From Maricaulis maris (GTDB lineage Bacteria; Pseudomonadota; Alphaproteobacteria; Caulobacterales; Maricaulaceae), in assembly GCF_036322705.1 (NCBI RefSeq), contig NZ_AP027270.1, positions 1,923,501-1,987,500 of the forward strand: DNA of 64,000 bases, given 5' to 3'. Position 1 is the stretch's first letter. Each line of letters begins with the position of its first letter. Position numbers and translations under genes: made by a program. The notes below the pieces were generated by a model. That model was not told where the DNA came from, made no database searches, and worked only from the letters and a program-made list of their open reading frames with translations. Shown one piece after another: positions 1-64,000 of this stretch.

Positions 1-1
1 G

Positions 2-175
2 ATCGCTGGCAGCCCGGTGGCTAATCCCGCCGACCGCACAGGACTGGGACTTGCCAATCTGGGTGAGCGTCTGCGGCTGTTGTGCGGTGAGCGCGCAACG
101 CTTGTAGCGGGCCCCGATGGCGAGACGAGGTACCGGGTCGAGATCTCCATCCCCCGCCAACCCCTGACCGAATAG
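2..175 (+). CDS. Sensor histidine kinase, LytS-like, C-terminal end (partial)
   Basis: The gene is cut by the left edge of the window, so only the last 57 residues are visible. They contain GLGLANLGERL, the G2-box region of the HATPase fold in LytS/YehU-type kinases, followed by a short beta-strand tail ending before TAG at 173-175. The response regulator gene starts 10 nt further on, in the same direction, and carries a LytTR DNA-binding domain, the usual partner of this kinase class. I infer a kinase/regulator operon. The sensor part lies outside the window, so the stimulus cannot be guessed. Confidence 0.75.
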   Translation: MAGSPVANPADRTGLGLANLGERLRLLCGERATLVAGPDGETRYRVEISIPRQPLTE

Positions 176-185
176 CGACGACGTC

Positions 186-974
186 ATGCTCAAAGTCCTG
201 CTTGTCGATGATGAACCCCTGGCGCTGGCAAACCTGCAACGCATCGTCGAGGGTTTCGAGGATGTCGAGGTCATCGGCAGCACCGGCTCCAGCACAACGG
301 CGCTGCACATCGCCAAGCGGCAGCGCCCGGATGTGATCCTGGTCGACATCGAAATGCCCGGCATGAACGGCGTCAATTTTGCCCGCGAGATCAAGGCACG
401 GATCCCCGTGCAGATCATTTTCGTGACCGCCTACAATCAATACGCCGTCGACGCCTTCGATGCCGTGGCTCTGGACTATGTCCTGAAACCGGTGGATCCG
501 GAGCGACTGGCCGCGTCGCTCGACCGGGCCTGGACACAAGCGCTGGTCGGCCCGATCCTCGAGGCCATCGACCAGCGCGCCGCGACCCTGAAGGGTCCGC
601 TGACTGACCGCCCTGAACCTGAGGCCGAGACGGTTTACTGGGCCCCCACCGACGGTGGGCTGGTACGGATCCTCCACGAGGATATCGACCATATCGAGGC
701 GTGCCGCGACTATGCCTACATCCATACCCGGTCGAAGAAATACATGGTCCGCGAGACCATGACCGCACTGGAGGGCAGCTTTGCCGGATCGGCGCTGCGC
801 CGCATTCACCGCTCGCACATCGTCAATCTCAACCGCATCCAGGCCATCCAGAGCACTGCCGGCCGGCGCGTCGTCCTGTCCTGTGGCACCGCCCTGCCCG
901 TCGGCCGCAAATACTACGATCAGCTCCGCGCCGGGCTGGCGCCGACACCGTCCACAGCCACGCCCAGCCAATAG
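186..974 (+). CDS. LytTR-family response regulator
   Basis: This is a 262-residue cytoplasmic transcription factor. Residues 1-120 form a receiver domain: acidic DD at 8-9, phospho-acceptor Asp54 in VDIEMPG, Thr81 and Lys101 in the KP motif. Residues about 155-255 form a LytTR DNA-binding domain, recognisable from YIHTRSKKYMVRETM and the HRSHIVNLNRI segment. The preceding partial kinase gene ends 10 nt upstream and is its likely phosphodonor. LytTR proteins usually bind paired direct repeats near -35 boxes; no target can be assigned here. A terminator lies beyond the gene at 1032-1059, but its T-run favours the opposite strand. Confidence 0.93.
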   Translation: MLKVLLVDDEPLALANLQRIVEGFEDVEVIGSTGSSTTALHIAKRQRPDVILVDIEMPGMNGVNFAREIKARIPVQIIFVTAYNQYAVDAFDAVALDYVLKPVDPERLAASLDRAWTQALVGPILEAIDQRAATLKGPLTDRPEPEAETVYWAPTDGGLVRILHEDIDHIEACRDYAYIHTRSKKYMVRETMTALEGSFAGSALRRIHRSHIVNLNRIQAIQSTAGRRVVLSCGTALPVGRKYYDQLRAGLAPTPSTATPSQ

Positions 975-1031
975 CCGCTCCGGCTGCGCCAACATCCGGC
1001 CACCACTCGGTTCGGCACCACCAGACACAAA

Positions 1032-1059
1032 AAAGGCGGGTCCGTTGGGACCCGCCTTT
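1032..1059 (-). terminator. Intrinsic terminator of the TonB-dependent receptor gene
   Basis: A perfect 12-bp stem (AAAGGCGGGTCC with GGACCCGCCTTT) closes a GTTG loop. Read on the minus strand it is followed by a run of T residues, so it ends the receptor transcript about 35 nt after its stop codon. On the plus strand the stem ends in TTTCCT, which could give weaker termination of the regulator gene. Confidence 0.85.
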
Positions 1060-1093
1060 CCTCTGCTTGCTCTCGGGCAGGCATGTCGTCAGA

Positions 1094-4054
1094 TCAGAAA
1101 TCCCACGACAGACCCAGGCGCACGCTGCGCGGCGACTGGTAGCCGATCGGCTCGCCATAGGTATTCGTGGTCGTACCGCGGCTGTTCACATATTGCGCCG
1201 GCACGTTGAGACCATCCTCGCCGACCTCGTCAACGTCCGTCACGCCGGAATTGTCAAAGACGTTGAAGATATCCACCCGGAAGGTGGGCTCACCGCCGAA
1301 CGGAAGATGCGTCGGGCGATACACGAAGTTCATGTCGAGATTGTACGTCCAGTCCGACTCCAGCTGGGAGCCACGGGGCGTCAGTGTCGAGTTGCAATAC
1401 CAGGACGCCGCTCCGTACTGCTGGGCGAAGTTGTCAGTCGGGTGGTAACCGATACAGCCGAAGCTGCGCGGCGACGTCGCCTGGAAGCTGGCCCCGACTG
1501 TGAACACGTCGTTGACCTCGAAATAGCCCCAGAGCTTGAGCTTGTGAGCCCGGTGGTTCGGCAGTTGACCATCGGTCCCGTCGGTCAGGCCCGGCGTATC
1601 ATAGTCGATCGTGATCCCGGCATCATCCTGACCATTGTCCGACTTCACAGGGCCCTCGTAATTGCCCTCGGAGTTGGAGATCGTCCAAGAACCGTTCAGT
1701 GCCCAGCGGTCCGCGAACGCCCGCGAGAACGTCAGCTCGAGCGCCTCATAGGTGTTGGTCGGGGTCGGATAGCCGAGATCGTCCGGAGATAGCTCGGCCC
1801 ACTGGCCGCCGCCCGGCAGGTCCGGCAGATAGACCCGCATCGTCTCGCCCGGATTGGTCAGCACGTATTGGTGGAAACCGGTCCAGATCGCATCACAGCC
1901 GACAATCGCATTGTCGTTGCAATAAGCCAGGACGGCCGCATCAATTGCTCCATCCTCGATAGTCGTGACGAGCTCACGATGGGTATAGCTCAGGCCGAAG
2001 TCCCAGAGGTCATTCATCATCCAGCGGGCGCCGAGAATGAACTCATCCTTGAACATCGGATCGAGATTGGCATCGGTGACTTCGCGGGGGTCATTCAGCT
2101 GACCGTCGGCGAAGACAGAGTTCGCGAACGGCGTCGCCGCGAGACCGGTCGGACGGAAATCCGCACCGATTCCGGTGAAGGTGTACCAGTCCGAGGTATA
2201 GGACTCGCGGCCGGCCTGGCGGATATTGGTATTCGTCGCCACCGGCAGGAAGTAGCGCCCCCAGAAGCCAAAGAGCTCGAGACTGCCATCCGCAAACACA
2301 TCATAGCTCGCACCGATACGCGGCGCGATCTGGTTGCTGAGCTCGACGAAGGTGTCGCCATCCAGATTGCGGTTGTCGAAGGTCTCATTGCGGATACCCA
2401 GGTTCAGCGTGAACTGGTCAGTGACCTGCCATGAGTCCTGGATGTAGAACGCGGTCTGTGTGGTCTCGAACGAACCGACATTGTTGTAGTTGATGAGACG
2501 AACGCAATCCTCGCCGGCAGGGCCACCCTGCGACTCACACACCGCCGAGCGGTAGTAGAGATAGTAGTTGCCGTCGCCGGTATAGACGCTCTCCTCGTCT
2601 GCCCGCAGCTCCTCGCGGTCCATGCCGAAGCGGATATTGTGTTCGCCATAGAAGTTCGCGAACACGTCCACATCTGCCCGGAACAGTTCACGGCGGTCTT
2701 CACCGCGCACCACGCTGAGGTTCGAATAATTGGTCAGGAAGGTCCCGTTGCGCAGATCCCGGATCGCCGTCACATTCGACGTGCTGGGTACGGTCGACTG
2801 GTTGAAGGTCTGCGTCCCGTAGGTCACCGACAGGGTCATCCAGTCAGTCAGGGCGCCGGTGTAGTTACCAATATAGACGTCGCCACCGGCCATATAGTCG
2901 GTTACGCCACTGTCCGAGGCGAAGGTGTAGTCATTGTCGGTGACGGTCACCAGATTGGTCTGGCGCGTGGTGGTCCGGCTGTCAGAGAAAGCCGTGAACT
3001 CCAGCGTATGCCCTTCGAAGAGGTTGGCATCCAGCTTGACGCCCCAGAACGGGTCATCGCTGCGGTCGATGGTCTGGGTGCCGCCTTCGCTGACATTGAT
3101 GGATTCCCGGAAGCGCGGCGCGTAGAGCGTGTAGGCAAACAGCCGGTCAGGAATGACCGGACCGCTGGCCCAGACACTCATGTCCGTTGAGGTGCCCTGG
3201 TCGAAACGGTTCGCGGCGTAGACGGTGTCCGGCGCATCGGAGCGGAGCTCATCCGGCGAATAGTAGGCATTGAAGCCCCAATGGAAGTCATTGGTGCCCG
3301 ACCGCGTCACCGCATTGGTGACGCCGCCGGTCGCCCGGCCAAACTCGGCCTGGAAGCCGCCCGTTTTCACTTCGACCTGCTGATAGAACTCGAACGGGAC
3401 CGTCGAGGCGCCCGTGAAGTTGCGGAAATCGGAGATGTTCATGCCATTGATGTAGAACGCGTTCTCGCCCGCTGAGGAGCCAGAGATCGAGGCCCCGCCA
3501 AAGTCGCTGTCGGCTTCGACCGTTCCCGGCGCGAGCAGCGTCAGCGAGTCGAGGCTGCGACCGACCGGGATTTGCGCGAACACTTCAGCGACGTCGAGCG
3601 TGATACCCGTCTCAGCGACCTGGAAAGTATTCGCCTGCACCGCGGTGCCGGTCACGGTGATCACATCGGCCGAAGACGAACCGCGGGTCATCTGGAACCC
3701 GTACTGCGTGGTGCCACCGACATTGACCTGCACCATGCCATTGGTGATCGGCTGATATCCGTCGCGGCGGATGGTGATGGAGTATTCGCCGACCGGCAGG
3801 CGACCGACGAAGAAGCCGCCATCCGCGCCAGAGGACACGGACCGGGTGGTCCCGCGCGCCGTATTGACCATGGTGATCGTGGCGCCCGCGATGGGTTGGC
3901 CGGATTCATCCGTGATCTGGCCATTGGCGGCGCCGGTTGTGTAGGACTGGGCCTGGGCGGCCGGTGCGAGCACCGCTCCGACGCCGACGGCACCGGCAAA
4001 AGCCAGGCCGACGCACGCGGTCGATGCCAACAAAGTATGACGAACAGATTTCAT
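1094..4054 (-). CDS. TonB-dependent outer-membrane receptor, Oar-like
   Basis: The product has 986 residues. The start MKSVRHTLL was chosen because AAGGGGA lies just upstream and a signal peptide follows (residues 1-36, ending AAPAAQAQ). Residues about 42-115 are a carboxypeptidase-regulatory-like domain (GQITDESGQPIAGATITM), then a plug domain (about 140-240, with the INGMNISD and TGGFQAEFGRATGG motifs) and a long beta-barrel ending in SWDF with a terminal Phe, as in outer-membrane proteins. The regulatory-like domain followed by plug and barrel is the Oar/CirA-like architecture used for large or oligomeric ligands. The substrate is unknown. A 665-bp gene-free region lies upstream. Longer upstream reading frames are not supported by a start site. 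Confidence 0.93.
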   Translation of the reverse strand: MKSVRHTLLASTACVGLAFAGAVGVGAVLAPAAQAQSYTTGAANGQITDESGQPIAGATITMVNTARGTTRSVSSGADGGFFVGRLPVGEYSITIRRDGYQPITNGMVQVNVGGTTQYGFQMTRGSSSADVITVTGTAVQANTFQVAETGITLDVAEVFAQIPVGRSLDSLTLLAPGTVEADSDFGGASISGSSAGENAFYINGMNISDFRNFTGASTVPFEFYQQVEVKTGGFQAEFGRATGGVTNAVTRSGTNDFHWGFNAYYSPDELRSDAPDTVYAANRFDQGTSTDMSVWASGPVIPDRLFAYTLYAPRFRESINVSEGGTQTIDRSDDPFWGVKLDANLFEGHTLEFTAFSDSRTTTRQTNLVTVTDNDYTFASDSGVTDYMAGGDVYIGNYTGALTDWMTLSVTYGTQTFNQSTVPSTSNVTAIRDLRNGTFLTNYSNLSVVRGEDRRELFRADVDVFANFYGEHNIRFGMDREELRADEESVYTGDGNYYLYYRSAVCESQGGPAGEDCVRLINYNNVGSFETTQTAFYIQDSWQVTDQFTLNLGIRNETFDNRNLDGDTFVELSNQIAPRIGASYDVFADGSLELFGFWGRYFLPVATNTNIRQAGRESYTSDWYTFTGIGADFRPTGLAATPFANSVFADGQLNDPREVTDANLDPMFKDEFILGARWMMNDLWDFGLSYTHRELVTTIEDGAIDAAVLAYCNDNAIVGCDAIWTGFHQYVLTNPGETMRVYLPDLPGGGQWAELSPDDLGYPTPTNTYEALELTFSRAFADRWALNGSWTISNSEGNYEGPVKSDNGQDDAGITIDYDTPGLTDGTDGQLPNHRAHKLKLWGYFEVNDVFTVGASFQATSPRSFGCIGYHPTDNFAQQYGAASWYCNSTLTPRGSQLESDWTYNLDMNFVYRPTHLPFGGEPTFRVDIFNVFDNSGVTDVDEVGEDGLNVPAQYVNSRGTTTNTYGEPIGYQSPRSVRLGLSWDF

Positions 4055-4721
4055 GGTAGTCCCCTTGTTAGACGCATAAATTCGGGGACCCGGGCCTGAC
4101 ACGTGGCCCGAAGGTCGGCCGCAGCCGCCTCGGTGGACCGTGCTGCCCCCCTCTCCCCGAACCGTTCTCTCGGCGTTCGAAGACCCGGAACGGAATGGAG
4201 GTCCTAGGGGCGCGGGATGACCGGGGCCACGCGCCTTGCAATCAGACCATCCCGATTTGCGATGAAGCGTCGGCGGTCGCGACGAATGATCGCTGGACGA
4301 GACGAAATGAGAGGTCGTCTTGCTGCGCCGGTCGTTGAACGCCCGGCCACGGCTCCGATGCCTGCGCCTCGCGACACACGCTTCAGACCGGGCTCTGTGG
4401 GACGGTTCAGGAAACAAGCTGCCAGCCAAGCCTGGCCGGGCGGCCCCTCGTCTGTGGCGAAACCGGAACGCAAACAGCGCCGCGGCCCCACTCCGACTGC
4501 GAGGCGTCTCAAAAGGCGGACCGAGTGAGAACAGTCCGCCTAATGAGACTCGCCTCGCGGTGAGCACTCGGAGGGTGCGATGGGCACGCGGCCCAACGCC
4601 CCCTCTTGCTAGGGGCGGATTTTCCAGCAGCCAATAACTGTTCGACCGATGCCGCAGACTTCACGACGAAGGCCTGTCGCCCGCGACCAACGGCGACATT
4701 CAGGCGAACGGGCAGGCGCGC
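4055..4721. other. Gene-free leader region upstream of the TonB-dependent receptor
   Basis: These 667 bases carry reading frames of about 100 codons on both strands, but none has a recognisable protein, a ribosome-binding site or a plausible start. The receptor promoter must lie here. The region contains the terminator of the LuxR-type gene (4499-4558) and a second hairpin at 4597-4617 (CGCCCCCT/AGGGGCG) followed by GATTTT on the plus strand, with no plus-strand gene to serve. I see no cobalamin or other riboswitch consensus. Confidence 0.6.
4499..4558 (-). terminator. Nested hairpin with intrinsic terminator for the LuxR-type gene
   Basis: The inner stem AGGCGGAC/GTCCGCCT (4514-4521 with 4534-4541) is followed by TTTT on the minus strand, which is a standard terminator. 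It sits inside an outer stem made of GCGAGGCG/CGCCTCGC and TCTCA/TGAGA, so the whole structure spans 60 nt. It lies 164 nt past the stop codon of the minus-strand regulator gene. Confidence 0.65.
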
Positions 4722-5249
4722 TCAGCCCGCGGCAGGCTGTGACGCTCCGGCGTGCGGGGGCAGAAGGTCTTCGAGGAAGAAGGCCGATAATTCGCTGCGG
4801 CCGGACAGGTCGGCCTTGGCGTAGACCGACCGGGCCTGCTCACGGGCAGTGCGCTCGCTGGTGCCGCGGACCTCGGCAATCTCCTTGTGACTGAGCCCCT
4901 TGAGCAGGAGAAAGCCGATCTCGGCCTCGGCCTGGGTAAAGCGCCAGTCATCGAACTGGCTGCGAATGGCGGCGCTCAATCCCTGAAGCAGGGATTGATG
5001 CTCGCGGCGCCAGCGTTCGGCATCGTCACGCGCGCGGGCCAGATCGGTGGAGACGCGACCAAAGCGCCGAAGCATGGTCACCATGCCGGTCAAAGCCGCG
5101 ATCAGCACACTGCCTTCCAGAGCGATGTGGAGCGCTCCGACACCGTCCCGGCTGTCCAACAACAGATCGAGTCCGATCAGGACCGCGATCAGTCCGAAGA
5201 TCGCGGCGGACACGATGCGGGCCAGTTTCTGTCCTGCCTCATCTGACAT
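4722..5249 (-). CDS. Membrane-anchored LuxR-type transcriptional regulator
   Basis: The 175-residue product starts at MSDEAGQKL, preceded by AGGAGA at good spacing; an upstream ATG lacks such a site. Two hydrophobic segments (about 11-32 and 43-60) are followed by a charged helical linker (65-95) and a C-terminal LuxR/FixJ helix-turn-helix (about 103-165: FTQAEAEIGFLLLKGLSHKEIAE). There is no receiver, PAS or autoinducer-binding domain, so the membrane part is the only candidate sensor. The gene is divergent from a cytochrome b gene, with 105 bp between them; control of that gene is a natural guess but unproven. Confidence 0.85.
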   Translation of the reverse strand: MSDEAGQKLARIVSAAIFGLIAVLIGLDLLLDSRDGVGALHIALEGSVLIAALTGMVTMLRRFGRVSTDLARARDDAERWRREHQSLLQGLSAAIRSQFDDWRFTQAEAEIGFLLLKGLSHKEIAEVRGTSERTAREQARSVYAKADLSGRSELSAFFLEDLLPPHAGASQPAAG

Positions 5250-5354
5250 CAAAGCGTCTCCTGTCGTGGATTTCACCGGACCTGTCGTTTGACGCATGGC
5301 GCCTGCGCCGCGTTTGGCCGATCAGATCGATCACAGATTTCACGAGGTTCAACT

Positions 5355-6059
5355 ATGAACGCCACGCCAAAACAAGCAGAAACCGTCCGCGTCTGGGATC
5401 CGATCGTGCGCATCGGGCACTGGGTGATCGTGATCGGCTTTTTCACCGCCTATTTCAGTGGTGACGAGTTGCCCGGCATCCATACCTGGGCCGGCTATGT
5501 CGTCGCCGGAACGGTTCTGGTGCGCGTGATCTGGGGCCTGGTGGGCACCCGGCATGCCCGCTTCGCCTCCTTTGTCACCGGACCGCGCGGTTTCATTCGC
5601 TACATGAAGGGCCTGTTCGCAAAGAAGGCCGACCGTCACCTCGGGCACAACCCGGCCGGCGCCGCGATGATCATCGCACTGCTGATCGCGCTGACCGGAA
5701 CCACCGTGTCGGGGATGGCCCTCCTTGCCGCTGAGGACGGCCGCGGCCCGCTGGCCGGCGTCATCGCCTCGCAGGACAGCGGCGCCACCGTGCAACCGGG
5801 TGTCCCGGGCGGAGGCGAGGCCTATGGCGACCGCGATGAGCGTCGTGGAGGCCGCTATGAAGAGGATGATGATGAGGGGCATGAAGGCGGCCATGAAGGT
5901 GGTTCAGGCGAGACGCTGGAGACCATCCACTCGGCCTTCACCTATCTCACGCTCGCCCTCGTCGCCCTGCACATTCTCGGCGTCATCGCATCGAGCCTGA
6001 TCCATCGCGAGAATCTGGTTCGCGCCATGGTCACCGGTCGCAAGCGCAAGTCCGACTGA
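5355..6059 (+). CDS. Cytochrome b561/hydrogenase-type cytochrome b with acidic loop
   Basis: This is a 234-residue membrane electron carrier. The start MNATPKQAET is preceded by GAGG. The core VWDPIVRIGHW with four hydrophobic segments and His22, His43, His192 and His206 fits the di-haem cytochrome b fold of Ni/Fe-hydrogenase and b561-type proteins. Between the third and fourth segments, residues about 150-186 form an unusual Gly/Asp/Glu/His-rich loop (RYEEDDDEGHEGGHEGG), possibly metal-binding. Many homologues are known to have such acidic loops, but the function is not established. No dedicated redox partner is encoded next to it. Confidence 0.88.
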   Translation: MNATPKQAETVRVWDPIVRIGHWVIVIGFFTAYFSGDELPGIHTWAGYVVAGTVLVRVIWGLVGTRHARFASFVTGPRGFIRYMKGLFAKKADRHLGHNPAGAAMIIALLIALTGTTVSGMALLAAEDGRGPLAGVIASQDSGATVQPGVPGGGEAYGDRDERRGGRYEEDDDEGHEGGHEGGSGETLETIHSAFTYLTLALVALHILGVIASSLIHRENLVRAMVTGRKRKSD

Positions 6060-6086
6060 CGACCCGCGTTTCGGCAGGGTGACGAA

Positions 6087-6118
6087 CCGCCTCCTCCGGC
6101 CCGCGCCGGAGGAGGCGG
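6087..6118. terminator. Bidirectional hairpin between convergent genes
   Basis: A perfect 14-bp stem (CCGCCTCCTCCGGC with its complement) has a 4-nt loop and lies between the stop codons of the converging cytochrome b and acyl-CoA dehydrogenase genes. T-runs are poor on both sides, so it may terminate weakly or just protect mRNA ends. Confidence 0.6.
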
Positions 6119-6132
6119 ATTGTCGGAAGCGC

Positions 6133-7890
6133 CTACAGCCCGAAGCCGACCTCGTCGATCATGTCGGCGCCCATGGTGATGTCGTCGACGCGCGAATGAG
6201 CCAGCGTCATCACGGCCTCGGCGTAGAAATTGGCCAGCGCGATCCGCTGTGCCGCAAAGGCCGGATCGCCGACATTTTCCTTCTGGCGGCGACGGGCCGC
6301 GACGGCCCCGACGCAAAGCAGCCAGCCGCCAACCGTTTCACCGGCCAGGGTCAGGAAGGGCGTGGCCCCGGCGAGGCGGTCGGCCATCTCGGCTTCGGCC
6401 AGCCAGTCGGCGGCCTCCTGCAGCGCTTCCAGACTGTCGCGCAGACGCTCGCCGAGCGGCGGCAGGTCCGGATGCGAGGAGGTCAGGCAGCTTTCGATGG
6501 TCTGGTCGATATCGGCATAGAGCTCGTCAAACGCCGCGCCGCCGGCCATTGACAGCTTGCGGCCGACCAGGTCGATGGCCTGGATCGCATTGGTGCCTTC
6601 ATAGATCGGCGTGATACGGGCATCGCGGAGATGCTGGGCGGCACCGGTTTCCTCGATATAGCCCATGCCGCCATGGACCTGGATGCCGGCCGAAGCGACT
6701 TCGACGCCGATATCGGTCGACCAGGCCTTGGCGATCGGGGTGAGGAGTTCCTCACGGCGCTTGGCGGCGGCGCTTTCCTCGGCATCGTCGGAATAATGGG
6801 CAAGGTCGGCGGCCACGGCACAGGACACACAGATCGCGCGAGAAGCGGCGATCTTGGCTTTCATCAGTGACAGGGTCCGCTTGATATCCGGGTGATGGAT
6901 GATCGCGTGCGGACCGGGACCCTCAGCGCCGATCGCCTTGCCCTGCTTGCGGTCCATCGCATAGGCCAGGGCCTGCTGATAGGCCCGCTCGGCGATGCCG
7001 ACACCCTGCACACCGACATTCAGGCGGGCCGAGTTCATCATCGTGAACATGCAGCGCATGCCGGCGTTTTCCTCGCCGATCAGCCAGCCGGTCGCGCCGG
7101 CATATTCCATCGTGCAGGTCGGCGAGCCGTGAATGCCCAGCTTGTGCTCGAGCCCGATCGCCTTGAGCGAATTGGCCGAGCCGTCGGGCAGGATTTTCGG
7201 AACCAGGAAGAGCGAGATGCCCTTGGTTCCCTCCGGCGAACCGGGCGTGCGGGCGAGGACCAGGTGCACGATATTCTCGGCACAGTCATGATCGCCCCAG
7301 GTGATGTAGATCTTCTGGCCGGAGACCGCCCAGCTGCCATCGGCATTCGGCTCGGCCTTCGAGCGCAGCGCGCCGACATCGGAGCCGGCCGACGGCTCGG
7401 TCAGATTCATCGTGCCCGACCATTCGCCGGTGATCAGCTTGGGCAGATACAGGGCCTTCTGCTCGTCCGTGCCGTGCTCGATCAGCGCCTCGATGGCGCC
7501 ATAGGTCAGCATCGGGCCGAGACCGAAGGCGAGATTGGCACCCTGGATCATTTCCAGCACCGCCACACCGAGCGCCCGCGGCAGGCCCATCCCTCCGACA
7601 TCGCTGGGGAATTGCAGGCCCTGCCAGCCACCTTCGACGAATTGGGCATAGGCTTGCGGAAAGCCGGTCGGCGTGGTCACCGCATCATTGGCCAGCTTGC
7701 AATGTTCGGCATCGCCAACCTTGTTGAGCGGCGCAAGCACGCCCTCGGCGAGCTTGGCGGCTTCCTCAAGAATGGCCCCGGTCAGGTCGGACGAGAAATC
7801 GGGAAAGGCACCAGTGGCCTTCAGCCCTTCGACGGCCGCCACTTCTTCCAGCGTGAAACGCATCTCGTCGACGGGCGCGCGATAGGACAT
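6133..7890 (-). CDS. Acyl-CoA dehydrogenase with C-terminal extension
   Basis: The product has 585 residues, the length of the FadE-like subfamily with an additional C-terminal domain. The start MSYRAPVDEM was chosen for the AGGAGG just upstream; the open frame continues 233 codons further back without a start site. The sequence shows MNLTEPSAGSDVG and YITWGDHD of the flavin-binding core, the CoA-side segment, and YEGTNAIQAIDL with catalytic-base Glu431. It would oxidise acyl-CoA to trans-2-enoyl-CoA in fatty-acid degradation and pass electrons to ETF. It stands alone; no other beta-oxidation genes are adjacent. Chain-length preference cannot be read from the sequence. Confidence 0.95.
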   Translation of the reverse strand: MSYRAPVDEMRFTLEEVAAVEGLKATGAFPDFSSDLTGAILEEAAKLAEGVLAPLNKVGDAEHCKLANDAVTTPTGFPQAYAQFVEGGWQGLQFPSDVGGMGLPRALGVAVLEMIQGANLAFGLGPMLTYGAIEALIEHGTDEQKALYLPKLITGEWSGTMNLTEPSAGSDVGALRSKAEPNADGSWAVSGQKIYITWGDHDCAENIVHLVLARTPGSPEGTKGISLFLVPKILPDGSANSLKAIGLEHKLGIHGSPTCTMEYAGATGWLIGEENAGMRCMFTMMNSARLNVGVQGVGIAERAYQQALAYAMDRKQGKAIGAEGPGPHAIIHHPDIKRTLSLMKAKIAASRAICVSCAVAADLAHYSDDAEESAAAKRREELLTPIAKAWSTDIGVEVASAGIQVHGGMGYIEETGAAQHLRDARITPIYEGTNAIQAIDLVGRKLSMAGGAAFDELYADIDQTIESCLTSSHPDLPPLGERLRDSLEALQEAADWLAEAEMADRLAGATPFLTLAGETVGGWLLCVGAVAARRRQKENVGDPAFAAQRIALANFYAEAVMTLAHSRVDDITMGADMIDEVGFGL

Positions 7891-8043
7891 GACCAACCTC
7901 CTGCTTGTTTGCCTGACTGGCATTTCATGTGTCGGCGAACATAGCCTCAACGCCGTGTGAAGCGAATCCGGAAACAGTGTTTTCTCCATCGCGACGAAAG
8001 GTGTGGCTTTATCGCGACGCCGGAACGCCCCATAGTCGACGGC

Positions 8044-8652
8044 ATGATCACACGCACCGCCCTTCTGGCGCTTTCGGCCTGCGCCCTGGCCCTGACCTCC
8101 TGCGCGACCCCGACCACCGACCCCCGACAATTGCCGTCCGGCGACTGGTCGCTCGATGAGGCCCATGCCAGCGTAACCTGGCAGGTCCAGCACATGGGGC
8201 TGAGCTGGTATACCGGCCGCTTCGATACGCTCGACGCCACCCTTACCTTCGATCCTCAACGCCCCGGCGAGTCCGAAGTCACCGCAATCATCGACGCAAT
8301 GTCGATCTCGACCGGCGATCCGGACTTCGACGCCGAGCTGGCCGATGGCTGGTTTCACGCCGACCGGCATCCGCAGATCGTCTTCCAGAGCACCGCGCTG
8401 ACGGTGACCGGAGCCAACACGGGCGAGCTGTCCGGGGAGCTGAGCCTCAATGGCGTGACCGCTCCGGTGACGCTCGACGTGACCTTCAATGGCGGCCTGA
8501 CCAATCTGCTCGAGGGCCGCCCGGCCGTCGGTTTCAGCGCGACCGGGACACTCGATCGCGACACCTTCAATATCGGCAATTTGCCGCACAGCCTTGTCGG
8601 CCCGACCGTGCGTATCCTGATCGAGGCTGAATTCCTGAGAGAGGGAGACTGA
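8044..8652 (+). CDS. YceI-family lipoprotein
   Basis: The 202-residue product begins MITRTALLAL and has a lipoprotein signal with Cys20 in LTSCAT, so it is probably anchored to a membrane on the periplasmic side. The rest is a YceI lipocalin-like barrel (WSLDEAHASVTWQVQHMG at the N-terminus, GDPDFDAELADGWF and FHADRHPQIVF in the middle). YceI proteins bind polyprenoid or other amphiphilic molecules. The cytochrome b561 gene starts 1 nt after its stop, and a second YceI gene follows, so these three are very likely one operon. An upstream in-frame start would add 29 residues and spoil the signal peptide. Confidence 0.92.
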   Translation: MITRTALLALSACALALTSCATPTTDPRQLPSGDWSLDEAHASVTWQVQHMGLSWYTGRFDTLDATLTFDPQRPGESEVTAIIDAMSISTGDPDFDAELADGWFHADRHPQIVFQSTALTVTGANTGELSGELSLNGVTAPVTLDVTFNGGLTNLLEGRPAVGFSATGTLDRDTFNIGNLPHSLVGPTVRILIEAEFLREGD

Positions 8653-8653
8653 G

Positions 8654-9232
8654 ATGTCCCAACCGAAAACCTACACCGGGGTGGCCATCGCGCTGCACTG
8701 GATCATCGCGGTCCTTCTGGTCGGCATGGTCTTCTATGCCTGGAACATGGAAGAGCTGAAGGAGACGCTGTTCGCCGGAGGTGATGTGACGCTTGGCGAG
8801 GTGCAGTTCGCGTATAACGCGCACAAGACGGTGGGGCTGCTCATCCTGGTGCTCTCGCTCGGCCGCTTGGCCTGGCGCTTTACCCATCCGGTCCCCGCCC
8901 TGCCTGATGGCATGGCCGGCTGGGAGCGTTTTGCCGCGACCGCCACACATTGGGCGTTTTACGCCATCATGATCGGGATGCCGATTGGCGGCATGATCGC
9001 CGCCTCGGCAGCCGAACCGCCGACCCTGTTGTTCAACAATCCCGATTTCGTTCTGCCGAAACTGCCGGTCCCGCAGACCGAGGCTTTCCAGGAGTTTTCG
9101 GGCAGCGTGCACGGAGCCGGTGGCTGGGCCATTCTCGGCCTGCTCGGCCTGCACGTCGCCGCGGCCCTCAAGCACCAGTTCATCAACAAGGATGGATTGA
9201 TCGGCCGCATGATCCCGGTCCTGAAAGGATAA
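8654..9232 (+). CDS. Cytochrome b561, YceJ-like
   Basis: The 192-residue protein has four hydrophobic segments and histidines fitting haem ligation (ALHWIIAVLL, AHKTVGLLIL, ATHWAFYAIM, LGLLGLHVAAALKH). This is the pattern of bacterial cytochrome b561 (YceJ), a di-haem quinol-reactive membrane protein. It lies between two YceI genes and starts 1 nt after the first. In Escherichia coli yceJ and yceI are also adjacent, which supports a shared function, often linked to quinone or superoxide chemistry. Confidence 0.93.
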   Translation: MSQPKTYTGVAIALHWIIAVLLVGMVFYAWNMEELKETLFAGGDVTLGEVQFAYNAHKTVGLLILVLSLGRLAWRFTHPVPALPDGMAGWERFAATATHWAFYAIMIGMPIGGMIAASAAEPPTLLFNNPDFVLPKLPVPQTEAFQEFSGSVHGAGGWAILGLLGLHVAAALKHQFINKDGLIGRMIPVLKG

Positions 9233-9237
9233 CTGCC

Positions 9238-9795
9238 ATGTTGCGTACCCCCCTCGTCGCCCTGTCCCCGCTCGTTGCGCTTGCAGCCCTCACGGCGCCG
9301 GCGCTGGCGCAGGACTGGACGGTCGATCATGACGCCTCCTCGGTCGGCTTCGAGACGACGGTCTCCGGCGGCGCCGTGAGCGGCGGCTTCGAGACCTGGA
9401 CGGCAGACATCACGCTCGATCCGGACAATCTGGAGGCCGCCTCCATCGACGCCGCGGTCACCACCGCCAGCGGCTCGACCGGCAATCGCCAGATGGATGA
9501 CAGCATGCTGTCCAATGCCGGCCTCAACCCGACGGATTTCGAGACGGCGCGCTTCGTTTCCGACGATATCCGCGCCACCGAAACCGGCTATGAGGCACAC
9601 GGCACAATGACCATGCGCGGGAGCGAGCAGCCGGTGGTGATGCCCTTCACCCTGGCAATTGCCGATGGCCGCGCCGTCGCCGACAGCCGCTTCGTCATCG
9701 CCCGCGCCGATTTCGGTGTCGGCGGATCAAGCTGGGGCTCGGCAGCCGCCGAGGTGACCCTGGTCCTGCACATCGAAGCCGATGCGGCGCCATAG
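9238..9795 (+). CDS. YceI-family periplasmic protein
   Basis: The 185-residue product has a cleavable signal peptide (residues about 1-23, ending APALAQ) and a YceI barrel starting at DWTVDHDASSVGFET. Unlike the first YceI of the trio it has no lipobox, so it should be soluble in the periplasm. It starts 5 nt after the cytochrome b561 gene. The two YceI proteins are clearly divergent, so they probably do not come from a recent duplication. The ligand is unknown. Confidence 0.92.
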   Translation: MLRTPLVALSPLVALAALTAPALAQDWTVDHDASSVGFETTVSGGAVSGGFETWTADITLDPDNLEAASIDAAVTTASGSTGNRQMDDSMLSNAGLNPTDFETARFVSDDIRATETGYEAHGTMTMRGSEQPVVMPFTLAIADGRAVADSRFVIARADFGVGGSSWGSAAAEVTLVLHIEADAAP

Positions 9796-9845
9796 CTTGC
9801 GCGACGCGCTTGCATGACCGGCCACTCCGGGTCTAGCTCATCGCC

Positions 9846-10799
9846 ATGAGCGCACCTGTCAAACCTGCCAATGATCCGGCCGTGATCGATGAAGCCGTCG
9901 CCCTTCTCAAGGCGGGCGGCCTCGTCGCCATGCCGACCGAGACGGTCTACGGCCTCGCCGCCGATGCCGGCAATGCCGATGCGGTCGCGCGTCTCTATGC
10001 CGCCAAGGGCCGGCCGCGCTTCAATCCGCTGATCGCCCATGTCGCCGGGCCGAGCATGGCCTGGCGGCTGGCCGGCTGGCCCGACCTGGCCGAACAGCTC
10101 GCCGAAGCTTTCTGGCCAGGCCCGCTGACCCTGGTCCTGCCCAAGCGACCCGATGCGCCGATCGCCGATATCGCCAATGCAGGTCTCGACTCGATTGCCT
10201 TGCGTGCGCCGCGCCACACCGCGGCCCAGAGCCTGATCCGGGCCTTTGACGGCCCGCTGGTCGCCCCCAGCGCCAACCCGTCTGGCGGGATCAGCCCGAC
10301 CACGGCCCAGCATGTCGCGGACGGCCTCGGCGACCGGATCGATCTCATTCTCGATGGCGGGGCCTGCCCGGTTGGACTGGAATCCACCGTGATCGCCCTG
10401 CTCGGCGGCTTGCCGACCCTGCTGCGCCCGGGCGGTCTTCCCCGGCGCCAGATCGAGGCGATCACCGGCCGCCTCGAGGAGCCGGGCTCCAGCGAGACCC
10501 TGCTCGCACCCGGCATGATGAAAAGCCATTACGCCCCCAATGCCGCCATGCGCCTCAATGCCGAGACAGCCGAGGCCGGCGAAGTCCTGCTCGGTTTCGG
10601 GGCGATCGACGGCGATCTCAACCTGTCCGCCGCCGGTGATCTCGCCGAGGCTGCGACCGGGCTTTTCGCGGCCCTGCGCGCACTCGATGCCCGCGGCGCG
10701 GCGCGGATTGCGGTTGCACCGATCCCCAATGAGGGTTTGGGTGAAGCGATCAATGACCGCCTGCAACGCGCCGCCGCCCCCAAAGACGACCTGACCTGA
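9846..10799 (+). CDS. sua5: Sua5-type L-threonylcarbamoyladenylate synthase
   Basis: This 317-residue enzyme makes threonylcarbamoyl-AMP from threonine, bicarbonate and ATP, the first step of the t6A37 tRNA modification. The N-terminal YrdC domain (about 1-205) has the signature MPTETVYGLAADA, the KGRPRFNPL loop and SANPSGGISPT. The C-terminal Sua5 domain (about 230-317) is present, with the conserved linker APGMMKSHYAP, so this is the long Sua5 form and not the short TsaC. The gene is followed after 35 nt by an unrelated FAD-dependent dehydrogenase gene. Confidence 0.95.
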   Translation: MSAPVKPANDPAVIDEAVALLKAGGLVAMPTETVYGLAADAGNADAVARLYAAKGRPRFNPLIAHVAGPSMAWRLAGWPDLAEQLAEAFWPGPLTLVLPKRPDAPIADIANAGLDSIALRAPRHTAAQSLIRAFDGPLVAPSANPSGGISPTTAQHVADGLGDRIDLILDGGACPVGLESTVIALLGGLPTLLRPGGLPRRQIEAITGRLEEPGSSETLLAPGMMKSHYAPNAAMRLNAETAEAGEVLLGFGAIDGDLNLSAAGDLAEAATGLFAALRALDARGAARIAVAPIPNEGLGEAINDRLQRAAAPKDDLT

Positions 10800-10834
10800 G
10801 CTGAGCTGATTTCCGAACACCGACCGGACCTGCC

Positions 10835-12271
10835 ATGACCGTGACCGATACGCCCGCCGCCCCCGCCACCAGCCCCCTGCCGGAAGGTCTTGCCGACGCA
10901 CTCAAAGCCGTGCTCGGCCCGAAGGGCTGGTCGGACGATGCACACGAGATGGCGCCACATATCGCCGACTGGCGCGGCCGCTATCAGGGCTCGACCCCGA
11001 TCCTGCTCAAGCCGGCCAGCACGGACGAGGTCGCTGCCTGCGTCCGTTTGTGCCACGAGGCCGGTATCGCGATCACTCCGCAAGGCGGCAATACCTCGCT
11101 GTGCGGTGCGGCCACACCAATGGGCGAGGTGCTGCTGACGCTCAAGCGCATGACCGCGATCCGCGAGGTCGATATCGACAATGACTCGATGACGGTCGAG
11201 GCCGGCTGCGTGCTGGAAAACCTGCAAAACCTCGCCGCCGAGAATAATCGCCTCTTCCCGCTCTCGCTGGGATCGCAGGGCTCGGCGATGATTGGCGGGC
11301 TGATCTCGACCAATGCCGGCGGCGTGCATGTGCTGCGCTATGGCATGACGCGCGAACTCGTCCTGGGCCTCGAGGCCGTGCTGCCGGACGGGACGATCTG
11401 GTCCGGCCTGACGGGCCTCCGCAAGGACAATACCGGGTATGATCTCAAGCAAATGCTGATCGGCGCCGAGGGCACGCTGGGCATCATCACCGCCGCGACC
11501 CTGAAACTCTTCCCGCGCCCGGCGCGGATGGAAGTCGCCTTTTGCGGCCTGGCCAGCCCCGACGATGCCGTGAAATTCCTCGGCCTCGCCAAACAGGTCT
11601 CCGGCGGCGCGGTCACGGCCTTCGAGCTGATGCCGCGCATGGCATTGGAGATGGTGCTGGAGCATGTCCCCGGTACGCGCGATCCGCTGACCGGAGAACA
11701 CGCTTGGTATGTGGTCTGTGAAATGAGTTTCGGCCGCGCCGACGGGGCCCGCGAAACAATGGAGGACGCGCTTGGCCAGGGCTTTGAGGCAGCGCTGATC
11801 GAGGATGCCGCGATCGCCGAGAATGACAGCCAGATCCATGACTTCTGGCGCCTGCGCGAGACCATTGCCGAGGCCGAACGCGCCCATGGCAAGGCGGTCA
11901 AGCACGACGTATCCATCCCGGTCTCCAAGATGCCGGCCTTCCTCAGCCAGGCGACCGCGGCCGTGGAAGCGGCCTTCCCCGGCGCGCTGGTGGTCGCCTT
12001 CGGCCATGTCGGCGATGGCAATGTCCACTTCAACGTCGCCGCCCGCGAAGCCGGCGCCGATGACGGCTTCATCGCCGAAGCCGCCCCGCTCTCACGTCTG
12101 GTCTACGACCTGGTCGACAGCTTCGGCGGTTCGATCTCGGCCGAGCATGGCATCGGCATATTGAAACGCGCCGAACTGGCCAGCCGCAAACCGGTCGATG
12201 TGGCGGTGATGCGGGCGATCAAGTCGGCGCTGGACCCCAGGAGCATCATGAATCCGCGGGTTTTGCTGTAA
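10835..12271 (+). CDS. FAD-linked 2-hydroxyacid dehydrogenase (D2HGDH/GlcD-like)
   Basis: The 478-residue protein combines an FAD-binding PCMH domain (about 30-220: GGNTSLCGAATP, GSQGSAMIGGLISTNAGG) with an FAD-oxidase C-terminal domain (about 230-475: GHVGDGNVHFNV and SAEHGIG). This arrangement is shared by D-2-hydroxyglutarate and D-lactate dehydrogenases. HIADWRGRYQG near the N-terminus is typical of the proteobacterial branch often annotated as D-2-hydroxyglutarate dehydrogenase, which is linked to serine biosynthesis by removing the side product of SerA. The substrate cannot be fixed from sequence alone. Confidence 0.9.
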   Translation: MTVTDTPAAPATSPLPEGLADALKAVLGPKGWSDDAHEMAPHIADWRGRYQGSTPILLKPASTDEVAACVRLCHEAGIAITPQGGNTSLCGAATPMGEVLLTLKRMTAIREVDIDNDSMTVEAGCVLENLQNLAAENNRLFPLSLGSQGSAMIGGLISTNAGGVHVLRYGMTRELVLGLEAVLPDGTIWSGLTGLRKDNTGYDLKQMLIGAEGTLGIITAATLKLFPRPARMEVAFCGLASPDDAVKFLGLAKQVSGGAVTAFELMPRMALEMVLEHVPGTRDPLTGEHAWYVVCEMSFGRADGARETMEDALGQGFEAALIEDAAIAENDSQIHDFWRLRETIAEAERAHGKAVKHDVSIPVSKMPAFLSQATAAVEAAFPGALVVAFGHVGDGNVHFNVAAREAGADDGFIAEAAPLSRLVYDLVDSFGGSISAEHGIGILKRAELASRKPVDVAVMRAIKSALDPRSIMNPRVLL

Positions 12272-12344
12272 CGACGGATGCAGGGCGGGCCGACCCGCAG
12301 GTCGAAATTTACGCCGGCGCGTCTTCGCAGGGCGAGTCATAAAT

Positions 12345-12459
12345 CGCTTGTCAGCCAGCAGGCCGTCTCCGGTTCTTCAGGTCAAGGGTGAAACCGCGAA
12401 GCGGCGGCTTTGCCGCCCTTGACCTGAAGAACCGGAGACGGCGATCTCTCGGCAAGCGG
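12345..12459 (+). repeat. Intergenic palindromic element, copy A
   Basis: This 115-bp element has a perfect 26-bp inverted repeat (12363-12388 and 12416-12441, arm CCGTCTCCGGTTCTTCAG continued by GTCAAGGG) around a 27-nt G/C-rich core that can itself fold. The left end is CGCTTGTCAGCCAGC and the right end is CTCGGCAAGCGG. Related copies lie at 26920, 28014, 30076 and 37160. No protein is encoded. It fills most of the 356-bp gap between the FAD-dehydrogenase gene and yaaA. Confidence 0.9.
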
Positions 12460-12627
12460 TGTATGGAATGGTGTGCGCGCGGCGCGGAGGACCACAAAGC
12501 TTTGGGGGCCTTGCCTCTTCATAGCTACCCTCTATCCCAGCCATGAATCATTTCAGCCCACAGCACCGCGTCCGCGTCTGGAAACCGGCGGGCGCACTCC
12601 CTATCCTTTGGGACTAGGAGATTGCCC

Positions 12628-13419
12628 ATGCTGATTCTGCTCTCGCCCGCCAAGAACATGAATTTTGACGCCGTCGATCGCGACCTGCCGGCGACCACGC
12701 CGGACCTGATCGACGAGACGCGGATCCTGTCAAAGACGACGCGGCAGCTTTCGGCGGCGAAGATCCAGTCGATGATGAAGATCAATGATGATCTCGCCCG
12801 TCTCAATCGCGAGCGCTTCCAGGCCTTTGACGCCGACCAACCGGGCGAGAAGCAGGCCGCCTTCGCGTTCAATGGCGAGGTCTATCGCGGTCTCGAGGCC
12901 GAAACCCTGTCCGCCGAGGACCTGGCCTGGGCCCAGGACCATTTGCGCATCCTGTCGGGCATGTATGGCGCCCTGAAACCGCTCGACGCCATCCACCCCT
13001 ATCGCCTCGAGATGGGCCGCAAGCTGCACACACGGCGCGGCGAGAGCCTCTATGATTTCTGGGGCGACCGCATCGCGAAGGAACTCAACAGCCTGCAGGC
13101 CGACGCCAAAGAGCCGGTCATTCTCAACCTGGCCTCGAACGAGTACTTTAAGGCGGTCGACAGGAAGGCCATCAGGGGCCGCGTCATCACCGCCACCTTC
13201 AAGGAAGAGAAGGACGGCCAGCTGCGCGCGCTCATGGTCTTCGCCAAGAAGGCCCGCGGCATGATGGCCCGCTGGGTCATCGAGAACCGGGTGACCAACC
13301 CGGCCGACCTGGTGAAATTTGACCTGGGCGGCTACCGGTTTGAAGCGGCCGGGTCGAGCGAAGGCGATCTGCTGTTCACGCGGCCTCAGCCGGCGGCGGC
13401 GGGGAAGAAGGCGGCTTAG
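12628..13419 (+). CDS. yaaA: YaaA-family (DUF328/UPF0246) peroxide-stress protein
   Basis: The product has 263 residues. The start MLILLSPAKNMNF was preferred over a TTG six bases upstream because AGGAG is 7 nt from the ATG. Conserved family features are LSPAKNMNFD, FNGEVYRGLEA, ILSGMYGALKPLD and MGRKLHTRRGESLYDFWG. In Escherichia coli YaaA reduces intracellular iron and DNA damage during peroxide stress and has DNA-binding ability. The gene is alone and followed by a hairpin with a short T-run. Confidence 0.94.
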   Translation: MLILLSPAKNMNFDAVDRDLPATTPDLIDETRILSKTTRQLSAAKIQSMMKINDDLARLNRERFQAFDADQPGEKQAAFAFNGEVYRGLEAETLSAEDLAWAQDHLRILSGMYGALKPLDAIHPYRLEMGRKLHTRRGESLYDFWGDRIAKELNSLQADAKEPVILNLASNEYFKAVDRKAIRGRVITATFKEEKDGQLRALMVFAKKARGMMARWVIENRVTNPADLVKFDLGGYRFEAAGSSEGDLLFTRPQPAAAGKKAA

Positions 13420-13468
13420 CGCCCCTATTCCACGCGCCTGCAAGATATGATACAACCCAAGGGCCGCC

Positions 13469-13493
13469 GGGGACGGGGCTAGCCGTCCCCTTT
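13469..13493 (+). terminator. Probable terminator of yaaA
   Basis: The stem GGGGACGG/CCGTCCCC has a 6-nt loop (GGCTAG) and is followed by TTT. It lies 50 nt after the yaaA stop. The T-run is short, so termination may be partial. Confidence 0.5.
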
Positions 13494-13529
13494 GGCCGCC
13501 CTTTAGGCGAGAGAGAGCCGGATCATCAG

Positions 13530-13638
13530 GGTCCACCCGCCGATCCGTCTTCTTCTCACCCAAAGGACGAGAGAGAGTTTCGGAAGCCGAAACATATCTC
13601 CCTCCTTGGATTGCGCCGGCCCTTGTGGCCGGCGTTTT
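13530..13638 (+). ncRNA. Candidate small RNA with anti-Shine-Dalgarno-like segment
   Basis: Directly before the terminator at 13614-13638 lies a compact foldable segment: AAGGACGAGAGAGAG, a perfect hairpin TTTCGG-AAG-CCGAAA, then an exposed CTCCCTCCTT tract able to pair with ribosome-binding sites or with the AAGGA upstream. Pyrimidine-rich anti-Shine-Dalgarno loops are a known feature of several alphaproteobacterial small RNAs. No open reading frame fits. The 5' end is a guess, and no clear promoter is visible. Read-through from yaaA could also supply the transcript. Confidence 0.35.
13614..13638 (+). terminator. Intrinsic terminator not preceded by a protein gene
   Basis: A 7-bp stem (CGCCGGC/GCCGGCG) with a 7-nt loop is followed by TTTT. 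It lies about 195 nt past the yaaA stop and beyond another hairpin, so it may serve a separate short transcript. Confidence 0.65.
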
Positions 13639-13874
13639 CATGTTAGCACAAATACACGCAATACGTGTAAATTGACCCATTCAAAACTATGCTCAAGCTT
13701 TCGCCTTAATGGGCGAGGGGTACCGCAAAGCGGTGGAGTGGGTGACCGACGGTCAGTGCAGGAACGCTGCGCGTTTCACCCCTTCCGACCCTGGGCTGCG
13801 ACCCGGCCCACCTTCCTTATCAAGGGGAAGGACCTGGATGCCTCCCTTGAGGCCGAAAAGCACCGCTCGCGTTG

Positions 13875-13904
13875 AGGTCCCAGGGACAAGCCGGGGGATG
13901 ATGG
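13875..13904 (-). repeat. Single degenerate arm of the 30-bp-arm repeat
   Basis: Thirty bases closely match the right arm of the repeats at 29916-30014 and 43647-43773 (AGGTCC, then GACAAGCCGGGGGATGA), with substitutions. No matching left arm is nearby, so it is a decayed fragment. Confidence 0.6.
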
Positions 13905-13928
13905 TGGAGGGTTTTCGGAAATCCGCAC

Positions 13929-14507
13929 CTATAGGCGGCGGCAGAATGGCTCACTTCGCCAAGATGTGAAGTTCTCGCGCGTATTCCAGAACGTCACCGC
14001 TGCCAAACAAACCTCGCGAGCAGAGTCGGGGCTCGTGCGCGAGATCAGTAACACCTCGAACGGAGCCACTCGCAGTCCCGCGTCCGGAAAGTCTTCGTTC
14101 CGGAGATAGCAACGGTCAGTCGACGCGCAGGCTTCGAACGCGCGTTCCAGATTCTGACTGAGATAGGAAAATACGGAGACAAAAGGGGTTTCAGTGTGGC
14201 GCCCCTCGGATGATGAGACCATCCGTGCCCACCTGACAGGGACCACTCCGGGAACGTCACCCACATGGTGGCTCACCGCCGTCCCATCCGCGCTCGCGTC
14301 GATAACAACGTATGCACATTCGTCTCCGCAGTGGGCGTAGATGACGCTGTCAGCTCCTCCACCGGAGAGTATCGGGCCCTGATAGTCAGCCATTTCGCCC
14401 AGCCACGGCGGCTCGACTTGCTCAAGCTGACGAACCAGCTCGTCATCCGAATGGGAAGCACAGCCAACCAGCGCGAACGCGACCAAAGCGAAAGCAAGCT
14501 TGTTCAA
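13929..14507 (-). CDS. Predicted lipoprotein of unknown function
   Basis: The 192-residue product starts with TTG (14505-14507) preceded by GGAGA at good spacing, and MNKLAFALVAFALVGCASH is a lipoprotein signal with Cys16. The mature part contains eight further cysteines at irregular spacing, which could form disulfides in the periplasm. I recognise no family. G+C content looks lower than in neighbouring genes, and the gene borders repeat debris, so acquisition by transfer is possible. It is divergent from bdhA, with 213 bp between starts. Confidence 0.6.
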   Translation of the reverse strand: MNKLAFALVAFALVGCASHSDDELVRQLEQVEPPWLGEMADYQGPILSGGGADSVIYAHCGDECAYVVIDASADGTAVSHHVGDVPGVVPVRWARMVSSSEGRHTETPFVSVFSYLSQNLERAFEACASTDRCYLRNEDFPDAGLRVAPFEVLLISRTSPDSAREVCLAAVTFWNTRENFTSWRSEPFCRRL

Positions 14508-14720
14508 TTCAAGTCTCCGCTTCCCAAGGCAACAGATGATGGCGTCAAACAGCCGCTCTCGCTCGACGCTACACTCGCCGCGCCTCTCTAGCTAGCGTCC
14601 CTCCCGGAACTCCTGTGAGCAGACTGACGGCTCCTCCCACACCCGCTGGGAACACCTCCCCCTTGACCTCCCCGTCGCCATCCCGTCTCTTGCGCTCAGC
14701 GCAAAGTTGAAGGGTGGTTC

Positions 14721-15521
14721 ATGTCTGGAATTCGTACCGATCTCACCGGCCAGGTGGCCCTGATCACCGGCTCGACCAGCGGCATTGGCGCGGCGATGGC
14801 CGGGGCGCTGGCGGAAAATGGTTGTCACATCATTCTCAACGGGCTGGGCGACGCGGCCGAGATCGAGGCCCTGCGGGCGCGGCTGGCCAGTGATCATGGT
14901 GTCGAGGTGCGCTATCACCCGGCCAACATGCTCAAGCCGGACGAGATCGCCGACATGGTCGCCTCGGCCGAGCGCGAATTCGGTCGGCTGGACATCCTTT
15001 TGTCCAATGCCGGCATCCAGCACGTCGCGCCGGTCGAGGACTTCCCGACCGAAAAATGGGACGCCATCATTGCCATCAACCTGACCTCGGTCTTCCACGC
15101 CGCCAAGGCCGCCGTGCCGATCATGAAGCGCCAGGGCAAGGGGCGGATCGTCAATCTCGCCTCGGCCCACGGTCTGGTCGCCTCGCCCTTCAAGTCGGCC
15201 TATGTCGCGGCCAAGCATGGCGTGATGGGCTTTACCAAGACGCTGGCGCTGGAAGTCGCCGAACAGGGCATCACCTGCAATGCGATCTGTCCGGGCTATG
15301 TGAAGACACCGCTGGTCGAGATGCAGATCGCCGATACAGCGAAAGCGCGCGGGATTTCCGAGGAAGAGGTGGTCCGCGACGTCATGCTGGCGGCCCAGCC
15401 GACCAAGCAGTTCGTGACCTATGAGCAGCTCGCCGGTGCTTTGCTCTATCTTGTCTCCGATGCCGGGGCCAATATGAATGGTTCCTGGATCAGCATAGAC
15501 GGCGGATGGACTGCGAAGTGA
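14721..15521 (+). CDS. bdhA: 3-hydroxybutyrate dehydrogenase (SDR family)
   Basis: The 266-residue protein is a classical short-chain dehydrogenase: TGSTSGIG at 16-23 for NAD binding, NNAG-equivalent SNAG, catalytic Ser148, Tyr161 and Lys165 (YVAAK). The segments HGLVASPFKSAYVAAKHG and ICPGYVKTPLVE with a long C-terminal lid are characteristic of D-3-hydroxybutyrate dehydrogenases, which interconvert 3-hydroxybutyrate and acetoacetate during polyhydroxybutyrate or ketone-body use. It heads an overlapping run of four genes. The start follows an AAGGGTGG ribosome-binding site. Confidence 0.93.
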   Translation: MSGIRTDLTGQVALITGSTSGIGAAMAGALAENGCHIILNGLGDAAEIEALRARLASDHGVEVRYHPANMLKPDEIADMVASAEREFGRLDILLSNAGIQHVAPVEDFPTEKWDAIIAINLTSVFHAAKAAVPIMKRQGKGRIVNLASAHGLVASPFKSAYVAAKHGVMGFTKTLALEVAEQGITCNAICPGYVKTPLVEMQIADTAKARGISEEEVVRDVMLAAQPTKQFVTYEQLAGALLYLVSDAGANMNGSWISIDGGWTAK

Positions 15522-15919
15522 ATGACAATGAAGCCATCCTGAAGATCGACTACAACGAGATCCCGGTCACCGACATGGCCGCCGCGAAAGCCTTCTACAG
15601 GGCCGCGTTTGGCTGGGACTTCCTCGATTTTGGGCCGGACTATGCGGCTTTCCAGAATGCGGGCCTCGATGGCGGACTGCGCCGCGAAGACACGCGCTTC
15701 CCGCAAGGCTGCCTGATCATCCTCAAGGCCAAGGATATCCTCGCCGCCGAGGCGCGGGTCGAGGGCGCCGGCGGCGCGATCATCAAGCGCGAGGATTTCC
15801 CCGGCGGACGTCGTTTCCATTTCACCGATCCGGCCGGCAACGAGCTCGCCCTGTGGTCGCCGAACGGCAAGTATGACCCGCACCCTGACCCCGACGCCGC
15901 GAATGATCCGGACGCATGA
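15518..15919 (+). CDS. VOC-superfamily (glyoxalase-like) protein
   Basis: The 133-residue product has one VOC beta-alpha-beta-beta-beta module pair (KIDYNEIPVTDMAAAKAFY at the start, RRFHFTDPAGNELALWS at the end). I chose GTG at 15518, giving a 4-base GTGA overlap with the bdhA stop and a GGCGGATGGA site about 7 nt upstream; an ATG at 15506 would place that site directly against the start. Family members include glyoxalases, dioxygenases and resistance proteins, so the reaction is open. It overlaps the Nudix gene by 4 nt. Confidence 0.85.
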   Translation: MNDNEAILKIDYNEIPVTDMAAAKAFYRAAFGWDFLDFGPDYAAFQNAGLDGGLRREDTRFPQGCLIILKAKDILAAEARVEGAGGAIIKREDFPGGRRFHFTDPAGNELALWSPNGKYDPHPDPDAANDPDA

Positions 15920-16380
15920 ACGATAATCAGAGCCCGCGCCGCCAACCGACGCCCGGGGCCGGCATGGTCGTGTTTCGCGGCGATGAGGTGCTGCTGATCA
16001 AGCGCGGCAAACCGCCCTATGAGGGGCAGTGGTCGCTGCCCGGCGGCAAGATCGAATATGGTGAGACGGCGGCCGAGGGAGCCCTGCGCGAGCTGTCCGA
16101 AGAGACCGGAACCACGGCCCGCATTGTCGGCCTGATCGATGTCATCGACAGTATCGGCCTGCGCGAGGACGGACAGCCGGGCGACTGGCATTATCTGCTG
16201 GTCGACTTTGTCGGCATCTGGACCGGCGGCGAGCCGGTCGCGGCGGACGATGTCACCGAGGCGGCCTTCTTCCCCTTCGAGAAAGCCGTGAGCCTGACCC
16301 GTTGGGACAAGACCCGCGATGTCATCGGCCGCGCCCGCGACATGCTGGCTGCCATGAGCGCGCCACAATCCCGGGCATGA
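15916..16380 (+). CDS. Nudix hydrolase, ADP-ribose pyrophosphatase-like
   Basis: The 154-residue product has a full Nudix box (GGKIEYGETAAEGALREL, then SEETGT), so it should be an active Mg-dependent hydrolase of a nucleoside diphosphate derivative. The N-terminal PTPGAGMVVFRGDEVLLIKR is typical of the ADP-ribose pyrophosphatase/MutT-like branch. The start overlaps the VOC stop (ATGA), and its own stop overlaps the next start in the same way, so translation is probably coupled along the operon. Confidence 0.93.
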   Translation: MNDNQSPRRQPTPGAGMVVFRGDEVLLIKRGKPPYEGQWSLPGGKIEYGETAAEGALRELSEETGTTARIVGLIDVIDSIGLREDGQPGDWHYLLVDFVGIWTGGEPVAADDVTEAAFFPFEKAVSLTRWDKTRDVIGRARDMLAAMSAPQSRA

Positions 16381-16886
16381 TGCGCGCCATGCGTGCACAT
16401 CGCCTCTTTCCGGCCCGCCTGGCCCTGCTTTTCTTGGCCCTCGCGGCTCTGAGCCTGACGGCTTTGGCCAGCGCTCCGGCGATGGCCCAGAAGCCGCGTG
16501 ACTTCGAGCGTCCGGTAGCGATGGAAACCAGCCCGTCCGTCATTCCCCAGGACAACGGGATCAGCGCCGACATCCGCGAAGAACTCGATCTTGAGCGGAC
16601 CCTGCCTTTCCTCGCTTATACGCTGGGCGAGCTGCATTATCTCGCCTTCTCCTGCGACAGCCCCGACGACCAGCAATGGCGCCAGCAAATGGTCGAGCTT
16701 CTGGCCATGGAGGCGGCAGATAATGGGCGCTGGCGCGACCGGCTGATCCAGAGCTTCAATGACGGGTATCGCGCCCAGCAACGCTACCGCACCCGCTGCG
16801 GCCTGGAAGCCGATGCCGAACGCCGCGCGCTTGCCCATCGCGGCCGGGACCTGTCGGAAATGATGCGCGCCGCCTATTTCGACTGA
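16377..16886 (+). CDS. Secreted TIGR02301-like protein
   Basis: The 169-residue product starts at MMRAMRAHRLF inside an ATGA overlap with the Nudix gene. A signal peptide covers residues about 1-38 (ending APAMAQ). The mature part holds LGELHYLAFSC, WRQQMVELLAMEA, FNDGYRAQQRYRTRC, the pattern I associate with the alphaproteobacterial TIGR02301 family, of unknown function; neighbouring Nudix genes are also common there. Two conserved cysteines could form a disulfide. It would act in the periplasm. Confidence 0.8.
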   Translation: MMRAMRAHRLFPARLALLFLALAALSLTALASAPAMAQKPRDFERPVAMETSPSVIPQDNGISADIREELDLERTLPFLAYTLGELHYLAFSCDSPDDQQWRQQMVELLAMEAADNGRWRDRLIQSFNDGYRAQQRYRTRCGLEADAERRALAHRGRDLSEMMRAAYFD

Positions 16887-16964
16887 GCGGGCCCTGCAAT
16901 CGGGCATGCGACGGGGGACGCGGTTCCGATTTGTCCCGTTCCAATCGTCATGAATGCGCGTTAC

Positions 16965-16977
16965 TCATACGGTATGA
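16965..16977. promoter_or_regulatory. Short palindrome before the ABC efflux operon
   Basis: TCATAC-G-GTATGA is a perfect 6-bp inverted repeat with a 1-nt centre, 19 nt upstream of the first start codon of the operon. The position suits an operator, but no regulator gene is adjacent and the site is short. Confidence 0.3.
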
Positions 16978-16996
16978 CCGAATTTGAGGGGCGCGC

Positions 16997-18025
16997 ATGT
17001 CAGACCGAAGATCACAGCTGGAATCCCTGAGCATTGATCGCGACGAGGGCGACGCCGCCGGCGGTGTTTCCGTGCTCGTGACGATTGTTATCGCGCTGGT
17101 CTTCGCGGCCCTGTCAGCGGGTGGCACGTGGTATCTGATGCAGTCATCGGCGCCGGCACCGCAGCCCGTCGCCGCGGTCGAGACCCCGGCCTCGGCGACA
17201 CCGTCAGGCAGCGACACAGCCGCGGCCACACCCGCCCCGCAGACACCGCGCACCTCCGGCCTTGTCGCAACCGGCTATGTCGTGGCGCGCCGCCAGGCGA
17301 CCGTGTCGGCGGAGATCACCGGCCGGATTTCCGAGCTGCTGGTCGAGGAAGGCACGCGTGTCGAGGAAGGCCAGGTCCTCGCCCGGCTCGACGACACCCG
17401 TGCCCGGATCCAGCTCGACCTGCTGATCGCCCAGCGAGAAGCCGCCGCGACGCGTCCGCGCGCCCTGCTGGCCCAGCTCAACGAGGCGCAGACCGTGCTG
17501 CAGCGCGCCACAACGCTGGCCGAGCGCGATATCGGCTCGCAGGCCGCCGTCACCGCGGCCCGCGCGCAGGTCGACAGCCTGACCGCCCAGATCAATGCCT
17601 CGCGTGCTGACTACCAGGCTGTGGCCGCCCAGGTGCGCAGCCAGGAAGACCTGATCGACCGCCATATCGTGCGGGCACCCTTTGCCGGCATCGTCATCGC
17701 CAAGAACGCCCAGATCGGCGAAATCCTGTCTCCGGCCTCGGCCGGTGGCGGCTTCACCCGAACCGGTGTCGCCACCCTGGTCGACATGGACTCGCTGGAG
17801 ATCGAGGTCGATGTCAATGAGGGCCAGATCGGCCGGGTAACACCGGGCCAGCGGGTTGAGGCGCGACTTGACGCCTATCCGGACTGGCGCATCCCGGCCC
17901 ATGTCGAGGCGATCATCCCGACCGCCGACCGGGCCCGGGCCACGATCACGGTCCGCGTGGCCTTTGACGAGCGCGACAACCGGATCCTGCCCGACATGGC
18001 CGCCCGCGTTATTTTTATCGAATAG
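16997..18025 (+). CDS. Membrane fusion (periplasmic adaptor) protein of ABC efflux system
   Basis: The 342-residue product is preceded by GAGGGG. It has one membrane anchor (about 25-49), a Pro/Ala/Thr-rich linker (50-85), a biotinyl-lipoyl half-motif (GLVATGYVVARRQATVSAEITGRI), an alpha-helical hairpin (about 135-220) and a second lipoyl/beta-barrel region (HIVRAPFAGIVIAKNAQIGE). This is the HlyD/MacA adaptor fold that bridges an inner-membrane pump to an outer-membrane channel. The following genes encode the ATPase and two permeases. No outer-membrane factor gene is present in the operon, so a shared TolC-like protein would be needed. Confidence 0.92.
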   Translation: MSDRRSQLESLSIDRDEGDAAGGVSVLVTIVIALVFAALSAGGTWYLMQSSAPAPQPVAAVETPASATPSGSDTAAATPAPQTPRTSGLVATGYVVARRQATVSAEITGRISELLVEEGTRVEEGQVLARLDDTRARIQLDLLIAQREAAATRPRALLAQLNEAQTVLQRATTLAERDIGSQAAVTAARAQVDSLTAQINASRADYQAVAAQVRSQEDLIDRHIVRAPFAGIVIAKNAQIGEILSPASAGGGFTRTGVATLVDMDSLEIEVDVNEGQIGRVTPGQRVEARLDAYPDWRIPAHVEAIIPTADRARATITVRVAFDERDNRILPDMAARVIFIE

Positions 18026-18135
18026 AAGTACTTTAATTTACAAAGCGACACCGATGTCGCATGATGACGACCTGCCGACGACCTGCCGCCGACCTGACCG
18101 GGACGCTGCGGCCTGACCTGAACGGGGAAATGCCG

Positions 18136-18831
18136 ATGACATCGCTCTACACCCTCACCGACCTGTCCAAGCGCTACACGCGGGGCAAGGAGTCGATCAC
18201 GATTTTCGAGGATCTGACGATGACCATCCCGGAGGGCGACTTCATCGCCATCATGGGACCGTCCGGCTCGGGCAAGACCACCCTGCTCAACATGCTCGGC
18301 GGGATCGACCGGCCCTCGACCGGTCGGGTGGACTGCCAGGGCGTTCGCGTCGATGCACTGTCCGAGGGCAAGCTGGCCAAGTGGCGCTCGCAGAATGTCG
18401 GCTTCATCTTCCAGTTCTACAATCTCATGCCGACCCTGACAGCGGCCCAGAATGTCGAATTGCCGCTGCTGCTGACCAAGCTGTCCGGCAAGCAGCGCAA
18501 GGACCGCGTCGCCACGGCGCTGGACATTGTCGGCCTCGCCGACCGCAAGGGCCACCGCCCGCGCCAGCTTTCCGGGGGCCAGCAACAACGGGTCGCCATC
18601 GCCCGCGCCATTGTCGCTGACCCGAAAGTCCTGCTGTGTGACGAGCCGACCGGTGACCTCGACCGCAAGTCGGCCGATGAAATCCTCGAGACGCTGCAAC
18701 TGCTCAACAAGGAGCTCGGCAAGACCATCATCATGGTCACGCACGACCCCTCGGCGGCCAAATACGCCCGCCGCGAACTCCATCTCGACAAGGGCCGCTT
18801 CATCGAGCAAGTGCTGGAGCCGGCGCAATGA
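18136..18831 (+). CDS. ABC transporter ATP-binding protein, MacB/LolD type
   Basis: The 231-residue ATPase starts at [12 protein letters not shown], chosen because GGGGA lies 7 nt upstream; earlier ATGs in frame lack a site and the added residues are not conserved. Visible motifs are Walker [11 protein letters not shown]-loop [14 protein letters not shown], signature [14 protein letters not shown], Walker [13 protein letters not shown] and switch His in MVTHD. The [11 protein letters not shown]-loop is typical of the MacB/LolD/FtsE class that works with FtsX-like permeases. The stop overlaps the start of the first permease. Confidence 0.95.
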
Positions 18832-19985
18832 ATGATCTCACGCTGATCCGGAAGAACCTCTTCCGCAAGAAGCTGAGGGCGATCCTGCTGACCCTGTCGA
18901 TCCTGATCGCCTTCCTGATCTTCGGCGTACTCGGTGCCTTCTATTCGGTCTGGACTGCGGGCAGTGCAACGGCGGCGGAAAACCGCCTGATCACGGTCAA
19001 CCGGATCAACTTCACCGTCTCCATGCCCTTCGCCTACTGGAACCGGGTGGCGAGCGTCGAAGGCGTGACCAATGTCAGCCATGCGAGCTGGTTTGGCGGC
19101 TATTACCAGGACCCGACCCAGTTCGTTCAGACCTTTGTCGTGGATGCCGAGAGCTACCTGGCGGCCTATCCTGAACTGACCATGCCCGCCGAGCAGCGCG
19201 CAGCCTTTCTCAACACCCGCGACTGCCTGCTGGTGGGGACGGACCTGGCCGGCCAGTATGGCTGGTCGGTCGGCGACACCATCCCGCTGCTCTCAAACAT
19301 CTGGCAAAAGACGGATGGCACGTCGAGCTGGGAATTCGACATCTGCGCGATCTTCGACGCCGAGGAAGACACCATTCCGGCCAATTACGCGATGTTCCAC
19401 TACGACTATTACAACGAGGCGCTGGCCTTCAATCGCGACCAGGTCGGATGGTTGATCGTCAACACCGCCGACGCCTCGCTCAATGACAGCGTGGCGCGCT
19501 CGATCGACACCATGTTTGCCAACTCCCCGGCCGAAACCGAAACGACGACGGAAGCCGCCTTCAACGAGGCGTTCGCAAACCAGTTCGGCAATATCGCCCT
19601 GATCCTGATTTTCGTGGTCGGATCCTCCTTCACGACCATCCTGATCATTGTCGGCTTCACCATGGTGACGGCGATCAATGAGCGCACCGGCGAGATCGCG
19701 GTGATGAAGACCCTCGGCTTCCCGGCTCCGCGCATCTTCCGAATGGTGCTGGCGGAATCGGTGATGTTGAGCCTGGTCGGCGGCCTGCTCGGCCTTGGAC
19801 TGGCAACGCTCATGATCAGCGGCGTCGCCGCGGCCGCAGCGGCTTTCCTTCCCGGACTAGCGATGACCGCCACCGTCTTCTGGAGCGGTATCGGACTGGC
19901 CGTCCTGCTGGGGCTGCTGACCGGTATCGTTCCTGCCCTCAATGCCCAGCGCGTGAAGATCGTCATCGCGCTCGGCAAGCAATAG
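18828..19985 (+). CDS. ABC transporter permease, MacB/FtsX-like
   Basis: The 385-residue protein overlaps the ATPase gene by 4 nt. It has an N-terminal membrane segment (about 18-40), a large periplasmic MacB-like domain (about 45-250) and three C-terminal membrane segments (about 262-285, 305-335, 350-375). [24 protein letters not shown] is the conserved cytoplasmic coupling region. It probably pairs with the second permease as a heterodimer. Substrates of such pumps include lipoproteins, peptides and antibiotics; none can be assigned here. Confidence 0.92.
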
Positions 19986-19995
19986 GAGGCGCGTC

Positions 19996-21177
19996 ATGTT
20001 CAACCAGATCGGCGCTGTCACGATGATGAATTTGCGCTCCATTCCGCAGCGCGCCGGCCTCTCCCTGGCCACCGTCATCTCGATCGCCCTCGTCACCGGC
20101 GTATTGCTCGGCTTCCTGGCCATGTCGAACGGTTTCCGGGCCACCCTGCAGGGAACCGGGTCAGAGAATGTGGCTGTCATGCTTCGGGCCGGCTCCTCGG
20201 CCGAGCTCAATTCCGGCCTCTCCAGCGACCAGGTCCGCCTGATCGAGGAAGCGCCCGGCATTGCCCGAGATGCCGACGGCACGCCGCTCGTCTCCGGCGA
20301 GCTCTTCGTCATTGTCGATGGCGTGAAGCGCTCCTCGCAGACCAATGCCAACCTGCCCCTGCGCGGTGTCGGCACCGAGGCCCTGCGCCTGCGCGAAGGC
20401 TTCGAGATGGTCGAGGGCCGGATGTATGAGCCGGGCACAAACGAGCTGGTCGTCGGCGCTGGCGTGATCCGCGAGTTCTCCAATTTCGACCTCGGCACCA
20501 CGGTCCGCCTCGGCCCCAATGAATGGGTCGTGGTCGGCGTCTTCTCAACCGGCGGCTCGGTGTTCGACAGCGAGGTCTGGGCCGACATCGCGGTGATCCA
20601 GAACCTCTATAATCGCGGCACCGGAGTACAATCTATCCGCGCCCGCCTGACCTCGCCGGAGGCCATCGAGGAGCTGCGCGCCTATGAGGAAAACGAGCCG
20701 CGGCTCAATCTCGACATTGTCAGCGAGACCGATTTCTTTGCCGGACAAGCCGGTGGCACCGCGGTCTTGATCGAGGCCATCGGCCTGCCGCTCTCGATCA
20801 TCATGGCGATTGGCGCCCTCGCCGGGGCCTGGAACACGATGTACTCCTCGGTCGATACCCGCATGCGCGAGATTGCGACCCTGCGGGCAATCGGCTTCTC
20901 CGGCTTCGCCGCGGCGGTCGGGACCATGGCCGAGTCGATCGTGCTGGCGGCTGTCGGCGGCCTGCTTGGCGCCCTCGCCGTCTACCTGCTCTTCAACGGC
21001 ATCTCGGCCTCAACGCTCGGAGGTGGCTTCACCCAGGTCGTCTTCTCCTTCGCGGTGACCGGCGGCTCGGTCCTTGCGGGCATGGTGATGGCCGTCATCA
21101 TCGGCTTCCTCGGCGGCCTCGTCCCGGCCATCCGCTCGGCCTATGTGCCGCTGCTGACGGTGCACCGGAGCGACTAG
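19996..21177 (+). CDS. ABC transporter permease, MacB/FtsX-like (second)
   Basis: The 393-residue protein begins 10 nt after the first permease, with GGAGG upstream of the start. The architecture is the same: one N-terminal membrane segment (about 22-45), a periplasmic domain with TNELVVGAGVIREF, and three C-terminal membrane segments around the coupling motif DTRMREIATLRAIGFSG. It differs enough from the first permease to suggest an old duplication and a heterodimeric transporter. The operon ends at the strong terminator at 21203-21237. Confidence 0.92.
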   Translation: MFNQIGAVTMMNLRSIPQRAGLSLATVISIALVTGVLLGFLAMSNGFRATLQGTGSENVAVMLRAGSSAELNSGLSSDQVRLIEEAPGIARDADGTPLVSGELFVIVDGVKRSSQTNANLPLRGVGTEALRLREGFEMVEGRMYEPGTNELVVGAGVIREFSNFDLGTTVRLGPNEWVVVGVFSTGGSVFDSEVWADIAVIQNLYNRGTGVQSIRARLTSPEAIEELRAYEENEPRLNLDIVSETDFFAGQAGGTAVLIEAIGLPLSIIMAIGALAGAWNTMYSSVDTRMREIATLRAIGFSGFAAAVGTMAESIVLAAVGGLLGALAVYLLFNGISASTLGGGFTQVVFSFAVTGGSVLAGMVMAVIIGFLGGLVPAIRSAYVPLLTVHRSD

Positions 21178-21202
21178 TCCCGGGCCCGCCATTGCGGACA
21201 CG

Positions 21203-21237
21203 AAAAAGCCCTCCGGCGACCCGGAGGGCTTTTTTTT
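21203..21237. terminator. Strong bidirectional terminator after the ABC operon
   Basis: A 14-bp perfect stem (AAAAAGCCCTCCGG with its complement) with a 4-nt loop is followed by a run of eight T on the plus strand. On the minus strand it ends in TTTTTCG, so it can also end the converging HAD-like gene. Confidence 0.9.
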
Positions 21238-21264
21238 GATGTGTGACCGCAGGAGTGCCGGGCC

Positions 21265-22026
21265 TCACCCGTACCAGTCGTCCTCGGCCGCGCGGAGCTT
21301 TTCCTCGTCCTTGTGCGGCGGCAGGATTTCCATCTTCACGTGGCGACGGCGATTGGTGGAGATGACGAAGAAGCGCTTGTCGGGATAATCCAGCTTGCAC
21401 TCGAGCATGGCCGAGGTGATCAGGTCGACATTCTTGAGGTCATCATCCGACATCCCAAACGAGTGCGGCAGGTCGCGGCCATATTCGTCCAGCCCCTTCT
21501 CGACGCACTGGCGGATGGCGCGGCGCTTGAGACCTGCGGTCGTCAGGTGCGGCCCCAGCTCGTCGCGGATTTCCGGGTTCGAGCACGGGTAGACGGCCAG
21601 ATAGTTCGGCTCTTCCGGCAGGTGACCGGCATCGACGATCAGCTTGAGCGCCGCCTTGATGGTCTCGCGCGAATGCTGGCGCGCGGTGACGATGGCGACC
21701 GGCCGACGCTTGAGCACGGCGTATTTGAAGATCTCCCAGGACGGGCCGCGCCAGTTGGCACTGTCCATGGCGCGCTTGACGTCGCGCAGCAGGTATTCCT
21801 CGCCATTGCGATCCTGGCCGTCGGCAAATTCGCGATAGGCCCGCGCCGGCGGATCGGCCCAGTCCTCCCACAGGCCGGGCACGCCGAGATAGGCCTTGAT
21901 ATCCTCATACTCGTGCTGGCGCATGGCCCGCTCCTCACCGGTCATGGTGTTGAGCAGGTGAATGCGGGTCGGCAGGTGGAGAATGTTTTCGTCGATGTCG
22001 AAAAAGTAGAAGCTCTGGCGGTCCAC
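21265..22026 (-). CDS. HAD-superfamily-like protein of unknown function
   Basis: The 253-residue product has FFDIDENI at residues 8-15, matching HAD motif I with nucleophile Asp10 and Asp12; VTARQHS near 115 fits motif II; and SFGMSDDDLKNVD near 195 fits the acidic motif IV. It could therefore be a phosphatase. I do not recognise a named family. It is followed upstream, in the same direction, by a DUF6165 gene 83 nt away, and sugar-related genes lie further up, so a role in surface polysaccharide or nucleotide-sugar metabolism is possible but is only inference. Confidence 0.7.
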   Translation of the reverse strand: MDRQSFYFFDIDENILHLPTRIHLLNTMTGEERAMRQHEYEDIKAYLGVPGLWEDWADPPARAYREFADGQDRNGEEYLLRDVKRAMDSANWRGPSWEIFKYAVLKRRPVAIVTARQHSRETIKAALKLIVDAGHLPEEPNYLAVYPCSNPEIRDELGPHLTTAGLKRRAIRQCVEKGLDEYGRDLPHSFGMSDDDLKNVDLITSAMLECKLDYPDKRFFVISTNRRRHVKMEILPPHKDEEKLRAAEDDWYG

Positions 22027-22109
22027 GCGACAATCCTCGCTGGTTTCGGGTCGCCCGGGTCAGGAGCCCGGACGGGTATCGGCCCGGTTACAGAGCCTGG
22101 CGCACCAAC

Positions 22110-22502
22110 TCAATAGGCGGCGTAGGATTTCTCTTCGACGAGGGTCGAGCCAAGCAGGAGATTGATCTCCTTTTTCAGCGCCGCACGCTTGTCATTGGTG
22201 ACATAGACGGCACGGGCGAGACGGATGAATTCGTCACCGAAATCACCGGCCCGCTCGCAATCGCGGATATCATCCTCGATCACCCAGAGCTCCTCATTGA
22301 CCGCCTGCAGCGCCGCGTCGAGACGGCTCAGCTCGTCACTGGCCGGCACGTCCTTTTCCAGCGTCTCGTTGAGAACCGCCAGCTCGGTGCGGACATTCTT
22401 GAGCTTCGCTTCATCGGCGATGCGTTCGGATTTGATACGCAGGATGGTGATCTTGTCGATCAGTTCGCCCGGAGCGATGGCGGTCAGGATGGTCGTGGTC
22501 AT
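22110..22502 (-). CDS. DUF6165-family protein
   Basis: The 130-residue product begins with IAPGELIDKITILRIKSERI and continues KLKNVRTELAVL, the hallmark of the DUF6165 family. It is almost wholly helical and charged, with likely coiled-coil stretches (residues about 20-90), and it has no signal peptide or membrane segment. In other genomes relatives occur in polysaccharide or glycosyltransferase loci; here a GT9 gene lies about 1.4 kb upstream. The biochemical function is not known. It is transcribed toward the HAD-like gene. Confidence 0.8.
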   Translation of the reverse strand: MTTTILTAIAPGELIDKITILRIKSERIADEAKLKNVRTELAVLNETLEKDVPASDELSRLDAALQAVNEELWVIEDDIRDCERAGDFGDEFIRLARAVYVTNDKRAALKKEINLLLGSTLVEEKSYAAY

Positions 22503-22620
22503 GGCAAGGGCCCTTCTGGCGGTCGGTCATGCGCCCGGGATGTGAGCGTGATGTGAGTGCGATTGTCGTGATTTGCGGGACAAGAATCCAGTGCTTCATC
22601 AGCAAGTCCCGTGCCTTGGC

Positions 22621-23886
22621 TCAGCGCTCCGGCGGTGTCCAGTCACTGGGCGGCGCCTTGCGTTGCGACAGCCGCAGCGCCAGCCCCACCGCGACACCGA
22701 CGCCAATCGCCACCGTGAGATCGACGAAGACCGTCAGGACCAGGGTCAGAACCAGCAGGACACGGTCGCCGACCGGCCCGCGCAGATAGCTCGGCCAGCG
22801 CTGCGGCTCGCTCATGTTCCAGGCCGTGACCATCAGCAGGGCGGCCAGCACCGGCATGGCGAGATGGCCGGCGAGCGGGGCGGCGAAGAGCAGGATGAGC
22901 AGCAGGACCAGCGCATGGACCAGTCCGGCCACCGGCGTCTTGCCGCCGGCCCGGATATTGGTCGCGGTGCGGGCAATGGCGCCGGTTGCCGGCAGGCCGC
23001 CAAACAGGGCCGAGCCGATATTGGCCACGCCCTGAGCGGTCAGCTCGGCATTGGGACGATGATGACCGTCAATCATCCGGTCAGCGACCATCGCCGACAA
23101 TAGCGATTCCACACCGGCCAGGAAGGCAATCACGATGGCCGAGGGCACAAGCTCGACAATCCGCGCCGGCGAGACCTCCGGCAGGGCCGGCATCGGCAGG
23201 CTGGCCGACAGGGCACCGAAGCGGGACTGGATGGTGTCGACCGGCAGGTTCATCACCACCACGACGAGCGAGGCGACCGAGAGGCCGACGATCAGCCCGG
23301 GGAAACGCGGTGCCAGGCGGCGCAGACCGATAATCAGCACCAGCGCCAGCACCGCAATGCCGAGCGCAGCCGGGTTGAGGCTGTCACCGGACTGGACCAG
23401 CATCGGCACGGTCTCGAGGATATCGGCCGGGACATGGTCAAAGTGCAGGCCGAGAAGGTCCTTGACCTGGCTGGTCGCGATGATGATCGCAATGCCGATC
23501 GTGAACCCGTTCACCACCGCCTCGGGAATGAAGGCGATCAGGCGGCCGGCGCGCAGATAGCCCGCCACCAGCAGGATCAGGCCGGCCATCAGCGTGGCCA
23601 GAACCAGCCCGTCATAGCCATGCTCGGCGATGACGCTGAACACGACGACGATGAAGGCGCCGGTCGGGCCACCGATCTGCACCCGGCTGCCGCCCAGGGC
23701 GGAGATCAGGAAGCCGCCAATGATCGCCGTGACCAGCCCCTTGGCGGGATCGGCGCCGGAGGCGATCGCAATGGCCAGGCTGAGCGGCAGGGCCACCATG
23801 GCCACGGTCAGGCCGGCCAGGACATCGGCCAGAAACTGGTTGAGGTCGTAGCTGCGCAGGGTCGTCAGTATCTTGGGCAATCGCAT
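22621..23886 (-). CDS. SulP-family inorganic anion transporter lacking a STAS domain
   Basis: The 421-residue protein has about ten to twelve membrane segments and SulP signatures (DVLAGLTVAMVALPLSLAIA, GGPTGAFIVVV, ESLLSAMVADRMIDGHH). Relatives transport sulfate, bicarbonate or dicarboxylates with protons or sodium. Most SulP proteins carry a cytoplasmic C-terminal STAS domain of about 100-130 residues; here the protein stops about 20 residues after the last membrane segment, at WTPPER. The downstream sequence shows no STAS remnant, so the short form seems genuine. The substrate is not predictable. Confidence 0.9.
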   Translation of the reverse strand: MRLPKILTTLRSYDLNQFLADVLAGLTVAMVALPLSLAIAIASGADPAKGLVTAIIGGFLISALGGSRVQIGGPTGAFIVVVFSVIAEHGYDGLVLATLMAGLILLVAGYLRAGRLIAFIPEAVVNGFTIGIAIIIATSQVKDLLGLHFDHVPADILETVPMLVQSGDSLNPAALGIAVLALVLIIGLRRLAPRFPGLIVGLSVASLVVVVMNLPVDTIQSRFGALSASLPMPALPEVSPARIVELVPSAIVIAFLAGVESLLSAMVADRMIDGHHRPNAELTAQGVANIGSALFGGLPATGAIARTATNIRAGGKTPVAGLVHALVLLLILLFAAPLAGHLAMPVLAALLMVTAWNMSEPQRWPSYLRGPVGDRVLLVLTLVLTVFVDLTVAIGVGVAVGLALRLSQRKAPPSDWTPPER

Positions 23887-23918
23887 GCTGGCCTACCCCT
23901 CAACCCGGCTGGACCCGA

Positions 23919-24869
23919 TCAGGCTGTCCGGTCGTACAGCGCCTTGGCGGCATCATACACGGTGTCGACCGCGAGGTCCGCCAGAAGGCTTTCCGGGTGT
24001 TTGCGGCGATCATCATGGGCGCTGTCGATTTCCTCGAAGCTCGCCGGTCCGCGCACCGCATCGGTATGCGTGCCCCACGGGGCATAGCAGCGGTCATCGG
24101 AGGGGCCGAACAGCCCCAGCGTCGGGGTCCCGACCGCCGCTGCCATGTGCATCAGCCCGCTATCATTGCCGACATAGAGGCGGCAGCGCTCGATACAGGC
24201 TGCGGTTTCCGGCAGGCCGAGGCCGAGCAGGTCGACAAACTCGATCTCCGGCAGCGCGTCATAGATCGGCTGGGCATAGAGCTCATCACCCGGACCGCCC
24301 AGCATGACCACATGGGCGCCCGGCATCTCGCCATCCGGCGCGGTGAATTTGAGAATGAATTCGGCAAACTTCTCGGCCGGCCAGACCTTGAAGATCCACG
24401 AGGCCGACGGGCAGATCGCCAGATAGGGGCCTGTGCCCGGCAAGCGCTCGGCCGCCTCGGCACGGACGGCATCGGAGATATGGAGCTTGGGATCCGGTGC
24501 CGGGGAGAGTGCCAGCACGCTGGCCGCCTCCTCGACCTTGGGGATGGCCACCGGGCTCTGCTTGAGGATGCGGCGCTCCTTGGCCCGCAGGAACCAGGCG
24601 GTCGCCGAGCAGCGCAGATCGACGACCAGGTCCCACTGCGTATCCGCCGTCTCGCGCCACAAATTCCACCAATGCATCCCGGCCTTCTTCTTGCGCATGA
24701 TGATGATGCGCTCGAGGCGGGGCGTTTCGGTGAACAGCGAGGCCGCCAGCGGACCACAGGCAATCGTGAAGCGCGCCTCGGGGCGTGTCCGCACGAGATG
24801 GTCCAGGACACCGGAATTGATGATGGCGTCACCGATCCGGGTCGATGTGATGAAGAGGACGCGTTGCAT
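23919..24869 (-). CDS. Glycosyltransferase family 9 (heptosyltransferase-like)
   Basis: The 316-residue product starts MQRVLFITSTRIGDAIINSG, the classic N-terminus of GT9 ADP-heptose:LPS heptosyltransferases. Other matches are ICPSASWIFKVWPAEKFAE, VMLGGPGDE, FVDLLGLGLPETAACIERC, LYVGNDSGLMHMAAAVGTPTLGLFGPS (donor-binding domain). It is cytoplasmic and would add a sugar to lipopolysaccharide core or a similar glycan. The open frame continues far upstream of this start, but that part is the shadow of the divergent ygfZ gene, whose start is 49 nt away. Confidence 0.93.
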   Translation of the reverse strand: MQRVLFITSTRIGDAIINSGVLDHLVRTRPEARFTIACGPLAASLFTETPRLERIIIMRKKKAGMHWWNLWRETADTQWDLVVDLRCSATAWFLRAKERRILKQSPVAIPKVEEAASVLALSPAPDPKLHISDAVRAEAAERLPGTGPYLAICPSASWIFKVWPAEKFAEFILKFTAPDGEMPGAHVVMLGGPGDELYAQPIYDALPEIEFVDLLGLGLPETAACIERCRLYVGNDSGLMHMAAAVGTPTLGLFGPSDDRCYAPWGTHTDAVRGPASFEEIDSAHDDRRKHPESLLADLAVDTVYDAAKALYDRTA

Positions 24870-24918
24870 GGTCACCGCAGATAGCGCGACGCGAAGGGCT
24901 TGGCCAGAGACGGGCGCA

Positions 24919-25755
24919 ATGCCATATGCGGTGCATGAACCAGCCCGCCCCCTGCCCTTCATCCTGCCCGGCCGCCAGATCGTCTCGGTCGCCGGTCCGG
25001 ACGCCCGCGACCTCCTGCAGCGCCTGGTCACGGTCGACCTTGTCGGCCTTGAGCCCGGCAACTGCCGCCCCGGTGCCCTGCTCACGCCGCAAGGCAAGAT
25101 CCTGGTCGACTTCCTCGTCCTGGCCGATGGCGACACCGTCTGGCTCGACGTCCCGGCCAGCGCTGCCGAGGGCCTGCTCAAGCGGCTGACACTGTTCAAG
25201 CTGCGGGCCAGGGCCGAGATCGTGCTCAATACCGACCTCCTCGCCCTGTGGTCGACCACGCCCTTCCCCGGCGCGGCCCAGGACCCGCGCCTGCCCGGCC
25301 GAATCTGGCGCGGCATCGGCGAGGCCGGAAGCGAGCCGCGCGCGCTCGACCGCTTCGAGATCGAAGCGGGCATCCCCGCCTTTGGCCGTGACTATGGCGA
25401 GGCCGAGGTCTTCCCGACCGACGTCAATCTGGACGCCTTTGGCGGCGTTGGCTGGAAGAAGGGCTGCTTCATCGGCCAGGAAGTCGTTTCGCGCATGAAG
25501 CGCCGCGGCACCATCCGCAAGCGCTCCCTGCCCGCCGTTTTCGCCGCGGAAGCCCCGCCGCCGGGCACTGCCGTCATGGCCGGAACCGTCACCGTCGGCG
25601 CGATCAGTTCCAGCCTCGGCCACCACACCGTCATCCTCGCCCGCCTCGACCGCCTCAAGGCCGCCGAACACTATTGCGAGGCCGACGGCCAGGAAGCCAA
25701 TATCGTGGTTCCAGACGAGTTCTGGGCCGACCTGGAAGCCGCACCGAAGGTTTAG
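24919..25755 (+). CDS. ygfZ: Folate-binding YgfZ/GcvT-like Fe-S assembly protein
   Basis: The 278-residue product carries the YgfZ signature KKGCFIGQEVVSRMKRRG with its conserved cysteine (KGCxxGQE), and the GcvT-like folate-binding fold (SVAGPDARDLLQRLVTVDL). YgfZ/IBA57 proteins help build or repair Fe-S clusters in enzymes such as MiaB, using tetrahydrofolate. The start at 24919 gives the usual length; it lies 49 nt from the divergent GT9 gene. Confidence 0.93.
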   Translation: MPYAVHEPARPLPFILPGRQIVSVAGPDARDLLQRLVTVDLVGLEPGNCRPGALLTPQGKILVDFLVLADGDTVWLDVPASAAEGLLKRLTLFKLRARAEIVLNTDLLALWSTTPFPGAAQDPRLPGRIWRGIGEAGSEPRALDRFEIEAGIPAFGRDYGEAEVFPTDVNLDAFGGVGWKKGCFIGQEVVSRMKRRGTIRKRSLPAVFAAEAPPPGTAVMAGTVTVGAISSSLGHHTVILARLDRLKAAEHYCEADGQEANIVVPDEFWADLEAAPKV

Positions 25756-25853
25756 CACTCTGTTGCCACGACGCTGTCAGCAGGGCGTGGCAAAACGGCT
25801 TGGCAGGGTCGGCGGAACAGGCTGCACTGTCCTCATCAAGCAAGGACCACCCC

Positions 25854-26432
25854 ATGAATCAGCGCTGCGCCTGGGTGAATACGCCCGATCCGATTTATGC
25901 CGCCTATCACGACACCGAATGGGGCGTGCCGGAATATGATGCCCGCGCCCTGTGGGAAAAGCTTATGCTGGACGGCTTCCAGGCCGGCCTCGCCTGGATC
26001 ACCATCCTGCGCAAGCGCGAAACCATGCGCGCCGCCTTCCACGGCTTCGACCCGGACCGGATTGCCGCCTATGACGACACCGATCGCGAGCGCCTGCTGG
26101 CCGATCCGGGCATCATCCGCTCGAAATCCAAGATCGAGGCTGCCATCGGCAATGCCCGCGCCTATATCGACATGCGCGAGAACGGCGAGGACTTCGCCGA
26201 CTATCTCTGGGGTTTCGTCGACGGCCAGCCGATCCAGAACCGGTATGCCACGCTGAAGGATGTCCCCACCAAGACGGCATTGTCGGAGACCATATCCAAG
26301 GACCTCAAGAAGCGCGGCTTCAAGTTTGTCGGACCGACGATTGTCTATGCCTTCATGGAGGCGGTCGGAATGGTCAATGACCACGAGGTGACCTGCCCGC
26401 GGCATGAAGCGGTGAAGGATTTGGTGCGGTAG
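25854..26432 (+). CDS. tag: DNA-3-methyladenine glycosylase I
   Basis: The 192-residue enzyme begins NQRCAWVNTPDPIYAAYHD and matches Tag throughout (EWGVPEYDARALWEKLMLDGFQAGLAW split over residues 21-48). Zinc ligands are visible as Cys5, His19 and the C-terminal His and Cys in NDHEVTC. Tag removes 3-methyladenine from alkylated DNA in base-excision repair. It has AAGGACC upstream of the start. It is alone, with about 250 bp to the next gene, filled with repeat remnants. Confidence 0.96.
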   Translation: MNQRCAWVNTPDPIYAAYHDTEWGVPEYDARALWEKLMLDGFQAGLAWITILRKRETMRAAFHGFDPDRIAAYDDTDRERLLADPGIIRSKSKIEAAIGNARAYIDMRENGEDFADYLWGFVDGQPIQNRYATLKDVPTKTALSETISKDLKKRGFKFVGPTIVYAFMEAVGMVNDHEVTCPRHEAVKDLVR

Positions 26433-26675
26433 AGGTCGGTCCGGATCAGCAGCGCTTGCCCCCTCCCATCCAACCGTCATCCCACGCGGTCGATATCATT
26501 GCCGAGGCGCCCGGGGCGAAGCCTCGGGACCAACGCGTGTTTCCAGGAAACTCATCGCCGAACGTCGGTCCCGGATCGCGCAGGCGCGTCCGGGAAAAAT
26601 GGTGCGTGCCTAATTGTCACGAATTATCATACCGCAGCCTAACGCTGGCCAATCCCTTCAATGTTCGAAGCGCAC
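26433..26675. other. Intergenic repeat remnants
   Basis: Downstream of tag lies a sequence starting GTCATCCCACGCGG and containing GGGGCGAAGCCTCGGGACC and GGTCCCGGATC blocks, typical of degenerate dispersed intergenic repeats. From about 26600 the base composition becomes clearly AT-richer. No gene is visible. Confidence 0.5.
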
Positions 26676-26837
26676 TCAAATACGCGTCGACATCAATCGA
26701 AAATAACCGAGCATTCCGAAAAACCCGACAAGCATAAAAGCCGGGCCAAAATCAATTCCGGCTAACGAACCTATCAATAAAACAACGCAGTAGGCCACAA
26801 ACAATACTGTTGAAATTATTATTGTGGCGCGTCTCAT
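26676..26837 (-). CDS. Small two-helix membrane protein
   Basis: The 53-residue product begins MRRATIIISTVLF, with AAGGA about 7 nt upstream. Two hydrophobic segments (about 5-26 and 29-46) are separated by a short GIDFGP turn, ending in a basic tail. I know no family. The gene and its surroundings have a G+C content near 45%, far below the window average, and it lies between repeat elements, so it may be a recent arrival or a remnant of a mobile segment. Longer frames upstream run through a repeat and are not credible. Confidence 0.5.
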   Translation of the reverse strand: MRRATIIISTVLFVAYCVVLLIGSLAGIDFGPAFMLVGFFGMLGYFRLMSTRI

Positions 26838-26919
26838 TGGATATCCTTTTCCTAATCGCCGGGATACAAACCCACTTCGATCCAGCGTTTGAGGCGCAAG
26901 CGCACACCCCACCATATAT

Positions 26920-27033
26920 CCCTTGCCGAGAGAAAGCCGTATCCGGTTCTTGAGCTCAAGGGTGAAACCGCGAAGCGGCGGCTGCGCCGCCCTTGACCTC
27001 AAGAACCGGTTACGGCCCGCTGGCTGACAAGGG
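26920..27033 (-). repeat. Intergenic palindromic element, copy B
   Basis: This copy is in reverse orientation to copy A. The arms 26937-26962 and 26990-27015 match at 24 of 26 positions, and the core shares the GTGAAACCGCGAAGCGGCGG segment with copy A. The outer ends are the complements of CTCGGCAAGG on the left and CTTGTCAGCCAGCGGG on the right. Confidence 0.88.
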
Positions 27034-27074
27034 ATCTATGGTTCAGGCCGCGCGAAAGCGCCCGAACCCCCTGT

Positions 27075-27205
27075 TGTCATCCCTGACGGAGCCCTGACTT
27101 GATCAGGGCGCAGATCCGGGACCCACAAGCCCGGTTCGGCCGATATCGGCGTGTATGGGTCCCGGTTCTCCAACCCGCTTTCGCGGGGTTCCGACCGGGA
27201 TGGCA
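27075..27205. repeat. Dispersed intergenic repeat remnant
   Basis: The sequence from GTCATCCCTGACGG to GGGTTCCGACCGGGATG has an inverted repeat CCGGGACCCA/TGGGTCCCGG (27116-27125, 27156-27165) and a second pair CCCGCTTTCGCGGG. It resembles the repeat debris after tag. It encodes nothing recognisable. Confidence 0.45.
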
Positions 27206-27258
27206 AACATTTGGAGTGGCGGACAAAATGGCGGCGGCGGCCCCGTCCCGTTCCGTCC

Positions 27259-27888
27259 CTACCAGCTCTCCATCACAGCCTCGGTTCCACACACAATCAC
27301 ACACTCCGTCCGTGACGCGTTGCAGGCCTGGCCTCCGACCTGGCTGTCATATTGCCAGACCATGGTGCCGGCTTGCGCCTGGCAGTCGCGGCGGTTGACC
27401 GGGAGGGTCGCGGTGGCGTGGTGGCCATTGGCCTCGCCATCCTGGAGAGAATAGCGACAGATCGTGCGGTATTGCCCGGCTTCTGCCGCGATCCACTCGA
27501 GCGCTGCCATCACCGGCGGCAGGTCGTGATTTGCGGCGAAGGCATGCGCGTTCACACCAACAGTCCGGGCATGGGTCAGCATCGGCGCGACGATTGGCCG
27601 GTTTTGCGTTGGGGAGGGCGATTGCCCGCGCATGCCGGTGGCCGGTCGAAACGGAACCCGGCCCGGCCGGGTCTGACGGCCAGACTCGGTTGAGGCTGCA
27701 CCCAGCGCATTGCCGCGCACCCGCGCCTCATGGCGCCAGGCCGGCGCCTCGGGGAATTCCTTGTCCATGACCCAGACGTCCTCGGGCGCCGGACAGAAAT
27801 AGGGTTGCTGCTGGGCCTCGGCCGAAACCGGCAACAAAGCCAGCAGGACCCCGGTCAGGGCCCCGGTCAGTATTGTCCGTATCATCAT
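27259..27888 (-). CDS. Secreted protein of unknown function
   Basis: The 209-residue product starts MMIRTILTGALTG, after GGGGGA; a signal peptide covers residues about 1-26 (ending SAEAQQQ). The mature protein has six cysteines, mainly in the C-terminal half (ICRYSLQDGEA, RDCQAQAGTMVWQYD, ACNASRTECVIVCG), suggesting disulfides outside the cytoplasm. I recognise no domain. Residues about 60-100 are Pro/Arg-rich and poorly structured. It is divergent from a small lipoprotein gene. Confidence 0.65.
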   Translation of the reverse strand: MMIRTILTGALTGVLLALLPVSAEAQQQPYFCPAPEDVWVMDKEFPEAPAWRHEARVRGNALGAASTESGRQTRPGRVPFRPATGMRGQSPSPTQNRPIVAPMLTHARTVGVNAHAFAANHDLPPVMAALEWIAAEAGQYRTICRYSLQDGEANGHHATATLPVNRRDCQAQAGTMVWQYDSQVGGQACNASRTECVIVCGTEAVMESW

Positions 27889-28013
27889 GTGTCCCCCGTC
27901 TGTGCTTCCAACCAGATCATGCGCCGGAAACGACATCGAAGAAAGTTTCGTGGAATGATCCGGCGTGACAACGCGTCCGGCTTCGCACCCTGGCGCCTAC
28001 CTTGGCTTAAATT

Positions 28014-28055
28014 GCTTGCCGAAAGGGAGCCGGATACGACCCGCTGGCTGACAAG
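28014..28055 (-). repeat. Core-less copy of the palindromic element (copy E)
   Basis: GCTTGCCGAAAGGGAGCCGG at the left and CCCGCTGGCTGACAAG at the right are the two outer ends of the 115-bp element, joined through GATACGA. The whole 26-bp inverted repeat and its core are missing. Orientation is as in copy B. Confidence 0.7.
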
Positions 28056-28181
28056 TGACTTGTGGACCACTTCGCGCGAGGCGCCCGATGCCGACCACGA
28101 GAATTACGCCCCTTGCTCCTTCTCCCGCTCCCGCTAAACTTGCCCCATGCGACGGCTGGGGAGCCCGCATCGGAGCGTGTC

Positions 28182-28424
28182 ATGCGCCTTGTCCTGATCT
28201 TGATGTCCACCACCCTTCTGTCCGGCTGTGCCTGGCTCGCCGAGGGGCGGGACCCGGACCTGCCCTCGGCCGGCGAGCTGGGCGCCGGCGTGTGCCGCCC
28301 GGCCGGCCCGCATGACCCTGCCGCGCCGGGCGAATGGGTTTGCGATGATGGCGACGGCGGCGAGGAGATGCGTCCGCGTCACCGCGTCGAGCGCCCGCAG
28401 GACTATCGGCGCGATCCATTCTAG
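28182..28424 (+). CDS. Small lipoprotein
   Basis: The 80-residue product starts MRLVLILMSTTLLSGCAWLA, a lipoprotein signal with Cys16. The mature 65 residues are Gly/Pro/Arg/Asp-rich and include two more cysteines (VCRPAG, WVCDDG). No family is recognised. Upstream in-frame residues would precede the signal peptide, so this start is preferred. The secreted PPC-like protein gene follows in the same direction 90 nt later. Confidence 0.6.
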   Translation: MRLVLILMSTTLLSGCAWLAEGRDPDLPSAGELGAGVCRPAGPHDPAAPGEWVCDDGDGGEEMRPRHRVERPQDYRRDPF

Positions 28425-28514
28425 GCGCTCCATCCCTCCCCCAAACCGGGGATACCCGGCGGGTGCGGCGCATGGCTTTCTTGGTCCAGCTTCACATGGA
28501 CAGGAGAGACACCC

Positions 28515-28961
28515 ATGAAGAGACTTGCCATCATCGCCGGCCTGGCTTGCCTGGTCATCGGCAGCCACGCCTCGGCCCAGACCTTCGGCTCGGTCAATCT
28601 GCGCGCCGGTTTCACACCCGACCCCTATCGCACCACCATTACCTCCGGCGGTGCCCTCTCGGCCCGGAGCCTGTTCACCAACTGCACCGGCTGGGTCGCC
28701 GACGCGGTCGACTTTTCCGTCTTCTACACGGCCGGCAATTACAACCTGACCTTCTCGGCCACCTCGCAGGCCGACACCACGCTCATCGTCCAGGCCCCGA
28801 ACGGCCAGTTCTATTGCGATGATGACAGCGGTCCGGGTCTCAACCCGACCATCACCATCGGCAATCCCGGCTCCGGCAATTATTCGGTCTGGGTCGGCTC
28901 CTACAGCCAGGGCCAATACGCCCAGGCGACGCTGTCGATCTCCGAGATCGGCCAGCGCTAG
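28515..28961 (+). CDS. Secreted protein with PPC-like beta-sandwich
   Basis: The 148-residue product has a signal peptide (residues 1-22, ending SHASAQ) and a mature region rich in Ser, Thr, Gly and Asn. YNLTFSATSQADTTLIVQAPNGQFYCDDDSG is split over residues about 75-105 and resembles bacterial pre-peptidase C-terminal (PPC) domains, with NPTITIGNPGSGNYSVWVGSY following. Such domains occur in secreted proteases, but here the domain stands alone. AGGAGA precedes the start. The gene converges on fghA, with 3 nt between stop codons. Confidence 0.75.
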   Translation: MKRLAIIAGLACLVIGSHASAQTFGSVNLRAGFTPDPYRTTITSGGALSARSLFTNCTGWVADAVDFSVFYTAGNYNLTFSATSQADTTLIVQAPNGQFYCDDDSGPGLNPTITIGNPGSGNYSVWVGSYSQGQYAQATLSISEIGQR

Positions 28962-28964
28962 CGG

Positions 28965-29810
28965 TCAGTCACCGGCGAGGAGGGCCTTGGCGTGATGACG
29001 CAAATGGTCCTCCATGAAGCTGGCGATGAACCAGTAGGAATGGTCATAGCCGGGATGGCGGCGCAGGGTCACAGGCTGGCCCGCCGCCCGGCAGGCTGCC
29101 TCGAACAGGTCCGGACGGAGCTGTTCGTCGAGGAATGTGTCGGCCTCGCCCTGGTCGATCAGGATCGGCACCTCGGACGGCTGCCGCTTGACCAGCTCGC
29201 AGGCGTCATGTTCGCCCCAGGCCGGGCACTCATCGCCGAGGTAGGCGGCCAGCGCCTTCTTCCCCCAGGGCACCTGGGTTGGCGCCACGATCGGTGAGAA
29301 GGCCGAGACCGAGCGGAAGCGTCCCGGATGACGCAGATGCAGCGTCAGCGCACCATGCCCGCCCATCGAGTGACCGGTAATGCCCTGACGGTCCATGTCG
29401 GCGGGGAATTGCGAGCCGACCAGGGTCGGCAGTTCATGCGCGACATAGGTCTCCATCGAGAAATGCGGCGCCCAGGGCGGCTCGGTCGCATCGACATAGA
29501 AGCCCGCGCCCTGCCCCAGATCATAGCTGTCATCATTGGCGACAGCCTCGCCGCGCGGCGAGGTATCGGGCGCCACCACCATCAGGCCGAGCTCGCTGGC
29601 GATGCGCTGCAGGCCCGACTTCTCCATCACATTCGACCAGTTGCAGGTCAGGCCGGAGAGATACCAGACCACCGGCACCGGCCCGTCCTTGGCTTGCGGC
29701 GGCGTATAGACGGCAAAGCGCATCGGGCCGCGACAGGCCTCACTGTCGTGATCATGGACGGACACTGTGCCGCCGAAAGAGGCCCAGCTGGAAACGGGTG
29801 TCAGGGTCAA
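28965..29810 (-). CDS. fghA: S-formylglutathione hydrolase
   Basis: The 281-residue esterase-D-type enzyme hydrolyses S-formylglutathione to glutathione and formate, the second step of glutathione-dependent formaldehyde removal. Features are the oxyanion region YLSGLTCNWSNVMEKSG, nucleophile Ser in TGHSMGGHGAL, acid Asp in IDQGEADTFL and catalytic His in GYDHSYWFI. The preceding step is encoded by frmA, about 0.8 kb upstream on the same strand, with a small unknown gene and repeats between. Confidence 0.96.
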   Translation of the reverse strand: MTLTPVSSWASFGGTVSVHDHDSEACRGPMRFAVYTPPQAKDGPVPVVWYLSGLTCNWSNVMEKSGLQRIASELGLMVVAPDTSPRGEAVANDDSYDLGQGAGFYVDATEPPWAPHFSMETYVAHELPTLVGSQFPADMDRQGITGHSMGGHGALTLHLRHPGRFRSVSAFSPIVAPTQVPWGKKALAAYLGDECPAWGEHDACELVKRQPSEVPILIDQGEADTFLDEQLRPDLFEAACRAAGQPVTLRRHPGYDHSYWFIASFMEDHLRHHAKALLAGD

Positions 29811-29915
29811 AGGGATGGCTCGCTTTTTCGGTTTCAGGGTCAGAAGAAGAAATAGCGCATGGGGCGGCGTGTGCCAGCCCCTGGTTGGGTGTTTCCGGGA
29901 GATACCAAATCCCCA

Positions 29916-30014
29916 CCGTCATCCACGGGTCAGCGCGCCGCGCTGATCCGGGGGACCTCGTCACGGAGGGCCACCGAATAGGTGAGGTCCCCCGGACAAG
30001 CCGGGGGATGACGG
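29916..30014 (+). repeat. 30-bp-arm repeat, intergenic copy
   Basis: The right arm (29985-30014) is identical to the right arm of the copy inside nadB. The left arm begins CCGTCATCC and ends CCGGGGGACCTCG but is interrupted by other sequence (GGGTCAGCGCGCCGCGCTGA). The spacer reads in frame with an encoded PRTSRGM motif, as in nadB. Confidence 0.8.
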
Positions 30015-30075
30015 TATGAGGAACGAAGAAAAGGTCGTGAAATAGGCGAGCGTGGGCGCGCAACCCTCCATACAT

Positions 30076-30190
30076 CGCTTGTCAGCCAGCGGGCCGTCTC
30101 CGCTTGTTCAGGTCAAAGGCCCGAAGGGCCGCGTCGCGGGTCTACCCCTTGACCTGAACAAGCGGAGACGGCGAACTCCCGGCAATCGGT
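30076..30190 (+). repeat. Intergenic palindromic element, copy C
   Basis: The ends are CGCTTGTCAGCCAGCGGG and CCCGGCAATCGG. Arms 30094-30116 and 30149-30171 are a perfect 23-bp inverted repeat. The core differs from copies A and B, so the arms have been conserved, or co-varied, while the core changed. Confidence 0.88.
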
Positions 30191-30245
30191 TTGTGGCGGG
30201 GTGTTGGCTGCGGTACGACCGCAGCGACACCTGCATATATTGCGA

Positions 30246-30617
30246 TCAATCAGGATAGATACAGGTGCCGCCTTGCGGGTCGTAAATGCCGAGCCCGTGC
30301 TGTTCAGCGAGACTCGCCAATTTTGCCAGGGCTGCCTCGGCAACAGACCACCGAAATGACGCGTAAATTGCACCTGGCATCAAGGTAAAGTCAGTGACTT
30401 CCGGATCGTCGATACGATCATCAGAGACAGCATTTGGCCCGTTTAGCGGCGGGAAGAACTCGCAAAACGCCTCAAACCACGCCGTCAGGCGGTCTGTGCA
30501 TTTTGACGCGTCCAGCGCCGCGTCAGGGCCTGACATTTCCGCATCAACCCACGCTTCAAACGCGCTCTTGTCCTGCGGCGCAGATGCCGGATCAAACACC
30601 ATCAGATCGTAGCTCAT
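30246..30617 (-). CDS. Hypothetical protein, SYDLMVFD-type
   Basis: The 123-residue product begins MSYDLMVFDPASAPQD, with AGGGGG upstream of the start. It has no signal peptide or membrane segment. The N-terminal MSYDL-VFDP pattern occurs in a scattered group of small bacterial proteins, some found near toxin or immunity genes; I cannot say that this one is of that kind. Sequence near the end, YASFRWSVAEAALAKLASLAEQHG, looks like a strand and a helix. It starts 7 nt after the frmA stop and could be cotranscribed with it. Confidence 0.65.
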   Translation of the reverse strand: MSYDLMVFDPASAPQDKSAFEAWVDAEMSGPDAALDASKCTDRLTAWFEAFCEFFPPLNGPNAVSDDRIDDPEVTDFTLMPGAIYASFRWSVAEAALAKLASLAEQHGLGIYDPQGGTCIYPD

Positions 30618-30624
30618 GGGCCCC

Positions 30625-31731
30625 CTAATACTCCACCACAGCCCGGATGCTCTTGCCCTCATGCATCAGGTCAAACCCCTTGTTGATGTCGTCGAGCTTG
30701 AGCTTGTGGGTGATCAGGCTGTCGATATCGATGCGGCCTTCCATATACATGTCGACGATCTTGGGGACGTCGGTGCGGCCTCTTGCGCCGCCGAAGGCGG
30801 AGCCGCGCCAGACGCGGCCGGTGACCAGCTGGAAGGGGCGGGTCTGGATTTCGGCGCCGGCCGGCGCGACGCCGATGATGACGCTCTCGCCCCAGCCCTT
30901 GTGGCAGCATTCCAGCGCCGCCCGCATGACCTCGACATTGCCGATGCACTCGAAGGAGTAGTCAGCCCCGCCGCCGGTGAGTTCGACGAGATGGCCGACC
31001 AGGTCCTTGTGGTCCTTCGGATTGACGAAATCGGTCATGCCGAACTGGCGCCCCATCGCCTCCTTGGCCGGGTTCATGTCGACACCGACAATCTGCCGGG
31101 CCCCGACCAGTTTTAGGCCCTGGATGACATTGAGACCGATGCCGCCGAGACCAAACACAACCGCCGTGGAATTGGGCTCGACCTTGGCTGTGAACATCAC
31201 CGCGCCGATGCCGGTGGTCACGCCGCAGCCGATGTAGCAGATCTTGTCGAAGGGCGCGTCCTGGCGGACCTTGGCGAGCGAGATTTCCGGCAGGACGGTG
31301 AAGTTCGAGAAGGTCGAGCAGCCCATATAGTGCAGGATCTTCTCGCCCTTGTAGGAGAAGCGCGAGGTGCCGTCCGGCATCACGCCCTGGCCCTGGGTGG
31401 CGCGGACCTTCTGGCACAGATTGGTCTTGGGATTGAGGCAATACTCGCACTCGCGGCATTCGGCCGTGTAGAGCGGGATGACATGGTCACCGACCTTGAG
31501 GTCCTTCACGCCCGGCCCGACCTCGCGGACGATACCGGCGCCCTCATGGCCGAGGATGGCCGGGAAGGCCCCTTCCGGATCAGCACCCGATCGGGTGAAC
31601 TCGTCAGTGTGACAGATTCCGGTCGCCTTGATCTCGACGAGAACTTCGCCGGCTTTCGGGCCCTCGAGGTCAACCTCGACGATTTCCAGCGGTTTTCCGG
31701 CCTCGAAGGCCACGGCGGCACGTGTTTTCAT
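30625..31731 (-). CDS. frmA: S-(hydroxymethyl)glutathione dehydrogenase / class III alcohol dehydrogenase
   Basis: The 368-residue zinc enzyme oxidises S-hydroxymethylglutathione to S-formylglutathione. It shows catalytic zinc ligands in ATGICHTDE and GHEGAG, the four structural-zinc cysteines in [15 protein letters not shown], and the coenzyme-binding [13 protein letters not shown]. The start [12 protein letters not shown] follows GGGAG. Its product is used by fghA on the same strand. It is divergent from a ketoacyl-ACP synthase gene with 162 bp between; no formaldehyde-sensing regulator gene is nearby. Confidence 0.96.
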
Positions 31732-31893
31732 GGATCGCTCTCCCGGATCGGATCTTGGTTGCGCACTGGTCTCGCATTGAGATGGCCCGGCGTCAAAGCC
31801 CGGCAAGCCCCTGATGCGCAGCTGCACAGGTGACGCATCGAAACGCAGCCACTAAGTTGCGCGCCCTGACATACCCGTTGCGGAGTGAAGTGA

Positions 31894-33009
31894 ATGAGCG
31901 CGGTGATCCGGTCGACCGGTCTTTGGACTCCCGACGAGTCTGTTTCCAACGATGAACTCGTGGCCTGCTACAACGCCTATGTTGAGCACTTCAACGCCGA
32001 GAATGCCGACGCCATCGAGCGCGGCGCCGTTGAGGCCAAGAACCCCTCCTCCTCCGGCTTCATCGAGAAAGCCTCGGGCATCAAGTCGCGCTACACCATC
32101 GACAAGAAGGGCGTACTGGACATTTCCCGCATGCGTCCCCGGGTCAAGCCGCGGGCCAATGACGAACTCTCGCTGATGGCCGAAGCCGGCCTCGCGGCGG
32201 CCAAGGAGGCCCTCGCCCATGCCGGTCGCGACGCCGCCGATGTCGACGCCGTGATCTGCTCGGCGACGTCGATGCAGCGCACCTATCCGTGCATGGCGAT
32301 CGAGATCCAGGACGCCCTGGGCATCACCGGATTCGGCTATGACATGACGGTGGCCTGCTCCTCGGGCACCTTTGGCATCATCAATGCGGTCAACATGATC
32401 GAGACCGGCATGGCCAAGTCGGTGCTCGTTGTGACGCCGGAAATTACCACGCCGCAGCTCAATTTCCGCGACCGCGACAGCCACTTCATCTTCGGCGATG
32501 TCGCCGTCGCCATGCTGATCGAGCACGAGGATGTCGCCGGCGGTCAGGGCTGGAAGATCGTCGGTCGCAATCTGATGACCAAGTTCTCCAACAATATCCG
32601 CTCCAATTTCGGCTTCCTGAATGCCTCCGAAGAGCCGGAGCCGGATTTCGAGGACCGCTATTTCGTCCAGGAAGGCCGCAAGGTCTTCAAGGAAGTCTGC
32701 CCGATGGTCGCCGAGATGATCCTCACCGACATGGGCAATTTCGGTCTCAAGCCGTCCGACATGAAGCGGCTGTGGCTGCACCAGGCGAATATCAACATGA
32801 ACATGATGGTCGCCAAGAAGGTCTTCGGTCGCGAGTTCACCGAGGACGAGGCGCCGGTCATCCTCGACGAGTTCGCCAACACCGCCGGGGCCGGCTCGCT
32901 GGTCGCCTTCCACCGTCACCATGACGGTTTCGAGGTCGGCGAAAAGGGCCTGATCTGCTCGTTCGGTGCGGGCTATTCGGCCGGCACGGTGTTTGTCGAG
33001 AAGCTGTAG
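31894..33009 (+). CDS. 3-oxoacyl-ACP synthase III (first of two paralogues)
   Basis: The 371-residue thiolase-fold protein has the catalytic triad Cys155 (TVACSSGTF), His296 (WLHQANI) and Asn329 (EFANTAGAGS). It belongs to the longer (about 370 residues) KAS III branch with an N-terminal SNDELVACYNAY motif, distinct from the 320-residue FabH of Escherichia coli. It would condense an acyl-CoA with malonyl-ACP to start or shape fatty acids. GAGTGAAG precedes the start. A close relative is encoded 1.8 kb downstream. Confidence 0.93.
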   Translation: MSAVIRSTGLWTPDESVSNDELVACYNAYVEHFNAENADAIERGAVEAKNPSSSGFIEKASGIKSRYTIDKKGVLDISRMRPRVKPRANDELSLMAEAGLAAAKEALAHAGRDAADVDAVICSATSMQRTYPCMAIEIQDALGITGFGYDMTVACSSGTFGIINAVNMIETGMAKSVLVVTPEITTPQLNFRDRDSHFIFGDVAVAMLIEHEDVAGGQGWKIVGRNLMTKFSNNIRSNFGFLNASEEPEPDFEDRYFVQEGRKVFKEVCPMVAEMILTDMGNFGLKPSDMKRLWLHQANINMNMMVAKKVFGREFTEDEAPVILDEFANTAGAGSLVAFHRHHDGFEVGEKGLICSFGAGYSAGTVFVEKL

Positions 33010-33123
33010 GGCCAAGGGCGTCTATGCGTCGGGCTGGGCGGGGCGCCTCCCCCCGCCGCAATGCCCATGACAGTTTTTGTCATCGCGCCCGGCCATCCTG
33101 TGCCTCGACACAGGAGGACCACC

Positions 33124-33213
33124 ATGCGCCGCTCATCCATATTCGAATTTGCATCCAATGCCCTCGACACGGTCGTCTGGGTGGGTTTCGTGGTCGTCCT
33201 GAGCGGCCTCTAG
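33124..33213 (+). CDS. Predicted 29-residue membrane peptide
   Basis: MRRSSIFEFASNALDTVVWV followed by GFVVVLSGL is encoded directly after AGGAGGA (33112-33118), an unusually strong ribosome-binding site with 5-nt spacing. The second half is hydrophobic enough for one membrane segment, with a basic N-terminus. It is too short to assign to a family, and coding potential rests on the ribosome-binding site and the hydrophobicity. Confidence 0.4.
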   Translation: MRRSSIFEFASNALDTVVWVGFVVVLSGL

Positions 33214-33262
33214 CCTTCCCACAAAGGCGAATGCACCCCATACAGATTTGCAACCCCCGGAC

Positions 33263-33315
33263 AAAAAGAGGCCCGGCCCGCCAACCCCTACAACGCAGGG
33301 GCGACGGGCCGGGCC
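33263..33315 (-). terminator. Terminator of the ammonium transporter gene
   Basis: An 11-bp outer stem (GGCCCGGCCCG with CGGGCCGGGCC) encloses an inner CCCCT/AGGGG stem. On the minus strand it is followed by CTCTTTTTG. It lies 55 nt after the amt stop codon. Confidence 0.8.
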
Positions 33316-33369
33316 CAGTATACGTCGCAGGCCGGGGAGGACAGGCCAGGACGAAATGTGGATCGACGG

Positions 33370-34578
33370 CTAGCCGATGGATTCGCCGTGCAGCGTCGTG
33401 TCGAGGCCGGAGATCTCGCCTTCCTCGTCAACGCGCAGCGGCATGATCTTGGATTGCACGAAAAGTATGACAGTCGTCACCACGCCGCAGTAAACCGCAG
33501 CCGCGAGCGCACCCCAGGTCTGGGTCCAGACCTGCATCCAGTTGCCCTCGATCGCGCCGCCGGCACCGCCAATGGCCTCCGAAGCGAAGACACCGGTCAG
33601 GACAGCGCCGACCAGGCCGCCAATGCCATGCAGGCCGAAGGCGTCCAGTGTGTCGTCGACCTTGAGCACTTTCTTGAGTGCGGTGACACCCCAATAGGCC
33701 CCGAAGGCCCCGCCGGCGCCAATGATGAAGGCCGACCAGGCCGGCACGAAACCGGCGGCGGGTGTAATCGCAACAAGACCCGCGATGGCGCCCGAGGCCG
33801 CACCCAGCACACTGGCCTTGCCGCGCAGGATCCACTCCAACCCGATCCAGACCAGCACCGCACTGGCAGCTGCCAGCTGGGTGGTCACGAAGGCATGCGC
33901 CGCCGCACCGTCGGCCGCCAGGGCCGAACCGCCATTGAAGCCGAACCAGCCGACCCAGAGGAAGCCGGCACCGGTCACCGTCAGGACGAGATTGTCGGGC
34001 GCCAGGTTGGAACCCGGATAGCCCTTGCGCGGGCCGAGGAATTTGGCGAGCACCAGCCCGGCCACACCGGCATTGATATGGACCACGGCGCCGCCGGCAA
34101 AATCGAGCACACCGGCCTCACCGAGGAAGCCGCCGCCCCAGACCCAGTGGCAGATCGGCGCGTAGACGAGGATCAGCCAGGCTGCGGCGAAGACCATGAA
34201 GGCCGAGAACTTGATCCGCTCGACCGCCGCACCGGCGATGATCGCCACGGTGATGATGGCAAAGGTGAGCTGGAACATCAGGAAGAGGTTTTCCGGCAGG
34301 TCGCCGGACATTGTGTCAGGCATGATCCCGGCGAGACCGATCCGGCTCAGACCGCCGACGAAGGCATTCATCGCCCCACCATCGGAGAAGGCCAGCGAAT
34401 AGGCGATCAGCGCCCACAGCACGGTGACGATGGCCGCGGCGCCGAGGCTCTGCATCAGGGTCGACAGCACATTCTTGCGGCGGACCATGCCGCCATAGAA
34501 CAGGGCCAGTCCCGGCAGCGTCATCAGCAGGACGAGGGCGGTGGATGTCAGGATCCAGGCGTTATTACCACTATCCAT
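33370..34578 (-). CDS. amt: Ammonium transporter (Amt family)
   Basis: The 402-residue protein has eleven predicted membrane segments and Amt signatures (LALFYGGMVRRKN, WHLWGGGFLGE-equivalent CHWVWGGGFLGE, DFAGGAVVHINAG with pore His). It imports ammonium or ammonia across the inner membrane. It starts at MDSGNNAWIL after GGAGAG and lacks a signal peptide. Usually a PII gene (glnK) is cotranscribed; none is present here, so control by PII must come from a distant gene. The gene lies between the two ketoacyl-ACP synthase genes, on the opposite strand. Confidence 0.94.
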   Translation of the reverse strand: MDSGNNAWILTSTALVLLMTLPGLALFYGGMVRRKNVLSTLMQSLGAAAIVTVLWALIAYSLAFSDGGAMNAFVGGLSRIGLAGIMPDTMSGDLPENLFLMFQLTFAIITVAIIAGAAVERIKFSAFMVFAAAWLILVYAPICHWVWGGGFLGEAGVLDFAGGAVVHINAGVAGLVLAKFLGPRKGYPGSNLAPDNLVLTVTGAGFLWVGWFGFNGGSALAADGAAAHAFVTTQLAAASAVLVWIGLEWILRGKASVLGAASGAIAGLVAITPAAGFVPAWSAFIIGAGGAFGAYWGVTALKKVLKVDDTLDAFGLHGIGGLVGAVLTGVFASEAIGGAGGAIEGNWMQVWTQTWGALAAAVYCGVVTTVILFVQSKIMPLRVDEEGEISGLDTTLHGESIG

Positions 34579-34819
34579 GGGGCTCTCCGTGAACGGGGCT
34601 TGATTATGTTGCGATCGCGAAGAGCTAGGCCTCTCCCGCGCGGAGAGTCGACGACGCAACCGCAATTTTGCGGGATTGGCCGCATCGCGCCGCGAAATTG
34701 TGCAGGCCTGCCCGTTTTCGAGGCGGCCGCGCATCATCCGTGCAATGTCAGGGTGGATTGATCGCAAGCGCTCATGCTTTACGCTGGTCAGATCAGGGAC
34801 AAGAGAAGAGTCGGGCGCC

Positions 34820-35938
34820 GTGAAAAACAGCCTCATCCGATCAACGGGATATTGGGTCCCGTCCAACGTCATCAGCAATGATGAACTCGTGGCCAGCTAC
34901 AACGCCTATGCGGAACGCTTCAATCGCGAGCATGCCGCCGCCATCGGCGCCGGCGAGATCGCCGAAGTACCGCTCTCCTCCAGCGAGTTCATCCGCAACG
35001 CGTCGGGCATCGAGCGTCGGCACGTGTATGAAAAGTCGGGCATTCTCGATATCGACTCGATGGTCCCGCGGATTCCCCCGCGGCCGATCGAGGAGATCTC
35101 GACCCAGGCTGAGTTCGCGATGAAATCGGTCCAGATCGCGCTCGACAAGGCCGGTTATGACGGTTCCGACATCGATGGTGTGATCGTCGCCTCATCGGCC
35201 CAGCAAAGAAATTTCCCGGCCCTCGCCTGCGAGATCCAGAACGCGATCGGCGCGAGCGGTTTCGCCTTTGACATGACCATGGCCTGCGCCGCGGCCCTCT
35301 ATGGCCTGCACATGGCCAACGGGCTGATCAAATCCGGTCAGGCCCGCCGCGTTCTGGTCTGCTCGCCGGAAATCATGACCTGCATCAATGTCCATTCGCG
35401 CCGGGAAGTGCACTTCATCTTCGGCGATGCCTCGGCGGCGATGATCGTCGAGGCCGATGACGGCAAGCCCGGCGGCTGGGACGTGATCGGGACCCATGCC
35501 GAGAACAAATGGTCCTCGGCCCTGCGCTCGGACTATGGCTTCATCAATATCGCCGAACAATCGGTCGATCCCGATTTCGCCCCGCATCTCGACCAGGACG
35601 GACACCGCGTCTTCAAGGACGTCGTCGGCTTCGCGCCCAAGGTCGCCCGCCGGATGATGGAGGATATCGGCCTGGCGCCGGAAGATGTCCGCCGTACCTG
35701 GCTGCACCAGGCCAATATCCGCATGGTCGACATGATCGCCAAGCGCATCCTCGATCGTGACCGCACCGAGGACAATGCACCGGCCATCCTGCAGGAGTAT
35801 GGCAATACCTCGTCCTCCTCCGTGGTGATGAATTTCGAAATGCATTCTGACGACATGGTCGCCGGCGAGACCGGCGTCCTGTGCGCCTATGGCGCCGGCT
35901 ACGGTGTCGGGGCAGCGGCTGTGAGGAAACGCGCATGA
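34820..35938 (+). CDS. 3-oxoacyl-ACP synthase III (second paralogue)
   Basis: The 372-residue product begins with GTG (VKNSLIRSTGYW) after AGAAGAG. It aligns over its full length with the paralogue at 31894; catalytic residues fall at nearly the same positions: Cys156 (TMACAAAL), His296 (WLHQANI), Asn329 (EYGNTSSSS). Around the cysteine the sequence differs (CAAALYG against CSSGTFG), which may change acyl specificity. The last four bases overlap the start of a lipoprotein gene (ATGA). Known functions in this branch range from fatty-acid initiation to specialised lipids. Confidence 0.92.
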   Translation: MKNSLIRSTGYWVPSNVISNDELVASYNAYAERFNREHAAAIGAGEIAEVPLSSSEFIRNASGIERRHVYEKSGILDIDSMVPRIPPRPIEEISTQAEFAMKSVQIALDKAGYDGSDIDGVIVASSAQQRNFPALACEIQNAIGASGFAFDMTMACAAALYGLHMANGLIKSGQARRVLVCSPEIMTCINVHSRREVHFIFGDASAAMIVEADDGKPGGWDVIGTHAENKWSSALRSDYGFINIAEQSVDPDFAPHLDQDGHRVFKDVVGFAPKVARRMMEDIGLAPEDVRRTWLHQANIRMVDMIAKRILDRDRTEDNAPAILQEYGNTSSSSVVMNFEMHSDDMVAGETGVLCAYGAGYGVGAAAVRKRA

Positions 35939-36900
35939 AAACCTGGCTTGGCCTGATCTCGATCGCCGCCCTCGCCACGGCCTGCACGCCGGCCCCGCAG
36001 GACAACGCGGACACCACGCCGGATGCCACCGCGATGAATGATGCAGACGCCGATACCGCAACCGCCGCGGAAGAGGCCGCGCCGCCGCCGGGCACCGACA
36101 TCCACCTCTTCGCCCTCGACTGGAGTGGCGACGCGCCGGTGCTCGCCGCTTCGCTCGGCGGTGTCACCCGGCCCGGCTATGACAACCAGCCCTTCTTCAC
36201 CGATGATGGCGGGCTGCTCTACACTGCCGGTGACGAGACCGGGGAAACCGATATCTGGCGGCTTGACCTGGCCTCGGGCGAAACCACCCCGGTCACCCGG
36301 ACAGCCGGCGAAAGCGAGTACTCACCGCGCATCGCACCCAATGGCCAGCTCAGCTATATCTTCCAGCCGCCGGGTGGTTATGCCGGCAATGCCTATCTGG
36401 CCAATCCGGACAATACCGACCGCGCCCCGGCCGAGGCCCTCGCACCGGTCGGCTATTACGGCTTCTCCGGCGATATGAGCAAGGTTGCGGTTTTCCATCT
36501 CGGCGAGCCGATGACGCTGCAGCTCATCGACCGCACCACCACGCCGGAAACCGTCACCCATATCGCCGACAATCCCGGCCGCAGTTTCTTCCGCGCCGGT
36601 CGCGGTCCGGCCCTCTATGTGACGCTGGCTGATGAGGCGGGCGTTCACACGATCCACGCCCTCAACACGCAGACCGGCGAGCTGCGCGAGATGTTCGCCC
36701 TGCCCGGAACAAGCCAGGACTTTGCGGTCGCCGTCCTGCCGGACGACCGCATCACCTTCATCGCCGTGCATGAGGGACAATTGCTGTGGCGCGCCTATGG
36801 CGGCTGGGAGCGGATAGGCGCGATCGACTGGCTGAGCGGCGTGACACGGCTGGCATTGAGCCCGGATCTCACCACCCTGGCGATCGTGGCGGAAGAATAG
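35935..36900 (+). CDS. TolB-like beta-propeller lipoprotein
   Basis: The 321-residue product overlaps the preceding synthase gene by 4 nt. It has a lipoprotein signal with Cys17 (LATACTP), an acidic Asp/Ala/Thr-rich linker (about 20-53), and repeated blades such as FFTDDGGLLYTAGDETGETD and YSPRIAPNGQLSYIF, typical of PD40/WD40-like propellers of the TolB type. It probably acts as a periplasmic binding platform. No enzyme motif is visible. The link to the synthase is only positional. Confidence 0.8.
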   Translation: MKTWLGLISIAALATACTPAPQDNADTTPDATAMNDADADTATAAEEAAPPPGTDIHLFALDWSGDAPVLAASLGGVTRPGYDNQPFFTDDGGLLYTAGDETGETDIWRLDLASGETTPVTRTAGESEYSPRIAPNGQLSYIFQPPGGYAGNAYLANPDNTDRAPAEALAPVGYYGFSGDMSKVAVFHLGEPMTLQLIDRTTTPETVTHIADNPGRSFFRAGRGPALYVTLADEAGVHTIHALNTQTGELREMFALPGTSQDFAVAVLPDDRITFIAVHEGQLLWRAYGGWERIGAIDWLSGVTRLALSPDLTTLAIVAEE

Positions 36901-36937
36901 CCAGCGCGGCCGCTTATCCCCCGCCGCACACGACTTT

Positions 36938-37039
36938 CCTTCTCCCTTGGGAGAAGGTGGCCGGAGGCCGGATGAGGGGGATTACTCCTGCATTCACCGG
37001 GATTTACCCCTCACCCTGCCCCTCTCCCGCGGGAGAGGG
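36938..37039. repeat. Paired palindromes of the CTCTCCC/GGGAGAG type
   Basis: CCTTCTCCCTTGGGAGAAGG (36938-36957) and CCCTCTCCCGCGGGAGAGGG (37020-37039) are both complete palindromes, about 60 bp apart, joined by sequence containing CCGGAGGCCGG and CCCCTCACCCTG. This layout is common in dispersed repeats of many proteobacteria. Confidence 0.7.
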
Positions 37040-37159
37040 AAAGCGCGTCGAAACACCCCCGCTCAATAATCGGGTCAGGCACAATGAATTCGCCAACCTT
37101 GGCAACGCCGCCACCCCCATCAGACTAACCCGTGCCCCGGCGCAGGCCGATCCATAGAT

Positions 37160-37273
37160 CGCTTGTCAGCCAGCAGGCCGTATCCGCTTCTTCAGCTCAA
37201 GGGTGAAACCGCAACGCGGCGCGTACGCGCCCTTGACCTGAAGAAGCGGATACGGCGACGTCTCGGCAAGCGG
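37160..37273 (+). repeat. Intergenic palindromic element, copy D
   Basis: The ends are CGCTTGTCAGCCAGC and CTCGGCAAGCGG as in copy A. Arms 37178-37203 and 37230-37255 match at 25 of 26 positions. The arm bases CCGTATCCGCTTCTTCAG differ from copy A at two sites, each change being matched in the opposite arm. Confidence 0.9.
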
Positions 37274-37382
37274 TTTATGGTTGGGTGTGCGCGGTGCGCG
37301 CGAGGGGATAAGGGGCGCTCGGAAGAACGGAACGTACCCCCCGATCACTCGATGTCTGTTCAGGCAATCGGCGCAACGCCCC

Positions 37383-37889
37383 TTACAGCTTTTGCGGCGG
37401 CTTCGATCCCCCGAGCGCCTGCATCTCGGTCTCAAGCTGGTCGCGTTGGCGCTCCATGGCCCGGATACGCCGGTTCTCTTCCTCAACGCGCCGGTTTTCT
37501 GCGCGGATCCGGGCATTCTCCGCCTCGATCGCTGCACTGGGCCGGGACGCGCTGCCTCCGGACCGTCCCTGGCCGGCCGGATCGGCCGTCGGCCCGCCAT
37601 CACGATCCGTGACGCCGCTGCCCGCCTGCCCTTGCGGCCCGCCCGTACGCCCGCCGCGCCCTCGTCCGACCGGGTCGGCGGAGCTGCCGTTATCGGAATC
37701 GGTCACGCCCGCTCCGCGCCCTCGCCCGACCGGATCGGCCCGGGCCCCGGTGTCAGAATCCGTTATGCCAGCCTGGGCCAGGCCGCCATGTGTGGCCGAC
37801 GCGGTTCCGCCGATGAGCGTGGCCCCGACGACACCGCCGACGACCTGTTCCAGGAATGATCGACGGCTGACGGATGTCTTGCGGGCCAT
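37383..37889 (-). CDS. Tat-exported repeat protein with C-terminal coiled coil
   Basis: The 168-residue product starts MARKTSVSRRSFLEQVVGG after AAGGAGG; SRRSFLE is a twin-arginine export motif followed by a hydrophobic stretch (about 15-32). Three repeats follow at residues 41-59, 61-79 and 92-109, of the form TDSDxGxxADPVGRGRG. Residues about 118-158 are a charged heptad-rich coiled coil (NARIRAENRRVEEENRRIRA). No enzyme domain is present, so Tat export is unexpected unless the protein binds a cofactor or partner before export. The function is unknown. Confidence 0.7.
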   Translation of the reverse strand: MARKTSVSRRSFLEQVVGGVVGATLIGGTASATHGGLAQAGITDSDTGARADPVGRGRGAGVTDSDNGSSADPVGRGRGGRTGGPQGQAGSGVTDRDGGPTADPAGQGRSGGSASRPSAAIEAENARIRAENRRVEEENRRIRAMERQRDQLETEMQALGGSKPPQKL

Positions 37890-37960
37890 AGCGGCCTCCT
37901 TGCCTTGGAGTCCCGGCAAGGTTAGGCGCAAACCCTCATGGCGACAAGAATGATGCCGCC

Positions 37961-38335
37961 CTAAACCGCGACCGCCTCGGTCACCCGATAGGTCAGATCA
38001 TCCCCATCGGCCTCGTGGATGGTGAGATAGTCGCCGATCCGCATCGTGTGATCACCCAGGCGGAAAACCGGCTCATCCGGGCCCTCATCGTCTTCGTCAT
38101 AGCGGAAGAACCAGTGACTGCCGCGATGAGAGAGCCAGCCATCGGCCTTGTCAGCGGGATCCGGCGAGAAGCGATCAACCGTGCAGGCCGCCTTGTTGGC
38201 GCGCCAGAGATCGAGATCGAGCTTGCCGTCCTTGTCCAGCGGGGCGATCACGACATAGCCGTGCCCCTCATCACCATCGGGAAAACCCGCCTTGGGATTG
38301 CGGCCGAGCCGCATGACCACACGTGTCAAAGTCAC
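37961..38335 (-). CDS. Conserved hypothetical protein
   Basis: The 124-residue product starts with GTG (VTLTRVVMRLGRNPKAGF), chosen because GGAGG lies 6 nt upstream; the open frame is longer but has no other site. It is acidic and soluble, with no signal or membrane segment. GRNPKAGFPDGDEGHGYVV and FRYDEDDEGPDEPVFRLGDH look like a compact beta fold. I believe similar proteins occur in other alphaproteobacteria, but no function is known to me. Confidence 0.7.
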   Translation of the reverse strand: MTLTRVVMRLGRNPKAGFPDGDEGHGYVVIAPLDKDGKLDLDLWRANKAACTVDRFSPDPADKADGWLSHRGSHWFFRYDEDDEGPDEPVFRLGDHTMRIGDYLTIHEADGDDLTYRVTEAVAV

Positions 38336-38516
38336 GGGAAACCTCCATATCCTTATTTTTGATATGACTATTTCGCGCCCAAATGCCGGCGAGGTCAATC
38401 AAAGCCGGTGCGGCATGGCGGCACAGCAGGTGTGAACAAACGGACCATCGGGATTGGTCCCGACGCCGCTTCTCTGCTATCTCCCCGACCCGCCTGAAGA
38501 AGACGAGATTGAACCG

Positions 38517-39137
38517 ATGCCCGCTGCTGCCGCCAAGAAGACCAAAGAAGCCCCGCGTGCCTGGCAGCGGATGATCTCCGGTCGCCGGCTCGATCTGCTC
38601 GACCCCTCGCCCTTCGATGTCGAGATCGAGGACATCGCTCATGGCATCGCCCGGGTTGCACGCTGGAACGGCCAGACCTCGGGCGATCACGCCTTCTCGG
38701 TTGCCGAACACAGCGTCGTCGTGCTGGAGATCCTCGACCATCTCTATCCCGGTATCGAGGACAAGTGGCGGGTCGCGGCCCTGCTCCATGATGCCTCCGA
38801 ATACGTGATTGGCGACATGATCAGCCCGTTCAAGGCGGCACTGGGTGTCAATTACCGGGCTTTCGAGGACCGGCTCGAGGCGGCCATCCAGTTGCGGTTC
38901 GGCCTGCCGGCGAAACTGCCCGCCGAGGTCAAGCGCAAGATCAAGCGGGCCGATGTGATCTGCGCCTATTTCGAAGCGACCCAGATTGCCGGTTTCAGCC
39001 ATGGCGAATCCGTGAAATTCTTCGGACGTCCCCCGGCCGGACTGGAGATCGCCATCAACCCCCTGCCCGTCAAACAGGCCCAGCAGCTCTATCTCGACCG
39101 CTTCGAGACCGTGCTGGCGGCGTTCGAGGGCCGGTAG
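38517..39137 (+). CDS. HD-domain phosphohydrolase, YfbR-like
   Basis: The 206-residue protein shows the HD-domain metal ligands: His in FSVAEHS, the HD pair in AALLHDASEYVIGD, and a downstream Asp in KRADVICAYFEA. This pattern resembles YfbR-type 5'-deoxynucleotidases, which dephosphorylate deoxyribonucleoside monophosphates; another substrate is possible. The stop codon shares its G with the start of the NadQ-type regulator, so the two genes are translationally linked. Confidence 0.85.
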   Translation: MPAAAAKKTKEAPRAWQRMISGRRLDLLDPSPFDVEIEDIAHGIARVARWNGQTSGDHAFSVAEHSVVVLEILDHLYPGIEDKWRVAALLHDASEYVIGDMISPFKAALGVNYRAFEDRLEAAIQLRFGLPAKLPAEVKRKIKRADVICAYFEATQIAGFSHGESVKFFGRPPAGLEIAINPLPVKQAQQLYLDRFETVLAAFEGR

Positions 39138-40123
39138 TGGCGACAGCGCCGACGGATAAGTCGGGCCAGGCCCTCTCTGTCGGCCTCAATGCGGTGATCC
39201 TCGCGGTCGATGGCGACACGCCGCAAGTGCTGATCGTGCCCCAGTCCGGTGGCGGTGAAGCGCTACCCTTCGGCCCGTTCGACCCGACCGAACACCGCAC
39301 ACTGGAAATCGGTCTGCGGCGCTGGGTGGATGAGCAGGCACGCTTCCAGCTCGGCTATGTCGAACAGCTCTACACCTTCGGTGATCGCGGCCGTGAGGCG
39401 CCGGTCGCCGCAATGACCGGCTCGGAAGACGACCGCATCATCTCGATCGGCTATCTCGCCCTGACACCCGACGTTTCGGACCCGCCCGAAGGCGGCGGCC
39501 AGTGGCGCGCCTGGTACCGCTTCTTTCCCTGGGAAGACTGGCGTGACGGCCGCCCCGAGATCATCGACAGCCAGATCCTGCCGCGCCTTTCGGCCTGGGC
39601 CGACGGTGCTGGCGGCCCCGGCCGCCGGGCCTCCTGTCATGACCGGATCAAGCAGTGTTTCGGCCTCAATGCCGGCGGCTGGCAGGAAGGCCGGGCGCTG
39701 GACCGCTACGAGCTGCTCTACGAGGCCGGCCTGGTCGCCGAGGCCTCGCGTGACGGCCAGAGCGAGGCCGGTCCGGCCGCACCGGGTCTGGGACAAGCCA
39801 TGGCTTCGGACCATCGCCGCATCCTGGCCACCGCGCTCACACGCCTGCGCGGCAAGATCAAATACCGCCCGGTGATCTTCGAGCTGATGGAGGATGTCTT
39901 CACCCTCTCGGCGCTGCAGCAGGTCGTCGAGGCTGTGGTGGGCTATCGTCTGCACAAGCAGAATTTCCGGCGCGCACTGGACCGGTCGGGCTTCGTCGAG
40001 GGCACTGGCAAGGTCGAAAGCGCGACCGGGGGTCGTCCGGCCGAGCTCTTCCGCTATCGCCGCGAAGCCCTCGCCGGCCTGCCTTCGCTGGGCCTGGCGA
40101 CGCCGCGGCTGAAAGACGGCTGA
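39137..40123 (+). CDS. nadQ: NadQ-type Nudix-related regulator of NAD biosynthesis
   Basis: The 328-residue product starts with GTG, whose first base is the last of the previous stop. Residues about 10-160 form a Nudix-like domain without a working Nudix box (where REUxEE is expected it reads RRWVDEQARF), and residues about 240-315 form a winged-helix domain (LHKQNFRRALDRSGFVEGTG, GGRPAELFRYRREAL). This is the layout of NrtR/NadQ regulators, which sense an NAD-related ligand and repress NAD genes; COG4111 members in Alphaproteobacteria are named NadQ. The nadABC operon lies 1.2 kb downstream with three inverted repeats before it. Confidence 0.85.
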   Translation: MATAPTDKSGQALSVGLNAVILAVDGDTPQVLIVPQSGGGEALPFGPFDPTEHRTLEIGLRRWVDEQARFQLGYVEQLYTFGDRGREAPVAAMTGSEDDRIISIGYLALTPDVSDPPEGGGQWRAWYRFFPWEDWRDGRPEIIDSQILPRLSAWADGAGGPGRRASCHDRIKQCFGLNAGGWQEGRALDRYELLYEAGLVAEASRDGQSEAGPAAPGLGQAMASDHRRILATALTRLRGKIKYRPVIFELMEDVFTLSALQQVVEAVVGYRLHKQNFRRALDRSGFVEGTGKVESATGGRPAELFRYRREALAGLPSLGLATPRLKDG

Positions 40124-40131
40124 GGCCAGCC

Positions 40132-40818
40132 ATGTCCGGACCATCCACCGGCCGCGAGCAGCCTCGGCCCTTCGTCTACACGCCGCCGCCCGCCGGGCCG
40201 TTGCCAATCATCCATGTCGATGATCACATCCTCGTGCTGGACAAGCCGTCCGGCCTGCTGACCGTGCCCGGCAACCGCCCGGACCGGGCCGACTGCCTGG
40301 AGGCGCGGGCGCGGCGCGACTATCCGACCGCGCGGATCATCCACCGGCTCGACATGGATACGTCCGGTGTCATCGTGCTGGCGCTGACGGCGCACGCGCA
40401 GGCGCATATCGGCAAGCAGTTTGAAAAGCGGATGACGACGAAATCCTATATCGCCCGGGTCTGGGGCGTCATGACGGAAGCGTCGGGCCGGGTCGATCAG
40501 CCGATCATCACCGACTGGCCCAACCGTCCCAAGCAGATGATCGATCATGACCGGGGCCGTCCGGCCCAGACCGACTGGCAGGTTCTGGAAAGCGCCGACG
40601 GCATGACCCGGGTCCGGCTGACCCCGAAGACCGGACGCTCACACCAGCTGCGCGTCCATCTCCTCCATCTCGGACACCCGATCCTAGGCGATAATCTCTA
40701 TGCCCATGCCGAGGCCCTGGCAGCCAGCGACCGGCTTTGCCTGCATGCGGAAACACTGGGTTTGCGTCATCCCGATGGCGGCGCGGCGGTCTGCTTCGAG
40801 AGCCCGGCCCCCTTCTAG
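40132..40818 (+). CDS. RluA-family pseudouridine synthase
   Basis: The 228-residue protein has the RluA catalytic motif HRLDMDTSG with its Asp, followed by GVIVLALT, and later YIARVWGVM and TGRSHQLRVHL. It has no S4 domain. It converts a specific uridine to pseudouridine in rRNA or tRNA; its length and N-terminus resemble the small RluA type, but the target is not certain. It begins 8 nt after nadQ and is probably cotranscribed. Confidence 0.92.
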   Translation: MSGPSTGREQPRPFVYTPPPAGPLPIIHVDDHILVLDKPSGLLTVPGNRPDRADCLEARARRDYPTARIIHRLDMDTSGVIVLALTAHAQAHIGKQFEKRMTTKSYIARVWGVMTEASGRVDQPIITDWPNRPKQMIDHDRGRPAQTDWQVLESADGMTRVRLTPKTGRSHQLRVHLLHLGHPILGDNLYAHAEALAASDRLCLHAETLGLRHPDGGAAVCFESPAPF

Positions 40819-40948
40819 CGACCTCGTAATCGTGGCTTCACTCGTGAATTGCGATTATGCATTAACTTTGCAATTTGAACTTGCTTCAATCTTTTTCCTC
40901 TGAAATGTTCCGGCGCCTTAAGTGAGTCCGCACAGGAATTGGGGCGAC

Positions 40949-41200
40949 ATGTCGAGTAATCTGGGCCTCCGGGATGTCCTGCATGCAGCCTTGGTCTGCG
41001 CGACCATCTGCCTGGCTCTGCTGGCGATAAAGTTCGCCATGTTTGGATGGCTCGGCGCGGGGGCGGCCATTCTTTTCATGGTCGCGCTGTGCTCCTCCCG
41101 CCGGCGCCGGCTTCGGTGGCGCCTAATTCTGCCCGCCACCATTCTGGGCGCCGTTGGATACAGCGTGGCGTCCGCAACAGTTGCCGGCGTCATCCTCTGA
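40949..41200 (+). CDS. Small membrane protein
   Basis: The 83-residue product has three hydrophobic segments (about 11-28, 31-44, 59-81) with a basic SSRRRRLRWR loop between the second and third. The ATG at 40949 with GGGG upstream is preferred to a GTG 27 nt earlier. No family is recognised. The first of the inverted repeats before nadA begins 12 nt after its stop. Confidence 0.55.
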   Translation: MSSNLGLRDVLHAALVCATICLALLAIKFAMFGWLGAGAAILFMVALCSSRRRRLRWRLILPATILGAVGYSVASATVAGVIL

Positions 41201-41211
41201 CCCCTTGCGCA

Positions 41212-41228
41212 ATGCTCATGATGAGCAT
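41212..41228. promoter_or_regulatory. Candidate NadQ operator 1
   Basis: ATGCTCAT-G-ATGAGCAT is a perfect 8-bp inverted repeat with one central base. It contains the core GCTC-N5-GAGC that recurs at 41247 and 41319. It is 135 nt upstream of the nadA start codon. Confidence 0.7.
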
Positions 41229-41235
41229 ATACCAG

Positions 41236-41264
41236 TTGCACGGTTAAGCTCAGTTCGAGCATAA
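41236..41264 (+). promoter_or_regulatory. Candidate sigma70-type promoter of nadABC
   Basis: TTGCAC (41236-41241) and GCATAA (41259-41264) are separated by 17 nt. Operator 2 covers the spacer and touches the -10 element, so bound repressor would block polymerase. It is placed by consensus only; the transcript start is not known. Confidence 0.45.
41247..41261. promoter_or_regulatory. Candidate NadQ operator 2
   Basis: AGCTC-AGTTC-GAGCA has the same GCTC-N5-GAGC core as the two neighbouring sites. The centre lies 34 bp from operator 1. Confidence 0.65.
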
Positions 41265-41318
41265 GGCCGCGTTCCGGTGATGGCGCCCGTGTCATCGCCT
41301 CTTTTCAGACCTTTGATA

Positions 41319-41333
41319 TGCTCGTTTTGAGCA
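41319..41333. promoter_or_regulatory. Candidate NadQ operator 3
   Basis: TGCTC-GTTTT-GAGCA has the same core as operators 1 and 2, with AT-rich flanks. The centre is 72 bp from operator 2 and 22 bp before the nadA start, just upstream of its ribosome-binding site. A repressor here could block elongation or a second promoter. Confidence 0.7.
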
Positions 41334-41347
41334 AAAGTGAGGGAAAA

Positions 41348-42457
41348 ATGGACCGGATGGGTTTTGACGGCACACTTCAGGACTTTGATCAGGATCGGCC
41401 CGAACTCGCCTATACGGACGAGGTCAAGGCCGCGACGGACCACCTCTATGCCAAGGTCAGCCATGTCGTGACGCCGATGGAGTGGCCGGCCAAGGCGCCG
41501 CTGATCCACGCCATCAATCAGCTGAAAAAGGAAAAGAACGCGGTCATCCTGGCGCACAACTACATGACGGCGGACATTTTCCACTGCGTCGGCGATCTGA
41601 TGGGCGACAGCCTCGCCCTCGCCCGCATGGCGGCGGAGAGCGAAGCGGACATCATCGTCCAGGCCGGCGTCCACTTCATGGCCGAAACCGCCAAGGTGCT
41701 CGCGCCGAACAAGAAAGTCCTCATCCCCGACACCCGCGCCGGCTGTTCGCTGGCCTCCTCGATCACGGGTGAGGATGTCCGCCGCATCAAGGCCGCCTAT
41801 CCCGGCGTGCCGGTCGTCACCTATGTGAACACCTCGGCGGATGTCAAAGCCGAGTGCGACATCTGCTGCACCAGCTCCAACGCCGTCCAGGTGGTCGAGA
41901 GCCTCGGCTCGGACACCGTCATCCTGCTGCCCGACCAGTATCTGGCCAAGAATGTCGCCGCCCAGACCGATGTGACAATCCTCACCTGGGCCGGCAGCTG
42001 CGAAGTGCACGAGCAATTCACGGCCCAGGACATCCAGGACCTGCGCGATGCCCATCCCGGCGTGGTCATCATCACCCATCCGGAAAGCCCGCTGGAAGTG
42101 GTCCAGGCCGCCGATTTCGCCGGCTCGACTGCGGCCATGGCCGACTGGGCCAAGGATAGCGGCGCGAAGAAGGCCGTCCTCCTGACCGAATGCTCGATGA
42201 GCGACAATGTCGCCGCCGACGTCCCCGAAGTCGAGTTCATCCGCCCGTGCAATCTGTGCCCGCACATGAAGCGGATCACGCTGGAAAACATCTATGACTG
42301 CCTGCGCCTGGAACAGCACGAAGTGACCGTCCCCGACGCCGTCATCGAAGGCGCCCGCGCCTCCGTCCAGGCCATGCTCGACCTGCCCAAGCCGGACAAG
42401 CCCGCGAGCTTTGATCCGACCAAGCCGGCGAAGCGTGTGGATCTGGTGAGCCTCTAA
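41348..42457 (+). CDS. nadA: Quinolinate synthase A
   Basis: The 369-residue Fe-S enzyme condenses iminoaspartate with dihydroxyacetone phosphate to quinolinate in de novo NAD synthesis. Conserved features include VILAHNYMTADIFHCVGDLMGDSL, split over residues about 59-82, TRAGCSLA, CDICCTSSNAV and RPCNLCPHMKRITLENI, which include the three conserved cysteines of the [4Fe-4S] cluster. The start at 41348 follows GTGAGGGA; an earlier ATG at 41318 overlaps operator 3 and lacks a site. nadB follows after 7 nt. Confidence 0.96.
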   Translation: MDRMGFDGTLQDFDQDRPELAYTDEVKAATDHLYAKVSHVVTPMEWPAKAPLIHAINQLKKEKNAVILAHNYMTADIFHCVGDLMGDSLALARMAAESEADIIVQAGVHFMAETAKVLAPNKKVLIPDTRAGCSLASSITGEDVRRIKAAYPGVPVVTYVNTSADVKAECDICCTSSNAVQVVESLGSDTVILLPDQYLAKNVAAQTDVTILTWAGSCEVHEQFTAQDIQDLRDAHPGVVIITHPESPLEVVQAADFAGSTAAMADWAKDSGAKKAVLLTECSMSDNVAADVPEVEFIRPCNLCPHMKRITLENIYDCLRLEQHEVTVPDAVIEGARASVQAMLDLPKPDKPASFDPTKPAKRVDLVSL

Positions 42458-42464
42458 CCGCGTC

Positions 42465-44123
42465 ATGACCCGCCCCATCCTCATCTGTGGCGCCGGCATT
42501 GCCGGGCTCTGGGCGGCGCTGAAGCTCGCCCCGCGCAAGGTGGTCCTGCTCACCGGTGCGCCGCTGGGTGAAGGGGCGGCGTCCGGCTGGGCGCAGGGCG
42601 GGGTGTCGGCGGCTCTGGCGGCGGACGACAGCGCGGCGCTGCATGCCCGCGACACAATCGCGGCCGGCGCCGGTCTGGTCGATCGCGATGCGGCGCTGGC
42701 CCTGGCCGAAGGCGCGGCAGCGGAAGTCGCGGCGCTGGCCACACTCGGCGCACCGTTCGAGCGCGAGGGGGAGACCTGGTCGCTGTCCCGCGAGGCGGCG
42801 CATTCACAGCCTCGCGTCGCCCGCGTGAAGGGCGATGGCGCCGGTGCCGCGATCATGGCGGCGCTGATTGCGGCCGTGCGGGCTGCGGACCACATCGAGA
42901 TCCGCGATGGCTGGAAAGCGGTCTCGCTGCTGGGCGATGCGAGCGCCTGTACTGGCGCCATTGCGAAAGGGCCTCACGGCGAGATCGAACCCGTCGAAGC
43001 CGACGCGACCCTGCTCGCCATGGGCGGCGCCGGCGGCCTGTTTGCCCTGACCACCACGCCGGCCATCGCCCAGGGCCAGGCCATGGCGATGGCGGCGCGT
43101 CTGGGCGCGGTGATCCGCGATCCGGAATTCGTGCAATTCCACCCCACCGCCCTCAATGCCGGCCTCGATCCGGCGCCCCTGTGCACCGAGGCCCTGCGCG
43201 GCGAGGGCGCGACCCTGGTCGACAAGACCGGCCATCGCTTCATGAAGCCCATCCACAGCGACGCCGAACTCGCCCCGCGCGATGTCGTCGCCCGGGCGGT
43301 GCACCGCCAGAATGCCGGCGGCAAGGGCGCCTATCTCGATTGCCGCGCCGCCGTCGGCGAGACCTTCCCGGACCGTTTCCCGGCCGTCTTCGCAGCCTGC
43401 CAGCGCGCCGGGATTGACCCGCGCACCGCGCCCATCCCCGTTGCCCCGACCGCGCACTATCATATGGGCGGTGTCGCCACCGATATTGATGGCCGCACCT
43501 CCGTGCCCGGCCTCTATGCGATCGGCGAATGCGCCGCGACCGGCCTGCACGGCGCCAACCGCCTGGCTTCGAATTCGCTGGCTGAAGGTCTGGTCAGTGC
43601 GGCGCGGGTGGCGCATGTGCTCGGGTCCTCGCGGGACCAAAACCAACCGTCATCCCCCGGCTTGTCCGGGGGACCTCAACTGGCCAGCCGCGTGGATGGG
43701 CTGGACAACGGGGTCAGCGCGAAACACTCGAAATTCATCGACGAGGTCCCCCGGACAAGCCGGGGGATGACGGTGGACAATCAACCGCTTCTCCTTGCGT
43801 CTGCCCCCACCCTCCCGCCCCTCGCCCTCACCCGTCTGCGTCAGGCGATGTCACGGCATTGCGGGGTGGAACGCTCGGCTTCGGGCTTGAGCGAGCTCGC
43901 GGCGCTGATCGACATGATGCGGGCCGAGCATGGCGAGGCCGATCCGCTGGTCGCGGCGCGCTTCATTGTCGAAGGCGCCCTGCGTCGCCGCGAGAGCCGG
44001 GGTGGCCATTTCCGCAGCGATTGCCCACAAACCCACACCGACGCGCGCCACACCGAATTGCGCCAGGCCGATCTGGCCGCCCGCATCCCGCAACCGGCCG
44101 CCCTCGCCGGCCCGGCCGAATAG
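42465..44123 (+). CDS. nadB: L-aspartate oxidase with an inserted repeat element
   Basis: The 552-residue flavoenzyme oxidises L-aspartate to iminoaspartate for NadA. FAD binding is seen in ILICGAGIAGLWAALKLAP, the catalytic region in VQFHPTAL, AHYHMGGVATDIDGRTS and GECAATGLHGANRLASNSL, and the C-terminal helical domain in HCGVERSASGL and RRRESRGGHFRSD. Between these, residues about 394-437 are encoded by a 30-bp-arm repeat (43647-43773) and add SSPGLSGG and PRTSRGM. The frame stays open and all catalytic parts remain, so the enzyme is probably active. The insert sits at the junction of FAD and C-terminal domains. Confidence 0.93.
   Translation: MTRPILICGAGIAGLWAALKLAPRKVVLLTGAPLGEGAASGWAQGGVSAALAADDSAALHARDTIAAGAGLVDRDAALALAEGAAAEVAALATLGAPFEREGETWSLSREAAHSQPRVARVKGDGAGAAIMAALIAAVRAADHIEIRDGWKAVSLLGDASACTGAIAKGPHGEIEPVEADATLLAMGGAGGLFALTTTPAIAQGQAMAMAARLGAVIRDPEFVQFHPTALNAGLDPAPLCTEALRGEGATLVDKTGHRFMKPIHSDAELAPRDVVARAVHRQNAGGKGAYLDCRAAVGETFPDRFPAVFAACQRAGIDPRTAPIPVAPTAHYHMGGVATDIDGRTSVPGLYAIGECAATGLHGANRLASNSLAEGLVSAARVAHVLGSSRDQNQPSSPGLSGGPQLASRVDGLDNGVSAKHSKFIDEVPRTSRGMTVDNQPLLLASAPTLPPLALTRLRQAMSRHCGVERSASGLSELAALIDMMRAEHGEADPLVAARFIVEGALRRRESRGGHFRSDCPQTHTDARHTELRQADLAARIPQPAALAGPAE
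43647..43773 (+). repeat. 30-bp-arm repeat inside nadB
   Basis: The arms 43647-43676 and 43744-43773 form a perfect 30-bp inverted repeat (CCGTCATCCCCCGGCTTG continued by TCCGGGGGACCT), separated by 67 nt. The right arm is identical to that of the intergenic copy at 29985-30014. It is translated in frame as part of nadB. Confidence 0.93.
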
Positions 44124-44132
44124 GACAGACCC

Positions 44133-44984
44133 ATGCCTGCCATCATGCCCCTGCCCCGCCATATCGTCCGCGACGCGGTTGCGCGCGCCATCGCCGAGGA
44201 CCAGGGCGGACGCGGGGACGTCACCTCACTGGCCTGCATCCCGGCGAGAGCCGAGGCGAAATTCTATGTCAAGGCTCGCGAGGCCGGAGTGGTCTGCGGC
44301 TTTCAGCCGGCACTGGAAGCGATCTGGCAGTGCGATCCGGAGGCGCTGGTCAGTCCGCAACAGGATGATGGCGACCTCATCAAGCCCGGCGATGTGCTGA
44401 TCTCGGTGACCGGACGCGCCCGCGGGCTGTTGTCGGCAGAACGGATCCTGCTCAATTTCATGGGCCGGATGAGCGGGATTGCGAGTTTCACCGCGCGCTA
44501 TGTCGAGGCTGTGAACGGCACGGGCGCGCGGATCGCCCATACCCGCAAGACCACGCCGGGCTTCCGTGCTTTCGAATTGCAGGCCGTGCAGGCCGGCGGC
44601 GGTGCGCTGCACCGGTTCGGGCTGGATGACGCGATCCTGATCAAGGACAATCATGTCGCCGTGTGCGGTGGCGTCCGCCAGGCGGTCGAGGCAGCCCGAA
44701 CCCGCGCCGGTCACATGACCCGCATTGCCGTCGAGGTGGATCGGCTTGACCAGCTGGACGCCGCGATTGCGGCCGGCGCAGAGAGCGTTTTGCTGGACAA
44801 TTTCTCGCTCGACGACCTGCGCGCCGCGGTGGCCGCGGCCACGGGCAAGGTCACGCTGGAGGCGTCCGGCGGGGTCAATCTGGACACCGTCCGCGGCATC
44901 GCCGAGACCGGTGTCGACGTGATCTCGGTCGGCGCGCTGACACACTCGGCGCCCAATTTCGATATCGGGCTTGACGAGAGCTGA
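44133..44984 (+). CDS. nadC: Quinolinate phosphoribosyltransferase (decarboxylating)
   Basis: The 283-residue enzyme converts quinolinate and PRPP to nicotinate mononucleotide, CO2 and pyrophosphate, the third step of the operon. Motifs are EDQGGRGDVTS, NFMGRMSGIAS, HTRKTTPGFRAFE, ILIKDNHV, EVDRLDQLD, VLLDNFS and EASGGVNLDTVRGIAETGVD. It begins 9 nt after nadB. The pathway nadA-nadB-nadC is thus complete, probably in one transcript. Confidence 0.96.
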   Translation: MPAIMPLPRHIVRDAVARAIAEDQGGRGDVTSLACIPARAEAKFYVKAREAGVVCGFQPALEAIWQCDPEALVSPQQDDGDLIKPGDVLISVTGRARGLLSAERILLNFMGRMSGIASFTARYVEAVNGTGARIAHTRKTTPGFRAFELQAVQAGGGALHRFGLDDAILIKDNHVAVCGGVRQAVEAARTRAGHMTRIAVEVDRLDQLDAAIAAGAESVLLDNFSLDDLRAAVAAATGKVTLEASGGVNLDTVRGIAETGVDVISVGALTHSAPNFDIGLDES

Positions 44985-45025
44985 GCGCGGCTCTCAACGT
45001 CACGCATCCATGGAGGAATTTCAGC

Positions 45026-45418
45026 ATGTTCAATCACATCATGATCGGGTCGAACGACATCGAGCGGTCCAAGACCTTCTATGACGCGGTGCTGGCCACG
45101 CTCGGCGCGGGCGAGCCCATCCGCAATGTCGCGGCAACCGGGCATGTCCGGCTCTTCTACCGCCACAATGGCAATACTTTCGGCATCAGCGAGCCGATCA
45201 ATGGCGAGCCGGCGACCTTTGCCAATGGCGCCACGATCGGCTTCAAGTGCGACAGCCCGGAGCAGGTGAAGGAATTCCACGACGTCGCGGTCGCCCATGG
45301 CGGCACCTCGATCGAGGACGCGCCCGGCCCGCGTACCAGCAGCATGGGCACCATGCATCTGTCCTATGTCCGTGATCCGGACGGCAACAAGCTGTGCGGT
45401 CTCTACCGCGAAGCTTGA
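45026..45418 (+). CDS. VOC-superfamily (glyoxalase-like) protein
   Basis: The 130-residue protein is a single VOC domain: FNHIMIGSNDIERSKTFYDAVLATLG at the start and MHLSYVRDPDGNKLCGLYREA at the end, with the metal-ligand positions His4 and a late acidic/Gly site not fully clear. GGAGGAA precedes the start. It follows nadC by 41 nt and may be cotranscribed. The reaction is unknown. Confidence 0.85.
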   Translation: MFNHIMIGSNDIERSKTFYDAVLATLGAGEPIRNVAATGHVRLFYRHNGNTFGISEPINGEPATFANGATIGFKCDSPEQVKEFHDVAVAHGGTSIEDAPGPRTSSMGTMHLSYVRDPDGNKLCGLYREA

Positions 45419-45684
45419 CCCCTCCGGCCGGCTGATCCGGCACCGCGCAATCAGACCGGGGTCCATGCGATCCCGGTCGACGGTCCGTCGCCCCCATCCT
45501 CTCGATAACGGTCTGTCCCTGTCGGTCGTGAGGCCAGCGCGTCGCTTCCATCTGACAGCCTGTACCCGGCACTAACACAGGTCAGTCCGACCGGCGCCCC
45601 ACGCGGATAGTGTCTCCTCAACTGAATGGGCTGACAGCCTCACATCCTGTGCGGGTGGCCCTGTTCTCGGACAAGGAGACTGCC

Positions 45685-45936
45685 ATGCTCGGTTGGGTGA
45701 TCACATTCTTTGTACTGGCCGTCGCGGCCGCCGTTCTGGGATTTGGCGGCTTGTCCGCGACTTTCTCCGGCATCGCGCAGATCCTGTTTGTCGTTTTCAT
45801 TGCCCTGATCGACAGCAGGCTCAAAGATCGCCGGAATTGCCGACACGATCCTGCTGGCGGGCGCAAATCGGGTCACTCCAGTCCGGACAGACCGCGGGAT
45901 CGCACCCGCTGTCCCCGCATCACCGGCATCGCCTGA
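45685..45936 (+). CDS. DUF1328-like small membrane protein with altered C-terminus
   Basis: The 83-residue product starts after AAGGAG. Residues 1-46 ([20 protein letters not shown], then [15 protein letters not shown]) match the DUF1328/YtjA family of small two-helix membrane proteins, normally about 50-60 residues. From about residue 48 the expected second half (a hydrophobic FLVISL-type end) is replaced by [13 protein letters not shown] and a basic, unrelated tail that overlaps the converging gene by 64 nt. A frameshift or local deletion in the 3' part is likely. The first helix may still be functional. Confidence 0.65.
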
Positions 45937-46364
45937 TAGAGGCAGAAGAAGATGACGCCAAGCGCGGCAAGCGCGACATAGCCGGAGATGGCGAGGGCCT
46001 CGGCACCGTTCACCGCTGTAAAGATCCAGTCCACCACAAAGGCAACAACGGCGAAACAATAGACCGGCAGCACGTGGCGCTGGCGCGCCAGCAAGAGGTT
46101 AAAGCTGACCAGATAGGCGGCAGTGCCCGCCAGATAGATCACTTCCTGGACCGGACCGGTTGACTGGATGAGAACGACCGCGGCGGGATCGATACTCGCA
46201 TGGGAGGTCGGGAAGAAACGGACAGCAATATCAATCGCCAGCCAGGCAAGGCTGTAGAGCGCACCTAGGCCCATGAAAGCACGGTCACGCGGTACCAGAT
46301 CATCCTGCCGGAAAATTGCAATGGGTGCGTCATGCCACCGGAAGCTGCCACGAATGAGCCGCAC
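45873..46364 (-). CDS. Multi-spanning membrane protein of unknown function
   Basis: The 163-residue product has four hydrophobic segments (about 31-50, 73-92, 97-115, 125-146). It may start with GTG at 46362-46364 or at Met31, as neither has a strong ribosome-binding site. I know no family. Its 3' end overlaps the converging DUF1328-like gene. The phosphoribosyltransferase gene lies upstream on other DNA, 38 nt from its start side, in the same direction. Confidence 0.55.
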
Positions 46365-46402
46365 TGGCTAGCCGGGATCATGTCGCACCAGAACTCGCGG
46401 CG

Positions 46403-46960
46403 TCAGGGCGGCGTCAACAGGTCTGGCGACATCCCCTTCTGCGCCAGCTCGTCCGGCGTCAGGCCGCAGATCTCGTGCGGAAAGACCAGCCAATGATCGC
46501 TCTCATGGACGAAATAGTCCGGCGTGAGCTCAGTCCTGTTCCGCAAGGGCTTGTAGTAGACGGTCGCGATGCGCGCCTCGGCCGGGAAATTGCGACGGCA
46601 CTTGGTACGCAGGACGTCCAGCAGGGCGGCAATCGAGCGACCGCTGTCATAGACATCGTCGACGATCAGAAGCCGGTCATCGGCATCCAGCGTGTCGACC
46701 AGATAGCCCTCACCATAGACCCGGACCACCGGGTCCTGGCGGGCGATTCCGGTATAGGAGGCGGTACGGATGGCGATATGGTCGGTCTCGAGACCACAGG
46801 CCGCAAGATATTCCTGCACGGCAATGCCGACCGGCGCGCCGCCGCGCCAGACACCGACAATGTGGGTCGGCCGGAAACCACTGTCCAGAATGGTCCGCGC
46901 GAGCCGGAAGCTGTCTTCCAGCAAGGCGTTGGCGGTGATGTAGTGTTTGACGCTGCTCAT
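46403..46960 (-). CDS. Phosphoribosyltransferase (hypoxanthine/xanthine type)
   Basis: The 185-residue protein has the PRPP-binding motif LLIVDDVYDSGRS and the type-I fold (HIVGVWRGGAPVGIAVQEYL near the N-terminus, VYYKPLRNRTELTPDYFV near the C-terminus). This resembles the Hpt/Gpt-like proteins that salvage hypoxanthine, guanine or xanthine. The start at MSSVKHYITAN is favoured because the 28 residues upstream are a shadow of the neighbouring region. It is divergent from an esterase gene, with 95 bp between. Confidence 0.88.
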   Translation of the reverse strand: MSSVKHYITANALLEDSFRLARTILDSGFRPTHIVGVWRGGAPVGIAVQEYLAACGLETDHIAIRTASYTGIARQDPVVRVYGEGYLVDTLDADDRLLIVDDVYDSGRSIAALLDVLRTKCRRNFPAEARIATVYYKPLRNRTELTPDYFVHESDHWLVFPHEICGLTPDELAQKGMSPDLLTPP

Positions 46961-47055
46961 GGCGGCGAGACTTGCCCGCTTTGCGCCGCAGCTCAAGCAT
47001 TTGCACCGGGGCCTGCGCAGCCTACTCTGCCTCGAGAACAGCAAGGGGCGCCCAG

Positions 47056-48072
47056 ATGCATCGCGACCACAGCCTGCCGCAAGGGCAGATGCACACGATT
47101 TTTGTCGACAGCCAGGCGATCGCCAATAACCGGCTCGGAGAACCGCTGCGCCGCCGCGTCGATGTCTACGTCCCGGCGGGACATGACGGCGCAGGCCTGC
47201 CGCTGCTGGTCGATCTGGTCGGCTTCACCGGGTCGGGCCTGGGTCATGTCGCCTGGAAGAATTTCGGCGAGAATGTTCCCGAACGCGCTGACCGGCTGAT
47301 TGCCACCGGGGTGATGAAGCCGGCGGTCATCGCCTTCCCCGACTGTTTCACCCGGCTCGGCGGCAACCAGTATGTCAATTCCGACGCGATGGGGAATTGG
47401 GATGATTTCCTGGTCGAGGAAATGCTGCCGGCGATCGAGACCCGCTTCGGCTGCGGCGGAACCGGCCATCGTGGCGTGTTCGGCAAGTCGTCCGGTGGCT
47501 ACGGTGCAATCATGCATGCCATGATGCACCCCGACATCTGGGCTGGCGCAGTCTGCCATTCCGGCGATATGGGGTTCGAGCTCTCATTCGCCGCCGACTT
47601 CGCCCATACCCTGCGCCGCATCGCCAAGCATGGCGGGACGATACGGAGCTTCATGGAGGCCTTCGAGGCCGCCCCCAAAGTCTCCGGTGACGATCTCCAC
47701 GCCCTGATGACGCTGGCCATGGGGGCGACCTATGATCCCGATCCGCGTGGTTATCTGGGCATGAGCCTGCCGGTCACCATGGATACCTGCGAGATCATCC
47801 CCGAGCGCTGGGCCGAGTGGATGAAATGGGATCCGCTGGAGTTCGTGAAACAGCATGGTGAAGGGCTGAAGGCCCTCAAGGTCCTGATGATCGATTGCGG
47901 CGATATCGACCAGTACAACCTGGTCTATGGCGCCCGCCGCATGACCCGCATCCTGACCGCGATGGGCGTCGCGCACCGCTATGAGGAATTCCCCGACACC
48001 CATTCCTCGATCGACTACCGGATGGATGTCTCGCTGCCGCTACTGGCCGAACGCCTGTCGCGTCAGGCCTGA
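47056..48072 (+). CDS. Esterase of the alpha/beta-hydrolase fold (esterase D-like)
   Basis: The 338-residue protein has the nucleophile elbow GKSSGGYGAIMHAM, an upstream PLLVDLVGFTGSG oxyanion segment, an Asp in LMIDCGDIDQYN and a late His in FPDTHSSIDYRM, giving a full catalytic triad. There is no signal peptide. AGGGG precedes MHRDHSL. The fold is that of the putative-esterase/S-formylglutathione-hydrolase family, but a second fghA function is unlikely, since the fghA motifs are elsewhere. The stop overlaps the converging membrane-protein gene by 10 nt. Confidence 0.85.
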   Translation: MHRDHSLPQGQMHTIFVDSQAIANNRLGEPLRRRVDVYVPAGHDGAGLPLLVDLVGFTGSGLGHVAWKNFGENVPERADRLIATGVMKPAVIAFPDCFTRLGGNQYVNSDAMGNWDDFLVEEMLPAIETRFGCGGTGHRGVFGKSSGGYGAIMHAMMHPDIWAGAVCHSGDMGFELSFAADFAHTLRRIAKHGGTIRSFMEAFEAAPKVSGDDLHALMTLAMGATYDPDPRGYLGMSLPVTMDTCEIIPERWAEWMKWDPLEFVKQHGEGLKALKVLMIDCGDIDQYNLVYGARRMTRILTAMGVAHRYEEFPDTHSSIDYRMDVSLPLLAERLSRQA

Positions 48073-48722
48073 GCCTTGACCTTGCCCTTCGGGGCGATGA
48101 TCTCCGGCTTCCGGTCGCCACTGACGGCGCGCGTGAAAGCGGTCGCCACGATGGCGATCAGGACCCGGGCGAGGATGGTGAAGAAGAGCAGCACGATCTT
48201 GTCGTCAGAAACGGCAAAACGCACCCCGGCCCGCCAGCGTCCGCCGATCGGCAGATGGGCGAGCTGGTCCTCGACCCAGTCGGCGGCATCGAGCAGGCTG
48301 TGCAGCACACCTTCGGCCGCCAGCGAGATCACCGCGAGCATGATGATGGCCACGATGAAGGACAGGAAAAGCGTCGCCATCATCGACGAGACCTGGCTGA
48401 TCAGTCCCGGCTCCTTGACCTTGTAGCGGTCGCCACGGGTCAGGGCGGTGAAAGTTCCGCCGATCAGGGCAAGAATGATGCGGGCGATGATGGTGAAGAT
48501 GAGCAGGACGATCTTGTCGTCGCTGGCGAAGAGCCGGACGAAATTATTGTAGCGGTCTTCCATCGGGATGGAGGCGATCATGTCCTCCAGCAGGTCGGCG
48601 CCATCCTGCACCCAGCTCAGCCACTCCGCCGCATAGAACCACAGCATGACCAGCATGATGATGGCCATGATCATGGACAGGAAAAGCGTGGCTGAAATCT
48701 TCGACAGGCGCGCAAACAACAT
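48063..48722 (-). CDS. Membrane protein with internal duplication
   Basis: The 219-residue product consists of two similar halves (about 1-106 and 107-219). Each half has a hydrophobic helix (SATLFLSMIMAIIMLV and MATLFLSFIVAIIMLA), a helical loop with DGADLLEDMI / DAADWVEDQL, then SDDKIVLLIFTIIARIILAL / SDDKIVLLFFTILARVLIAI and a FTALTRGDR / FTRAVSGDR end. The preserved SDDKIVLL block argues for a shared function and a fairly recent or constrained duplication. Four membrane segments are predicted. I know no family. GGGGGA precedes the start. Confidence 0.75.
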   Translation of the reverse strand: MLFARLSKISATLFLSMIMAIIMLVMLWFYAAEWLSWVQDGADLLEDMIASIPMEDRYNNFVRLFASDDKIVLLIFTIIARIILALIGGTFTALTRGDRYKVKEPGLISQVSSMMATLFLSFIVAIIMLAVISLAAEGVLHSLLDAADWVEDQLAHLPIGGRWRAGVRFAVSDDKIVLLFFTILARVLIAIVATAFTRAVSGDRKPEIIAPKGKVKAQA

Positions 48723-48838
48723 GACAATCCCCCCGGCCCTGCTCACTCAGATGCGGGTCTTCCCGCAGGCCGTGATGAGCATGCTAGCAAGATTTGCACC
48801 GCCCGTCGCGGGGGCTCGCCCGGCACGCGAAAACCGGA

Positions 48839-49321
48839 TCAGATCTCGTCGACCGGCTCGCCGTCAGCGCGTTCGGTCTGAGGCACTTCGACGATCTGCA
48901 CCCAGTATTCCCCAATCGAGTTGACCACCCGCATCAGCCGATCAAGCGAGATCGGCTTGACGATGTAGGACGAGGCACCAAACCCGTAGCTGGAGAGAAT
49001 ATCATCCTCATCCTTCGAGGTGGTCAGCACGATCACCGGAATGTGGCGCAACTCCGCATCGGCCTTGATCTCTTCAAGTGCCTCGCGGCCATCCTTGAGC
49101 GGCATGTTGAGGTCAAGCAGGATGATTCCCGGAAACGGCGATCCCTCAAGGTCCGCGTAAGCGCCACGCCGCTTGAGATAATCGACCAGCTGCTCGCCAT
49201 TCTCGAGGAAATCGAGCGGATTGCGAAGACGCACTTCCTCACAGGCTTCCTTGAACAGAAGCCGGTCATCAGGATCGTCGTCGACCATCAGGATGGTGAA
49301 AAGCCGATTCTCGTCGCTCAT
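48839..49321 (-). CDS. Single-domain response regulator (Rcp1-like)
   Basis: The 160-residue protein is only a receiver domain: acidic DDD at 14-16, phospho-acceptor Asp70 (LLDLNMP), Thr100 and Lys122 (VKP). The NRLFTILMVDDDPDDRLLFKEA start and the loop before the acceptor are those of Rcp1-type regulators that pair with phytochrome-type kinases. Two kinase genes lie directly upstream in the same direction, 46 nt away. With no output domain, the signal may go on to another kinase or protein. Confidence 0.93.
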   Translation of the reverse strand: MSDENRLFTILMVDDDPDDRLLFKEACEEVRLRNPLDFLENGEQLVDYLKRRGAYADLEGSPFPGIILLDLNMPLKDGREALEEIKADAELRHIPVIVLTTSKDEDDILSSYGFGASSYIVKPISLDRLMRVVNSIGEYWVQIVEVPQTERADGEPVDEI

Positions 49322-49367
49322 ATTGACAGCCTCTGCCCGGTTGGAACCTTGTCACGGTATCGTGTTG

Positions 49368-50291
49368 TTACAAACTCGCCTTTTGCTGCGGCAAGATCAA
49401 GGTGAAGACAGCGCCAATTCCTATTTCTCCACGCCCCAACAGTTGCCCGCCCTGCCTTTCGGCGATTTTCCGGGCCGTTGCGAGGCCGATCCCGGTCCCC
49501 GGATACGCCTCTCGTGTATGAAGCCGCTCGAATGGCGCAAAGATGCGCTCGGCCTTGTCCGGGTCGAAGCCGATGCCGTTGTCAGCGACGCGAATGACGA
49601 CGGAGCCATCGGCCCCGATTTCACCGTCCACGGTCACGCGTAGCGGCCGCGTCTCATCGGCGTACTGGATCGCATTGGACAGCAAGATGCCGAACAGGGT
49701 GCGGAACTGATCCGGATCGGTCCGGACTTCAGGCAGGTCACCCAGCGTGACCTCACCGTCGCGGGCCACAAGCGCGTCCGCCAGATCAGCAAGCACGCGC
49801 TCGATCATGTCCCGCGACCGGACGCGCTCGCACCGGGTCTGCTCATCATTGACGCGCGCCTGGACAGTCAGCTCGTCCAGCATGCCCTGCATGCGCTCGG
49901 CAGCGTCAGACATGCGCTCGGCATAGCGGTCCAGCTGAGGGTCCGGGATCGGACCGAGCCGCTCACGCAGACGTTCGCCGAACGTGATGATCTTGCGCAG
50001 CGGCTCGCGCAGGTCATGCCGGGCCGCGACCGCAAACGGCTCCACATCCTCGAGGCGACGCTGCAGCCGATCTGCTCGAGCCTCGTGTCGTCCCGCCTCG
50101 CGAGACAAATCCCCGACCAGAGCGACCAGCCCGACAATGGCGAGAACGCCGAGTGCGGTCAGCACCCATTCGGCCGGCCCCGGCATCGGGGATGACAAGA
50201 AGGGCAGCAGAAGAACAAGAGCCAGCACACCGCAGGCTGCCCCGACCAGGATCGGGGCAAAGCGGGAGAGCGCCCGGGCGCGACCGCTCAT
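49368..50291 (-). CDS. Sensor histidine kinase with two membrane segments
   Basis: The 307-residue protein has two close membrane segments (about 13-31 and 41-60), a coiled linker, a dimerisation domain with His92 (AARHDLREPLRKI) and a catalytic ATPase domain (NAIQYA, VADNGIGFDP, GTGIGLATARKI). Its H-box, HDLREPLRK, is of the phytochrome-like HisKA type, like the larger kinase upstream. It has hardly any external part, so it may sense within the membrane or receive input from the neighbouring kinase. It lies 27 nt after that gene. Confidence 0.92.
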   Translation of the reverse strand: MSGRARALSRFAPILVGAACGVLALVLLLPFLSSPMPGPAEWVLTALGVLAIVGLVALVGDLSREAGRHEARADRLQRRLEDVEPFAVAARHDLREPLRKIITFGERLRERLGPIPDPQLDRYAERMSDAAERMQGMLDELTVQARVNDEQTRCERVRSRDMIERVLADLADALVARDGEVTLGDLPEVRTDPDQFRTLFGILLSNAIQYADETRPLRVTVDGEIGADGSVVIRVADNGIGFDPDKAERIFAPFERLHTREAYPGTGIGLATARKIAERQGGQLLGRGEIGIGAVFTLILPQQKASL

Positions 50292-50318
50292 GATATCGTT
50301 CTCTCGACTGACATCTGC

Positions 50319-52655
50319 CTACATCACAGTGCCCTGCCGAACGGGCAGGAGCAGGGTGAAGACCGCGCCCGCATCCGGCTCGCCCCAGGCCGTCAACTCA
50401 CCGGCATGACGCTCGGCAATCTTGCGACAGGTCGCCAGACCGACACCGGTGCCGTCAAACTCGTCGCGGCCGTGCAGACGCTCGAACATGCCAAAAATCC
50501 GCTCGGCATGACGCGGCTCGAACCCGACCCCGTTGTCGGCGACAGCGATCCGCGCCACCGCCCCGTTTTCGCCGACCTCGACACTGCCTTCGATCGAAAT
50601 CGAAGGCTGAACGCCGGGACGACGGAATTTGAGGGCGTTGGCGAGCAGGTTGAGGAAGAGCTGATGCATCTGGCCTGGATCGGCCTCGATGGCCGGCAAT
50701 TCACTGACCCGGATCCGGGCGTCCTCGGCATTGATCCGCGGTTCCAGATCGGACAGCACATCGGCGACGACGGCGGACAGATCGACCGGCAGGAAATTCG
50801 TCGTCTTGGAATTGACCCGTGAATAGCTGAGCAGGTCATCAATCAGGCGCCGCATCCGGGTCGAGGCATCGACCATGCGCTCCAGATAGTGCCGCCCGGT
50901 GTCATCGAGCGCGTCATAGCACTTGTTGTTGAGCCGCTCTCCGAATGCCTGGATCTTGCGCAGAGGCTCCTGCAGGTCATGCGAGGCGGCGTAGGCAAAT
51001 TCCTGGAGTTCCGAATTCGACCGCTTCAATTCCTGCGCATAGCGGCGCAGCGCCAGCTCATCGCGCTTGCGATTGGTCACGTCCCGGAAAGTGACCACCG
51101 CACCGATCGACTTGTCGACCGGGTCGATGGGAGACGAGGCCGACTCGATCGGGATGGGTTGGCCATTCTTGGTCCAGAAGACATCGCCATCCGGCGATTC
51201 CGCCGCCACACCGGCGCAGTGAATGGGGCATTCCTCGCGCGGAAAAATCGAGCCGTCGCGGCGGGAATGGTGAACCACGGAATGCATGGTCTTGCCGATC
51301 AGCTCGTCTTCCCGATACCCCAGCATGGCGCAGGCCCGCGGGTTGATGAAGGTCACCACCCCGTCCCCATCGATGCCGTAAATGCCCTCGGCCACCGTCA
51401 TCAGGATCTGGGACAGACGCTGATTGGCCTCGAGTGTCGCATAGGCCCGGCGCCGGGTGATTGACCGGTGGGCACTGAACAACACGGCGAGCAGGATGAA
51501 GGAGAGTGCCATGGCGACGGCGAAGACACGCAGCACGGCCCGCGCCTGGTTGGCACCGGCCATCGCTTCGCCCAACTCGACCTCGGTGATCAGACCGATA
51601 TCGCGCGCCGAGTCCCAATCCCAGGCGCCCATCACCAGCACGCCGCGCATGTCACGATAGCCCTGAAGATTGTTGCCCTGACCGTTGGCGATCACCCCGC
51701 GGGCGGCTTCGGTAAGCGGCCAATCGGCATAAGGGCGTGACGGGATGCCGCCCATGGTGACGTCGACGCCGGGGTCGCGGACTTCGACATGCAGGATGGA
51801 AGGATGGCCTTCAACCAGCAGGTCTGCCTCGACGAGCTCCTCGGCATAGCGGGTCTCGGTCAGGAGACGACCATCACGGTCGATGGCGAAGGTTTCACCT
51901 GACACCCCGGTTCGGCCGACGCGGAAGGTGGCGGTATATTCCGACAGCGGATCGGTGCGCAGGGCGAGATAGCCGATGACATCGCCATCCCGACGGATCG
52001 CGGCCACCGCATACATCAGGATTTCCTCGTCAACCGCGGTTGCCGCGGTCGTTCCGGCCGTAACGCCGACATCCACAAGGTCAACAATGTGCGGGCGGGT
52101 CAGGACCACACCCGCCGCCGCGAGCCGATCCATATTGACCAGATCGAGGACGAGCGATGGCTGGCCAAGGTCCTCGTCGCGCATGGAGGCCAGGGTCGTC
52201 CCGTTCGGGGCGATCAGGACGAATCCGCGATAACCGTACTCGGTCAGCCAGGGCCCGAGGGTGCCGCGCAGCCAGCTCTGGTCGACCGAACTGGCGAGAG
52301 AGGCTGGAACCGGCACCGAGGCCAGTCCTTCAACAGCCGTTTTCAGGCGGTCGTTCTCGGCCCAGACCCGGGCATCATTCTCGCGCGACTGGGCCCATAG
52401 TTCAAACCGTTGCCGGGTGTTGCGCAGAACCGTTTCCAGCGTCCGCAAATTGGTTTCACGGGCCGACGACATCAACCGGCCTTCGCCGGCCATGACCGCA
52501 AGTGCGACGATGAAAATGCAGGTGACAGCGACCAGACCGGGCAGGACCTGCCCCACCCAGCCATCGGTATCAGTCAAGCGCTGAAGGGCCGATTTCGGCT
52601 CATCATCGTCTGACGACGTTCGAAGATAGGTATCGCCGGTGGGCGTCGTGTTCAT
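50319..52655 (-). CDS. Sensor histidine kinase with periplasmic Cache-like and PAS domains
   Basis: The 778-residue kinase has a membrane segment at about 38-55, a periplasmic region of about 320 residues (60-373) with FVLIAPNGTTLASMRDEDLG and other double-Cache-like features, a second membrane segment (375-395), a PAS domain (about 412-528: GIYGIDGDGVVTFINPRACAMLGY), His559 in AASHDLQEPLRKI and a catalytic ATPase domain (NALKFR, VADNGVGFEP, GTGVGLATCRKI). The PAS domain contains an insert with cysteines (REECPIHCAG). It heads a three-gene set with a second kinase and a receiver. Confidence 0.94.
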   Translation of the reverse strand: MNTTPTGDTYLRTSSDDDEPKSALQRLTDTDGWVGQVLPGLVAVTCIFIVALAVMAGEGRLMSSARETNLRTLETVLRNTRQRFELWAQSRENDARVWAENDRLKTAVEGLASVPVPASLASSVDQSWLRGTLGPWLTEYGYRGFVLIAPNGTTLASMRDEDLGQPSLVLDLVNMDRLAAAGVVLTRPHIVDLVDVGVTAGTTAATAVDEEILMYAVAAIRRDGDVIGYLALRTDPLSEYTATFRVGRTGVSGETFAIDRDGRLLTETRYAEELVEADLLVEGHPSILHVEVRDPGVDVTMGGIPSRPYADWPLTEAARGVIANGQGNNLQGYRDMRGVLVMGAWDWDSARDIGLITEVELGEAMAGANQARAVLRVFAVAMALSFILLAVLFSAHRSITRRRAYATLEANQRLSQILMTVAEGIYGIDGDGVVTFINPRACAMLGYREDELIGKTMHSVVHHSRRDGSIFPREECPIHCAGVAAESPDGDVFWTKNGQPIPIESASSPIDPVDKSIGAVVTFRDVTNRKRDELALRRYAQELKRSNSELQEFAYAASHDLQEPLRKIQAFGERLNNKCYDALDDTGRHYLERMVDASTRMRRLIDDLLSYSRVNSKTTNFLPVDLSAVVADVLSDLEPRINAEDARIRVSELPAIEADPGQMHQLFLNLLANALKFRRPGVQPSISIEGSVEVGENGAVARIAVADNGVGFEPRHAERIFGMFERLHGRDEFDGTGVGLATCRKIAERHAGELTAWGEPDAGAVFTLLLPVRQGTVM

Positions 52656-52808
52656 TCGAATCGGTCCGGATCCATCGCCTCAGTCGAAACCATCCTAGTG
52701 ATTTTGCCGCAATTGTCCCCAGTTGAAGCCACATCCGGGGCAAAATCGCGTCCGACTTCGTCAGCTCGGGTTCAGACCGGCGCACCTAATGTCGTCAGCG
52801 TGCGCCCC

Positions 52809-52880
52809 GCGGTGTACCGGACAGGTCGGCCCGTTATCCCTCGCTTCGGCTCGGCCTCGTCCGGTACACCGCACCTTTTT
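52809..52880 (+). terminator. Long perfect hairpin with T-run, no plus-strand gene upstream
   Basis: A 14-bp perfect stem (GCGGTGTACCGGAC at 52809-52822 with 52859-52872) encloses 36 nt in which AGGTCGG/TCGGCCT can extend it by about seven more pairs. It is followed by ACCTTTTT. As a terminator it would face plus-strand transcription, yet the adjacent genes on both sides are on the minus strand. Confidence 0.6.
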
Positions 52881-52901
52881 CGGTTCGGCCCTTCGCGGGA
52901 G

Positions 52902-53372
52902 CTACCAGGTATCGGTCACCGGGGAGCGCCCGAGAAATTCGGAAATCCGGGCCCGCGTCGCCGGCGTCGTTGCCTCGGGCAAATCCGTCGGATCAAACCA
53001 GTCCACCGCGTCGATTTCGCCGGCCGCATCAGGCACACACGGGCTCCAGTCCCGCACCACACACACCACAACATGATCGCCGCGAAACCGGCGATGGTTG
53101 GCGTAGACACCCAGAACCGGTGCCTCACCCTCGACCACCACCCCGGCCTCGTCGCGCAATTCATGCACCAGCGCGTCGCGAACGCTCTCGCCCTTTTCGA
53201 CGCCGCCGCCGGGCAGGTGCCAACCACCGACATAGGTATGCCGGACCAGCACGACATGGCCATCGGAGCGCAGCACGAGCCCGCGGACACCAAGCGTGGT
53301 GCCGCGCGACAGGCGCCAGAAGGCCTGCATGAGCGGGCGCACAAGCGGCTCGAAACGCTGACGCCAATTCAT
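52902..53372 (-). CDS. Nudix hydrolase
   Basis: The 156-residue protein has a Nudix box with the main residues in place (GGGVEKGESVRDALVHEL, then RDEAGV), so it could hydrolyse a nucleoside-diphosphate-linked substrate. The N-terminal part (LRSDGHVVLVRHTYVGGWHLPGG) is typical for the family. Substrate preference is unknown. It lies on the minus strand between a long hairpin and a small plus-strand gene. Confidence 0.9.
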   Translation of the reverse strand: MNWRQRFEPLVRPLMQAFWRLSRGTTLGVRGLVLRSDGHVVLVRHTYVGGWHLPGGGVEKGESVRDALVHELRDEAGVVVEGEAPVLGVYANHRRFRGDHVVVCVVRDWSPCVPDAAGEIDAVDWFDPTDLPEATTPATRARISEFLGRSPVTDTW

Positions 53373-53450
53373 GCCGCATCCTCCGCTAGCCAGTGCGGTT
53401 CCGGCGCGCTATGTACGGGCACAACAGTCGCCGTTTTGGGAAAATTTTTC

Positions 53451-53531
53451 ATGTACGCTCTGATTGCTATCGGCCTCGTCGCCGGCCTGTTTGGTCTTCT
53501 CAATCTCATCGAATATCGCCGCCTCGACTAG
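53451..53531 (+). CDS. Predicted 26-residue membrane peptide
   Basis: MYALIAIGLVAGLFGLLNLI followed by EYRRLD would form one membrane helix with a charged end. It is located 28 nt before the antiporter gene, in the same direction. Upstream there is GGGAAAATTTTTC, a weak ribosome-binding site at most. Single-span peptides of this size are common beside transporters, but coding is unproven. Confidence 0.4.
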   Translation: MYALIAIGLVAGLFGLLNLIEYRRLD

Positions 53532-53558
53532 TCAGCGAACCGAAGGGTCCGCCTCGAG

Positions 53559-54548
53559 ATGGAATCGCCCGTCTATATCGCCCTGATTCTGGTCGGCATC
53601 ATCATCCTGCTGTTTGGCGGGGACTTGCTGGTGCGTGGCGGAGCGGCGCTTGCTCGGATGTGGCGCCTGCCGCCGCTTCTGGTCGGCTTGACCATTATCG
53701 CCTTTGGCACATCGGCACCGGAACTGGTCGTGTCCGTCCAGTCGGCCCTGTCGGGCGCTCCGGGGCTGGCGCTAGGCAATATTGTTGGCTCCAATATCGC
53801 CAACTTCCTGCTCATTCTCGGATTGCCGGCGATTTTCGGGGCCATTGCCACGACAACACCGGGCGTCCGACGCAACGCCTTCTTCGCGCTGGGCGCCGCG
53901 ATCATCCTGATTGCCGTCAGCTGGGACCGCAGCATCTCTGCCATCGAGAGCTATGTCCTGTTCGGACTGATAATCTGTTACGTCGCCCTGCTCGCTGTGC
54001 TGGCGCGGGGCAAGACGGTCGATCCCTCGATCGCCGAGCTGACCGACCTGGAGCACATGGACGGTCTGCCGAAATCCCTGCCGACCATCCTCGGCTCCCT
54101 GCTGATCGGTCTCGTCGGCTTGCCGATCGGTGCCCAGATGATCGTGACCGGCGGCACTGCGGCGGCGGCCGACCTCGGGGTTGATGAGGCCATTATCGGT
54201 CTCACCGCGGTCGCGTTCGGAACGTCCCTGCCAGAGCTGGCGACCGTGGTCATGGCCTCGGTCCGCCGTCAGGCCGACCTCGCCATTGGCAATGTGCTCG
54301 GCTCCAACATCTTCAACGTCTTCGCCGTCGGTGGCGCGACCGGGATTGCCGCGTCTGCGGCCGGCCTCGAGCTGCCCGTGCCGGAAGGCTTCTTCGGTCT
54401 CGACCTGTGGGTGATGCTGGGAGCCAGCGTGGTGATCGCTGCGATCATCTTCGCCAAGCAACCGATCAGCCGCCTCATCGGGGCCGGCCTCTTCCTCGGC
54501 TATCTCGGCTACATCTTCGTGCTGACCCGCTCCGTGGTGGGCGGCTAG
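53559..54548 (+). CDS. Calcium/sodium antiporter, YrbG-like (CaCA family)
   Basis: The 329-residue membrane protein has ten predicted membrane segments and two inverted alpha-repeats: FGTSAPELVVSVQSAL with GNIVGSNIANFLLILG, and FGTSLPELATVVMASV with GNVLGSNIFNVFAVGG. These are the ion-binding motifs of the cation/calcium antiporter family. It would exchange sodium or protons for calcium at the inner membrane. The stop codon overlaps that of the converging DUF4197 gene. Confidence 0.94.
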   Translation: MESPVYIALILVGIIILLFGGDLLVRGGAALARMWRLPPLLVGLTIIAFGTSAPELVVSVQSALSGAPGLALGNIVGSNIANFLLILGLPAIFGAIATTTPGVRRNAFFALGAAIILIAVSWDRSISAIESYVLFGLIICYVALLAVLARGKTVDPSIAELTDLEHMDGLPKSLPTILGSLLIGLVGLPIGAQMIVTGGTAAAADLGVDEAIIGLTAVAFGTSLPELATVVMASVRRQADLAIGNVLGSNIFNVFAVGGATGIAASAAGLELPVPEGFFGLDLWVMLGASVVIAAIIFAKQPISRLIGAGLFLGYLGYIFVLTRSVVGG

Positions 54549-55258
54549 CCGAAGACCCGGCGCAGAATGTCCGAGGTCCGGTTGACCGGATCCCGGCGGA
54601 TCGCCCGCTCTTCTTCCCCGACATAGTGAAATACGCCGGACATGGCCCGGCGCGAAGCGTCGTCCGTGACCTGGTCACGCAGCGACTGTCCACCCGACTG
54701 GCTGCGCATGAAGCGCCCCAGCATGCCGCCCGACCGGCCGAGGCGGGCCTCGATCGGTTGCAGCGTGCGATAGGCGCCTGATGCCTCCAGCGTGCTGGCC
54801 ATGCGCGGCCGGATCAAGCCGTAGAGCGAATCAGACGTCCGGCGCTCCAGATAGTCGGTCGCCGAACGGTCGCCGCCGCGGACAATCCCGACGGCATCGT
54901 CGAGCGTGATCGACTGGACCGCGTCGACAAAGATCGTCTGCACAGCCGGCATGGCAGCCTCGGCCGAGCGGTTGATCTGGCGCTCGAGATCATCAAGCTG
55001 CTGCGACAAGCCGACCCGGCGCAACATGCTCTGCACATCGCGAACCCGGGACGGCAAGGGAATGCGGACCCGCGGGTCGCCGAAAAAACCGTCAGTCCGA
55101 CCCAGCCGCGTGGTCGCCAGCCGAGCCGCCTGGCCCAGCGCGGCACGGATTCCGTCACGCGCCTGACCTTCGCTGAGCCCCCATTGGGCCGCCTGCGCCG
55201 GTGATGGCAGGAAGAGGCCGAGGGCGCCAAGCCCCAGAATGACAGATCGACGATGCAT
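54545..55258 (-). CDS. DUF4197-family secreted protein
   Basis: The 237-residue product starts MHRRSVILGLGALGLFLPSP with a signal peptide ending AQAA. It matches DUF4197: GLSEGQARDGIRAALGQAAR at the start of the mature part, FFGDPRVRIPLP, FVDAVQSITLDDAVGIVRGG and a C-terminal half with YVGEEERAIRRDP. The family is common in Gram-negative bacteria, is periplasmic or lipid-anchored, and has no known function. The reading frame extends further upstream, but that part has no start site and precedes the signal. Confidence 0.88.
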   Translation of the reverse strand: MHRRSVILGLGALGLFLPSPAQAAQWGLSEGQARDGIRAALGQAARLATTRLGRTDGFFGDPRVRIPLPSRVRDVQSMLRRVGLSQQLDDLERQINRSAEAAMPAVQTIFVDAVQSITLDDAVGIVRGGDRSATDYLERRTSDSLYGLIRPRMASTLEASGAYRTLQPIEARLGRSGGMLGRFMRSQSGGQSLRDQVTDDASRRAMSGVFHYVGEEERAIRRDPVNRTSDILRRVFG

Positions 55259-55427
55259 GGCAGTCTCCAGAATGATCGGGCGAGTGTGGCACAGGCCGGC
55301 CGCGTCGAACACGCCCCATGCGCTGCCCGATGACTGCAGCAGGGGACGCGCCTTGCCACTGTCCCGGCGACAAGCCGACCGGACATCGCTAGATTGCCCG
55401 CCATATCGTAAGGGGGGATCCTTTTTC

Positions 55428-56630
55428 ATGTCTGCACCGAGAACCGACCGGCTGGTCTCGATCGACGCTTTGCGCGGCATCGCCGTGCTGGGCATCCTGA
55501 TGATGAATATCCAGGGCTTCGCGATGTCGCCCATGGCTTATGACAACCCGACCATGCAGATGGACCTGACCGGTGCCAATCTGGATGTCTGGGCCTTCGC
55601 CCACACCTTCTTTGCCCTGAAATTCATCACGATTTTCTCGACGCTCTTCGGCGCCGGGATCATCCTGATGGCTGGCCAGGGCGATGATGTCGGCAAGCAT
55701 TATCCGCGCATGCTCTGGCTGCTCGCGATCGGTGCCGTCCATGCCTATTTTCTGTGGTGGGGTGATATCCTCGTCACCTACGCGCTGGTCGGCATGCTGG
55801 CCGTCAAGGCGCGCCGCATGTCGGTGACCAAGCTGATCATCTGGGGCCTGGTCCTGATCGCGGTCAGCGGCCTGCTGATGGTGGGCGGTGGCTATCTCGG
55901 TACGCTGTTCGCAACACCCGAAGCCGCGGCCCAGGAAGCCGAGATGATGACCGGCTGGATCGACGGCATGACCGCCGCCTACCAAGCCGGCTATGTCGAC
56001 CGCCTGCCTTGGAATATGGGCTTTGCCCTGATCGGCCAGATTGCCGGCCTGATCGGCTTCGGACCGCGCACGCTGGGCCTGATGTTCATTGGCATGGCGC
56101 TGTTCAAGAGCGGCTTCCTGTCGGCGAGCTGGAGCCTCGGCCGCTACGCGGTACTGGCCGCCGTCAGCCTGGCCGTCGGCTACTATCTCTCGCACGCCTC
56201 GACCACGAGCATGATCGCCGGCGAGTTCGGGCCGCAGGGCATGGCCGATGGCAATGCCTACGCCTATGTCGGCAGCCTGATCCTCGCCTTCGGCTATGCC
56301 TCGACGGTGATGCTGGTGGCCAAGATCGGCGTTTTCAGCCTGATCGTGAAACTGTTCGCGGCGACCGGGCGGATGGCCTTCACCAACTATCTGACCCAAA
56401 GCCTGATCATGACCTTCATCTTTGTCGGCACCCCCGGGCTCGGCCTGTTCGGCACGGTCGAGCGGGTCGATCAGCTCAAGCTGGTGCTGATCGTCTGGGC
56501 CGTCCAGCTGATCTGGTCGCCGATCTGGCTCGCCCTGTTCCGCTTCGGCCCGCTGGAATGGGTTTGGCGCTCGCTGACCTATGGCAAGGCTCAGCCGCTG
56601 CTGAAGGGCAAGGCGCCGGAAGCTGCCTGA
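55428..56630 (+). CDS. DUF418-family membrane protein
   Basis: The 400-residue product follows AAGGGGGGA. It begins RLVSIDALRGIAVLGILMMN, the conserved start of DUF418 (YeiB-like) proteins, and has about ten membrane segments. The C-terminal part holds AFTNYLTQSLIMTFIF and FRFGPLEWVWRSLTYGK, typical of the family. DUF418 proteins are related to acyltransferase-like membrane proteins; the activity is unknown. It converges on the pirin gene. Confidence 0.9.
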   Translation: MSAPRTDRLVSIDALRGIAVLGILMMNIQGFAMSPMAYDNPTMQMDLTGANLDVWAFAHTFFALKFITIFSTLFGAGIILMAGQGDDVGKHYPRMLWLLAIGAVHAYFLWWGDILVTYALVGMLAVKARRMSVTKLIIWGLVLIAVSGLLMVGGGYLGTLFATPEAAAQEAEMMTGWIDGMTAAYQAGYVDRLPWNMGFALIGQIAGLIGFGPRTLGLMFIGMALFKSGFLSASWSLGRYAVLAAVSLAVGYYLSHASTTSMIAGEFGPQGMADGNAYAYVGSLILAFGYASTVMLVAKIGVFSLIVKLFAATGRMAFTNYLTQSLIMTFIFVGTPGLGLFGTVERVDQLKLVLIVWAVQLIWSPIWLALFRFGPLEWVWRSLTYGKAQPLLKGKAPEAA

Positions 56631-56664
56631 GCCGGACGCCCGACGCGCTCCGGACACAAACGAA

Positions 56665-56695
56665 ACCACGCCCGGCCTGGCAGGCCGGGCGTGGT
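56665..56695. terminator. Hairpin between convergent DUF418 and pirin genes
   Basis: ACCACGCCCGGCC pairs perfectly with GGCCGGGCGTGGT around a 5-nt loop. On the minus strand it is followed by TTTCGTTTG, giving a fair terminator for the pirin gene; on the plus strand no T-run follows. Confidence 0.65.
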
Positions 56696-56717
56696 CATGG
56701 CTGCCAGAGGCGATCGC

Positions 56718-57419
56718 TTATCGCCCCAGGTCGAAGAGCAGGATTTCAGCAGCCTTGCCGCCATTGATCCGGATGGTATCGGTATCGACAATCGCCGCAC
56801 CATCACCCGCCTCGAGATCCTCGCCATTGACCCTGACAGCCCCGCGCGCGACCTGGATCCAGGCCGCCCGACCCGGTCGCAGGGTGAACTCGGCGCTCTC
56901 CTCGCCATCGAACAGGCCGGCATAAAGATCGACATCCTGATGGATGGTCAGCGATCCGTCGCGGGCATCGCGTGAGCCGACCAGGCGTAACTGACCGCGC
57001 TTGCTCCCCTCGTCGAACGCCTTTTGTTCGTAACTCGGCTTGATGCCGTTGGCCTCGGGCAGGATCCAGATCTGCAGGAAGTGCACCGGATCGGTCTTGG
57101 AGTGATTGAACTCCGAATGGCGGATACCCGTACAGGCGCTCATGCGCTGCACGTCGCCCGGCTTGATGACAGAGCCGGTGCCGATCGAGTCGCGATGCTC
57201 GAGCGCCCCCTCCAGCACGTAGGAAATGATCTCCATATCGGCATGGCCATGGGTCGGGAAGCCCGCTCCGGCGATCACCTTGTCCTCATTGATCACCCGC
57301 AGCGGACCGAAGCCCATATGGGACGGGTCGTAATACTGCCCGAAGGAAAAGCTGTGTCGGGAATCGAGCCAGTCGATCTTGCTCGGCCCACGATCCTGCG
57401 AACGCCTGATGGTCAGCAT
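56718..57419 (-). CDS. Pirin-family bicupin protein
   Basis: The 233-residue protein is a pirin with metal ligands in THGHADMEII and the conserved GAGFPTHGH, DVQRMSACTGIRHSEFNHS and LQIWILPEANGIKPSYEQ. Bacterial pirins of this type often have quercetin-dioxygenase-like activity or act as redox-sensitive cofactors. Length is typical. The start follows GGAGGCAGAC. No regulator is adjacent. Confidence 0.94.
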   Translation of the reverse strand: MLTIRRSQDRGPSKIDWLDSRHSFSFGQYYDPSHMGFGPLRVINEDKVIAGAGFPTHGHADMEIISYVLEGALEHRDSIGTGSVIKPGDVQRMSACTGIRHSEFNHSKTDPVHFLQIWILPEANGIKPSYEQKAFDEGSKRGQLRLVGSRDARDGSLTIHQDVDLYAGLFDGEESAEFTLRPGRAAWIQVARGAVRVNGEDLEAGDGAAIVDTDTIRINGGKAAEILLFDLGR

Positions 57420-57576
57420 GTCTGCCTCCTTGTCTCGTTTGTTGAGGCAGATATGCGGCTTTGACCGGAGCGGGTGTAGAGCTCAGACAGGCAAGTTGAT
57501 TGTTCTCAAATGGAAACAAATGGAGGGCTGAGACTGCATTTAGTCCGCCACAGGATCAATGCGGGGCGCTGCGTTG

Positions 57577-57978
57577 CTAAGCCTTGCGGCGGAACCGGGT
57601 CAGACCGACCGCGTCGGCATCCGCATAGGCGTCCACCTTGCGCGTGGTGACCTGGGCAGCAGCAACGGCGTCGGGTTCCAGTGCCAGCTGGAGAATGACA
57701 CCGCACAGGGTTTCCTGGAGGTCGAACTGGCGCGTCTCGAGCGCCTTGATACCGTGCAGGATATAGTCGTAATCGACCACGCTCGCGATGTCGTCAGCGC
57801 CGGACCAGTCCTTGGACACCAGGGTCACGACGTCGACCAGAACGCGCTGTTTCACGCCGCGCTCATAGTCGTGGATACCGATCTCGACATCCAGCTTCAC
57901 GCCTTCCAGACGGTAGACGAAGACATCCTCGCCGGTCGCATTGGCCAGTGCATTCTCGATCACCTGATCCAGTCTCAT
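57577..57978 (-). CDS. folB: Dihydroneopterin aldolase-like protein
   Basis: The 133-residue protein has the FolB fold: VKLDVEIGIHDYERGVKQRV, with the catalytic region, VVDYDYILHGIKALE and LQETLCGVILQLAL. It forms 6-hydroxymethyl-dihydropterin from dihydroneopterin in folate synthesis. The start overlaps the stop of the reductase gene (ATGA), so the two are cotranscribed and linked in pterin metabolism. No other folate gene is next to it. Confidence 0.9.
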   Translation of the reverse strand: MRLDQVIENALANATGEDVFVYRLEGVKLDVEIGIHDYERGVKQRVLVDVVTLVSKDWSGADDIASVVDYDYILHGIKALETRQFDLQETLCGVILQLALEPDAVAAAQVTTRKVDAYADADAVGLTRFRRKA

Positions 57979-58742
57979 GGGGCGTCTTCCTCCGGCACGC
58001 CGGTGGCATACATGACGTCGCGATTGCGGGCGTCGAGATGCTGGCCACCATCAATGGTGACGGTCTCGCCCGTCATGGACGGCGTCGCAAGGATGAAGCG
58101 CACCGCGCGGATGATGTCCTCGGGCGTGGAACCGCCGCGCATCGGGTTCATGGCGTGGGCCCGGGCAAACTCGGCCTCGCTCTGACCGCCCGACGGAAGG
58201 GTGATCCCCGGCGCGATCGCATTGACCCGAACCGCGGGCGCGAACGCCATGGCCATGGTCGTGGTCGCGCCCAGCAAGGCGTATTTGGACAGGGTGTAGG
58301 CAAAGAAGTCGGGGTTGAGATTGAAGAGCTTCTGATCGAGCATGTTGATCACGCAGCCGGAGGCGCGCGCCGTGTGACCCGCGGCCATGGCCTTGGCCAG
58401 AAGCACCGGTGCCGCTGTATTGACCCGCCAGTGGTCTTCCAGTGATTGCGGCGTGACATCGGCCGGCGTGTCCATCTCGAAGATCGAGGCCGAGTTGATC
58501 AGGACATCGACCCGCCCCACATCCGCCAGGAAGGCTTCGATCTCGCCGGTGTCGGCGAGGTTGAAACCGACCGCCGTGGCGGAGCCGCCGGCAGCACGAA
58601 TGGCTGCAGCAACATCCTGTGCCTCGGCGGCCGAACCATTGTAGTGAACGATGACATGCCAGCCATCCTCACCGAGGGCGCTGGCGATTTTGGCACCCAG
58701 GCGCTTGCCGCCGCCGGTTACGAGCGCAATCCTGTCTGACAT
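57975..58742 (-). CDS. SDR family pteridine reductase-like (FolM-like)
   Basis: The 255-residue short-chain dehydrogenase has TGGGKRLG at residues 9-16; an Arg in this motif (TGxxxRxG) separates pteridine reductases and FolM from ordinary SDRs. Catalytic Tyr and Lys lie in [13 protein letters not shown]. The C-terminal [15 protein letters not shown] and TIDGGQHL are standard. Cotranscription with folB supports a role in reducing dihydropterin or dihydrofolate. Its start codon overlaps the divergent uvrC start. Confidence 0.85.
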
Positions 58743-60660
58743 GACGTCTTCAACTCCCCAGTCCGGCTCAAATCCGCAATCCGATGAGATAGATGACGCG
58801 TTGGAGGCGTCAGGGCAATCACTCGGCGGTGCAAAGCTGATTGCCGACTATGTCCGCAACCTGCCGCCCAAGCCGGGCGTTTATCGCATGTTCGGCGAAG
58901 ATGGTGCGGTGCTCTATGTCGGCAAGGCCCGCAACCTGAAGAATCGCGTCTCGAACTACGCCAATGGTCGCGGGCACTCCAACCGCATCGCGCTGATGAT
59001 CGCGCTGACCCGCAAGATGGAGTTCGTGGTCACGCAGACCGAGACCGAAGCCCTCCTGCTTGAAGCCAATCTCATCAAGTCGCTGAAGCCGCGTTTCAAC
59101 ATCCTGCTGCGCGACGACAAGAGCTTCCCCTATATCCTGATCCGCAAGGACCACGCCGCCCCGCAGCTGACCAAGCATCGCGGCGCCCGCAAGGCGAAGG
59201 GCGATTATTTCGGTCCCTTCGCGTCGGTGGGTGCGGTCAACCAGACGCTCAACACGCTGCAGAAGGCCTTTCTGATCCGGACCTGCAGCGACAGCGTCTA
59301 TGAGGGCCGCTCGCGCGCCTGCATGCTGCACCAGATCAAGCGCTGTGCCGGCCCCTGCGTCGACCTGATCGAACCCGCCGCCTATGACGAGCTGGTCAAG
59401 GAGGCGACGGATTTCCTGCGGGGCCGCTCAAATGCGCTGCGCCAGGACTTGCAGGACCGGATGGCCGAGGCCTCCGAAGCGATGGACTTCGAAACCGCCG
59501 CCAAGCTGCGCGACCGCATTCGCGCGATCGCGGCGGTCACCACTGACCAGGGCATCAATCCGGACGGGGTCGAGGAGGCCGATGTGGTCGCCGTACACCA
59601 GGATGGCGGCAAGTCCTGCGTCCAGATCTTCTTCTTCCGGGCCGGTCAGAACTGGGGCAACCAGTCTTTCTTTCCGCGTCATGACAGCGAGGCCGAACCG
59701 GCCGAGGTGCTCGCCGCCTTCGTCGCACAATTCTATGACGACAAACCGGCCCCGGCGCTGATCCTGCTCTCGCACGAGATCGAGGACGCCGAGCTGCTGG
59801 GCGAGGCCCTCAGCCTGCGAGCCGACCGCAAGGTCGTGCTGCACACGCCCCGGCGCGGGGAAAAGCGCAAGCTGGTCGACCGGACGCTGACCAATGCCCG
59901 TGAAAGCCTCGCCCGACGACTTTCGGAAAGCGCGACACAGACCCAGCTTCTCAAGGGGGTGCAGCGTGTTTTCGACCTGCCCGACCTGCCCCAGCGGATC
60001 GAGGTTTATGACAACTCGCATATCCAGGGCACCAATGCGCTCGGCGCGATGATCGTGGCGGGACCGGACGGGTTCGAGAAAAACCACTACCGCCGCTTCA
60101 ACATGAAGGGCGATGACGCTGCCACCAATGATGACTTCGCGATGATGAAGGCGATGCTCAAGCGTCGCTTCTCACGCCTCCTGAAAGAGCGCGATGACGG
60201 TGCGCCGGTGCCCGATCTTGTCCTGATCGACGGCGGCAAGGGTCAATTGTCCTCGGTGATGGAGATCGCCGAGGAACTGGGCATTACGGCGGATACCGGT
60301 ATCACCATCGCCGCCATCGCCAAGGGCCCTGAACGCGATGCCGGTCGCGAGGCCTTCTACCTGCCCGGCAAACCGCCCTTCAAACTGCCGATGAAGGACC
60401 CGGTTCTCTATTACCTGCAACGCCTGCGTGACGAAGCCCACCGCTTCGCCATCGGCGGCCACCGGGCCAAGCGCAAGAAACAGATGACCGACAATCCGCT
60501 CGACGGGATTGACGGGATCGGCCCGTCCCGGAAGAAGGCCCTGCTAGCCTATTTCGGCTCCGCCAAGGCGGTCCGCAACGCCGCCCTCGCCGACCTTGAG
60601 TCGGTGGACGGCATCTCCAAGGCCATGGCCAAGAAGATCCATGACTGGTTCCAGAAATGA
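58741..60660 (+). CDS. uvrC: UvrABC excinuclease subunit C
   Basis: The 639-residue nuclease cuts damaged DNA on both sides of a lesion. An N-terminal GIY-YIG nuclease (about 40-120: [19 protein letters not shown]), a UvrB-interacting UVR segment ([15 protein letters not shown]), the RNase H-like second nuclease ([17 protein letters not shown]) and a C-terminal helix-hairpin-helix pair ([20 protein letters not shown]) are present. The start at 58741 has no obvious ribosome-binding site and shares CATG with the divergent reductase start, so leaderless or atypical initiation is possible. Confidence 0.95.
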
Positions 60661-60673
60661 TGGAGTTCCCGCG

Positions 60674-61225
60674 ATGACATTTGCCGCCGCCCTGCTTCGA
60701 CTGGCGCTTTGCCTGCTGGGTCCGCTGGCGATCTGGTTTTCCTGGCGCTGGACCGGCTCGGTCTACGGACCGCCGCTGTTTGATGGCTTCATCGCGACAT
60801 CGCGCGCCATGGCCGCCTTCGGCGCTGGCGCCTTTGTCATGGCCTCCCTGGTTGCGCTTACCGGGATGACCGCAGACAGCCTGACCGCCCGTCTGGCCCG
60901 CGCGGCCCATGCAAGCGCCTTCCTCGTCCTCTACTTGATGATGATCGGCCCGGTCGCCCATCTGATTGCGCCCATTCTCGCCGTCCTGGTCACAGACATT
61001 CATGACCTTGTGCGCCCCTCGCCTCGTGACGGACTGTCAGCCCGGGCGCGGCCCATGCCGACGATCGGGCAGGCGTTGACGCTGACCGCCGCCGGCCTGC
61101 CGCTGCTGGCCGCACCGCTGGGCTGGACCGGCAACGATCTCGCGCTCACGGTCTGGGTCATGGTTCTTTGGCTTGCGGCCGCCTTCAAGCTTCATCGCTT
61201 CCTGCCTCGCCCCAAGGCCGATTGA
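60674..61225 (+). CDS. Membrane protein of unknown function
   Basis: The 183-residue product has about five hydrophobic segments (about 8-25, 43-62, 75-100, 135-150, 155-172). The start MTFAAALLRLA is preceded by GGAG at 60662. It begins 13 nt after uvrC and may be cotranscribed with it. I recognise no family. A short basic loop (SPRDGLSARARP) separates the N- and C-terminal membrane parts. Confidence 0.6.
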   Translation: MTFAAALLRLALCLLGPLAIWFSWRWTGSVYGPPLFDGFIATSRAMAAFGAGAFVMASLVALTGMTADSLTARLARAAHASAFLVLYLMMIGPVAHLIAPILAVLVTDIHDLVRPSPRDGLSARARPMPTIGQALTLTAAGLPLLAAPLGWTGNDLALTVWVMVLWLAAAFKLHRFLPRPKAD

Positions 61226-61285
61226 ACCTTCCCGCCGCGCGTCGGACTGATATGATCAAGACCGGACAACGGGGCAGGACGCGAC

Positions 61286-62089
61286 ATGGTCAAGAACATC
61301 TTCTATCTGGCGATCACCCTTGGGGCCGCGGCCCTGTGGGTCTGGACCGCGGGACTTCTGGCCCCGGAATCCGTATGCGCTGGAGGCGCCCGCGGCCTCG
61401 ACTGCGCCGTCCTGGAGATCAGCGCCATGCCCAAGCTGGCGACCATGATCGGTATCTATGTGCTCGCCGCGGTGTTCTTTGCCTTCACCGCCGTGCGTCA
61501 GAACCGGCCGATGGGGACCGGTAAGTCGGGTCGGATCCGGCGCTATCGCTACGCCGAGGAATACCTTGTCGAAAAGGGCAAGCTCTCGCATGAGGCGCTG
61601 ATCGAGTATCACCGCGAATACAAGTGGGAAGCTTACTCCGGTATCGCCCTGTCCGCCGCCATCGTCGTTGCTGCCCTCGTCATCCAGGGCGATGCAACCG
61701 GTGACGCCCCCTTCGCCGACGCGACACTGGCCCTCTGGAATGCCGGCATCCTGGCCATCGCCGGGGCCATGATGGCCGCTGCGGAGATCGTTCACACCAA
61801 TACGCTGTCTCCCCTGGTACCGATCAAGACCCGCCTCAAAACTGTCGGGCGCTCGATCGTGATCGCCGGGATCGGCGTCACGCTGGCCGTGTCGTCGGTC
61901 TTCGCCTTCATCTCGATGGCAGCGCCCTTCGTGGCCATTCTCGGCAATCTGATCTTCTTCTTCCTCGGGCTCTGGCTGCAATCGGCGCGCGCCATTCCGC
62001 GCGATGAAATGCTAGAGCAATTCCAACTGAGTGAGGATGAATGGGATGAGCTCGTCAGACGGGTCAATACCGGCGGCAAGGGTGGATAA
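61286..62089 (+). CDS. Membrane protein of unknown function with cytoplasmic C-terminus
   Basis: The 267-residue protein has about six membrane segments: one N-terminal segment (5-25), another at about 48-68, then after a hydrophilic domain (75-115: RYRYAEEYLVEKGKLSHEALIEY) four more. The C-terminal 35 residues are acidic (RDEMLEQFQLSEDEWDELVRRV). The two cysteines CAGGARGLDC face the periplasm. I know no family. The HAD phosphatase gene overlaps its 3' end by 44 nt. Confidence 0.7.
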   Translation: MVKNIFYLAITLGAAALWVWTAGLLAPESVCAGGARGLDCAVLEISAMPKLATMIGIYVLAAVFFAFTAVRQNRPMGTGKSGRIRRYRYAEEYLVEKGKLSHEALIEYHREYKWEAYSGIALSAAIVVAALVIQGDATGDAPFADATLALWNAGILAIAGAMMAAAEIVHTNTLSPLVPIKTRLKTVGRSIVIAGIGVTLAVSSVFAFISMAAPFVAILGNLIFFFLGLWLQSARAIPRDEMLEQFQLSEDEWDELVRRVNTGGKGG

Positions 62090-62855
62090 TACCGCACTGT
62101 CCGGCGTCCGCGCCTTCCTGTTCGACCTCGACGGGACGGTCACCCGCGACGGCCGCGTTCCGGCCAGCAGCCTGGCGGCGATGGAGCGTCTGCAGGCCGC
62201 AGGTCTGCTCACTCTTGCGGTCACCGGCCGACCGGCCGGCTGGTGCGACCTGATCGCGCGCTGGTGGCCCGTCGACGCGGTCATTGGCGAGAATGGCGCC
62301 TTCTGTTTTGCCCGCCGGGATGACAACCGGATCGACCGCGACTGGTTCTTCGAGACAACGCCGACCGAGCGCGCCACCCTCGTCGCGATTGCCGAGGATA
62401 CGCTGCGACTGGCCCCGGGCCTTGCCGCGTCTGCGGACAATGCCTGGCGTGTCTGCGATATCGCGGTCGACTTCACGGAGGACGTTACCGGTCCGACGCT
62501 TGATGATGCCGAGCGCGTACGGCGCCATTTCGAAGCGGCCGGCGCCTGCGCCAAGACCAGCTCGATCCACGTCAATGCCTGGTTCGGTGAGCACGACAAG
62601 AAGACGACCGCCTGCACCGTCCTGGCCGACCGCTTCGGGATCACCGCCGAGCGCCAGGCGGCAGAGGTCGCCTATATCGGTGACGCGCCCAATGATGAGC
62701 CGATGTTTGCCGCGTTCCCGCTCAGCTTCGGGGTCGCCGGCGTGCGCCGCTTCCTGCACCATATGAGGGCCCATCCAGCCGATATCGCGACCGGTGACGG
62801 CGCCGATGGCTTTGTCGAGATCGCGCAGCGGCTATTGGAGGCGCGGGCCGCATGA
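62046..62855 (+). CDS. HAD-family phosphatase, Cof-like
   Basis: The 269-residue protein has motif I FDLDGTVTRDG, a central cap domain of the Cof (C2B) type and the late motif IV GDAPNDEPMFAAF. It would dephosphorylate a small phosphate ester. The start at 62046 is favoured by GAGGA 8 nt upstream and still overlaps the preceding gene by 44 nt; a GTG at 62031 is an alternative. It is followed by a CDP-alcohol phosphatidyltransferase with a 4-nt overlap, which hints at phospholipid metabolism. Confidence 0.85.
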   Translation: MSSSDGSIPAARVDNTALSGVRAFLFDLDGTVTRDGRVPASSLAAMERLQAAGLLTLAVTGRPAGWCDLIARWWPVDAVIGENGAFCFARRDDNRIDRDWFFETTPTERATLVAIAEDTLRLAPGLAASADNAWRVCDIAVDFTEDVTGPTLDDAERVRRHFEAAGACAKTSSIHVNAWFGEHDKKTTACTVLADRFGITAERQAAEVAYIGDAPNDEPMFAAFPLSFGVAGVRRFLHHMRAHPADIATGDGADGFVEIAQRLLEARAA

Positions 62856-63421
62856 CCACGCGACTGACCCTGCCCAACATCCTCACCGGCTCGCGCATCG
62901 CGCTGGTGCCGGCCCTGTTCTGGGCGCTTTCCCTCGGCGGGACGCAAGGCTTTCTGGTCGCGCTCCTGATCGCCATCCTCGCCGAGCTGACCGATCTGCT
63001 GGATGGCGCCATCGCGCGTCGCTTCAACCAGCAGTCGGAGTTCGGTGCCCAGTTCGACCCGCTCGCCGACAGCCTGTACCGGATTGGCGCCTTCACGGCG
63101 CTGGCCGCCTTCGACCTGATTCCGGTCTGGACGATCATCGTCTTTGCCTGGCGCGATGTGCTGGTCAGCTATGCCCGCCTGATGATGCAGGCAAAAGGGC
63201 GTGCGGTCGGCGCGAGGCTGTCGGGCAAGCTGAAGGCCATTGTCCAGGGCGTCGCCATCATCGCCCTGCTCGCCATGCCGCTTGTTCCTGCAGATATTTT
63301 CGATCCGGCAATGGCGTCCCGCGCCGCGCAGGGTGCATTCTGGGTAGCGCTCGCCGTGACCGCCTGGTCAGGCATTGACTACCTCCTGGCTGGCGCGCGT
63401 CCGGCCAGTGGCAAGGCGTAG
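62852..63421 (+). CDS. CDP-alcohol phosphatidyltransferase (PgsA-like)
   Basis: The 189-residue membrane enzyme has the family signature DGAIARRFNQQSEFGAQFD followed by PLAD, fitting D-G-x2-A-R-x8-G-x3-D-x3-D exactly. It would transfer a phosphatidyl group from CDP-diacylglycerol to an alcohol such as glycerol 3-phosphate. The start overlaps the HAD phosphatase stop (ATGA); a phosphatase beside such a synthase is suggestive of phosphatidylglycerol formation. About five or six membrane segments are predicted. Confidence 0.92.
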   Translation: MTTRLTLPNILTGSRIALVPALFWALSLGGTQGFLVALLIAILAELTDLLDGAIARRFNQQSEFGAQFDPLADSLYRIGAFTALAAFDLIPVWTIIVFAWRDVLVSYARLMMQAKGRAVGARLSGKLKAIVQGVAIIALLAMPLVPADIFDPAMASRAAQGAFWVALAVTAWSGIDYLLAGARPASGKA

Positions 63422-63428
63422 CCGCGAC

Positions 63429-64000
63429 ATGTCATTGCCGCCGCATGCGCTTCAAATCCTTCAGCACCGCTCGCTCAACAGCCCGCGCGCCTTCGAACGT
63501 GGCCTGAAACTGGCCGAGCGCCTGCCCGAGGCCCGTCACGCCCATGAGGCCGATATCTGCTGGATCGCGGACGGCGATGGCCCACCCCTTCTCTACACCC
63601 ATCATCCCGACCTGATGTTTGACCGGCTTGGGCGCCGGGCCGTGGCAAAGGCCTGTGCGACGGGCAGGATGTGGCGGCTCGAGGACGCGCTGACCGCAGC
63701 CCGCGGGCATGCCGTCATCCTGGAGCTCAAGGTCGGCAAGGGCGACCGCCGCGCCGCGCTGGCCGAGCTGGTCCGCCTGGCGCAGGAGCATGACGCGCCG
63801 GTCCTGATTGACGCCTTCTCGCTCGATCTGTTGCGTCTGACACGGGCGCTCGCCCCGGCGGCCCGGCTCAGCCTGCACACGGGACTGTACCGCCCCGACA
63901 CGACGATGATCACCGCCGCCGGCTGGCCGCTGATCCAGTCGGTGCCGAGCACGACGCTTCCGATCGATGTCATCTCGCTGCGCCTTTATGGCGGCTGGCA
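63429..64000 (+). CDS. Glycerophosphodiester phosphodiesterase-like protein (partial)
   Basis: The gene runs off the right edge; 190 codons are visible from ATG at 63429. HRSLNSPRAFERGLKLAER and HAHEADICWIADGDGPPLLY resemble the start of GDPD/PLC-like TIM barrels (His, then Glu/Asp and His in THHPDLMFDRL), and VILELKVGKGDRRAALAELVR follows with the expected Glu and Lys. It starts 7 nt after the CDP-alcohol phosphatidyltransferase and is probably cotranscribed, giving three genes of phospholipid-related type in a row. The match is by pattern only, and the C-terminal half is missing. Confidence 0.55.
   Translation, partial: MSLPPHALQILQHRSLNSPRAFERGLKLAERLPEARHAHEADICWIADGDGPPLLYTHHPDLMFDRLGRRAVAKACATGRMWRLEDALTAARGHAVILELKVGKGDRRAALAELVRLAQEHDAPVLIDAFSLDLLRLTRALAPAARLSLHTGLYRPDTTMITAAGWPLIQSVPSTTLPIDVISLRLYGGW

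Follow-up and report, generated by a model that had tools for sequence, protein, structure and literature searches.

Palindromic repeats that lie in frame within genes are usually treated as scattered, one-off events. The nadB gene of the genome analyzed here, which was placed in the genus Maricaulis by its named relatives, carries a long inverted repeat within its reading frame, and this raises the question of what the repeat is, how it came to lie in a metabolic enzyme and whether it is an isolated case. We use the term window for the whole 64-kb stretch of DNA that was analyzed. Within it, nadB (42465-44123, forward strand) codes for an intact L-aspartate oxidase of 552 aa and is located between two genes that, on our own reading of the ORFs, we take to be nadA and nadC. 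The ORF contained no internal stop, and its product scored 615.9 bits against the NCBIfam L-aspartate oxidase profile (cut-off 528), in agreement with the original prediction that the catalytic part of the enzyme was intact. The sole further match to NadB in this genome, a 33% match over residues 3-522, is presumably SdhA on our reading. A pseudogene replaced by another copy, or any second nadB, was ruled out by the intact frame and the single copy.

The inserted element (43646-43774, forward strand, codons 394-437) is 129 bp long, with 32-bp arms that are complementary at 32 of 32 positions and 65 nt between them (spacer, 43678-43742, forward strand). The original prediction had recognized a real in-frame element but gave it 127 bp and a 30-bp inverted repeat, slightly less than its full extent. 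Because each of the 32-bp arms forms a small hairpin of its own (REP), the element is a REP dimer, here a head-to-head homodimer of CGTC-type REPs: the left REP occupies 43646-43677 on the forward strand, and the right REP, its exact complement, is inverted and occupies 43743-43774 on the reverse strand. CGTC tags were present at both outer ends of the element. The REP stem (ATCCCCCGG/CCGGGGGAC) has 8 pairs, with T-A in the second position and an A-C mismatch in the first, and both REPs have the 5-nt loop CTTGT. As RNA, the element gave a fold of -96.7 kcal/mol (z -11.0), and none of 200 shuffled sequences was equally stable. No direct duplication adjoining 43646 or 43774 was seen by eye in the sequence of this genome, and no Rfam family reached its gathering score in the 64-kb window, so that the element did not match a known RNA family.

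The frame of the insert is open, homology is intact on both sides of it, and NadB outside the linker aligned throughout with relatives. In an AlphaFold2 model based on 29 sequences (mean pLDDT 82.3, pTM 0.84), the helices that flank the loop, residues 370-392 and 452-466, were confident. Residues 396-443 had pLDDT below 50 and lacked secondary structure, which suggests that the REP-encoded part is a disordered interdomain loop. An earlier model based on 16 sequences was too poor (mean pLDDT 49.6) and was set aside.

The arm defines a family of dispersed repeats, designated family a. As predicted, the right arm was identical to an intergenic copy, in all 32 bases of 29984-30015, and the copy concerned is a 99-nt heterodimer (29916-30014, reverse strand), one half of which matches the nadB arm. 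A single family-a REP is present in another intergenic region of the window (13871-13905, reverse strand). Since the arm is common to these places, a TSRGM peptide is encoded at all three (13886, 29996 and 43755, and also at 43665 on the reverse strand), which accounts for the earlier remark that the RTSRGM stretch recurs in other repeat-derived frames. When the 3.14-Mb genome was searched with the arm pattern, allowing up to 3 mismatches, 13 matches at 12 places were found, with none for the reversed pattern; in this census, a count that had been proposed as a check, the nadB copy alone was intragenic.

The usual family-a copy is a head-to-head dimer of 98-99 nt (94-96 nt in G011), in which one REP has the CTTGT loop and its partner a longer hairpin loop, with approximately 25 nt between them. 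The partner REP is long-looped in most genomic copies. The nadB copy represents a rarer form with two plain REPs and a long spacer, which was also detected in nadB of two other Maricaulis genomes (G015 and G006) and at G018:C3:382553, a place that reads as intergenic. The layout with tags outside is shared by the nadB element and the usual 98-99-nt copies. Among the arms of the fetched loci, the CGTC tag was present in 39 of 42 and the tail CTC in 34 of 42, and none had the tail CCA.

E. litoralis and S. alaskensis are free-living alphaproteobacteria. A survey of the CGTC class (Di Nocera, De Gregorio, Rocco 2013, PMC3733652) described intragenic members of it, as well as REPs within genes of other alphaproteobacteria; REP-bearing genes of these two species were named there, with the REP class of each gene left unstated in that passage. 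According to the same survey, the class comprises four families and lacks a dedicated transposase; its members have a stem of 8-9 bp with almost invariable complementary A and T in the first and second positions, a loop of 4-5 nt (other lengths in some species) and an unpaired three-nt tail, mostly CCA. Family a resembles this description (PMC3733652) in its CGTC tag, stem length, 5-nt loop and predominance of head-to-head dimers, as well as in its alphaproteobacterial host (the class occurs mostly in this group), some intragenic copies and the lack of a flanking transposase gene, as judged from the Y1_Tnp genes. It differs from the class as described there in its tail, mostly CTC, in the A-C first stem pair, and in the finding that several repeat families occupy one linker across the genus. 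The original prediction considered such an insertion notable in a free-living alphaproteobacterium; the observation stands, but its novelty was overstated, as intragenic REPs outside Rickettsia are in print in the sections cited (PMC3733652). Given that intragenic CGTC REPs had already been published, the nadB copy belongs to a known kind.

In REPIN/RAYT systems, the unit is an inverted REP pair, and such a pair is likewise the unit of the nadB element. Unlike in those systems, no RAYT flanked by a family-a REP was found in this genome, in which two Y1_Tnp genes were examined. Each of these genes lies beside inverted repeats other than family a, and for this Y1_Tnp class no match to the 28-nt arm at up to 6 mismatches was found within 12 kb around either gene. 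A RAYT was therefore rejected as mobilizer of family a, as neither gene has a cognate REP alongside, in keeping with the account of CGTC REPs in PMC3733652, which gives them no dedicated transposase. Each of the two Y1 genes, whose products have 238 and 221 aa, has an inverted repeat of its own (L228, 5910-5989; L229, 6710-6798), and it is possible that they code for REP-associated transposases of another repeat family. We infer transposition and an enzyme behind it, and assign the palindrome no particular route of movement.

To place the insert in its genus, NadB was searched in all 19 Maricaulis genomes and 42 further genomes, and linker DNA was read in 19 of 19 Maricaulis and in 11 of the further genomes, each from a different genus. 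The named samples, as taken, were M. maris DSM 4734 (G018), M. salignorans DSM 16077 (G003), M. parjimensis (G001) and M. alexandrii (G011); most others were MAGs. In G024, one of the 42, the sole match (33%, residues 5-526) is likely SdhA, and no NadB orthologue was seen. All 19 Maricaulis nadB genes were free of internal stops, two of them (G006 and G016) being split across two contigs. The linker had 71 aa in the genome under study (G000) and 27-71 aa across Maricaulis. It was 27-37 aa long in the five Maricaulis that have no element, and 25-28 aa long in 11 NadB proteins, each from another genus. The comparison of 71 aa with 25-37 aa implies that some 34-46 residues were added in G000 (codons 394-437). 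Thus, the earlier placement of the insert between the FAD and C-terminal domains held, and its figure of about 45 residues lies within a range rather than being a fixed value. The proposed alignment with homologues also showed the segment to be absent, in 11 of 11 other genera and in 5 of 19 Maricaulis.

The added linker DNA was not a single sequence. Three kinds were recognized: a, present in nadB of G000, G015 and G006; b, with ends CCTCGCCCTTGATGGGCGAGG and CCTTCCCCATCAAGGGGAAGG; and c, with ends CTTCCCCCG..CGGGGGAAG and CCTCCCCCG..CGGGGGAGG. Dispersed copies of the a element, of one b element and of each of two c elements were sought in five genomes each, and linkers were then compared with copies from elsewhere, a match being defined as E<=1e-3. 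Linkers of 14 of the 19 Maricaulis matched dispersed repeats (a in 3, b in 6 and c in 5, two of these partial). Family b was found in the linkers of G008, G011, G014, G016, G017 and partly G012, and family c in those of G003, G005, G010, G018 and partly G002. At the same threshold, no dispersed-repeat match was found for the linkers of G001, G013, G004, G007 and G009 or for any of the 11 linkers of other genera. As a control, 300 stretches (170 nt each) taken from genes of the window were compared with the dispersed copies, and none matched.

Copies were labeled by the query that found them, and G010:C208 was left out of one of the repeat sets used for linker comparison. The boundary between b and c is soft, because the two have parts in common and certain places, such as G015:C1 near 631400, came up with either query; the linkers of G018 and G005 matched best b-labeled copies in one comparison and c-labeled copies in another. 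Part of the family alternation may therefore reflect one mosaic family with query-dependent labels. Family a is distinct from b/c. Copy counts are lower bounds, since some searches scored 40 of up to 56 candidates. A search for palindromic places of the c type found only one. Within the window, an intergenic family-b element (13704-13832, forward strand), 80% identical to the nadB copy of G016, is located next to the single a REP. Tandem arrays of three family-b copies were observed at G000:C1:2287404-2288198 (348-nt spacing) and at G018:C3:420440-421259 (approximately 343-nt spacing). Several short NadB matches lying mostly within REP-encoded residues (G013:C5:19022-19279, G013:C5:12182-12358, G013:C17:168209-168352 and G008:C43:911-1036) probably represent further family-a copies of these genomes, at places other than nadB.

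The distribution of these kinds does not simply follow the phylogeny. In a nadB tree built without the linker, G000 (a) grouped with G014 (b) at a node value of 78, while G015 (a) paired with G018 (c) at 100 and this pair joined G016 (b) at 100, with 100 for the two groups together. The nadC tree, covering 14 Maricaulis and 2 outgroup genomes without G016, separated G000 and G014 from the rest (95) and again paired G015 with G018 (93); G006, whose nadB is split over contigs, was in neither tree. On the NadB tree, the four states (a, b, c and none) required at least 8 changes, or 6 if b and c were merged. Shuffled labels required 10.4 changes on average and reached 8 or fewer in 46 of 1000 cases, which indicates inheritance and also much change. 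The 1150 nt preceding nadB also gave a tree, which was set aside because it seems to mix different genes; in it, G002, G005, G011, G013 and G014 were on very long branches, so that gene order before nadB seems variable within the genus.

The linker of G000 itself also carries signs of an older occupant. Just before the a element, a stretch (43622-43640, forward strand, bounds approximate) that probably remains from the left hairpin of a former family-b copy matched nadB of G016 with a 15-nt gap; 2 of 5000 shuffles scored as well, and family b occupies this position in nadB of both G014 and G016. The shortened b hairpin ahead of the a element suggests that the a element went into, or took the place of, a b copy that was there before. 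The G000 and G015 spacers (27 of 65 bases identical, a value reached by 30 of 5000 shuffles) are of equal length and somewhat alike, and would fit one old a insertion rather than two, against the trees. The G000 and G015 arms are identical while fourfold sites of the two genes differ at 111 of 288, and thus a recent insertion or gene conversion is needed.

The identity and dispersion of the element, the open frame, its absence from other genera and the presence of several families at one site are directly observed. We consider it probable that the nadB element is a tolerated selfish REP dimer in a linker that is a recurrent, repeatedly re-occupied site. According to this model, a non-autonomous palindromic repeat, a head-to-head CGTC-type REP dimer, entered the interdomain linker; the insert kept the frame, so that nadB stayed open, and the sole change to NadB would be some 40 additional, disordered residues that loop out where the FAD part joins the C-terminal helical domain. 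The palindrome would be visible in nadB because the loop tolerates the insert and the frame stayed open. We infer neutrality, the insert being a tolerated selfish repeat rather than a functional module. The different repeats that several related marine bacteria have at one joint suggest that small repeats land there recurrently and without harm: two clearly distinct types at the least (a and b/c), or three when b and c are counted separately, would have entered it and decayed or replaced each other, and in G000 the a element probably went into an older b copy. The original prediction was incomplete in this respect, as the different families at this linker across the genus are invisible from one sequence, and the REP dimer had not been recognized as such.

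The main rival, which we regard as rather unlikely, is a single ancient insertion in the Maricaulis ancestor, with the families arising by hairpin exchange, that is, gene conversion or recombination with dispersed copies. The equal 65-nt spacers of G000 and G015 with their weak likeness, the arms that are identical despite 39% fourfold divergence, and a weak local likeness of the G000 spacer to b elements, seen in 2 of 24 comparisons (7 and 6 of 300 shuffles, uncorrected), are all compatible with this history, and presence or absence alone takes only 4 changes on the tree. However, the b copies in nadB of G014 and G016 align near full length to dispersed b copies, and therefore whole elements, beyond their ends, differ from a copies; in addition, the 5 of 19 Maricaulis without any element would need losses. 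The variation between species also bears on the idea that the 32-bp hairpin is kept as a regulator of the nadA-nadB-nadC message through pausing, RNase III processing or protection. Although the fold is very stable (z -11) and lies within a likely operon, its stability is a consequence of the inverted-repeat structure, ribosomes open a translated hairpin, elements vary between species, and 5 of 19 Maricaulis show no element and two have part only; this function is very improbable.

Recruitment of the loop as a functional part of the enzyme, for example for partner binding or as a flexible tether, could be suspected from its in-frame retention in many species and from decayed yet kept elements in the E2 linker discussed below, but no conserved residues were evident by eye among the a, b and c inserts and the loop is predicted to be disordered, so that we regard this role as very unlikely. 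No point was found in favor of an assembly artefact or pseudogene, whose probability is practically negligible: the genome is a single contig, the same family occupies the same site in G015 and G006, and nadB has no stop in any of the 19 genomes (being split over contigs in G006 and G016).

We also asked how often genes serve as insertion sites. The codon model used for classification made 424 of 450 frame calls correctly at 150 nt, as tested on its own training genes only; it replaced a first model that was poor (238 of 380 calls right). Among 131 copy places found in eight genomes, eight were flagged in frame, and one antisense case was dropped, leaving seven in-frame intragenic copies: 3 in nadB, 2 in the lipoyl linker of pyruvate dehydrogenase E2 (G003 and G015), 1 in thiC and 1 in dnaE2, all gene names being our own reading of the proteins. 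G018:C1:537416 and G015:C1:1718324 were flagged in frame and left uncounted, as their open frame is antisense to the flanking coding frame, and G011:C10:175075, near a contig end, was left unclassified. The nadB copies of G011 and G018 are outside the 131-place census; those of G018 and G005 were included in a c-type follow-up. In G000, 1 of 25 found places was in frame in a gene, and none of 4 further c-type places was. Among the places examined, nadB alone was hit by families a and b. In M. salignorans (G003), family-c elements lie in frame in the genes reading as thiC (L135, G003:C10:54781) and dnaE2 (L141, G003:C35:41072).

A second recurrent site seems to exist in the E2 linker. E2 was compared in 16 of 19 Maricaulis (G006 and G012 were partial, and G008 had no orthologue), and 6 of the 16 linkers matched dispersed copies (G003, G015, G010, G014 and G018, with G013 just at the threshold). 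The E2 linker of G000 (L237, G000:C1:1493040-1494377) missed the threshold with E 0.004, aligns with that of G018 and looks like a decayed family-c element. We tentatively raise the possibility, to which we give somewhat less than an even chance, that a repeat already present in frame serves as a landing pad for others, so that new families keep replacing older ones at one NadB codon stretch; E2 would be another site of this kind, its old elements turning by decay into ordinary linker, perhaps in G000 as well. The causes we can offer for this are equally tentative: either the linker is freed from constraint, or repeats preferentially enter, or recombine with, other repeats. If this were true, selfish palindromes of different kinds would repeatedly rewrite the NadB linker of Maricaulis.

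The classical case of in-frame palindromes is the RPE of Rickettsia, as outlined in a passage of PMC10969869, and RPE-4 and RPE-6 are listed as CGTC REPs in the part of PMC3733652 on these elements. The nadB element is similar to RPE in being a palindrome in frame in a metabolic gene (Ogata 2000, 2002, as cited in passages of PMC10969869 and PMC3733652), and the original comparison with Rickettsia was apt, given a dispersed element and an open frame. Differences include the free-living Maricaulis host, few intragenic copies per genome and the recurrence of different families at one orthologous site; the likeness to RPE runs through the CGTC class and was drawn by description. In their two-hairpin layout, families b and c resemble the rhizobial mosaic repeats (RIME).

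The surprising part is the recurrence at the NadB linker, which is an unusually clear recurrent site. Among the cases in PMC3733652 are REP-bearing DnaE2 genes and recB, in which two Xanthomonas carry different REPs at roughly one site. No report of several repeat families at one linker across a genus was found in the literature searched, which left most subscription journals outside. With occupied, partial and empty states and different families in related species, insertion, replacement and decay of selfish DNA can be traced in a metabolic enzyme. The series, from a single orthologous linker of a genus that is free-living and culturable, also bears on the movement of CGTC REPs, for which no transposase is known, and on the conversion of repeats into protein linkers.

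A further palindromic repeat, GCCGT[AC]TCCG[GC]TT[CG]TT[CG]AG..., was observed in the window at 12362-12442, 26936-27016, 30093-30172 and 37177-37256. These four copies in 64 kb, together with a partial one near 28027, do not overlap any codon-model gene, and this repeat would be very abundant if the density held genome-wide.
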